Source: an uncultured Bacteroidia bacterium (GTDB lineage: Bacteria > Bacteroidota > Bacteroidia > Bacteroidales > Prolixibacteraceae). Taken from it: DNA of 35,443 nucleotides. A program made the translations under genes and the position numbers. Within the stretch, counting starts at the first letter, position 1; every line of letters starts with the position of its first letter. The stretch lies in NCBI GenBank assembly GCA_903834845.1, contig CAILKW010000394.1, positions 1-35,443 on the forward strand, in the 5' to 3' direction. The notes under the pieces are model-generated. The model did no database searches and had not been told where the DNA came from. It saw nothing but the letters and a program-made list of their open reading frames with translations. Shown one piece after another: positions 1 to 35,443 of this stretch.

Positions 1-120
1 TAACGCCACAATGATTGAGAATTGACCAAGAAGTTTCGAATACCCATACCAAGTGATAACAGAGAAAACTACACCACAAATAAGGATAAACAGAGTGTCA
101 AAAAATCTTGTGTTTTTCAT
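1..120 (-). CDS. Partial N-terminus of an unrecognised membrane protein
   Basis: A reading frame starts with ATG at 120 and stays open to the window edge, giving 40 residues. It begins MKNTRFFDTLF and continues with a hydrophobic stretch (LFILICGVVFSVITW) and a second apolar stretch at the edge, so it is probably the first one or two membrane segments of an inner-membrane protein. The family is not recognisable from this piece. It begins 7 bp after the stop of the ribbon-helix-helix gene and could be co-transcribed with it. No strong ribosome binding site is visible, as is common in Bacteroidota. A chance open frame is possible because so little is seen. Confidence 0.35.
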   Translation of the reverse strand, partial: MKNTRFFDTLFILICGVVFSVITWYGYSKLLGQFSIIVAL

Positions 121-127
121 AAAATAA

Positions 128-238
128 TTAATCAATTGCATCATTAATGTACTTGTTTCTTGGTTTCTTCATCGAAGAAAGGATCTTCTCTGTTTCTCCA
201 AAAATGGATTCGTCAATTTTCAAGGATATCGTTTTCAT
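128..238 (-). CDS. Short ribbon-helix-helix (CopG-like) antitoxin, possibly truncated
   Basis: The 36-codon frame starts MKTISLKIDESIFGETEK and ends KYINDAID before TAA. An N-terminal beta strand followed by an amphipathic helix and a second helix is the pattern of small ribbon-helix-helix DNA-binding antitoxins, which dimerise through the strand and repress their own operon. From memory, relatives continue with a further YYN-type tail, so the TAA right after AID may be a truncating mutation. No PIN or RelE-type toxin follows; the next frame is a membrane protein. It lies in a run of minus-strand toxin-antitoxin modules, which supports the call. Recognition is by pattern only. Confidence 0.5.
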   Translation of the reverse strand: MKTISLKIDESIFGETEKILSSMKKPRNKYINDAID

Positions 239-346
239 GATATTCGTATTTAATATCGCAAAGGTATTTCGTTTTAGTACATACAACTAATATGACTAAG
301 AATAATTTGCATGAAACATAATCTCTGTTTGCACCTCGACATATCA

Positions 347-910
347 TTAGAATAATACAAGTTCATACTGCGACCGCCTTGCTGATCTTGACTTAAAATT
401 TCTTTCCCTCATAATTCCTTTATATTTCGCAATACTATATCTGGCGAGGATTTAGCTATTTTTGCCAACTTTGAAGATTTTAATTTGCAGTCAAAGCCAT
501 CGAACAGTTTGATCAGTACCAAGTGTTTCCGTGCATTTAGTGAAGTGTTTTCGTGTATTTTCTAAAAACTCCGCTTTTCTCAAAATTATTCGAAGTGTAG
601 TTTCTGTTTTTAATAAAGCGGTTTATAGGCAACGAAGAAACCATTCTGTCCATTCGGTAACACCACTGCTATGCTGAACTTTCTGCAAAATACTTCACAA
701 TGATTTTTTTCCTTTCCCATTACCCCCGGGGCAATCGTCAAACCCAAAATCATACATCACTATTTTCCGAAAACACTACATTGTTATTTTCCGGTTACAA
801 ATTGACCAATGCCAGCCAAACAACCATTCTTCGGTCAATGGTTTCAGATAGTTTTGAGTCGCATCAAGGATCATTTCCACAAATGTCTTTCAGTTTGAAG
901 TTCGACTTGC
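347..910 (-). pseudogene. Fic/DUF4172-family protein, decayed remnant
   Basis: No intact frame exists, but minus-strand fragments in several frames line up in order with Fic-domain (AMPylase-type) proteins. Around 810-880 the sequence reads ATQNYLKPLTEEWLFGWH, typical of the segment before the Fic core. Around 645-670 it reads TEWFLRC. Around 430-530 it reads LFDGFDCKLKSSKLAKIAK followed by SPDIVLRNIKEL, the winged-helix tail. The end is YELVLF and a stop at 347-349. Internal stops, frameshifts and loss of the central HPFxDGNGR catalytic region show that the gene is dead. Fic proteins transfer AMP from ATP to target proteins and often act as toxins, which fits the neighbourhood. The 5' limit is approximate and abuts the zeta-like gene. 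Confidence 0.75.
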
Positions 911-920
911 CGCCTCTTCG

Positions 921-1739
921 TTATCCTTGCTTATTTTTTCTTCGTTCTCTTACTTTATCTGAATAATATTTTCTAAACCAAACAGGAATAGAAGAATGTT
1001 CCATATTGTCCCATAACTTTTTTCCCAATTTATTAATCTTAAAGTGGGCAAACATAGTGTGTCCTTCTCCTTGTCTCGAATTGTCAAAAAAATATGCCTG
1101 ATAACAATGTTGTGCAGCTTCATACATCAATTGCATGGAGCGATAGTATCTTTCTCTAATTTTTATCTCATCAACATCATGTCCTTTTTCGCCAACACGC
1201 ACAACCTTTACACGATAAACATTTATATCTGGATCTTCTGTAGAAATGAAATATAAATATACCTTATAACCTTCATTTTTTGCTTTTCTGATTATATCCA
1301 CTTTACTTTCATGGGAGAAAACAGTTTCAAAAGAAAACTTCTCCCCCTTTTCAAGTAATTTTTTCCTTAAATAATCAGCGATAATCTGAGCTATACGTTC
1401 AAAAGGAGAATCATCCTTTTCCGCGGATACATCTTTGTCTATTTTAAAGTGATTATTTTCTACAAGTAAACATTTACTAAATCTATCTAACGAGAAATTT
1501 TCATTGATTAGCCCTGAGTTACTTGCAATCCTAAGTATGTCTTCCTTTGTTGCCTGGATTTTAAAATCAATAAATTTACATCCATTTTTTTTTAGTAAAA
1601 CAGCTATATCATCAGCATTTACATAGATTCCGAAATCTAAAGTTTTACCGTCTGAAACTTTTGTTCTGGTTATGCTTTTAATGATTGAACTTTTACCTGA
1701 ACCATTTGGACCTGCAAATACTCGCATTCTCTTTGACAT
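921..1739 (-). CDS. Zeta-toxin-like P-loop kinase
   Basis: This 272-residue protein starts MSKRMRVFAGPNGSGKSS, a Walker A loop (GPNGSGKS, residues 10-17) at the extreme N-terminus as in zeta toxin/polynucleotide-kinase-like proteins. Further matches are YVNADDIA near residue 40, FSFETVFSH in the middle, and a KIRERYYRS-type segment typical of this family. Zeta toxins phosphorylate UDP-N-acetylamino sugars and block wall synthesis; many chromosomal relatives of unknown substrate share this architecture. The gene starts 2 bp after the stop of a 70-residue protein, arranged like antitoxin then toxin. The C-terminus runs into the Fic relic, so the last residues (RERRKNKQG) may be non-native. Function as a toxin is inferred. 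Confidence 0.8.
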   Translation of the reverse strand: MSKRMRVFAGPNGSGKSSIIKSITRTKVSDGKTLDFGIYVNADDIAVLLKKNGCKFIDFKIQATKEDILRIASNSGLINENFSLDRFSKCLLVENNHFKIDKDVSAEKDDSPFERIAQIIADYLRKKLLEKGEKFSFETVFSHESKVDIIRKAKNEGYKVYLYFISTEDPDINVYRVKVVRVGEKGHDVDEIKIRERYYRSMQLMYEAAQHCYQAYFFDNSRQGEGHTMFAHFKINKLGKKLWDNMEHSSIPVWFRKYYSDKVRERRKNKQG

Positions 1740-1741
1740 AT

Positions 1742-1954
1742 CTAATCAAGTAATAATTCTTGACTAATACCAGTTGAATCAATCCTCTTTATACGCTCTA
1801 CTTTACCATCTAAAAACTCTTTAACTAACCATTCATCTTTTACAACAACAACATAACCATTAACTTTAATGGCTTTATTTGCAGCAGTCTTAAACGCTTT
1901 TTCTGATCCGCGTACAACTAATCTTTTACTTATATATTCTATTCCTTTTTTCAT
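1742..1954 (-). CDS. Small protein, putative antitoxin of the zeta-like module
   Basis: The 70-residue product starts MKKGIEYISKRLVVRGSEKA and contains a VNGYVVVVKDEWLVKEF segment rich in Lys, Val and Glu. It is directly upstream of the zeta-like kinase with a 2-bp gap, so the two are almost certainly co-transcribed. Small proteins of this kind commonly precede Bacteroidota zeta-like genes and are presumed antitoxins. It does not resemble the three-helix epsilon antitoxin of Gram-positive zeta systems. No DNA-binding motif is obvious. A promoter-like box lies about 240 bp upstream in the repeat at 2045-2240. Confidence 0.6.
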   Translation of the reverse strand: MKKGIEYISKRLVVRGSEKAFKTAANKAIKVNGYVVVVKDEWLVKEFLDGKVERIKRIDSTGISQELLLD

Positions 1955-2044
1955 AGTACAAATTTACAAATAAATTGACAAAATCCCATCGTATCCCAAA
2001 AATTGCGAATACACTCATAACTCAATGTGTGTGTTTTAAGGTTG

Positions 2045-2240
2045 CCCATAACGACTGTGTAACCCCCATTATGGTGAATATTTCCAGTGCGGGCATACTC
2101 GATTGCGCAAGCTAATGCACTAATATTTAAAACAATAATATCATTTGGCATATTTATTACACTTACTCTGTCTGTTTCCATTGCCATAATTTTTACAAAT
2201 ATACTAAATGGTTGCGGTATTTTAGGGTTTTGGTTCGTTT
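2045..2240. repeat. Dispersed repeat copy A with an internal promoter-like box
   Basis: This segment recurs at 4951-5148. The block 2125-2240 matches 5033-5148 over 116 bp with 5 mismatches, and a 23-bp block at 2050-2072 matches 4958-4980 with one mismatch. The ~50 bp between them differ in sequence. On the minus strand the conserved part carries TATATTTG (2196-2203), which fits the Bacteroidota -7 box, followed within about 10 bp by ATG and a short frame starting MAMETDRVSVINMPN that is shared by both copies. The copy sits upstream of the antitoxin/zeta pair. It may be a mobile promoter or recombination element. Confidence 0.75.
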
Positions 2241-2415
2241 ACTTAGTTGCAACACTACAAAAATCCGGCATATAGAAACTTCCTATGATTGTTGCTGCCG
2301 ATATTGAAGATGGCATACCTGAAAGCAAAGTTCAGGATTTCATAAGTTTGTGTAATCAAATATCTGCAAAATTTCAAGAGTAAAAGTAAAAATAATGCTG
2401 GTATCTATTTAAATT

Positions 2416-2790
2416 TCAATTATTTAATATTATTTGCTCAATTTCAGACAACACTTTTCCCAAATCCGGTTCAACACTTTCAAGTATTTCATATTTAGTA
2501 TGTTTATGATGTGGAAAAGTTTCTATTTCTCTATGATGTTGAACATTATCATAACGAAAAAATAAATTTTTGTTTTTATCCATGTAGTGATATGAATACT
2601 TTTGCTTTGTTTTATAACCGGCATTGATAACTTCATTAAAATCCAGCTGCGAATTATCACTGAAAAATATTTCACCTTCTATTGCACCTTTTTCTTGCGT
2701 AAATGTTTGTTTACTAATGATATAATCTTCTATGATATAATTGTATTCATCAATTGTATTTTCGATTCTTTTGAAATAATTTGCGATCAT
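2416..2790 (-). CDS. TumE-like (DUF6516) toxin
   Basis: This 124-residue protein contains an LFFRYDNVQHHREI segment followed by TFPHHKHTKYEI, the conserved aromatic, Asn and His pattern I associate with the TumE/DUF6516 toxin family. The first half is predicted to be helix then beta sheet. Its ATG overlaps the stop of the upstream gene by 4 bp (ATGA), giving the usual antitoxin-toxin translational coupling. The biochemical activity of this family is not known to me, and the toxin role is inferred from the pairing. The gene appears intact. Confidence 0.65.
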   Translation of the reverse strand: MIANYFKRIENTIDEYNYIIEDYIISKQTFTQEKGAIEGEIFFSDNSQLDFNEVINAGYKTKQKYSYHYMDKNKNLFFRYDNVQHHREIETFPHHKHTKYEILESVEPDLGKVLSEIEQIILNN

Positions 2791-3020
2791 TTTAGATGCG
2801 ATAATTGTCTTTTGCTATCTGATAGTAATTCATAAATGCCAGACCACATTACGAAATCTTTATCATCACCTAACTCACCATTTTCAATTTTTTGATAAAA
2901 AACATCACTTGTCATATTGTATTTTATCTCGTACTTTGAAATAGCAAATTGCATTCGTGCGATTTCTCGCTCCAGACGACTTATATAATTTGGCTGCAAT
3001 TTTAATATCAATTGTTCCAT
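2787..3020 (-). CDS. Putative antitoxin of the TumE-like pair
   Basis: The 77-residue product starts MEQLILKLQPNYISRLEREI and has a long helical, charged N-terminal half, then a YNMTSDVFYQKIENGELGDDKDFVMW segment similar to small antitoxins whose C-terminal part wraps the toxin. It overlaps the TumE-like gene by 4 bp and precedes it, so the two form a bicistronic module. No clear helix-turn-helix is seen. On the minus strand upstream, TATCTTTA near 3045-3052 is a possible -7 box. The call rests mainly on gene order. Confidence 0.55.
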   Translation of the reverse strand: MEQLILKLQPNYISRLEREIARMQFAISKYEIKYNMTSDVFYQKIENGELGDDKDFVMWSGIYELLSDSKRQLSHLK

Positions 3021-3565
3021 TTCAATCTTACTTTAATTTTGTTGTAAAGATATGAAAATCTCAATAATCTATCAAAATTTTCTTATTCTCAAACTTTTCT
3101 TTAAGTATTAACGTTTGAGTCTTATAGCTGTAAAGAACTACGAACTAATTTCCTGTCCGCAGAAAGGAAATAATCAGCTGAGAATATTTTGACTAATGAA
3201 CCAATCCACACAGTAATCATAAAACAAAAATCTGGAAAGCAGGCTACATTGACATGGGTATTGATACCTATCTGAAGAAAACCCGCAAGATTATTACAAA
3301 CGAAAGACGCTCCATTAATGTCTCATCTTATGTATATTGCCAACAATTCACTCCAAAATTAAGGAATCTACGAAACAAAAATCGTCTAAGAAACTCGCTG
3401 ATGCATACAATAACACAAATATGCTTATAGTGGGTATAGCTGCCAAAGCTACCCGCAGTCCGGATTTTTTTTGCCTTTTTACTGCAATGTAGAGTATAAA
3501 TTTATTGCGTTCATTTTGGACGTACTCAACCCTGCTTGTGAGTAGCTGTCGTTTTTGGGCAGTAG
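3021..3565. other. Gene-free stretch, no recognisable content
   Basis: About 545 bp between the TumE-like pair and the dead HigA gene. Short open pieces occur on both strands but all are broken by stops, and none matched a family I recognise. It may be eroded coding sequence. No strong inverted repeat or terminator was found. Confidence 0.5.
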
Positions 3566-3880
3566 TTATTGTCCGAGACTGATTTTGAAATGTGGTAATT
3601 CAACTTTTAACAATACTTTTGCTTGTAAGGCATTAAATACTCTCATAAGAGTCACTATTGTAACGTTACTGGCATTATTTTCAATTCTTGAAATTTGAGC
3701 TTTTTGAACGCCAATCAGTTTCCCAAGCTCATCCTGGGTTTATTTTCGCTCCAGTCTTGTCTCTTTTATTGCTTGACCTATAAAGTCCATTTGTAATTCA
3801 TATTCAAATCTGTCGCGGCTTGGAGTGCCAATTTTACCGATAAGTTTGTCTTAAACTTCATCTAATGTAAATGTTCTCAT
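3566..3880 (-). pseudogene. higA: HigA-like XRE antitoxin with two in-frame stops
   Basis: A 104-codon frame from ATG at 3880 reads MRTFTLDEV, stop, DKLIGKIGTPSRDRFEYELQ, ... RLERK, stop, TQDELGKLIGVQKAQISRIE and on to TAA at 3566-3568. This is the layout of Bacteroidota HigA antitoxins: an N-terminal toxin-binding stretch, then an XRE helix-turn-helix (about residues 34-90). TAA codons at 3851-3853 and 3740-3742 replace positions that are usually Gln and Leu, each explained by one base change. The frame is otherwise intact, so the decay is by point mutation. Its start overlaps the end of the HigB remnant by ATGA, preserving the toxin-antitoxin order. Confidence 0.85.
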
Positions 3881-4126
3881 TTCTTTGTCTTAATAGTGAT
3901 TTCTTTGTCCTCAAAATATTGCGATCGTAATTGCTTGTAATGAAGTCCTTGATAAAGAGTTCTGAGTTCCCAAATTTCGTCCTTCAGTTATATGAATAGT
4001 TCAGAATCATGTCTTGTCTGAGCCTTACTAATATTAAAAAGGATTTTTTCGTAGTGCTTCTTCTCTATAATTACTGAGGAATTCAAAAGTATCGTCTAAG
4101 AACACAATGCCAAAGAGTTTGTCCAT
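3877..4126 (-). pseudogene. higB: HigB-like (RelE superfamily) toxin remnant, frameshifted
   Basis: From ATG at 4126 the minus strand reads MDKLFGIVFLDDTFEFLSNY and EEALRKNP. After a frameshift it reads FNISKAQTRHDSELF, a stop, then LKDEIWELRTLYQGLHYK and a tail ending KTKK with TGA overlapping the HigA start. These are the hallmark segments of HigB-type ribosome-dependent mRNA interferases. The central catalytic stretch after LYQG is shortened and the frame is broken, so no active toxin can be made. With HigA also dead, the module has been lost as a unit. Confidence 0.8.
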
Positions 4127-4208
4127 TCACCGATTTTTGATATTGCAAGTATTCACAAAATGTTTCATTATATAGAGACAAATTTATTTTGCACTTTTTT
4201 CTATGTTT

Positions 4209-4340
4209 CATAACGATGGCGGTATGGCAAGTAAGGGATTGCGGGCGATTCAATTTCAAGTTCCACAAAATGTTGAAGAGGGTTACATCCCTACGCTTAA
4301 CACTGAAACCCTTATTGGCTAAACCGCGTGTTGGTATCTG
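4209..4340. repeat. Large imperfect inverted repeat, attC-like
   Basis: The arms 4220-4240 (CGGTATGGCAAGTAAGGGA...) and 4307-4326 are roughly reverse complementary; the reverse complement of the right arm reads CGGTTTAGCCAATAAGGGTT. They enclose about 65 bp. The structure lies just after the stop of the isochorismatase-family gene, where the recombination site of a gene cassette would be. The outer edges contain ATAACGATG and CGTGTTGGTATC, which do not fit the canonical RYYYAAC/GTTRRRY cores. It could also be a complex terminator. Confidence 0.5.
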
Positions 4341-4346
4341 GCTTTT

Positions 4347-4922
4347 TTATATGTTTATTTTAGTTATTAATTCATCTGTCTTTATTACGGTAGCAAATTC
4401 TTTATGTAAACTTGCTAATGCTGTCTCATGTATTATTTCTGCTGAATATTTTTGTCCTTCTGCACCTACTTTCTCAAATGCTGCTGTTGCATCTAAAACA
4501 ACAAATGTTTCATAGCCATAATTTCCAGCCATTCGTACTGACGTTGATACACATTGGTCGGTTGTCATACCAACGATTACAAGTTTTTTAATGTTTAATC
4601 TATCAAGTTGTTGTTTCAAATCAGTTCCTATAAACGCACTGTTAACACTCTTTTTAATTATTTGTTCTCCATCTTTGGGTTGTACTATCTCTTGAAAATC
4701 ATTACCGACATTTCCTTCGGCAAATTTTGAATTTGGGTTTGTCGAACAGTGCTTGACGTGAAAAATTGGTAAGTTATTTTGTCTCCAAAAATCAAGAAGT
4801 TTCCTTGCGTTAGTCTCTGCTTCAGGATTGTTTCTGCGTCCTCCCCAGTACTCAATATCTTCATCTTCAAATCCTTTTTGTATATCAATCAGTATTAAAG
4901 CTGGTTTGTCTTGTTTTGTCAT
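4347..4922 (-). CDS. Isochorismatase-family cysteine hydrolase
   Basis: This 191-residue protein begins KPALILIDIQKGFEDEDIEYWGG, the N-terminal strand of the isochorismatase-like fold with catalytic Asp13. The other members of the triad are Lys91 in KKSVNSAF and the nucleophile Cys124 in VGMTTDQCVSTSVR, preceded by the cis-peptide region. The length is typical. Members hydrolyse small amides or isochorismate (nicotinamidase, N-carbamoylsarcosine amidase and others); the substrate here cannot be deduced. It is intact among decayed genes. A dispersed repeat with a promoter-like box lies immediately upstream and an inverted repeat immediately downstream, so the gene looks like a self-contained cassette. 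Confidence 0.9.
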   Translation of the reverse strand: MTKQDKPALILIDIQKGFEDEDIEYWGGRRNNPEAETNARKLLDFWRQNNLPIFHVKHCSTNPNSKFAEGNVGNDFQEIVQPKDGEQIIKKSVNSAFIGTDLKQQLDRLNIKKLVIVGMTTDQCVSTSVRMAGNYGYETFVVLDATAAFEKVGAEGQKYSAEIIHETALASLHKEFATVIKTDELITKINI

Positions 4923-4950
4923 ACGAATTATGTTTTTTGATTTTTATGCT

Positions 4951-5148
4951 TGCCAACAACGACTGTGTAATCCCCATTATAGTGGTTATTGCCGCTGTAT
5001 TTGTACTTATTCGTGCGAGCTAATAGGCAGTTATTTAAAACAATAATACCATTTGGCATATTTATTACACTTACTCTGTCTGTTTCCATTGCCATAATTT
5101 TTACAAATATACTAAACAGTTGCGGTATTGTCGGGTTTTGGTTCGTTT
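4951..5148. repeat. Dispersed repeat copy B with an internal promoter-like box
   Basis: This is the second copy of the repeat at 2045-2240, with 96% identity over 5033-5148. TATATTTG on the minus strand (5104-5111) and the MAMETDRVSVINMPN short frame are conserved. It ends about 10 bp before the left edge of the IS3-family remnant, so the element probably inserted next to it. Its orientation relative to the downstream minus-strand gene is the same as in copy A. Confidence 0.75.
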
Positions 5149-5158
5149 TCGTAACTAT

Positions 5159-6070
5159 AATACTCCCCAAAAATTGAACCACTGGTTAAGCTGAAAAACA
5201 TTAATTTTACCAGTATGAGCAAGAGCAGAAAAGTATTTACAGGGTCATTTAAGGCCCAAGTAGCCATTGAATCGATCAAGGAGCGGGAGACGGTTGCCAG
5301 AGTTGGCGAAACGGTTTGATTTGCACCCCAAAATGATATCCAAGTGGAAAAAGGAGTTCATTGAGCGGTCTTGTGAGATTTATGAGACCCGGCTACCAGA
5401 AGAGAATTTCGAGGCTGAAAAGCAGCTTCTGTTTGCCAAAAATAGGCCAACTTGAAATGGAGTGCGATTGGCTAAAAAAAATTTCAGAAAGGGCCGGACT
5501 ATGAACGAACTAAAAAGTTATATATCTTATAATGAGAATATAAGTATCCGAATGTAATGTGATCTGATGGATATAAACCGGAGTACTGTTTATTACAACG
5601 CCGTACCGGAAAGTGATGAAAACCATCAAATAATGAGGCTTTTGGATGAGGAATTTTTAGACCACCCCTCACATGGGGTCTTCCAAATGTAGAACTTTCT
5701 ATTTTCGCTATAACATATATTTCTATGGCTAAAGGGTCAATGTACCTCACTGCGGTCATCGATGTTTACAGCCGGTATGTCGTTGCCTGGGATGTATTCA
5801 ACAACCTGGATGCAGAAAACAGCCTGTCGGTACTAAAAAACGCGATAGCACGGCACGGCAAACCCGAAATCATAAACTCTGACCAAGGAAGCCAGTTTAC
5901 CTGCGAACTATGGACAAAATACGTTGAAAAAGATGCTAAAATCACCATAAGCATGTATGGTAGGAGAAGGGCGACCGACAACATTTTCATTGAGCGTCTC
6001 TGGCGGACGGTCAAACAAGATTATGTGTATATTCGCCTGCCCATAGATGGTACAGACCTTTACAAAATCT
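5159..6070 (+). mobile_element. IS3-family insertion sequence, decayed and right-truncated
   Basis: The left end (about 5159-5190, CCCCAAAAATTGAACCACT) resembles IS3-family termini. OrfA starts at 5215 (MSKSRKVFTGSFKAQVAIES) and needs one frameshift near 5295 to reach LAKRFDLHPKMISKWKKEF and another near 5440 to reach GQLEMECDWLKKNF. OrfB starts at 5501 (MNELKSYIS), has an in-frame TAA soon after, and has lost roughly 90 residues near 5690. The distal part (5725-6065) keeps AVIDVYSRYVVAWD, NSDQGSQF and IFIERLWRTVKQ, so two of the three catalytic acidic residues remain. The first Asp is gone (FAITYI in place of a TDITYI-type segment). The right end is missing where the element meets the glycosidase pseudogene. 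Confidence 0.88.
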
Positions 6071-7574
6071 GATGGCCTCTGCCTTGCGTGGAGATTATAT
6101 GGTCAAATTTAACGGAATTTTGTGGACTACTGATGGCGATACCCGCGCCTGGGGTGGTTCTTATTGGGGCGCAAATCAAAGTTGTTTGTATAATGCTTTG
6201 CTGGCTGCCAATAAATTTGAATTAATCAACCCAATGTTTAAAATGTATTCACGCATATATGAGTCTTGTGCCGTTTCTGCCCGTCAACAATGAGGAAGTA
6301 AAGGTATTTATATTGCTGAGACAATCGGAATTTACGGCGATCCTGAAATGCCCAATTCAATTGCTTCAGAAATGAGTGAACTGTACTTGTTAAAAAAACC
6401 GTGGGAACAAAGATCTCAGGCGTTTAAGGATTTTGCAGGAAGTAGGAACCGATGGCTGAGCCGGTGGAATTGCGGAATTGGGAATGGTGCTTTCGGTCCG
6501 GTTACTCATATTTTTTCGGGTCGGGCAAAAATCGCGTATAACTATTGGATGAATTATGAATTTACTTAGGATAAGGAATGGTTGGCAAAGTCTGCCTATC
6601 CAATGATTAAAGGGATTGCCGAGTTTTACAGAAACTTTCCCAATTTGAAGAAAGCACCAGATGGAAAGTATCACATATTTCATGTAAACGACAACGAACC
6701 GGTTTGGGATGGACATAAAACCGTAGAGGAAATATCTTCGATGATTGGAATACTTCCTGTAGCCATAAAAGCATCCGAAATTCTGAACGTTGATTCCGTT
6801 TTACGTCCACTGTGGAAAGAACTTCTGCAAAACCTCTCACCACTTCCCAGAAGCAGCGAATTTCGCGATTTAAAAGGGAAGCCTGTTACGTTTGTAAAAT
6901 CCCTTCTTCCTGCGGTTGACGGTAAAGCATCCGATTTACCTGACCTTAATACAATGCCTGTCTGGTGTTTCGATCTTGCAAATCTGGAAACAAAGTATAA
7001 AGAGATGAAGGAAATAGCAAACAACACTTTCAACGGATATCTCCCTAATGGAATTAATGAAACTATTTCTGCCGGAACTTTAACCAAGCTGGCGATAGTT
7101 GGAGCTTTGTTAAGCCGAAGTGATGACACCAGATATCGAATTCCAAACCAAATGAAAGCATTAAACAAAGTAGTATTGGGTTACCGTATGGATTGCATGG
7201 AAGGTGTTCAGGCAATGACCGCCGAACGTGTGGGCCGATCGTCCAAGGCATTGCAAAATGCACTGTGTCACAGTATCCCGTCATCTCCAGGTGAACCGAC
7301 CGTTATCCGTGTTTTCCCTGCCTGGCCCAAAACTTAGGAGGCTCAATTCAAATTTCTTTGCAGAGGAAATTTTTTGGTTTCTTCCTCCTTCCAAAATGGA
7401 GAAATTAAATATGTCCGATTAACATCGCAGGCAGGAACAGATTGCAGAATACGTAACCCCTGGGGAGAATCTGCTATTGACATCTATACGTGTAAGAACA
7501 AAATAAAAACAGTGAACGGAAATCTAATAACTTTCAAAACAAAAATTAAAGAACAGCATATTTTAATCAGATAA
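6060..7574 (+). pseudogene. GH95-like (clan GH-L type) glycoside hydrolase, 5'-truncated with three stops
   Basis: One continuous frame from about 6060 to the TAA at 7572-7574 encodes the C-terminal ~500 residues of a large (alpha/alpha)6-barrel glycosidase-like protein. It carries VKFNGILWTTDGDTRAWGG, YWGANQSCLYNALLAANKFE, LYLLKKPWEQRSQ, YPMIKGIAEFYRNFPN, VFPAWPKT and a C-terminal beta domain with DCRIRNPWGE. Three in-frame nonsense codons break it: TGA at 6291-6293 (expected Trp), TAG at 6567-6569 and TAG at 7335-7337 (expected Trp). There is no frameshift between them. The N-terminal half is replaced by the IS3 remnant, whose own 3' end is also missing, so a deletion fused the two. The exact family assignment is from memory of similar proteins. 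Confidence 0.8.
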
Positions 7575-7617
7575 GGAAATACTATTATATTTGATCTCTA
7601 AAACAAATTATTTTTAT

Positions 7618-8970
7618 ATGAAAAATTTATCCCGCAGATCGTTCCTCAAAACTGCCTCCGTTTCGATGGCAGGAACATTCGTAATTCCTAACCTTCTTAG
7701 TTGCTCACCGGGTGAGAGATTAAACATTGCAGTAATTGGTGTTGGTGGCCGCGGTCAGGCAAGCTGGACGCAGGTTCCCAAGGATAGTATCGTTGCCTTA
7801 TGCGATGTTGACGACAGGCAATCAGCAAAAGGTTTTAAAGCACTCCCTAAAGCAAAAAGATATAAAGATTTTCGGAAAATGTTCGACGAAATGGCTGGTA
7901 ATATTGATGCAGTGATCATAGCAACACCCGATCATACTCATTTTGCGGCGGCTATGGCTGCAATGGAACTTGGTAAACATGTATTTGTTGAGAAACCTTT
8001 GACACATAATATCTGGCAGTCGCGTACCTTAAAAAAGGCAGCCAAATATTATGGCGTTGTGTCACAAATGGGTAACCAGGGTCATACAACCAATGGAATC
8101 AGATTGGTAAAAGAGTGGTACGATGCAGGGTTACTTGGACAGGTTAAAGAGGTATATGCCTGGCAACCTGGACTTAATACCGATAAAGGGGGATCTTTTG
8201 TACCATCAACAAGCTTTCCACCCGAAGCCCAGGCCATACCTGCTGAGCTTGATTGGAATTTGTGGCAGGGACAAGCCGCCGAACGCCCTTATAATAAGGT
8301 TTATGTGCCTGGGAACTGGAGAGGTTTTTACTACTACGGAAATGGGAAATTAGGCGATTGGTGCTGCCATACTCTTGATGCTCCATACTGGGCCTTAGAT
8401 CTTGGGATACCTTATATGGCTGAAGCAGAGCTATTGAACCCGGTACCTGATCATACCTTTGTTTCCGAACAATCAGTTGTTACCTGGCAGTTTGCCGCTC
8501 GTGGCGATAAGGCTCCTGTTACAATGAAATGGTATGAAGGGTTCGGAAAACCAGCCGTAAGACCCGAATGGGGAATTGAAGAACTGCCTAAAGAGGGAAT
8601 GATTATGATTGGTGATAAAAAAACGCTGATAACCGGAATGAGACCAAACGATGCGCGGTTGCTTGTACCGAAAGAAGAATGGACTGAATTCCTGAAAAAT
8701 CCTCCCCCAAAAACTCTTAAAAGAATTTTGGAGGAAAAGCCAGTTCAGGAATGGATTGCAGCAATTAAAAATGATACACTTCCCGGATCAAACTTTGATT
8801 ATGCCTCCAGTTTAGTCGAAATGGCTCAGGTGGGTATTTTGGCTCAAAGGTTTGGGGGGAAAATCGAATATGATGCTACAAATATGAAAGCAATCGGTCG
8901 CCCTGAATTAGATGAATACATAAAAGAACCTCCACGTGAAGGGTGGTCCTATGGCGAGAAATTGTATTGA
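7618..8970 (+). CDS. Tat-exported Gfo/Idh/MocA-family oxidoreductase
   Basis: This 450-residue protein has a twin-arginine signal (SRRSFLK, residues 5-11) followed by LLSCSPG, a possible lipobox. The Rossmann domain shows GVGGRG (residues 41-46) for NAD(P) binding, and EKPLTHN with Lys126 is the family's active-site motif. The C-terminal half is the substrate-binding alpha/beta domain. Members oxidise or epimerise sugars and cyclitols; exported versions may make 3-keto sugars. I chose ATG at 7618 because it starts exactly at the Tat signal; a TTG at 7591 is in frame but adds no sensible leader. It heads the intact glycosidase genes, and the DUF1080 protein downstream could act on 3-keto products. 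Confidence 0.9.
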   Translation: MKNLSRRSFLKTASVSMAGTFVIPNLLSCSPGERLNIAVIGVGGRGQASWTQVPKDSIVALCDVDDRQSAKGFKALPKAKRYKDFRKMFDEMAGNIDAVIIATPDHTHFAAAMAAMELGKHVFVEKPLTHNIWQSRTLKKAAKYYGVVSQMGNQGHTTNGIRLVKEWYDAGLLGQVKEVYAWQPGLNTDKGGSFVPSTSFPPEAQAIPAELDWNLWQGQAAERPYNKVYVPGNWRGFYYYGNGKLGDWCCHTLDAPYWALDLGIPYMAEAELLNPVPDHTFVSEQSVVTWQFAARGDKAPVTMKWYEGFGKPAVRPEWGIEELPKEGMIMIGDKKTLITGMRPNDARLLVPKEEWTEFLKNPPPKTLKRILEEKPVQEWIAAIKNDTLPGSNFDYASSLVEMAQVGILAQRFGGKIEYDATNMKAIGRPELDEYIKEPPREGWSYGEKLY

Positions 8971-9295
8971 GCAGTAACCAGTAATTTATTCCAAAAATAT
9001 TGCAATTTTAGTTTCGCAAAAAAAATGTCAGTTATCATAAAGCGATTAAATAAAAATGAATCAACTACTGATTTTCACATCAATAATGTTTGCTTTAAAT
9101 GATTTTTTCAATGAGTATTATGCTAAGCTAATTGGCCTTGTCAGAAAGATGTTAAGGTTATTTATTGCATTGATTCTTCCTCAGATTCTTTTTTCAACTG
9201 ATCTTGATATTTGGGAAACTTATACTCTGTTACAGGCTTGTTATGGAAGCCATCTGAAATACAAATTCCGGTAATCATGTATAATACTTACCCAA
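8971..9295. other. Intergenic stretch before the rhamnosidase gene
   Basis: About 325 bp with no recognisable gene. A 72-codon open frame (9056-9274) is hydrophobic and has no family resemblance; I regard it as spurious. No clear terminator was seen. A promoter for the rhamnosidase gene may lie here, but no convincing box was found. Confidence 0.4.
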
Positions 9296-12025
9296 ATGAA
9301 AATACTTCTTCTTGTTTATATCCTTTTTGTCACAGCACTTTATGCCTCCGGGGTCAATATTCAAAACCTACGTTGCGAATACCTCCCTAATCCCTTAGGT
9401 ATTGATATTTTGAATCCGAGGTTAAGTTGGATCATCGAATCCACCCGGCGAGGGGAGCGGCAAAAAGCTTTTCAAATCATTGTTGCCTCATCAAAAGATA
9501 AGCTTGCAGAAAATCACGGGGATTTATGGGATAGCCATAAAGTGATATCAAGTCAAAACACACAGTTGGAATATTCCGGTGAACCATTACGATCAGGTAT
9601 GCATTGCTACTGGAAAGTGCGTATTTGGGATATGACCGGAAAGGTATCAGATTGGAGCCTACCCGCCTTATGGACAATGGGTTTAATTAATGCAAAAGAT
9701 TGGCAGGCCAAATGGATAGGAGTGAATGAACCCACGTCTGCCGAGTGGCCTAAACCACGTTATTTGCGCAAGTCTTTTACTCTTGAAGGCAATGTTCGTC
9801 AGGCTACTGTTTATGTAACATCTTTAGGACTTTATGAATTGAGGTTGAACGGAGAGCGTGTGGGAAACCATCAACTGACTCCCGAATGGACAAATTACAA
9901 CAAACGGATACTTTATCAGACTTATGATGTAACAAATATGGTTCGTACCGGCTCAAATGCCATAGCTGCATTGTTAGGCAATGGCTGGTACTGTGGCGGC
10001 TGGCAGCATTGGAAAGATAAACTCAAGGCCATTTATGGTACAGAACCTCTATTTTTAACGCAATTAGAGATTGAATTTGCCGATGGTAGCCATCAAACCA
10101 TAGTTTCGGATGAGAGCTGGAAAGGCATTGTGGATGGCCCGCTTCAATTTGCCGGAATTTATGAAGGTGCTACTTACGATGCTCGTAAGGAATTGACTGG
10201 TTGGGACTCTTCTGAATTCAATGATCTGAAATGGACTGCTGTTACTACACCCCGGGCAGGTATTGATTTCAAAGTAGGGAAACTCGTAGGACAACGTGGT
10301 GAGCCAATAAGGATAACACATGAGCTTAAACCAATAGCCGTAACTGAACCTATACCCGGAGTCTTTGTTTTCACATTCGATCAGAATATGGTAGGTTGGT
10401 GTCGTTTCAAATTCCACCATCAAGCTGGGGAAACCATTGAACTTCAGCACGGAGAGATGCTCAACACCGATGGTACTATTTTTCTTGGGAATCTCACAGT
10501 AGTAAGTAAACATCGTATTCAATTAGATCGCTATACATTTAAAGGTAATGAAGAAGAAACCTTTGAACCTAATTTCACTTATCACGGGTTTCAATATGTA
10601 GAAGTCAGGGGGCTGAAGGAAAAACCGGATATTGAGAGCCTTACCGGTGTGGTATTCAACAGCGACTGCCCCGAAGTGGGTCAGTTTACCTGCTCCGAAC
10701 CTCTACTCAACCGTTTGGCAAAAAATATCTTATGGTCGCAGCGTGGTAACTACATGGGAGTTCCTACCGATTGCCCCCAACGTAACGAACGGTGCGGCTA
10801 CACCGGAGATGCCCAGTTTTTTATGCGAGCAGCAGTCTATAATATGGATGTTTCGGCGTTTTTCAGCAGATGGCTGGTGGATGTGTGTGAAGAAGCACAA
10901 ATGCCCGATGGCCATTTTGCTGATCACGCACCTACTTTCGGGCCGGGAGATGGACCAAATATTGGCTGGTCGGATGCAGGAATTATCTGTCCCTACGAAA
11001 TCTACCGAACCTACGGCGACACTCGTGTTATCCGAGAGCATTACTCGGCAATGAAACGGAATCTTGATTGGCTTACCAAAGAGAGCAAGGATTTTCTTTT
11101 TACAGGACGTGTCGGTAACGGCGACTGGCTCAGCACCGGCGGTGGTGTAAGCAAGGAGGTTATCGGAACAGCTTATTCTGCATTTGACTTTCAGTTGATG
11201 GCAAAGATGGCCGATGCAATTGGTGAGAAAGAGGATGCTGCCAGGTTCCGTGACCAAGCCTCAAAAATTTGCAGGGCTTTTGCAAAAACTTACCTTAATG
11301 CCGCGGGTCAGATCAGTCAGAGCAGTCAGAGTGGTTTTGCCTTGGCTTTTACTATGAATCTGGTTCCTGACTCTCTGAAGGAGAGAATGACAGAGCGATT
11401 TGTTGAGGAGGTGAGCCGCTTCGATTGGCATCCCCGTACAGGATTCATTGGTACGCCACGTCTTTTGCCAGGATTACATATTGCAGGACGAGATGACGAT
11501 GCTTACAAATTGTTGTTAAACAAAACCTCTCCATCCTGGCTATATCCAGTAAGTATTGGTGCTACAACAATCTGGGAACGATGGGTTGCCTGGGATGGTA
11601 TTACTCCTCAAGGCGGAATGAATTCGCTTAATCACTATGCATTTGGTGCTGTCGGAGAATATCTCTTCCGCATGATTGGTGGAATCAGCGAAGAAACACC
11701 TGGCTACAAACACATTCGTATTGAACCAATTATTCGTGACGGTCTATCGTGGGCAAATACCAGCTATATCTCCATACAAGGTAAAATAGCAACAGCATGG
11801 AAAGTAGATGGATTGAAACTGACACTTGATGTGACTGTCCCGGCAAATACTACTGCTACTTTATATCTCCCGTCAAAAAATTCCATAAATGTGACTGAGT
11901 CAGGGAAAGAAACCGATAAGGCTAAAGGAGTGAAGTTTCTTTATATGGAAAAGGAGAATGCAGTATATGCTGTGGAATCAGGATCCTATCATTTCCAATC
12001 CTTACTTCCCGAAATCATCAAATGA
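9296..12025 (+). CDS. Alpha-L-rhamnosidase, GH78
   Basis: This 909-residue secreted enzyme has a signal peptide ([19 protein letters not shown]). It follows the GH78 order: an N-terminal Bac_rhamnosid_N-type Fn3 domain ([21 protein letters not shown]), concanavalin-like beta domains, the (alpha/alpha)6 catalytic barrel (about residues 460-800) and a C-terminal beta-sandwich. The active-site loop [15 protein letters not shown] spans residues 491-505, with Glu498 the candidate general acid; the position often occupied by Asp after CPQR is Asn here. TTIWERW carries Glu761, the likely general base. It cleaves terminal alpha-L-rhamnose from plant or bacterial glycans by inversion. The length is normal, and it precedes a GH95 enzyme by 64 bp, suggesting shared transcription. 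Confidence 0.95.
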
Positions 12026-12089
12026 AATGTTTGTTTCCCATCAATTATATTTAAATATCAGATATTGTTTAATTTATAAATTTCTAAGT

Positions 12090-14516
12090 ATGAAAAAATT
12101 ATTACGGATTATTGGAACAGTAGTCCTGATTAACATGATTGCATTTCCTGTTTTGGCTCAGCAATCAAGCTCTGACAAGAATCTGTCATTGTCTGAAATT
12201 ATCTCCCCGCCTGCTGAGCCAATGAGCGTATGGTTTGGCAAACCCGCTAAAACTTTCCATCAATCTTGTGTGCTTGGCAACGGACGACTTGGCGCAATGG
12301 ATTTTGGGGGCATTGACAAAGAGCGGATTGTTCTTAACGAATCCTCAGTCTGGACAGGTGGCCCTTATGATGGAAACCGCTATGACGCATACTTATGTCT
12401 GCCCGATGTGCGTAAAAACCTTTTTGCAGGAAATATTAAAGCTGCACAAAGTGAGCTACAGAAAAATTTCGGCTATGCCAATGGGATAAGCGGATGGAAC
12501 GCAAGAGATCAGTTTGGATCGTACCAAACCCTTGGCGACCTCACAATTCAATTTAATGGTTCATCTCAGGCAAAGGTTCAATCCTCCCAGTCTGCCGGTG
12601 ATGTTGCAATGGCAGAACCTGTTTACTCTCTTTACCGCCGCGACCTTAACCTGATGATGGGTGTGGCGCATACAGAATATAGTCAAAATGGTGTACGTTT
12701 CACCCGTGATTTGGTAGTTTCGAAGCCGGACGAAGTGATTGCAATGAACATTAAGACGAATAAACAGGGTTCTCTTACCTTTACTGCGTCACTTTCGCGC
12801 AAGGAATATGCTGTAATCAAAGCAGAGGGGGGATATTTGCGGATGGAGGGGCAACTACCTTTCAAAAAACCGCAAGGTGTTACAGCTGAAGGAGTACGCT
12901 ACCTTGCAATACTTGGTGTTACAACAAAAGGTGGAAAAGTAAGTGTGTCAGAATCCGGCTTTTCAGTCGAAGGTGCAGATGAAGCAACCCTGATAGTTTC
13001 GGCAGGTACCGACCTTTTCAATAAAGAATATGCTTTTGTCGCTCAGCAACGTGTGGTAAAGGCAATGAATAGACCTTTTGAAACAATTCAAAGCGAAGCA
13101 TCGGCTGACCACGCATCGTTTATGAACCGTACCCAAATAACTCTGCCACAGGGTGCAAACTCGCAATTACCAACTCCTGAACGTGTGTCACAGGCACAGA
13201 TAACTCCTGATCCTGCATTGGCAGCACTATATTTTCAATTTGGACGGCATCTGATGGTCTCCGGTTCAAGACCTGATTCACAGCTTCCAACAAACTTGCA
13301 GGGTATCTGGGCTGAAGAATACGACACTCCGTGGCGTGGCGATTTTCATAGCAACATCAACTTGCAGATGAATTACTGGCCTGCTGAAGTAGCTAATCTT
13401 TCGGATTGCCATCTGCCATTAATGCGTTTTATCGAGGGTGTTGCCAAAGAGGGTGCTAAAACGGCTAAAGCTTATTACAACGCCCCCGGTTGGATGGCTA
13501 ACCACACCCAAAACCCCTGGTTTGAAACTGCTCCAAGTAATCTGGGAGCATGCGTTGGCCCAACGTGCGGAGCCTGGTTGTCTCAGCACATTGCTACTCA
13601 TTACGCCTTCACCTTGGATAAAGAGTTTCTGAAAAAATATTATCCGTTAATGCGTGGCGCGAGTGAATTTTGCCAGGCTGTGCTTGTCGAAGATCCAAAA
13701 ACACATTTACTCGTAACCGCCCCATCCAACTCGCCTGAAAATGGTTACCGTTTTACTGATAGTGATGGTAAAAGTCAAACCACCTCATTCTGTATCGGCT
13801 CAACATTTGATCTGCAAATCATACGAGACCTACTGGCACGTACTTCGGAGGCAGCACGAATTCTTGGAATAGATGAGACGTTTGCCAAAAGTCTGGATAT
13901 CACAAGGGAACGACTTATGCCAACGCGCGTTAACAAGGAAGGTCGTATAATGGAATGGCAGGAAGATTTTGAAGAAACAGATATTCATCACCGTCACTCA
14001 TCACATCTTTGGGGATTATACCCCGGAACAGAAATAAATCCGCAAGTCCCTGAATTATTCAAAGGGGCGAGGCTCTCACTTGAACGGCGCGGGGATGCCT
14101 CAACCGGTTGGTCTATGGCATGGAAAGCTAATTTCTGGGCTCGTATGCAGGATGGCGACCGTGCCAACAAGTTAATAGATATGCTTATAGGCCGTGGTGC
14201 CGGGAATCTTTTCTGTCTGCATGCTCCATTCCAAATTGATGGTAATTTTGGCGGTTGTTCGGCAGTTGCAGAAATGCTGATTCAAAGCCACGAGAAAACC
14301 ACTGACGGAGAACCAATTATCCGTATGCTTCCCGCCTTGCCATCAACATGGAATACAGGGTCAGTTAAGGGACTGAAGGCACGTGGCAATTTTACCGTTG
14401 ACCTTAAATGGAAAGATGGTAAAGTGACAGACTACAAAATCACCTCGGCACAACCTCGTAAGGTAACCATTGTAGTGAATGGTCAGACAAAAAAAGTTCA
14501 GGCAAAGAAGTCATAA
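12090..14516 (+). CDS. GH95 alpha-L-fucosidase or alpha-L-galactosidase
   Basis: This 808-residue protein has a signal peptide ([24 protein letters not shown]). ATG at 12090 is preferred over an in-frame upstream start because it begins at that peptide. The N-terminal beta domain includes [23 protein letters not shown] and [11 protein letters not shown]. The (alpha/alpha)6 barrel holds [15 protein letters not shown] (Asn422, Asn424), [11 protein letters not shown] (Glu550, candidate acid), [13 protein letters not shown] and FQIDGNFGG (Asp717), which match the catalytic network of characterised GH95 enzymes. The family inverts alpha-1,2-L-fucosyl or alpha-L-galactosyl linkages; substrate choice cannot be settled here. 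With the rhamnosidase upstream, it points to a branched deoxyhexose-rich glycan. Confidence 0.95.
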
Positions 14517-14536
14517 AATAGAAAAAAATATCATAA

Positions 14537-15244
14537 ATGAAAAAAATTATTCCATTTATTTTAATATCTTTCCTTCTGTGTTCAGGTACTGCATATCAGT
14601 CTTTTGGTAAGAATAAAACACAGAAAAACATCTCTATCAGTGAAGCCACGGAATGGAGCAACACGTGGATGGTTTCGACAAATAAACATGATCTGCCACG
14701 TGTTTTAATCATCGGCGATTCACATGTCGAGCGTTATTATCAGGTTGTTGCGGGCAAGTTGAGTAAGAAGGCTTATTGCTGCAAGTTCACAACTTCGCGA
14801 AGTTTGGGAGATCCTGCTTTAATTGCACAACTGAAAGCACTTTTTTTCAGTTACCGCTTTGATGTTATTAGTTTTAATAACGGTTTGCATGGCATAGATT
14901 ATTCCGATGAAGATTATAGCCGTTATTTGCCTATTGTTTATAAACTTTTTAAAAAAAGTATTCCTGAGTTAAAATTAATCTGGGTCAACATCACTTCACG
15001 AAGAGTAGGTGGGAATCTTACCGAATTTGACAAATATAATTCGGGAGTAATCAACCGCAACATGGCGATTGCAGAATTTACCACTAAAAATAATATTCCT
15101 CTTATTGATTTCTATTTGCCATCCTTTAATCATCCTGAATATTACGAAAACGATGGAATCCATTTCAATAAAACAGGTGTGGAAGAACAGGCAAAAGCTG
15201 TTTCATCCGAAATTATGAATGTTCTTGGTATTTCTGGCCTTTAG
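14537..15244 (+). CDS. Secreted SGNH/GDSL-type esterase
   Basis: This 235-residue protein has a signal peptide (MKKIIPFILISFLLCSGTAY). The SGNH signature is complete in outline: block I IIGDSHVERY with Ser62, NNGLHG in the middle (block III Asn), and DGIHFNKTG near the end with Asp206 and His209. These enzymes remove acyl groups such as acetate from carbohydrates, which would expose the glycan to the neighbouring rhamnosidase and fucosidase. The gene is 20 bp downstream of the GH95 gene in the same orientation, consistent with one operon. The substrate is inferred only. Confidence 0.85.
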   Translation: MKKIIPFILISFLLCSGTAYQSFGKNKTQKNISISEATEWSNTWMVSTNKHDLPRVLIIGDSHVERYYQVVAGKLSKKAYCCKFTTSRSLGDPALIAQLKALFFSYRFDVISFNNGLHGIDYSDEDYSRYLPIVYKLFKKSIPELKLIWVNITSRRVGGNLTEFDKYNSGVINRNMAIAEFTTKNNIPLIDFYLPSFNHPEYYENDGIHFNKTGVEEQAKAVSSEIMNVLGISGL

Positions 15245-15301
15245 GGTTTTTATGCAGAATAAATTTTCTATTATATTAATTATCAATTAAAAACAAGAAA
15301 A

Positions 15302-16051
15302 ATGAGTAAAAAATTTTTGAAATTTTATGTAAGTGCAGGTTTATTTTTAGTTTTAGTTTCACACGGAACTGCCGTTTTTTCTCAAAAGGCTGAAAATCAG
15401 CTTCCGGAACCAAAAGTTATTCAACCAGGTAAAAAGGGAAAAGCTCCTTCAGATGCTATTGTTTTATTTGACAAGGGCTCTTTGAGCAATTTTGAAAGTA
15501 TTAAGGATGGAGGTCCTGCCAATTGGAAAGTAAGTGGTAAAAAGTTTACAGTCAATCCAAAAGCGACAAGTATTCAGACAAAAGAAAAGTTTGGTGATTG
15601 CCAGTTGCACATAGAATGGAATACGCCGATCAAAGATGTCAAGGCAGGTAAAAAAGATCAGGGATGCGGAAATTCAGGGGTTTACCTGATGGGAAAGTAC
15701 GAAGTTCAGGTTTTGAATTCATTTATTAATAAAACCTATCCCGATGGTCAGGCCGGAGCAATTTACAAGCAATATGCCCCGCTTGTGAACGCTTCGCTCA
15801 AACCCGGTGAATGGCAGACTTATGACATAATTTTCAAAGCCCCACGTTTTAATAATGACGGTTCACAAAAAACTCCAGGCTTTTTTACCATTCTGCATAA
15901 TGGAGTATTGGTTCAGAATAATGTGGAAATTAAAGGAGCAACACAGGCAAATAATGGAAAAACCCCAATAAGTGTGACAGAGCTTCCGCTAATGCTCCAA
16001 AATCATTCAAATGAAGTGAGTTACAGGAATATCTGGATTAGAAGATTATAA
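15302..16051 (+). CDS. DUF1080 (3-keto-disaccharide hydrolase-like) secreted protein
   Basis: This 249-residue protein has a signal peptide and a DUF1080/PF06439 jelly-roll domain from about residue 50. The family segments are IVLFDKGSLSNFES, NWKVSGKKFTVNP, FGDCQLHIEWNTP, GCGNSGVYLMGKYEVQVLNS, PGEWQTYDIIFKAP and a C-terminal SYRNIWIRRL. Relatives hydrolyse 3-keto-glycosides or bind sugars. The presence of an exported Gfo/Idh/MocA oxidoreductase in the same cluster suggests an oxidise-then-cleave route, a pairing known in Bacteroidota; this is inference. It is complete and of ordinary length. Confidence 0.92.
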   Translation: MSKKFLKFYVSAGLFLVLVSHGTAVFSQKAENQLPEPKVIQPGKKGKAPSDAIVLFDKGSLSNFESIKDGGPANWKVSGKKFTVNPKATSIQTKEKFGDCQLHIEWNTPIKDVKAGKKDQGCGNSGVYLMGKYEVQVLNSFINKTYPDGQAGAIYKQYAPLVNASLKPGEWQTYDIIFKAPRFNNDGSQKTPGFFTILHNGVLVQNNVEIKGATQANNGKTPISVTELPLMLQNHSNEVSYRNIWIRRL

Positions 16052-16087
16052 AATCAACTTTGTTAAACCTTTAATAAAAACTATCTC

Positions 16088-17242
16088 ATGCAAAAGAAAA
16101 ATCTCACGAAGAAATTATTCATTGTCATGATGCTCACACAATACTTCCTGTTTTCAGGATGTAGTGTGAGCCAGCAAAGCGGGTTGTATAGTTTACCTTT
16201 TCTGGATAACTCAGAATCACGCTCTATTTCTGCTGAAAACCTAAACGGCGAAAAAGGCAAAGGTGGCATGGCTATTCCAAATCCTTCAGAACCCAAACCT
16301 GCTGCAAGTGCCCGTGCTGCTGATGATTTGGGCCAAGGTTGGAAAGTTAAACCATTTTTGAGGATTAATAAAGGTGAAACCGTAACCCTGATGGATGTAG
16401 ATGGCCCCGGGATCATCAGGCATATCTGGATGGTTGAGGGCTTAAGTCGTAACCATGTTTTGCGGTTTTATTGGGACAATGAACTATCACCATCAATCGA
16501 AGTTCCTGTACCCGATTTTTTTGCAATAGGTAATGAAACTTTTGCCCGGGTAAATTCTCAGGCTATTGTCGTAAATCCTGCAAATGCCTTAAATTGTTTC
16601 TGGTCAATGCCTTTCAAGAAACATGTAAAAATTACAATCACAAATGAAGGTCAGAAAGACTTGCAACTTCTCGCTTTTCAGATTTCCTATTCTTTGACCT
16701 CATTACCAAAAAATACAGCATATTTTCATGCACAATGGAGACGCGCTAAAACCGGAACAGAAAACCCTTATATTATTTTGGATGGAGTGAAGGGGAAGGG
16801 TCGTTATATCGGGACATTTTTATCATGGACGCAATCAACCGACAACAACTGGTTTGGCGAAGGTGAAATTAAATTTTTCATGGATGGAGATGACAAATTT
16901 CCAACTATTTGCGGGACAGGAACAGAAGATTATATTCTTGGAAGTTATGGCTTTCCTGAATCTTTTACTACTGCCTATTCAGGGACGACATTACCTTCAA
17001 AAGATTCAGATAAACTGCCAAATTTTTGGAGTCTTTACCGTTGGCATATTATGGACCCGATCTGTTTTAAAACGGATCTCAAAGTAACAATTCAAGCTTT
17101 AGGCTGGTTTAATAACGGTAAATACAGAAAACTTGATGATGATATAGCTTCAGTTGCATATTGGTATCAGACAGAACCACATACTCCATTTCCAACGTTT
17201 CCTTCACCTGAACAAAGAGTTCCGGTCAAAAAAACAAAGTAG
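16088..17242 (+). CDS. GH172/DUF2961 family lipoprotein
   Basis: This 384-residue protein has a lipoprotein-like signal (FLFSGC, Cys25). The DUF2961 core includes VDGPGIIRHIWM, LRFYWDNELSPSIEVPV with DFFAIG, and NCFWSMPFKKHVKITI. GKGRYIGTFLSW is followed by GEGEIKFFMDGDDKFPT (Glu258, Glu260) and GTGTEDYILGSYGF (Glu280). GH172 enzymes act on furanosides such as difructose anhydride or D-arabinan; acidic residues in the last two segments are the candidate catalytic pair. It ends the first part of the enzyme cluster, 36 bp after the DUF1080 gene. A large palindrome follows it. Activity in this family is varied, so the substrate is unknown. Confidence 0.9.
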   Translation: MQKKNLTKKLFIVMMLTQYFLFSGCSVSQQSGLYSLPFLDNSESRSISAENLNGEKGKGGMAIPNPSEPKPAASARAADDLGQGWKVKPFLRINKGETVTLMDVDGPGIIRHIWMVEGLSRNHVLRFYWDNELSPSIEVPVPDFFAIGNETFARVNSQAIVVNPANALNCFWSMPFKKHVKITITNEGQKDLQLLAFQISYSLTSLPKNTAYFHAQWRRAKTGTENPYIILDGVKGKGRYIGTFLSWTQSTDNNWFGEGEIKFFMDGDDKFPTICGTGTEDYILGSYGFPESFTTAYSGTTLPSKDSDKLPNFWSLYRWHIMDPICFKTDLKVTIQALGWFNNGKYRKLDDDIASVAYWYQTEPHTPFPTFPSPEQRVPVKKTK

Positions 17243-17250
17243 GGTATTCC

Positions 17251-17404
17251 TGAGTCCACTCCGAAAAGCCTAATTTTGCCACCAGGACACAAAAACACAA
17301 AGGCTTCACTAAAGTTATAGTGCAGTTATTTTTCTCTTTGTGAAACCTTGGCGTCTTAGAGCCTTAGTGGCATTTCATGTTTTTATCTTTTCGGAGTGTA
17401 CTCA
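17251..17404. repeat. 154-bp nested palindromic element (MITE- or REP-like)
   Basis: The outer arms 17251-17268 (TGAGTCCACTCCGAAAAG) and 17387-17404 are reverse complements at 17 of 18 positions. The inner arms 17277-17314 and 17336-17372 are a second, imperfect inverted pair related to TGCCAC...AAAGG...TTCAC, separated by only ~21 bp. The whole could fold into one long hairpin. The inner arms resemble a GCCAC...CACAAAG-type sequence that I recall being dispersed in Bacteroidota intergenic regions. It lies between the GH172 gene and the beta-propeller gene and might terminate transcription between them. Confidence 0.85.
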
Positions 17405-17566
17405 TTTTTTAAATATAATAAGGTAGGTTTATCTGATTATTAATAACAGATTTCTGATTTTTCTTCTGTTATATTTTTTAGGTTTGCAGATTAATTATTT
17501 AAACTCTATTGAATACTTAATTATCTGAAATTGGGTATGATATGTCAACTAATAAATTGTTCAGAA

Positions 17567-18688
17567 ATGAAAGCAAAAATATCAGTAATTCTCTTAATGT
17601 TAATATGTTCACTTCTTATTAAGGCACAAAGATCATATTCATCTGATAAGAAGAAAAACACCGGTACAGGTGAAGTTACCATCGAAAAGATAGACCAAGC
17701 CACATTGGATACCTGGTCGGCTCCTTACCGTGGATGGCATTACTATTCCGATCCTGTCATCCCGTCAGATCTTAAAATACCGGGGTATGAGAAGTTTCAC
17801 AACTTCGATGTACCGACTGTTTATCAAATTCCCGGTCAAAAAGGAAAATGGTTTATGAGTTTCATAGGATTCAACGGGCAGGGTTATAACAGTTTCGTTG
17901 TCGAGAGTACAAATCTTTTGAACTGGAGCAACCCTCAATTGGCAATGGGTTTTGGCAAAGAGGGTCAATTCGACTTCGGAGGCTGTGTGATTGGTGCCTA
18001 TCTTTATGAATCTTATAACATTAAAGCTCCCCGACTTTTAAAGAAAATAGATGGTAAGTACATTACGCTTTATGGTTGTTATCCCAAACAGGGTGGGTAC
18101 GAAATGCGTCCCGGTTATGAAGGCGTTGCTTGCGGAAACGATGGCATGGCGTGGAAGAGTATGAAGAATACTCCTATCCTTGCCGTTCAGGATCCTGATT
18201 GCGGAGTATGGGAAAAAGATTGTATATACCAACCCTGGCTGGTTGAATACAAAGGTAAATTCTACGATTTTTATAATGCAGCAAATGGAGGAAAGGAACA
18301 AACCGGTTTGGCTCTCTCGGGTGACTTACTGAACTGGAAACGATATTCTGGAAATCCGGTCATACCCATTCGTCCGGGTGGATATGACGAAGATTTTGCT
18401 TCCGACCCAAAGGTTTTCCGCGATGGCGACCATTGGACAATGTTCTATTTCGGAGTCGGGAAAGGAGGTGCTCACATTATGGTGGCCTTTTCGCGTGATC
18501 TGGAGCACTGGACTTCACATCCCGAACCACTTTACAAAGCCGGAGGACATCCAGGCGGACTCGACAAGACTTATGCACACAAAATCTCGCTGGTTTATCG
18601 GAAGTCGAACGACACCTTCTATTTGTACTACTGCGCTGTAGGAAACAAGGGGCGGTGCATTGGTCTGTTAACCAGTCGTGAATTGTAA
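17567..18688 (+). CDS. Secreted five-bladed beta-propeller glycosidase-like protein (GH43/GH32/GH117 type)
   Basis: This 373-residue protein, started at ATG 17567 where the signal peptide MKAKISVILLMLICSLLIKAQ begins (an in-frame ATG 36 bp upstream adds a polar leader). Repeats typical of furanosidase-like propellers are visible: PTVYQIPGQKGKWFMSFIGF, STNLLNWS, KIDGKYITLYG, YQPWLVEYKGKFYDFYNAA, SGDLLNWKRYSGNPVI, DPKVFRDGDHWTMFYFGV and SRDLEHWTSHPEPL. The recurring DLxxW strand-turn and acidic residues at blade starts match the clan. I cannot assign a family number or substrate. It follows the palindromic element, so it may begin a second transcription unit. Confidence 0.8.
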   Translation: MKAKISVILLMLICSLLIKAQRSYSSDKKKNTGTGEVTIEKIDQATLDTWSAPYRGWHYYSDPVIPSDLKIPGYEKFHNFDVPTVYQIPGQKGKWFMSFIGFNGQGYNSFVVESTNLLNWSNPQLAMGFGKEGQFDFGGCVIGAYLYESYNIKAPRLLKKIDGKYITLYGCYPKQGGYEMRPGYEGVACGNDGMAWKSMKNTPILAVQDPDCGVWEKDCIYQPWLVEYKGKFYDFYNAANGGKEQTGLALSGDLLNWKRYSGNPVIPIRPGGYDEDFASDPKVFRDGDHWTMFYFGVGKGGAHIMVAFSRDLEHWTSHPEPLYKAGGHPGGLDKTYAHKISLVYRKSNDTFYLYYCAVGNKGRCIGLLTSREL

Positions 18689-18737
18689 TAATATTGAGAC
18701 GATTACGAATGTCAAAATGAATAATTATTTGAATTGT

Positions 18738-19862
18738 ATGAAAACTTATAAACAGACTATCAAGCGGATACAATTGTTAGTTACGGCAAACCTGTTGTTT
18801 TTCGTTTGTGCAGTAAACGCTCAGATTGTTAATGCAGAACCCCAATTACGTTGGGTGGACGTTAAGGAACTTTGTATAGAGGGGAAAGGATGGACAGACA
18901 CCAAACATTTCTATGATCGGTTTCCGGCAAAAGCTGAAGGATTAATCCGTAAATCTGTTTGGGATTTAAGTGAAAATTCCGCCGGGATTTGTGTTCGTTT
19001 TAAGACTGATGCCACATCTATCTCAGCACGATGGACTTTACGAAACCGCAAAATAGCTTTGACCAACATGGCTGCCAGTGGTGTGAGCGGTCTCGATCTT
19101 TATGTGCGGTTTAATGGAGAATGGCGTTGGCTTGGTGCTGCAAGACCTGATTCTGTTACCAACGAAAAAAAGCTGACCGCAGGAATGTCGCAGGAGGTTC
19201 GTGAGTGCCTTCTTTATCTTCCGCTTTACAATGGAATTGAGAACCTTGAAATTGGGATACCTTTAGAAGCAAAATGTGAACTTCCGCCACTTCGCCCCAT
19301 TAATATGAAACCAGTCGTGTTTTACGGCACATCAATTGTGCAGGGCGGCTGTGCTTCAAGGCCGGGAATGGCTTACCCTGCAATACTTTGCCGCCGTCTC
19401 GATTGTACTATGATTAACCTTGGTTTTTCAGGTAACGCAATATGTGAACCTGAGATAGCAACTCTTTTGGCAGAACTTGACCCTGCGGTTTATATGCTCG
19501 ACCCGTTACCAAACATGAACTCTGAAACGGTGAAGTCGCGAATGCCGGAATTTATTGAGAAACTCCGGACAGTACATCCAAAAACACCTATAATATTGGT
19601 TGAAAACACCGAAATGGGTGATGCCCCCGTTAATCCTTCGCGGCGTGAAGGCTATTCGGCTTCAAATGCAATTTTACGAAAGATCTTTGAAGAACGCGTC
19701 AAGGCTGGTGACAGGAATCTGTTTTATATCAGGGGTGACAAGTTGCTTGGTACTGACGGGCAAGGAACTGTTGATCGTGTTCACCCCTCAGATCTTGGCT
19801 TTATGCGTATGGCAGATGTTATGGAACCGGTTTTGAAACGCGCTTTACGTGCAGGGAGGTGA
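18738..19862 (+). CDS. GxDLY/Lipase_GDSL_3-type SGNH esterase
   Basis: This 374-residue protein has a signal peptide (QLLVTANLLFFVCAVNAQ) starting from ATG 18738; ATG 18717 is an in-frame alternative. The N-terminal half is a beta-sandwich with SGLDLYVRF, the GxDLY signature. The C-terminal half is the SGNH hydrolase: VFYGTSIVQGG with Ser199, LGFSGNA, and VDRVHPSDLGF with Asp346 and His349. Such two-domain esterases deacylate polysaccharides. It is 49 bp after the propeller gene and ends the plus-strand glycan cluster. A methyl- or acetyl-ester substrate is likely but not shown. Confidence 0.88.
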   Translation: MKTYKQTIKRIQLLVTANLLFFVCAVNAQIVNAEPQLRWVDVKELCIEGKGWTDTKHFYDRFPAKAEGLIRKSVWDLSENSAGICVRFKTDATSISARWTLRNRKIALTNMAASGVSGLDLYVRFNGEWRWLGAARPDSVTNEKKLTAGMSQEVRECLLYLPLYNGIENLEIGIPLEAKCELPPLRPINMKPVVFYGTSIVQGGCASRPGMAYPAILCRRLDCTMINLGFSGNAICEPEIATLLAELDPAVYMLDPLPNMNSETVKSRMPEFIEKLRTVHPKTPIILVENTEMGDAPVNPSRREGYSASNAILRKIFEERVKAGDRNLFYIRGDKLLGTDGQGTVDRVHPSDLGFMRMADVMEPVLKRALRAGR

Positions 19863-19945
19863 AGGCTGCAAAATGAAATATTGAGATTCATAAGTAATTG
19901 AAAGTTTGTTTGCTGTGGCAATAGGCTTAATAATCCTTTTGTTAA

Positions 19946-20053
19946 TTAAAACGCATATACATAATCCTTGTACTGACTGGCATTCTTGCTGCCTCTCAGC
20001 TCGTCGCAACTTGTCCAGAGTGAGCTGTATAATTTAGATTTTTTTATTGCCAT
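19946..20053 (-). pseudogene. hsdM: N-terminal relic of hsdM (type I restriction methyltransferase)
   Basis: A 35-codon minus-strand frame from ATG at 20053 reads MAIKKSKLYSSLWTSCDELR followed by GSKNASQYKDYVYAF and a stop. This is the very N-terminus of HsdM proteins, where relatives continue into a hydrophobic LLFxKYVSDKY segment. The rest of the methyltransferase and the hsdS and hsdR genes are absent on this side. It is a footprint of a lost type I restriction-modification locus next to the duplicated nuclease genes. Confidence 0.8.
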
Positions 20054-20191
20054 AATATCTTTGAATCGGATTTTAATTATCTCACAAATATAACATAAAT
20101 ACGATTGCCACTAACGAAAAAGTATTTGCTCTATTTGTTTTGTTTTGATTATTGAAAGCAATTTATTGCACCTGCTTCGCAATATCTTTCA

Positions 20192-20199
20192 TATCTTTG
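20192..20199 (+). promoter_or_regulatory. Promoter -7 box for the first AAA/PD-(D/E)XK gene
   Basis: TATCTTTG fits the Bacteroidota TAnnTTTG box. An upstream TTG lies 23 bp away, slightly more than the usual 19-21. The whole stretch from GCTTCGCAATATC to the start codon is conserved in front of the second copy, so it was duplicated with the gene. Confidence 0.6.
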
Positions 20200-20220
20200 C
20201 ATGATAATAATTCAAAGGAG

Positions 20221-21954
20221 ATGAAAAAGATACCTTACGGGATAAGTAGTTTTGATAAAATAAAATCTGAAAATTACTATTTTGTTGATAAAACAAAGTA
20301 CATCGAAGTAATTGAGGAAATTGGTTCACCCTATTTGTTTTTCCTACGTCCGCGCCGTTTCGGTAAAAGCCTGTTTATCTCCATGCTCGAACATTATTAT
20401 GACATAAACGGTGCAGATCAATTTGAAAAATTATTTGGAGATACTTACATTGGACAAAATCCAACACCGAAAAGAAATTCATATCCTGTATTACGATTTA
20501 ATTTTTCGATGGTTAAAACACAAGGAACTGTCGAACAGCTTAAATTTGGGTTTTGTCTGAATATCTGGGCTGAGATGGATGCTTTTATCTCAAAGTACAA
20601 AAACAGGTACAATTTTGACGAAGAAATTTCGAAAAAAATTGAAAGTAAGTTAGATCCGGGAGATATGTTGCTTGTTTTTCACAACGAAATGAAAAAAAAG
20701 CATGTTTCGTTTTACATGATCATAGATGAATACGATAATTTTGCAAATAATGTTTTGATAGAGCATAACGAAGAAGTTTATCGGAGAATTACCCATTCTG
20801 GTGGATTTTTACGCAATTTCTTCACTCTTATTAAGGGCTTGACCGACAACAGGGAAATAGACCGGCTCTTTATTTCCGGAGTATCTCCTTTAGTTATGGC
20901 AGATGTGACCAGCGGATTTAACATTGGAGATAATATTTCGCTTTGGCCTGATTTTGCCGCAATGGTAGGCTTTAACAGGAAAGAACTTAAGGGACTTATT
21001 GAGTATTATATTCCGGGACAACACGAAACACTTTTACCTATTTTATCAGAATGGTACGACAATTACTGTTTCGACGAAAACCTAATTGAAACTAATATTT
21101 TCAATTCAACTTCAATTTTGTATTTTATTAAGGAAAATCTTGCTTTAAAGCGAATTCCATCAAATTTGATTGATGAGAATTTGCGAACTGATTATGGCAA
21201 ACTTCGTTTCCTGATCATACAGGATAAGAAACTTAATGGTAATTTTAACATTCTTAGTGAAATAGCTGAAACACAACAAACAGTAAGTACGTTGGTACGA
21301 AGTTTTTCATTAGATGAACTTATCTCGGATAATAAATTCAAATCACTGTTGTTTTATCTCGGATTTTTAACAATTGAAAGTATTGATTTTGCTGGAAATA
21401 TTACCTTTAAAATACCGAATAAGCTAATAAATACCTTATTATGGGATTATATCCGTAAAGCCATCAGCGAATTTTATTCATTAGATATAAAGATTGATTT
21501 TCTTAATAAAGGTTTTTCACTTATGGCATTGGAAGGTATTTGGAGACCCTTATTCCAACATATTTTAGACAAATTCTATGAAGCCGTTTCAATTCGGGAT
21601 TTTACTTTCCATGAAGAAGGTCTGAAAACTTTCCTCTTGGCATGGCTTAATCTCACAAATCTTTACGATGTAATTAGCGAAAAAGAAAAAAACAAAGGTT
21701 ATGCCGATATTTGCCTTGAACCCGACCGAAGATTTACTGCCTATGTGAAATACGATTATATTATTGAGCTGAAATACATCAAAGCCGAAGAAATTGAAAC
21801 TCCGGCAAAGGAAGAAGTTGCTGTAAATCTTGCTGTGAAAACGGCCACCGCTCAACTGATGCAATATGCCGCGAACAACAAATTCAAAACCACCAAAATT
21901 ATCATCGTTGCTTCTGCAAAGAAATTGCTGTTTATGGATTGTTTGCCGGAATAG
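20221..21954 (+). CDS. AAA-ATPase-like/PD-(D/E)XK nuclease protein, copy 1
   Basis: This 577-residue protein combines an AAA_ATPase-like domain (PF09820 type) with a C-terminal PD-(D/E)XK nuclease (PF08011/DUF1703 type). MKKIPYGISSFDKIKSENYY is the family start, with Walker A-like RPRRFGKS (Lys49), MIIDEYDNF (Asp169, Glu170) as Walker B, and YDYIIELKYI (Asp512, Glu516, Lys518) as the nuclease centre. ATG 20221 is chosen over an upstream in-frame start because the homology and a GGAG ribosome site begin there. The cellular role of the family is unclear; defence or mobile-element functions have been suggested. It is one half of a tandem duplication with a 2,008-bp offset. Confidence 0.92.
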   Translation: MKKIPYGISSFDKIKSENYYFVDKTKYIEVIEEIGSPYLFFLRPRRFGKSLFISMLEHYYDINGADQFEKLFGDTYIGQNPTPKRNSYPVLRFNFSMVKTQGTVEQLKFGFCLNIWAEMDAFISKYKNRYNFDEEISKKIESKLDPGDMLLVFHNEMKKKHVSFYMIIDEYDNFANNVLIEHNEEVYRRITHSGGFLRNFFTLIKGLTDNREIDRLFISGVSPLVMADVTSGFNIGDNISLWPDFAAMVGFNRKELKGLIEYYIPGQHETLLPILSEWYDNYCFDENLIETNIFNSTSILYFIKENLALKRIPSNLIDENLRTDYGKLRFLIIQDKKLNGNFNILSEIAETQQTVSTLVRSFSLDELISDNKFKSLLFYLGFLTIESIDFAGNITFKIPNKLINTLLWDYIRKAISEFYSLDIKIDFLNKGFSLMALEGIWRPLFQHILDKFYEAVSIRDFTFHEEGLKTFLLAWLNLTNLYDVISEKEKNKGYADICLEPDRRFTAYVKYDYIIELKYIKAEEIETPAKEEVAVNLAVKTATAQLMQYAANNKFKTTKIIIVASAKKLLFMDCLPE

Positions 21955-22199
21955 AATATATCATGTAACTATGGTGTTACCAACTTTATGGAGATTATTC
22001 CCGATTTGGGCTTTCTGATTTTATTTAATAAAGTATTTAAATTCAATACATTAAACCACGTGGCAGATTTCCTTTATTTTTGTAAACCGTTGTTTTAATT
22101 ATCGCTAAAATCAAATTGGTTTTTACAGCTTTTATTCAACTACCCAACTTTTGATCATTGAGAGCATTTTTTTTTGTACCTGCTTCGCAATATCTTTCA

Positions 22200-22207
22200 T
22201 ATCTTTG
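22200..22207 (+). promoter_or_regulatory. Promoter -7 box for the second AAA/PD-(D/E)XK gene
   Basis: TATCTTTG at the same distance from the start codon as in copy 1, with TTTG 23 bp upstream. The surrounding ~50 bp are nearly identical to the copy 1 leader, while sequence further upstream differs, which marks the left edge of the duplication. Confidence 0.6.
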
Positions 22208-22228
22208 CATGAGAATAATTAAAAGGAA

Positions 22229-23962
22229 ATGAAAAAGATACCTTATGGCATAAGTAGTTTTGATAAAATAAAATCTGAAAATTACTATTTTGTTGATAAA
22301 ACAAAATATATCAAGCTTATTGAGGAAATGGGTTCACCTTATTTGTTTTTCCTCCGTCCACGCCGTTTCGGTAAAAGCCTGTTTATCTCTATGCTCGAAC
22401 ATTATTATGATATAAATGGTGCAGATCAATTTGAACGATTATTTGGAGATACTTACATTGGTCAAAATCCAACTCCGTTAAGAAATTCATATCCTGTGTT
22501 GCGATTCAATTTTTCGATGGTTAAGACACAAGGAACTGTCGAACAACTTAAATTTGGCTTTTGCCTGAATATCTGGTCAGAGATGGATGCTTTTATCTCA
22601 AAGTACAAAAACAGGTACAATTTGGACGAAGAAATCTCAAAAAAAATAGAAAGTAAGTTAGATCCGGGTGATATGATGCTTGTTTTTCACAACGAAATGA
22701 AAAAAAAACATGTTTCGTTTTACATGATCATAGATGAATACGATAATTTTGCCAATAATGTTTTGATAGAGCATAACGAAGAAGTTTATCGGAGCATTAC
22801 TCATGCAGGAGGATTTTTACGAAATTTTTTCACTCTTATAAAGGGCTTAACCGATGACAGAGAAATAGATCGTCTCTTTATTTCAGGTGTTTCTCCGTTA
22901 GTGATGGCTGATGTGACCAGTGGTTTTAATATTGGATATAATATTTCGCTGTGGCCTGATTTTGCTTCTATGGCTGGCTTCAACAGGGAAGAACTCAAAG
23001 AACTTATTGAGTATTATATTCCGGGACAATACGAAACGCTTTTCCCTTTACTATCAGAGTGGTACGACAATTACTGTTTCGACAATAAACTGAAAACCAA
23101 AAATATTTTTAATTCGATTTCAATTTTGTATTTTCTTCAGGAATATTTGCAAGGCAATGAAGTTCCGATTGAATTGATTGATGAGAATTTACGAACTGAT
23201 TATGGTAAGCTTCGTTTTCTGATTTTGGAAGAAAGGAAATTAAACGGGAATTTCTCAATTCTCAGTGAATTAGTTCAAATGAAAGAAACTACGGGTAGTT
23301 TAGTCCGTAGTTTTGCTGTGAGCGAATTAATAAATGCAGAGAAATTCCGTTCACTTTTGTTTTACTTAGGTTTTACCACATTGAAAGAGATTTCACTCGC
23401 CGGAAGATATACCTTTACTATTCCTAATAAGTTAATAAACACCTTATTGTGGGAATTTATTCAAAAATCACTGAACGAAGTTTATAACCTTAAAATTGAC
23501 AAAGATTTTTTGGAACAGATTTTTACAGATATGGCATTGGAAGGCAAATGGAAACCTGCCCTACAATACATTATAGATAAATTCTATGAAGCCGTTTCAA
23601 TTCGTGATTTTACTTTCCATGAAGAAGGCCTGAAAACTTTCCTCTTAGCATGGCTTAATCTGACAAATCTTTACGATGTAATCAGCGAAAAAGAAAAAAA
23701 CAAGGGATACGCTGATATTTGCCTTGAACCCGACCGAAGATTTACTGCCTATGTGAAATACGATTATATTATTGAGCTGAAATACATCAAAGCAGAGGAA
23801 ATTGAATCACAAGCAAAGGAGGAAGTTGTTGTAAATCTTGCTGTGAAAACGGCCACCGCTCAACTGATGCAATATGCCGCGAACAACAAATTCAAAACCA
23901 CCAAAATTATCATCGTTGCTTCTGCAAAGAAATTGCTGTTTATGGATTGTTTGCCGGAATAG
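22229..23962 (+). CDS. AAA-ATPase-like/PD-(D/E)XK nuclease protein, copy 2
   Basis: This is also 577 residues with the same domain order as copy 1: RPRRFGKS, MIIDEYDNF and YDYIIELKYI are all conserved, so it looks active. Residues 1 to about 280 and the last ~125 residues are almost identical to copy 1. The middle (about 285-450) differs strongly, for example FDNKLKTKNIF against FDENLIETNIF, and FTTLKEISLAGRYTF against FLTIESIDFAGNITF. The middle covers the linker and substrate-facing region between ATPase and nuclease, so the copies may recognise different partners. An attC-like structured segment follows its stop codon. Confidence 0.92.
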   Translation: MKKIPYGISSFDKIKSENYYFVDKTKYIKLIEEMGSPYLFFLRPRRFGKSLFISMLEHYYDINGADQFERLFGDTYIGQNPTPLRNSYPVLRFNFSMVKTQGTVEQLKFGFCLNIWSEMDAFISKYKNRYNLDEEISKKIESKLDPGDMMLVFHNEMKKKHVSFYMIIDEYDNFANNVLIEHNEEVYRSITHAGGFLRNFFTLIKGLTDDREIDRLFISGVSPLVMADVTSGFNIGYNISLWPDFASMAGFNREELKELIEYYIPGQYETLFPLLSEWYDNYCFDNKLKTKNIFNSISILYFLQEYLQGNEVPIELIDENLRTDYGKLRFLILEERKLNGNFSILSELVQMKETTGSLVRSFAVSELINAEKFRSLLFYLGFTTLKEISLAGRYTFTIPNKLINTLLWEFIQKSLNEVYNLKIDKDFLEQIFTDMALEGKWKPALQYIIDKFYEAVSIRDFTFHEEGLKTFLLAWLNLTNLYDVISEKEKNKGYADICLEPDRRFTAYVKYDYIIELKYIKAEEIESQAKEEVVVNLAVKTATAQLMQYAANNKFKTTKIIIVASAKKLLFMDCLPE

Positions 23963-23969
23963 AAAACAT

Positions 23970-24110
23970 CTAATAACCTTCTTGCGCTTGGCGAAGAAGC
24001 GGATTTCGACACACTAAACTTTCTGCCAATGCTGAACTTGATACGAAGCGCAAAGCTTTATCTAAGCACTGAACCCGCTTTCTTGCCAAACGCCAGTTAG
24101 CGGTTCGTTG
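23970..24110. repeat. Structured segment with long-range inverted arms, attC-like
   Basis: TGGCGAAGAAGCGG (23989-24002) pairs with CCGCTTTCTTGCCA (24075-24088) almost perfectly across about 70 bp, and the outer part contains CGCCAGTTAGCG. The segment overlaps the 3' end of the XRE gene. Size and shape are those of an integron recombination site, but the core triplets do not fit RYYYAAC/GTTRRRY exactly. The GCCAGTTAGCGG type of sequence recurs, in my memory, between accessory genes of environmental Bacteroidota. Confidence 0.5.
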
Positions 24111-24324
24111 TTTTTTTAGCATTTTCTTGGTATTCCAAAATGTCACCAGGCTGACAGTCTAATGCCTTACAAATGGCTTCGAGAGTGGTAAACCTGATTG
24201 CTTTTGCTTTTCCGGTTTTTAGAATAGAAAGATTAGACAAAGTTAAACAAACTTTTTCTGATAGCTCATTAAGTGACATCTTTCTCTTTGCCATCATTAC
24301 ATCTAAGTTTACAATGATTGGCAT
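24097..24324 (-). CDS. XRE-family helix-turn-helix regulator
   Basis: This 75-residue protein is essentially one helix-turn-helix domain: MPIIVNLDVMMAKRKMSLNE, LSEKVCLTLSNLSILKTGKA, FTTLEAICKALDCQPGDILEY. It belongs to the short Cro/C1-like type that regularly accompanies DUF2975 membrane proteins. It begins 3 bp after the DUF2975 stop codon, so the two share a transcript. It probably regulates its own operon. Its tail overlaps the structured segment downstream. Confidence 0.9.
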   Translation of the reverse strand: MPIIVNLDVMMAKRKMSLNELSEKVCLTLSNLSILKTGKAKAIRFTTLEAICKALDCQPGDILEYQENAKKTTNR

Positions 24325-24327
24325 AGC

Positions 24328-24864
24328 TTAAACAGTTAAATCGTTTTCGTTTTGGATCTCAACTCCTCTTGAAAAAATAGTCGCAATGACATAGATTACG
24401 GCTGCCATTAAAATATATGCTTGACTGTCCGCCCAAAACTGGTTTAGGGTGTCGATTTCAAATCCATAATGCGGTAAATTTTTGGTAGTTTGTTGAGCCA
24501 TGTAACTGATGAGTCCTATGGAAAGAGTGTAGTAACTGATTTTTGTTATCTTATCGGCAACATAGGTGCTAAAAGGTTTCAACAAATCGAGCTTGGTTAA
24601 AAGCTTGATGACAACGTAGAATAAACATGCCTTCAGGATCGAGATGACCAGGATAAAACCATACACACCGAAAAACACCCATTTATTAAGATGATACATT
24701 TGACTCAAGTCCAACTTTTGATATAAGTTTTGGACAAATTCTGGTTTAAAGAGACTGAAAATAAAATTGACTATCAAAGCTCCGGCTTCAATGCACAAGC
24801 CAACGAAGATGACCCAAGCAACAATATGCAGGCCATTAAATACGAAGTTGTTTCTTTTTGACAT
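24328..24864 (-). CDS. DUF2975 membrane protein
   Basis: This 178-residue protein has four predicted membrane segments (IVAWVIFVGLCIEAGALIVNF, WVFFGVYGFILVISILKACLF, ISYYTLSIGLISYMA and YILMAAVIYVIATIFSRG) and the family's LLTKLDLLKPFS segment before the third. It ends RGVEIQNENDLTV; the GxxIQxENDLTV tail is characteristic of DUF2975. The function is unknown. The constant pairing with a small XRE regulator suggests a membrane sensor or a regulator-controlled membrane protein. Confidence 0.9.
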   Translation of the reverse strand: MSKRNNFVFNGLHIVAWVIFVGLCIEAGALIVNFIFSLFKPEFVQNLYQKLDLSQMYHLNKWVFFGVYGFILVISILKACLFYVVIKLLTKLDLLKPFSTYVADKITKISYYTLSIGLISYMAQQTTKNLPHYGFEIDTLNQFWADSQAYILMAAVIYVIATIFSRGVEIQNENDLTV

Positions 24865-24890
24865 AGTTGTTAAAAATTAAAATTATTTTG

Positions 24891-24920
24891 CAAAGATAAC
24901 AAATAATTATCGAATAGCAA
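24891..24920 (-). promoter_or_regulatory. Promoter of the DUF2975-XRE operon
   Basis: On the minus strand TTG (24918-24920), a 19-bp spacer and TATCTTTG (24891-24898) match the Bacteroidota TTTG-N19-21-TAnnTTTG promoter. It lies 26 bp upstream of the start codon at 24864. Confidence 0.7.
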
Positions 24921-25216
24921 TAATAATACATTTATATTCAAAAAAAATAAATCTGAAAATACAACAGCGCTGACTGGATTTTTTTCAATGATTTGAATTC
25001 GTTAATTTCATGTGTTTACAATTTATTTTTTTAATTGCCACATAGCCTGCCCCGATCCTTGGGGGGAACTTGCCATGATAATTATCCTGCTGTGTGAGAA
25101 TTACTGCTCATGGCGCGTTTCACATTATCAAAATTTTTCATTTACTGAAATAATAGGAAGGTAAACTGTTATTTGAATATCCAAATTACTGAAAGGTTTT
25201 TTATACAACAATTTAC
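24921..25216. other. Intergenic stretch between convergent/divergent units
   Basis: About 300 bp with no open frame of note. It holds a GC-rich patch (CCCCGATCCTTGGGG, near 25052-25066) that can form a small hairpin. No other structure was seen. Confidence 0.4.
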
Positions 25217-25257
25217 AAAAAAAGCGCAACTCATTTGTTTGAGATTGCGCCTTTTTT
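25217..25257 (-). terminator. Rho-independent terminator of the TonB-dependent receptor gene
   Basis: GCGCAA-CTCA and TGAG-ATTGCGC form a stem around a short loop, flanked by A and T runs on both sides, so it could act in both directions. It begins 20 bp after the receptor stop codon. Confidence 0.8.
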
Positions 25258-25276
25258 ATTTTTGCATTACAGCTGC

Positions 25277-27691
25277 CTAAATTTCAGTGCTTGGCTTACT
25301 TTCATTATTTATTATTGATTTGGAACTTTTTGAGTTACCGTTTGAACCAAAAGAAAATGAAACTGTGAAATAAAGAACCTGAGTTTCTATTTTGCGCCAA
25401 TTATTGGCAGTGAAATTTGAACCCCATGAAGTATAGCTGTTCTTAAGGGTGTTAAAAACATCAGAAGCACGAACTGTCAAGGAGAGCTTATTTTTTATAA
25501 AATCTTTTTTTACTCCAAAATCCATCGAATATTGTGGTTCCATTTTTGAATAAACACCTATTATCGGACCTGCATAATTTGCAATCAACTGAAATGAAAT
25601 GCTTTTTGAAGGTGTCCAGCTCGAATTTATACGACCAAGATATGAGTAATTACTGGTAGAATTGCCTTCAACATCATCTTTAATCAGATTTCGGAAAAAG
25701 CTCGCATTTCCGTTTATTTTCCACCAGCGATAGACCGATTGCTCGAAAGTAAATTCAAGTCCGTAATTCAAACTTGATGACATATTTTGTGGCGACATCC
25801 TTGATATTCCTTTATCATCAAGGTGTGTTACCTGATTTATTGGGTTATTTATGTGCTTGTAAAATGCTGTAAAGCCTAAAATCGTTTTGTCCCAGTTACC
25901 ATTATATCCAATTTCAAATGAGTTAATGTATTCCGGCTTCAAGGCAGGATTTCCACTGCGGAAAACTTCAAGATTTGACCTGTCAATAAACGGATCTATC
26001 ATTCGGGCAGATGGTCGTTTTATTGTTCGGCTATAACTGAGTTGTAAATTGTTCTTTTCATTAATCGGATGTATAAAACTCAGAGAAGGATAAAAATTGA
26101 AATATTCCTGACTAATTTTTTGATTGTTAACATCTTGTTTACCATCAATATAAGTTTGCTCAAGCCGAAGTCCGGTTTCAATTGATGTGCCTCCAAGTTT
26201 CCCTGACCAAAGGCTATAAATTCCATGAATCTGTTCGTTATATTTAAATATGTTCCGCTGAATAAGATCCTCAACCAGTGTTCCGGTAGTTGAGTTATAC
26301 AGATGGAAATCGCTTTCGTTGCTCCTTACAATACTATGCAAACCACTTTCAAGTTTCGAACCATTTTTAAAAGGCAAAACCCAATTAATTTGAAGGTTTG
26401 AATTGAGAATGTCGGAATTATTAGTTATTTCCTGTAATTCAGTTTTTGTTTCATACTGATATGTTTGTGGTTGATTAATTGAACCCGATGAATTGGACAG
26501 AGTGTAATCAACAGTCAGTTCTTCACCCTTTTTATCAAACAGTTTCCTGTATGCCAACAAATAATCGTTCGAGTTTTCCTTTTCGTTTTCTGAATTGATC
26601 ACAAAAACGCTTCCTGTTCTGTTCATTGACTTGTCGAAATATTGTGAAAGTGTTTCGTCTGCATCAGTCTGTTTAGCAGGATTATACGAATAACTAAGGG
26701 TAAGTTTGTTTTTGGAGTTGAAATTAATATTTGAACCCAAAGTGAAACTGTTTTTATTAATGTCGAGATTTGTTTTGGCATCTTGTTGCAAAAATGGGAC
26801 AGGTTCTGCATTAAAAGCCTCTCTGAATAAAAAGCGGGAGGCCACGGCTATCTTTTTCATTCCGCTGAACGAAGCGAACAGGTTAGTTTTGCCAACGTTG
26901 TAATTTAAGTTTGCCGATTCGTTATATTTATTACCCGTTCCTAAAGTAAACATAGCATTTCCACTAAAACCTGCTGTTTTCACTTGTTTCATTTTAATGT
27001 TGATGATGCCACTTTTGCCTTCCGGATTATATTTAGCCGAAGGATTATTAATAATTTCGAGGCTTTCGATGTCAGCAGCAGGAATCTGGTCGAGTTTAGT
27101 TGCATCAATTGAAGTTGGCCGCCCGTCAATAAGTATGCTAACACCCGAATTACCACGCAAATTCACTACACCGTCAGCATCAACAGCCAGACCAGGTATA
27201 TTTTTTATCAAATCTATGGCTGTACCTCCGGTTGAATTTATATCCTTCGATACGTTGATTACCTTTTTGTCAATTTTTGATTGAAATGTCTTTTGAATTG
27301 CTACAACCGAAACCTCTCCGACAGCAGTAGTAACTTTATTCAGGTTGACTTTTCCTAAATCTAAAATGAAGCCTGGTTTATCGAATACAACTCTTTGCAC
27401 TTTCTTATCCTCATATCCTACAAATGTAATAGCAAGAGTGTATTCACCCAAAGCTATTTTCGACAGTTCAAAAAATCCTTTGTCGTTTGAAATTGACCAT
27501 GTTGCAATAGTTGTTTTATTCAACTGATATAACACAACATTTGCAAACTCTACCGGAATCTGATCCTCCGCATCAATTAAAATCCCCTTAATTTTACAAT
27601 TTTGATCAATAGGAACTGACTGTTGAGCATGAATGCTTTGGTACAGCGCAAATAACAGAATGACCGAAATTATTGTTTTTAATGTTCTCAT
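25277..27691 (-). CDS. TonB-dependent outer-membrane receptor (OMP_b-brl_3 type)
   Basis: This 804-residue protein has a signal peptide (MRTLKTIISVILLFALYQSIHAQ). A carboxypeptidase-regulatory-like domain follows (KGILIDAEDQIPVEFANVVL, about residues 34-115), then a plug domain (GGTAIDLIKNIPGLAVDADG, VSILIDGRPTSID, IESLEIINNPSAKYNPEG) and a large beta-barrel ending in FNTLKNSYTSW and an aromatic-rich last strand. No SusD partner is adjacent, so it belongs to the outer-membrane beta-barrel group rather than a SusC pair. Ligand unknown. The LytTR regulator and its kinase lie just upstream in the same orientation and may control it. Confidence 0.93.
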   Translation of the reverse strand: MRTLKTIISVILLFALYQSIHAQQSVPIDQNCKIKGILIDAEDQIPVEFANVVLYQLNKTTIATWSISNDKGFFELSKIALGEYTLAITFVGYEDKKVQRVVFDKPGFILDLGKVNLNKVTTAVGEVSVVAIQKTFQSKIDKKVINVSKDINSTGGTAIDLIKNIPGLAVDADGVVNLRGNSGVSILIDGRPTSIDATKLDQIPAADIESLEIINNPSAKYNPEGKSGIINIKMKQVKTAGFSGNAMFTLGTGNKYNESANLNYNVGKTNLFASFSGMKKIAVASRFLFREAFNAEPVPFLQQDAKTNLDINKNSFTLGSNINFNSKNKLTLSYSYNPAKQTDADETLSQYFDKSMNRTGSVFVINSENEKENSNDYLLAYRKLFDKKGEELTVDYTLSNSSGSINQPQTYQYETKTELQEITNNSDILNSNLQINWVLPFKNGSKLESGLHSIVRSNESDFHLYNSTTGTLVEDLIQRNIFKYNEQIHGIYSLWSGKLGGTSIETGLRLEQTYIDGKQDVNNQKISQEYFNFYPSLSFIHPINEKNNLQLSYSRTIKRPSARMIDPFIDRSNLEVFRSGNPALKPEYINSFEIGYNGNWDKTILGFTAFYKHINNPINQVTHLDDKGISRMSPQNMSSSLNYGLEFTFEQSVYRWWKINGNASFFRNLIKDDVEGNSTSNYSYLGRINSSWTPSKSISFQLIANYAGPIIGVYSKMEPQYSMDFGVKKDFIKNKLSLTVRASDVFNTLKNSYTSWGSNFTANNWRKIETQVLYFTVSFSFGSNGNSKSSKSIINNESKPSTEI

Positions 27692-27861
27692 AGCCTAATC
27701 CTCCAATATTAAATTTTCGTTTTTATGAAACGAAAGTAACAGGTCTGTGACCGGAGAAATTCAATAAACGATATGAAGCTGGAGAACTGAGGTGTGAAAT
27801 GACTTTTTAAAGCTGCGAGTTTTCAAAAATATTTCAATTGATTGAGATATGGAATAATACT

Positions 27862-28614
27862 TTAGCCAAACCACAATTTAAAATCAGTGATACGTGCTTT
27901 ACTTACCAATATTTTTTCGGGGGCAGTTGGTTTTAAATTGATTGAAAGCCTGCTGTTAAACCATAAATCAACGTCTTTAATAGCTTTTCGGGAAATAATA
28001 AACTGCCGATTCGCCTTGTAAAAATCTTTTGGATTCAGTAAAGCAGACAATTCGTCTATAGTATATTGCATGACAAAGGTTTTCTGGTCATAAGTAACTG
28101 CCTTTACAATGTTTAAATCAATATAAATATAGGCAATATCACTGATTATCAGGGGAATTAATTTATCTCCTTTTATGTTGACAAGAAAATGGGTCTTGTA
28201 ATCAATATTGGGTTTGATAATGGATAATATTTTCTTCAACTCATCAGAACTGACATTTCCTTTCGTCATACTTTTAAATTTATTGAGAGCTTTTTTTACT
28301 GCCGTTGCATCAATTGGCTTTAGCAAATAGTCAATACTATTAACTTTAAAAGCCTGCAAAGCATAAGCATCATAAGCGGTTGTAAATATTACGGGGCAAT
28401 TTATATCAACAAGCTTAAATATTTCGAAGGCAGAGCCGTCTGCAAGGTGGATGTCCATAAATACTAAATCGGGATCTTCATTCAATTCGAACCACTCGAC
28501 GGTATCAACAATACTTTCAAGTACGGCAATAATGGTAATACTGCCAATCTCCTTGAATATGCTCTGGAGGTTGCGAACTGCCAATTCTTCATCTTCTATT
28601 ATTATGACGTTCAT
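27862..28614 (-). CDS. LytTR-type response regulator
   Basis: This 250-residue protein has a receiver domain (MNVIIIEDEELAVRNL; phosphoacceptor Asp54 in LVFMDIHLADG; FTTAYDAYALQAFKVNSIDYLLKP with Lys99) and a C-terminal LytTR DNA-binding domain (about residues 145-250: FLVNIKGDKLIPL, YKANRQFIISRKAI). It overlaps the kinase gene by 4 bp (ATGA), so translation is coupled. LytTR regulators bind direct repeats upstream of targets; the receptor gene downstream is the natural candidate. Confidence 0.95.
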   Translation of the reverse strand: MNVIIIEDEELAVRNLQSIFKEIGSITIIAVLESIVDTVEWFELNEDPDLVFMDIHLADGSAFEIFKLVDINCPVIFTTAYDAYALQAFKVNSIDYLLKPIDATAVKKALNKFKSMTKGNVSSDELKKILSIIKPNIDYKTHFLVNIKGDKLIPLIISDIAYIYIDLNIVKAVTYDQKTFVMQYTIDELSALLNPKDFYKANRQFIISRKAIKDVDLWFNSRLSINLKPTAPEKILVSKARITDFKLWFG

Positions 28615-29708
28615 GGCTTAAGTAAGGGTATTTCGACTACAAAGTTAATATTGTCATTCTTTATTATTATATCTTTACCTACAAGAATTCGGTATTGGTT
28701 CGACAAATTAACCAGACCCAATCCTGTCCCCGATTCAGGGGCGTATTTTTTATTGATGTTGTTAATCACAATAAGAGTATTTAAATCGGTTGTAGAAACT
28801 GAAAGTTCTAAGGGATGCCGTTTGCTTATCTCGTTATGCTTTACGGCATTTTCAATCAATATTTGTAAAGCAAGGGGTGGTATTTTAAATTCAGCGAGAT
28901 TTTTGTTAATATTAAGTGATAAAGTAATGTTTTGATTAAAACGCAATTTGATAAGAAAGAAGTATGACTCAACAAATTGTAATTCATCATTTAAACTTAC
29001 CAATTTGTTTTCGTTTGCCTGAAGCGTATAACGTAAAACAGACGATAAATGGTTGAGGTATTCCTGTGCTACCAAAGGTGTTTCTCTTATCAATGTCGTC
29101 AATGAATTTAGCGAGTTGAATAAAAAGTGAGGACTTACCTGGTTTTTTAATGCATCAAATTGCCTTTGAAGGTTTTCAATTTTCAAATTTTGGATTTCCA
29201 ACCTATTTCGTTGATTTTGATAAATAACCTTTATAACGTATATGCAGACAATTACAACTAAAGCAATGAAAAAATCTTTAAAAAAGAATAAGCTTTCATG
29301 TTTTTCTGCCTCGACTCTGGGAAAAATTGTACTTTTAAATAGAAACAGAAAATGACTGAGAAAAAGTACGATTGTAAACGAGACAATCACGGCTATAACA
29401 ATAGTTACCGGTTTGTTTAATCTATTGGTTTGAAGAGGTTTTAGGATGTAGAAATTTATCAGAAACAATAAAAAACAGATAATGAAGGTTATGAATATTT
29501 CGGATAGGATATTAAAAGTAAATTGAACCAATGAATTTTGGGAAGAAGAATGGGAAATAGATTCATCAAAGATACGGCTGAAATGCACTAAAATACTAAT
29601 GGCTATTGAAAGCCAAAGCGTTATAACAATATATCTTTTTTCAATACTATTTCCCATTCTATGAATATTTATACAATTACAACCTGACTGCATTTCTTTA
29701 AAATTCAC
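28611..29708 (-). CDS. LytS/YehU-type sensor histidine kinase
   Basis: This 365-residue membrane kinase has four hydrophobic segments in the first ~165 residues, then a His_kinase domain: QFDALKNQVSPHFLFNSLNS (the phosphorylated His in SPHFLFN), an N-box LIENAVKHNEI and a G-box GTGLGLVNL. It lacks a PAS or large periplasmic domain, so the signal is likely sensed within the membrane. The predicted start at 29708 adds a polar leader; ATG 29657 (MGNSIEKRY) is a sensible alternative. It is partnered with the LytTR regulator by overlap. Confidence 0.92.
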   Translation of the reverse strand: MNFKEMQSGCNCINIHRMGNSIEKRYIVITLWLSIAISILVHFSRIFDESISHSSSQNSLVQFTFNILSEIFITFIICFLLFLINFYILKPLQTNRLNKPVTIVIAVIVSFTIVLFLSHFLFLFKSTIFPRVEAEKHESLFFFKDFFIALVVIVCIYVIKVIYQNQRNRLEIQNLKIENLQRQFDALKNQVSPHFLFNSLNSLTTLIRETPLVAQEYLNHLSSVLRYTLQANENKLVSLNDELQFVESYFFLIKLRFNQNITLSLNINKNLAEFKIPPLALQILIENAVKHNEISKRHPLELSVSTTDLNTLIVINNINKKYAPESGTGLGLVNLSNQYRILVGKDIIIKNDNINFVVEIPLLKP

Positions 29709-29796
29709 GGTAAAGATAAAAACAAAGCGCGATTAATTCGGATATACTTTTCTCTTTTCCATTGAGATGATAATTAACGAGTTTTAATACAGTTTT

Positions 29797-30132
29797 TCAT
29801 TTGCATGCCGGACGTACTTGAATGTCTCTCTTTTTTGCAAAAAAATCTTCCCATCCTTTATTATCCCAGTTAGGACGATTCCCTTGTTCATCAAATAGTT
29901 GGCAATATACACAGGACCAGAAACCCGCATAAATATGATAGTATCTTTTCCCGTTGTACTCAATTACGGTAACATCGGTTATTTCACAAAGTTTCTGATC
30001 GCCAATCAATTCTGTGATTTTTTGCTGTAGCCATACAGGAAAATCATCGGAACTGTTAAGCAAATCCTTCTTGTTACACGAAAGAATAACAAACACAGAA
30101 AATATAGTGACAAGAATTATCAATTTTTTCAT
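29797..30132 (-). CDS. Small cysteine-containing lipoprotein at the end of the ars-hgc operon
   Basis: This 111-residue protein has a lipoprotein signal (IILVTIFSVFVILSC, lipidated Cys19). The mature part carries Cys49, a CVYC pair (Cys74, Cys77) and Cys110 near the end, plus conserved-looking aromatic residues (YNGKRYYHIYAGFWSC). I do not recognise the family. It follows acr3 by 28 bp in the same orientation and may be the last gene of the operon; the free cysteines could bind a soft metal, but that is inference. It could equally be an unrelated gene that happens to follow. Confidence 0.65.
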   Translation of the reverse strand: MKKLIILVTIFSVFVILSCNKKDLLNSSDDFPVWLQQKITELIGDQKLCEITDVTVIEYNGKRYYHIYAGFWSCVYCQLFDEQGNRPNWDNKGWEDFFAKKRDIQVRPACK

Positions 30133-30160
30133 GAATTCTATTGTGCCTAAAGTTTTTCAA

Positions 30161-31195
30161 TTAATTCGCATATAATTTCCGTTTGAAATAAAATGCTACA
30201 TTTACCAAAGCAACCATTACGGGGACTTCAACTAAGGGGCCAATAACTGTGGCAAATGCGGCTTGCGAATTAATACCAAATACTGCAATAGCCACTGCAA
30301 TTGCCAGTTCGAAATCATTGCTTCCGGCAGTAAAAGCCATTGTTGTTGATTTTTCGTACCCTTCACCGATCCATTTTGCAATAAAAAAGGTTGTAAAAAA
30401 CATGAAAGCAAAATAAATGGTATAGGGTATTGCAACTCTGATTACATCGAGAGGTAAACCTATGATTTTTTCACCCTTTAATGAGAACATTACAAAAATT
30501 GTAAATAACAATGCAACAGGTGTTAACCATGAAACCTTTGAAATATATTTACTAAAGTACCATTCATTTCCTTTCCAACTGCGAAGTGCAAAGTTGGACA
30601 CTAAACCGGCAAAAAATGGTATTCCCAGATAAATCAAAACTGTAAGAGCAATTTCGGAAATTGAGACATCAACCACTACTCCTTGCAGACCAAAAAAAGG
30701 AGGCAGGAGAGTAATAAATACCCAGGCATAGACGGAATAGAGAAGCACTTGAAAAATTGCATTAAAAGCAACCAATCCTGCAGCAAGCTCTGCATCACCT
30801 TTGGCCAGATCGTTCCAAACCAAAACCATCGCTATACAACGTGCAAGACCTACAAGTATTACTCCTACCATTAATCCCGGATAATTATGAAGGAATATAA
30901 TGGCAAGGAAAAACATCACAAATGGACCAATAATCCAATTTTGCGTAAGCGACAAACTTAATAGTCTGACGTTTTTGAATACCAAAGGAAGTTTTTCGTA
31001 TTTCACCTTGGCAAGCGGCGGGTACATCATTAGTATCAAACCAATGGCAATTGGTATATTTGTAGTGCCTGAACTTAAAGAATTCCAAAAACCTGAAATA
31101 CCGGGCATAAAAAACCCGATAATAACTCCTGAAAACATCACAAGGAAAATCCATAATGTTAGATAGCGGTCAAAAAAGGAAAGTTGTATTTTCAT
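30161..31195 (-). CDS. acr3: ACR3-type arsenite efflux transporter
   Basis: This 344-residue protein has about ten membrane segments. Family marks are GFFMPGI near the start, [52 protein letters not shown] with the essential membrane Cys120, and [15 protein letters not shown] with [17 protein letters not shown] at the end (conserved Glu in the last part). It exports arsenite, and sometimes antimonite, by proton antiport. It is 21 bp after hgcB in the same operon, so arsenic export and hgcAB should be transcribed together. Confidence 0.97.
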
Positions 31196-31216
31196 GATTT
31201 AATGGTATTTATTATT

Positions 31217-31528
31217 TTAACAACAGATGTTTTTATTTTTTTTACTGCTTCCTGAGCAGTCGCATGAAGGTTCCGAATTGTTGATGATTCCGTTGATTAC
31301 TCCTGTGGCACATCCAACACCTGATTTGACATAAATAGCACCAAATTGGCAATTTAGGGCGCAGGCACCACATTCCATACAATCATCAATATCAACAATG
31401 TGTGCTTTTCTGTTACTGATTTCAAAAACAGCATGAGGACATACTTCGGTACATAATCCACAGCCTGTACACAAAGCGGATTCAAGTTTCAGTGTGACAA
31501 TGTTTTTTATATACTGCATCGTTTTCAT
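31217..31528 (-). CDS. hgcB: HgcB, mercury-methylation ferredoxin
   Basis: This 103-residue protein has two 4Fe-4S motifs: Cys20, 23, 26 and 30 (CTGCGLCTEVCP) and Cys50, 53, 56 and 60 (CMECGACALNC). Beyond the ferredoxin core it carries Cys73 (VGCATG), Cys89 and Cys91, and a terminal Cys pair (Cys102-Cys103). The extra Cys after the second cluster and the vicinal C-terminal pair set HgcB apart from ordinary ferredoxins; they are thought to bind mercury and pass it to HgcA. HgcB reduces the HgcA corrinoid. It starts 1 bp after the hgcA stop codon, the usual hgcAB order. ATG at 31519 (MQYIKNI) is an alternative start. Confidence 0.93.
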   Translation of the reverse strand: MKTMQYIKNIVTLKLESALCTGCGLCTEVCPHAVFEISNRKAHIVDIDDCMECGACALNCQFGAIYVKSGVGCATGVINGIINNSEPSCDCSGSSKKNKNICC

Positions 31529-31529
31529 G

Positions 31530-32555
31530 TCAAATTAATTTTGTAATTATGAAAAGGATAAAACCAACAAGTGCGAAGGTAATCTGAAAAGGAAGTGCCC
31601 ATTTTATTTCCTTTTTTACCCCTGATAATGAAGTGAAAGTTGAAGAACCGGTAAAATTCATTGTCATAAATGAAGCAATACTTACATTAAACAAACCCAA
31701 TGTCAGAATTTCCAATAAAGGGATTTCAAACGAATAAAACAGAATTAGTGTCACAACTCCTCCCCAAAATGCACCTTTCATTGCGAATGATCGAAAAGGT
31801 ACAAATGGTAGTAATAATGGTGCAACTACGATTCCTGAAATATAAGCTCCAAGTATGCTTAACAGAATTAGGGGACTTGTTTCCACCATTTTGGAGAAAA
31901 TAAAACCTGTTCTATCAAGCCCGGAGAAAAAAAACAATAAAACGAGAACAATCATCAGCTTATCCTTCCCATACATCAAATCAACAGGTATAAGTTTTGC
32001 CCGTTCGTGGAATGGGAAAGTTACTTTTCGCATTGCGGAAGTGGCTTTATAACCTGCAAAAACAAATGATTTGATGTCTTTTGCAATTATTGGCCCATAA
32101 ACAACCTTAAATCCGGTTTGCTCCTTTACTTTATGAGCTGAAATTCCAACTGCACCCAACTGCGGTACGATAATCTTTCGATGCTTAACGATGTACTCCA
32201 ATGCAGTATTTTTGATGCTTTTAATGAGGTTATTTGTTCCGAACGTTCCCTTACCTGCGGCACACCATACATTGATTCCATTGGTATCGAGTACCAAAAT
32301 CCAAGCGTTTAATGAATTTAGATTCTTACGCAATGAATCAAAGGACAATTTATAGTTTGCTGTGACAAACACATCCGATTGGTTGTTTGGCATTCCCACT
32401 TTGTATAGGCCTGGAGAAACCGAGTAACTATCCCGTTTTATTCCCCATATTACTTTGACTGCTCCCCAATAATCTGAAATGTTCAGACGGGTCGAAACTG
32501 TTGGAACCTGCAAAGTTAGAGGTTTTAAAGACTGAAAATCAACTGAGAAATTCAT
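31530..32555 (-). CDS. hgcA: HgcA, corrinoid methyltransferase of mercury methylation
   Basis: This 341-residue protein is close to the usual HgcA length. The N-terminal cytoplasmic corrinoid-binding domain, related to the CFeSP large subunit of the acetyl-CoA pathway, contains the diagnostic cap-helix motif NVWCAAGKGTFG; Cys98 is the expected lower ligand of cobalt. The C-terminal half has five membrane segments (LMIVLVLLFFFSGL, LILLSILGAYISGIVVAPLLL, WGGVVTLILFYSF, LLEILTLGLFNVSIASFMT, FALVGFILFIITKLI), which CFeSP proteins lack. HgcA transfers a methyl group from a corrinoid to Hg(II), making methylmercury. It lies 13 bp after arsC and 1 bp before hgcB. The motif and adjacent HgcB make the call firm. 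Confidence 0.95.
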   Translation of the reverse strand: MNFSVDFQSLKPLTLQVPTVSTRLNISDYWGAVKVIWGIKRDSYSVSPGLYKVGMPNNQSDVFVTANYKLSFDSLRKNLNSLNAWILVLDTNGINVWCAAGKGTFGTNNLIKSIKNTALEYIVKHRKIIVPQLGAVGISAHKVKEQTGFKVVYGPIIAKDIKSFVFAGYKATSAMRKVTFPFHERAKLIPVDLMYGKDKLMIVLVLLFFFSGLDRTGFIFSKMVETSPLILLSILGAYISGIVVAPLLLPFVPFRSFAMKGAFWGGVVTLILFYSFEIPLLEILTLGLFNVSIASFMTMNFTGSSTFTSLSGVKKEIKWALPFQITFALVGFILFIITKLI

Positions 32556-32568
32556 ATCAATTTTTCAA

Positions 32569-32991
32569 TCAATTAAATTTCAGGTTATTAATGTAAAATT
32601 CATAGAACTGAGCCTTAATCTCATCTCTTACACGAATAAACTCACTTTGGATAAACTCTTCGGTTCCTGTAGCATGAGAGGGATCGTCAAAACCAATATG
32701 CAGTCTGTGTTTTACTTTACCAATAAATGCGGGACAAGCTTCGTTAGCTCCGCCACAAACTGTGATTACATAATCCCATTCTTCTCCGAGGTACAAATCA
32801 ACTGAATCAGAAGTGTGGTGGCTAATATCTATGCCAGCTTCTTTCATAACGGCAACTGCTTTGGGGTTAAGTTTGCCAGAAGCTTCTGTACCTGCTGACC
32901 GAACGATAATTCTAGGATCGAACCATTGTAAAAAGCCTTCAGCCATTTGGCTTCGGCAACTGTTTCCTGTACAAAGAATTAAGACTTTCAT
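32569..32991 (-). CDS. arsC: Arsenate reductase, low-molecular-weight phosphatase type
   Basis: This 140-residue enzyme starts MKVLILCTGNSCRSQMAEGF, the CX5R phosphatase loop with nucleophile Cys7 and Arg13. The redox cascade cysteines are Cys79 and Cys86 (VITVCGGANEACP), spaced as in thioredoxin-coupled ArsC enzymes. FDDPSHATGT supplies the general-acid Asp-Pro loop. It reduces arsenate to arsenite for export. I chose ATG 32991 because homology begins there; an in-frame ATG at 33051 would overlap arsR and add 20 unrelated residues. It follows arsR by 19 bp. Confidence 0.95.
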   Translation of the reverse strand: MKVLILCTGNSCRSQMAEGFLQWFDPRIIVRSAGTEASGKLNPKAVAVMKEAGIDISHHTSDSVDLYLGEEWDYVITVCGGANEACPAFIGKVKHRLHIGFDDPSHATGTEEFIQSEFIRVRDEIKAQFYEFYINNLKFN

Positions 32992-33010
32992 ATTGTTATT
33001 TGTTAAATTA

Positions 33011-33349
33011 TCAAGACACGCATGAATAATTTTCCGGAAGTTGAATTTCATTCAGAAAGTCCAATAGAATCTTTTTCATCTCCTCAACCTTTCTATAATC
33101 GAGGCAATAGTTCATTTTAGCGCCGGAAACATGTCCTTGAATCAATCCTGCTTCTTTTAGTTCATTCAAATGCTGATTGACAGTTGAACGACTAAGAGGC
33201 AACTCTTCGGAAATATCGCCGGAAATACAGGTTTTAGTTTCGGCCAGAAATTGTAGGATTTGCAGTCGCGCCGGGTGGGCAAGGGCTTTGAATAAATTAG
33301 CCCTGTCCTGAAGTACTTCATCGAAAAGATCTGTTTTTGATACTACCAT
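33011..33349 (-). CDS. arsR: ArsR-family metalloid-responsive repressor
   Basis: This 112-residue winged-helix protein has FKALAHPARLQILQFL at the N-terminus and LPLSRSTVNQHLNELKEAGL as the recognition helix region. Cysteines are at 41 (KTCISGDI, on the helix before the recognition region), 82 and 110 (YSC near the end). The classical ELCVCDL site is not present, so the arsenic-sensing site differs from the E. coli type; Cys41 and Cys110 are candidates. It should bind its own promoter and release on As(III) binding. It is the first gene of the operon and so controls arsC, hgcA, hgcB and acr3. Whether mercury also induces it cannot be told. Confidence 0.93.
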   Translation of the reverse strand: MVVSKTDLFDEVLQDRANLFKALAHPARLQILQFLAETKTCISGDISEELPLSRSTVNQHLNELKEAGLIQGHVSGAKMNYCLDYRKVEEMKKILLDFLNEIQLPENYSCVS

Positions 33350-33364
33350 AACTTTCGTTTTTAA

Positions 33365-33412
33365 TTTACGGCGTAAATATACGTCAAATATAAATACAAC
33401 GTATTAATACGT
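33365..33412 (-). promoter_or_regulatory. ars-hgc operon promoter with palindromic operator candidates
   Basis: On the minus strand TATATTTG (33385-33392) is a -7 box about 35 bp before the arsR start. A perfect 14-bp palindrome ACGTATTAATACGT (33399-33412) lies just upstream, between the -7 and the expected -33 position. A second near-palindrome TTTACGGCGTAAA (33365-33377) lies downstream of the box. Both are suited to a dimeric ArsR repressor that would block polymerase. Confidence 0.65.
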
Positions 33413-33507
33413 CATATAATTTTCAAATTATTCTTATTCATTGATATTTAGCAATATGAATGGCGGAAATAAATTTTTACCTGTTGGTATCAGGTTGCTA
33501 AAAATGG

Positions 33508-33547
33508 AAAAAGCTCAACCGGTATCAGTTTACCGGTTGAGCTTTTT
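33508..33547 (-). terminator. Rho-independent terminator of the PKD surface protein gene
   Basis: AAAAAGCTCAACCGGTA and its exact reverse complement form a 17-bp stem around a 6-base loop (TCAGTT). On the minus strand it ends in a T run. It is about 50 bp downstream of the stop codon and separates this gene from the ars-hgc promoter. Confidence 0.92.
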
Positions 33548-33594
33548 AAAAGTATTAATGATTCTATTTAGTAAGAATCAATTATTCTATGAAA

Positions 33595-35443
33595 TCAATC
33601 TGCTTTAATAAATTTACGATCTGCAATCAGATGCTGTCCATTAGTTATTCTGATTAAATAAATGCCTGATTGTAGTTGTTGAATATTTATGTCTGCATGA
33701 CTGGAGCCGTCATTACTTAGTTGTTGATTATAAACACTTCTACCTGCTACATTCCTGATATCAATGACTATATTTCCATCAACCGGATTATTAAAATCAA
33801 TTCTAAGTAACTCTTTTACCGGATTCGGGTATATTTCAAGTTCAGATTTGCTGAGAATATCAATCGCTGTAATGCTTTTCGATACCACGACAGGTTGCGA
33901 ATATTCCGAAAAAGCACTTTCGCTAACCGCTTTCAACGTCACATCGTAAACTCCGTCATTTGCAAAGGTAAAATTAACATCTGCACCTGTCAAAACTATT
34001 CCATTACCAAAATTCCATTCGTATTTAACTCCATCTATTGGCTCAATTACTGTGAAATTATTCTGTCCGTTTATAGCCGATGTGCGCCAAACCGGTTTGG
34101 AAAGCAGTACAAATGAGGTGTTTTTCTGACAAGTATTTTGGCTGATTACCTGTACTGTATATTGCTTATCAGAACAAAGACTTTCACCTGTAGTTCCTGT
34201 TCTTCCGTCAGACCAGTAATATAATACATCTTTGATTTCTTTACCTGCTTCATCAAGCAACTTCACCGTGGCACTTCCGTTACACTTGTTTTCAGTAGGG
34301 TCGTAAAGAGTAAGGTTAATTGCACCTTTGCAATTTGGAAGTGATGCACCCGCTACTACATTGTGTTTAACAGTTCTGGTTTCAGTGCAACCTGTTGCAG
34401 TTGTAATTGTACATGAAACTTCATAAACACCGGTTTTTTCGTAAAGGTGTTCAGGATTTTTTCCATCGCTGAATTTGCCATCGCCGAAGCTCCATTTTAT
34501 GGTTTTGATTTCCACAGGGCATACAACAGAAAACAAGAAGGTGTTAGGAACAGCTTCCTTTGGTTTAATGACCAAATCAAATTTACAGCCCACATTAGCC
34601 AATATATTTTCAACTTTTACCGCTGCACAATAATCACTAACGCATCCTGCCACTGTTGTAATTATCAGACAGACCTTATATTCCCCAAATGCTGCATATT
34701 CATGAGTTGGTTTCAATTCGGTGCTGGTAGTATTATCGCCAAAATTCCATTTACATTCCTTTATATCACCTGTTGACAAATTGGTAAATACCATTTTTTT
34801 CATCATTGCCGGATCAGACCATAATTTGTTGGTTGCCGTAAAATTGGCCTTACATACTAAATTAGTGACAATTTCTTTGATGCTAATTATTTTGATATCT
34901 ACTCCTTCCTTGCAGGTGGAGACTTTTTCAGCCAACTTTTCATAAGTGAATTCAACGTATTGGCCTTCCTTCAGTTGGAAGTCGGTTACAATTTTCGCCG
35001 GAACGAAGAACATACCGTTTTCCACTGTGATTACAAGTCCGCAACCGGTTGCAGAAGCATGACTTGTTACCTTGCCTTTGCCTGTAAATTTAACTACAGG
35101 TTGAGGTGCAGTGCCACCTTCGAATTGAGCTTTCAGCTCACCATAACAAACTTTGCCTGCCTTATCAATAACTTTAAGGTTAACAAGGTAAGAATTTGCG
35201 ACTTTATAGGTGTGTATCGGTGAGGGTGAATCCGAAACAGTACTATCTCCAAACATCCAGTAGTATTTTGAGCCTTCTGCCTGAGCAACAGTTTTAAATG
35301 TGTAGCTAACCGGAGTGGTGCTATTTTTTGTAAAAGTTACAGCGAGGTTACAAACCGAAGGTGGAGTAATATCTGCAATCTTTGTGATTTTGGCCGAAAC
35401 ACCTGCTGAGCAACCAGAAGGTTTATCTTTTAATAATTCGTAA
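33595..35443 (-). CDS. PKD-repeat surface protein with type IX sorting domain, 5' end outside the window
   Basis: The frame stays open from the TGA at 33595-33597 to the window edge, so about 615 C-terminal residues are seen; the internal Met at 35256 is not the real start because WMFGDS is part of a PKD motif. PKD-like domains are visible as WMFGDSTVSDSPSP, KWNFGDNTTSTELKPTHEY, KWSFGDGKFSDGKNPEHLYE and YEWNFGNGIVL. The last ~80 residues are a Por-type sorting domain (ELEIYPNPVKELLRIDF ... GIYLIRITNGQHLIADRKFI), which directs outer-membrane translocation by the type IX system. The N-terminal domain, and so the function, lies upstream. Confidence 0.9.
   Translation of the reverse strand, partial: YELLKDKPSGCSAGVSAKITKIADITPPSVCNLAVTFTKNSTTPVSYTFKTVAQAEGSKYYWMFGDSTVSDSPSPIHTYKVANSYLVNLKVIDKAGKVCYGELKAQFEGGTAPQPVVKFTGKGKVTSHASATGCGLVITVENGMFFVPAKIVTDFQLKEGQYVEFTYEKLAEKVSTCKEGVDIKIISIKEIVTNLVCKANFTATNKLWSDPAMMKKMVFTNLSTGDIKECKWNFGDNTTSTELKPTHEYAAFGEYKVCLIITTVAGCVSDYCAAVKVENILANVGCKFDLVIKPKEAVPNTFLFSVVCPVEIKTIKWSFGDGKFSDGKNPEHLYEKTGVYEVSCTITTATGCTETRTVKHNVVAGASLPNCKGAINLTLYDPTENKCNGSATVKLLDEAGKEIKDVLYYWSDGRTGTTGESLCSDKQYTVQVISQNTCQKNTSFVLLSKPVWRTSAINGQNNFTVIEPIDGVKYEWNFGNGIVLTGADVNFTFANDGVYDVTLKAVSESAFSEYSQPVVVSKSITAIDILSKSELEIYPNPVKELLRIDFNNPVDGNIVIDIRNVAGRSVYNQQLSNDGSSHADINIQQLQSGIYLIRITNGQHLIADRKFIKAD

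Follow-up and report, generated by a model that had tools for sequence, protein, structure and literature searches.

Mercury-methylation genes hgcAB occupy the usual arsM slot of a probably arsenic-controlled ars operon in uncultured Prolixibacteraceae

HgcAB has no settled natural role, and organisms are credited with the ability to methylate on the presence of the genes. The window analysed here, a stretch of 35,443 nucleotides from an uncultured Prolixibacteraceae bacterium (contig CAILKW010000394.1), was found to carry hgcAB inside an arsenic-resistance operon, which raises the question of what switches these genes on and what they do there. Six genes lie on the minus strand in the order arsR (33011..33349, 112 aa), arsC (32569..32991, 140 aa), hgcA (31530..32555, 341 aa), hgcB (31217..31528, 103 aa), acr3 (30161..31195, 344 aa) and a gene for a small, Cys-bearing lipoprotein-like protein (29797..30132, 111 aa). 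The gaps of 19, 13, 1, 21 and 28 bp assume an arsC start at 32991, and the order, single strand and spacing described in an earlier sequence-only reading were borne out. Genes for a LytTR-type response regulator and a sensor kinase (27862..29708, minus strand) are a downstream flanking synteny marker outside the proposed unit, and a terminator-like hairpin of 17 pairs with a T-rich tail (33508..33547, minus strand) lies between the operon and the upstream PKD gene. The terminator scan listed no internal site from arsR to the end of the lipoprotein gene; taken alone it is weak support, because 3 sites were found in the scanned stretch against 4.0 expected in shuffles, though the stem at 33508..33547 is long. 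The sigma-70 scan, whose model is unsuited to Bacteroidota, found 25 sites against 25.6 expected. The source is one MAG with 6% contamination, and a one-off artefact was ruled out by the same operon in a second MAG of the genus (L007) and by its occurrence in other families.

HgcA scored 404.1 bits against NCBIfam NF040863 (cut-off 275) and, in the same kind of profile search, 57.3 against CdhD PF03599 and 75.4 against the CODH gamma-subunit model. The better CdhD score that the sequence-only reading had named as fatal to its assignment was thus not obtained, and a CODH-type corrinoid protein is rejected on these scores. The closest solved chains were corrinoid/iron-sulfur protein subunits (best E 7.8e-12, one domain covered). 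The cap helix reads NVWCAAGK and includes the corrinoid-ligand Cys98; the motif, which we take to be N(V/I)WCA(A/G)GK, was found in 88 of 95 distinct HgcA loci. Hydropathic segments between 200 and 341 indicate a C-terminal membrane domain; hydropathy gives about four or five membrane segments, and the earlier reading had counted five. HgcB scored 116.2 bits against NCBIfam NF040864 (cut-off 99) and has all the features ascribed to it earlier, namely two CX2CX2CX3C motifs for [4Fe-4S] clusters, Cys73 and a terminal Cys102-Cys103 pair. The two are confirmed as a genuine hgcAB pair, and both their position within the ars operon and the gene identities hold on profile evidence.

Acr3, the arsenite exporter, gave 418.8 bits against TIGR00832 (cut-off 282.8) and is the sole acr3 match of the genome. 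ArsC, a thioredoxin-type arsenate reductase-like protein, exceeded the cut-off of Pfam LMWPc (68.5, cut-off 23.2) and fell below that of TIGR02691, the pI258 thioredoxin type (134.2, cut-off 174.3), of which it is likewise the only match in the genome. Despite the latter score, ArsC may work like the pI258 type, given its LMWPc fold family and cysteines 7, 12, 79 and 86, presumably in catalytic spacing.

ArsR matched NF033788 with 68.7 bits (cut-off 55), and a solved-structure search with it returned only distant family members. Two operator-like sites of the ATCGYAN4TRCGAT-like class, with CGYAN4TRCG cores, occur in the promoter on the minus strand. The upstream palindrome GACGTATTAATACGTT (33398..33413) starts 64 bases ahead of the arsR start, and the imperfect palindrome GACGTATATTTACGCC (33370..33385), 28 bp from it, overlaps a TATATTT promoter-like element. 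Passages of PMC11868830 define this class by a DNase footprint of ArArsR, from the arsRMC operon of Arsenicibacter rosenii, which shares with the window the operator class, Cys41, Cys82 and an arsR-first ars operon of Bacteroidota. According to the same passages ArArsR also has Cys80, and its operon carries arsM, whereas in the window residue 80 is Asn, leaving two of the three cysteines of the As(III) site, and the cargo is hgcAB. Loss of Cys80 is described there as abolishing As(III) sensing while methylarsenite sensing is retained, and the cysteines of the window ArsR, which include Cys110, would fit methylarsenite sensing.

These features recur among relatives. Cys41 is present in 36 and Cys82 in 30 of 37 hgcA-linked ArsRs, and the operator class was found near 23 of the 37 corresponding arsR starts (searched from -160 to +75), against 0.22 expected in dinucleotide shuffles. 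The 28-bp pair recurs in L002, L119 and L126 and in 25/37 hgcA-less relatives; the class itself was found in 37/37 hgcA-less sister regions, a count made without a shuffle control, after three of 40 loci had been set aside as having no arsR in range. Sister operons that bear arsM in place of hgcAB have identical ArsR cysteines and operators.

What lies between arsC and acr3 varies. In genomes of the same genus that have this arsC and lack hgcA, arsM (arsenite methyltransferase) comes next after arsC in 12 of 14, and all 12 proteins exceed the curated arsenite methyltransferase cut-off (three were rescanned). The remaining two hold a large ORF, encoding GshA/GshB in L185, the one scanned, so the slot is not reserved for methylation. 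Behind acr3, L185 also has the response regulator/sensor kinase pair, with 78% and 85% identity to that of the window. The 14 are all the sampled same-genus genomes that match ArsC and lack HgcA; with 26 hand-picked loci they make up the 40 hgcA-less arsC loci compared. The hgcAB genes of the window therefore occupy a cargo slot that relatives in the genus usually give to arsM. The sequence-only reading had the position right, between arsenate reductase and arsenite exporter, and missed its nature. Since relatives fill the slot with arsM or gshAB, hgcAB was probably retained as part of an arsenic response; the position suggests arsenic as the switch of hgcAB and hints at its true role.

On the evidence of these sequences we consider it probable that hgcAB is carried as replaceable cargo in an arsC-acr3 operon, the only one found in the genome, controlled by ArsR and induced by arsenic, with HgcAB methylating a soft ion. 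We infer that ArsR would sit on the two palindromic promoter sites until Cys41 and Cys82, possibly joined by Cys110, bind trivalent arsenic, As(III) or methylarsenite. Its release would allow arsR-arsC-hgcA-hgcB-acr3-lipoprotein to be transcribed as one. As(III) would then be produced by ArsC and exported by Acr3, and HgcA (through its corrinoid and Cys98), with HgcB as electron donor and bearer of metal-binding cysteines, would methylate a soft ion with an affinity for thiols, which would be Hg(II) where that is present. The earlier claim that arsenic switches on methylmercury formation stands in part: arsenic-induced hgcAB is likely, and arsenic control is well supported by the ArsR cysteines and the doubled operator class, both kept in arsM-bearing sister operons, but the methylation step goes further than transcription. 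Against the operon explanation stand the ArsR without Cys80, an arsC below the NCBI equivalog cut-off and a lipoprotein that is not general: it gave no match in either profile library, and among 101 sequences its homologue was found only in L007 and the duplicate L109, there too behind acr3.

The 101 sequences comprised 66 loci, 34 further loci and the window; 95 distinct loci remained after removal of four duplicates and of L116 and L137, which had no passing HgcA frame >150 aa. Eighteen Acr3 genes lie 1-2 kb downstream of hgcA on the same strand, and at 5-8 kb on either side there was no Acr3 and one ArsC; these positional bins rule out chance adjacency. Both arsC upstream and acr3 downstream were found in 15/95 loci. 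A separate tally of neighbour families drew on 97 of 123 listed neighbours. In the HgcA clade of the window 11 of 12 rows are arsC/acr3-linked, and the arrangement is inherited. Insertion of hgcAB as a passive passenger in a permissive, strongly regulated operon, with ArsM absent on account of an anoxic niche in which methylarsenite harms its maker, is possible though not favoured. It agrees with a slot that accepts unrelated cargo, with a larger HgcA clade in which 8 of 39 rows are free of ars linkage and 7 show ArsR only, and with the horizontal transfer of hgcAB argued for in passages of PMC7438021. On a quick HgcA tree with long-branch warnings, however, ars linkage required 15 changes against 26.4 in shuffles, clustered yet with several changes needed, and the linkage recurs beyond Bacteroidota, archaea included (L018, L056, L058-L061, L063). 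Within 8 kb, 26/27 Acr3 and 33/33 ArsC genes share the strand of hgcA (L032 is the exception), and linkage so recurrent and so nearly always on one strand exceeds what chance insertion gives.

Linkage is not universal, which also counts against the operon explanation: in 46/95 hgcA loci neither ArsR nor ArsC nor Acr3 is encoded on the hgcA strand within 4.5 kb, so ars linkage is unnecessary for hgcAB to persist. In the work of Gionfriddo et al. 2023 on ND132, arsR is reportedly upstream of hgcAB and co-transcribed with it, in a unit said to lack arsC and acr3, and transcript level reportedly predicts methylation rate poorly. ArsR-like control of hgcAB is shared by ND132 and the predicted arrangement of the window, of which the full ars operon around hgcAB is the distinguishing feature. 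Passages of PMC10349881 mention that hgcAB of Pseudodesulfovibrio mercurii ND132 has an ArsR-like regulator that responds to arsenic. Surveys vary: of 35 contigs with hgcAB from rice paddies, 4 carried an ars gene and none arsR (PMC10349881), and arsR was absent near hgcAB in blue-hole MAGs (PMC12953829). Passages of McDaniel et al. 2020 (PMC7438021) already show ars genes adjoining hgcAB as in the window, with acr3, arsC and arsR-like genes flanking the pair and arsM close by in diverse putative methylators, and propose an arsenic link. The novelty is thus lower than first supposed. New here are the inherited arrangement, the two operator-class palindromes in the promoter and the place of hgcAB in the arsM cargo slot; the slot comparison, operator and ArsR residue analyses and the HgcA-ArsM count belong to this analysis and do not appear in those passages.

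Members of the ArsR/SmtB family respond to varied inducers. ArsR could therefore be a general thiophilic-metal switch, the alternative offered in the sequence-only reading, with hgcAB methylating Hg(II) for export and the ars genes handling arsenic; this is unlikely, as identical ArsR cysteines and the same operator class accompany arsM or gshAB operons in relatives.

HgcAB might also be the corrinoid counterpart of ArsM, having taken its slot in orthologous operons, with arsenite methylation under arsenic control as its native job and mercury methylation as a by-product. Besides the shared slot and ArsR cysteines compatible with methylarsenite sensing, this would account for ArsM matches in none of 31 arsC/acr3-linked hgcA loci against 21 of 40 hgcA-less arsC loci. 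In the order-wide sample, ArsM was carried by 0/24 HgcA genomes against 104/369 others (Fisher p 0.0006, uncorrected for relatedness); some order-level ArsMs could be missed, because scoring there stopped at 6 candidates per genome (at 16 for the family). Within genera of the family of the window the effect is weak, HgcA and ArsM occurring together once against 3.4 expected (P 0.06). Strict exclusion is not claimed, as it is contradicted in differing degree by G405, a family genome with both on separate contigs; by L108, with ArsM inside its hgcA cluster; by L057, with an ArsM-like gene 2.6 kb off; by L141, a doubtful HgcA row with such a gene on the opposite strand; and by G750 and G857, which carry ArsM and belong to the four genomes of the order whose HgcA matches stayed below cut-off. 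No case of HgcA methylating arsenic is known to us, and functional replacement of ArsM, a testable and unproven reading, is given the least credence in view of these carriers, the weak within-genus effect and the large ORFs in two same-genus slots. If HgcAB did methylate arsenite natively, its native role would lie in arsenic chemistry; the swap with arsM points to arsenite as a specific alternative substrate. Should an arsenic-induced operon carry hgcAB throughout the clade, exposure to arsenic would be a measurable, direct control.

Elsewhere in the genome, the ArsM-like gene C445, with 186 bits against a cut-off of 263, is too divergent to be named ArsM. A MerB search of the genome gave no match, which is uninformative because its controls gave none either. 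No CdhD-family protein other than HgcA was found in the genome, which does have a frame of 1104 aa, about the size of MetH, that includes a pterin-binding domain.

The genes arsR, arsC, hgcA, hgcB, acr3 and a small lipoprotein gene follow one another on the minus strand of the window (33349 to 29797), separated by gaps of 19, 13, 1, 21 and 28 bp, exactly as the sequence-only reading had them, and its naming of HgcA held in the profile search, where the protein scored 404 bits on its own model versus 57 and 75 on CODH-type models. HgcA, HgcB, Acr3 and ArsR scored over the NCBIfam curated cut-offs; ArsC passed Pfam LMWPc and missed the TIGR02691 cut-off. The Cys-bearing lipoprotein (29797-30132, minus strand) had zero matches in the NCBIfam or Pfam libraries. 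Its gene follows acr3 in the window and in the same-genus locus L007 (the record L109 is a duplicate of L007, as L110 is of the same-family locus L002), and no homologue was found in 40 arsC loci lacking hgcA, some of these loci stopping shortly past acr3. The metagenome-assembled genome (8.25 Mb, completeness 97.9%, contamination 6.1%) has in this operon the sole Acr3 match and the sole TIGR02691 match of a genome-wide search, and HgcA is its only CdhD-family match.

ArsC of the window's type was matched in 126 of 140 family genomes, far above HgcA (9 of 140, eight of them over the cut-off), and the position between arsC and acr3, here called the slot, was compared in 40 arsC loci from HgcA-less genomes, 14 of which cover all sampled genomes of this kind from the window's genus and 26 of which were hand-picked from other genera. 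Within the genus, arsM comes after arsC in 12 of the 14 genomes, 8 to 461 bp past the ArsC match, and its product is over the curated cut-off in all 12 (331-338 bits in three that were rescanned; cut-off 263). The next gene is acr3 in 11 of these 12 operons, the exception being L188, at whose arsC-arsM locus acr3 was not found; in L187 a 115-aa ORF sits between arsC and arsM. Two same-genus loci, L185 and L186, have a large ORF in the slot instead of arsM. That of L185 (3189-5564 of the locus), the only one of the two scanned, encodes a bifunctional GshA/GshB (911 bits, cut-off 425), which suggests that ars operons of Bacteroidota contain a modular site for cargo genes. Since directly past acr3 L185 carries counterparts of the window's downstream sensor kinase (78% identity) and of its response regulator (85%), the slot position of the two is orthologous. 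In L007 the order is arsR-arsC-PRK09272 protein-hgcA-hgcB-acr3-lipoprotein, and in L201, from another genus, it is arsC-PRK09272-like protein-arsM-acr3. In the loci from other genera the slot frequently has nothing in it or contains different ORFs, and ArsM was matched in 9 of these 26. Comparison of slot contents across relatives thus places hgcAB in an exchangeable slot, which in its own genus is mostly held by arsM.

ArsM was matched in none of the 31 hgcA loci linked to arsC/acr3 versus 21 of the 40 hgcA-less arsC loci. In the order sample, where HgcA was found in 28 of 393 genomes (24 over the cut-off), ArsM was over its cut-off in 0 of 24 HgcA genomes versus 104 of 369 others (Fisher p 0.0006), and in the family in 1 of 9 versus 77 of 131 (p 0.011). 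The within-genus test in the family, the only kinship correction applied, gave a weak effect (observed 1, expected 3.4, P 0.06). Strict exclusion is countered by several cases: genome G405 has ArsM on another contig, adjoining a second arsC; ArsM-like genes lie 2.6 kb away in L057 and on the opposite strand in L141, a doubtful HgcA row; and two of four order genomes with below-cut-off HgcA matches have ArsM. In addition, ArsM lies within the hgcA cluster of L108, a locus from outside the class, so the two can share a cluster; there arsR, the ArsM gene, a 91-aa ORF and a 237-aa ORF stand directly upstream of hgcA. The established activity of the HgcAB family is Hg(II) methylation. Occupation of the slot suggests a role of HgcAB in arsenic handling, ranging from bystander to replacement of ArsM, and such replacement we regard as improbable.

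In the phylum sample, 2 of 395 genomes have HgcA. Among 95 distinct HgcA loci, ArsC or Acr3 was found on the same strand within 4.5 kb in 31, ArsR alone in 18 and none of the three in 46; linkage to ArsC/Acr3 was seen in 24 of 42 Bacteroidota-derived loci versus 7 of 53 others. The gene order singled out by the earlier reading recurs, with ArsC upstream and Acr3 downstream of hgcA in 15 of the 95. Within 8 kb of hgcA, 26 of 27 Acr3 matches are on its strand, 18 being 1-2 kb downstream and zero at 5-8 kb, and so are all 33 ArsC matches, one of them at 5-6 kb. hgcB adjoins hgcA in 73 of 95 loci, with Cys73 in 72 and the terminal Cys pair in 55 of the 73. Flanking of hgcAB regions by acr3 and arsC, with ArsR-like genes and arsM close by, is described for several putative methylators (PMC7438021). 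Survey results in print vary: the account of a rice-paddy survey gives an ars gene on 4 of 35 hgcAB contigs and arsR on none (PMC10349881), and that of blue-hole MAGs gives hgcAB without arsR nearby (PMC12953829). Exchange of arsM and hgcAB in one slot was not found in the titles and abstract openings searched, nor any paper combining 'methylarsenite' and 'hgcA' in the literature searched, most subscription journals lying outside the coverage of both searches.

A quickly built HgcA tree puts the window in a clade of 12 rows (SH-aLRT 100). Eleven of these are arsC/acr3-linked; L005, the remaining row, has ArsR alone, and its stretch stops inside hgcB. The surrounding 39-row clade comprises 24 linked rows, seven with ArsR alone and eight with none. 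The linkage label requires 15 changes on the tree versus 26.4 in shuffles, none of 500 shuffles being as low. L005 and L006, a close HgcA pair, have NVWCSAAKG in place of the cap-helix NVWCA(A/G)GK. HgcA and the ars operon of L004, labelled Peptostreptococcaceae, are nested among Bacteroidota rows, through either a binning error or a transfer. The archaeal hgcA loci L056, L058 and L061, with ArsC or Acr3 near, are separate from Bacteroidota on the tree.

Between arsR and the PKD gene upstream of it stands a terminator-like hairpin (33547-33508, minus strand). The scan found no terminator-like site between arsR and the lipoprotein gene, and its total did not exceed that of shuffles (three sites versus 4.0). 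Two 16-bp operator-like sites of the form CGYAN4TRCG, spaced by 28 bp, precede arsR on the minus strand: the first (33413-33398, -64 to arsR) has a perfect palindromic core, and in the second (33385-33370, -36), which overlaps a TATATTT element resembling the Bacteroidota -7 box, the palindrome is imperfect. Searched from -160 to +75, the motif occurs near 23 of 37 hgcA-linked arsR starts (0.22 expected in dinucleotide shuffles); in hgcA-less operons all 37 regions examined contain it, and 25 of them show the pair spaced by 28 bp. It also lies inside the published footprint of ArArsR, the arsenic repressor of Arsenicibacter rosenii, TTTTATCGTAATATTGCGATCACAATC (PMC11868830). By the same account, As(III) response of ArArsR needs Cys41, Cys80 and Cys82, and methylarsenite only Cys41 and Cys82. 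The window's ArsR shares Cys41 and Cys82, differs in having Asn at residue 80, and has Cys110 near its C-terminal end. The alignment comprised fetched loci only, and ArArsR was matched to it by residue number and by Cys41, which is described as occupying the position of the initial Cys in the R773-type site (PMC11868830) and was equated with the CVC column. Of the 37 ArsRs encoded upstream of hgcA on its strand, 36 have Cys41, 30 have Cys82 and 10 have Cys80; the 14 ArsRs of same-genus hgcA-less operons keep Cys41 and Cys82. Trivalent arsenic would most likely release ArsR from the operon promoter, and hgcAB would then most likely be produced together with arsC and acr3. In Pseudodesulfovibrio mercurii ND132, co-transcription of arsR with hgcAB and an arsenic-induced change are reported, as cited in PMC10349881.

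In a second recurrent hgcAB neighbourhood, a small protein rich in Cys and probably crossing the membrane once is followed, a short way upstream of hgcA, by a membrane protein that resembles CcdA/DsbD and is about 226-235 aa long. This arrangement was recognised by sequence in the hgcA loci L015, L063, L111, L130 and L132, and by length and place only in L120, L124, L127, L129 and others. Among 97 Bacteroidota hgcA-neighbour proteins scanned, ten matched DsbD_2 and four matched the ArsG-family transporter model.
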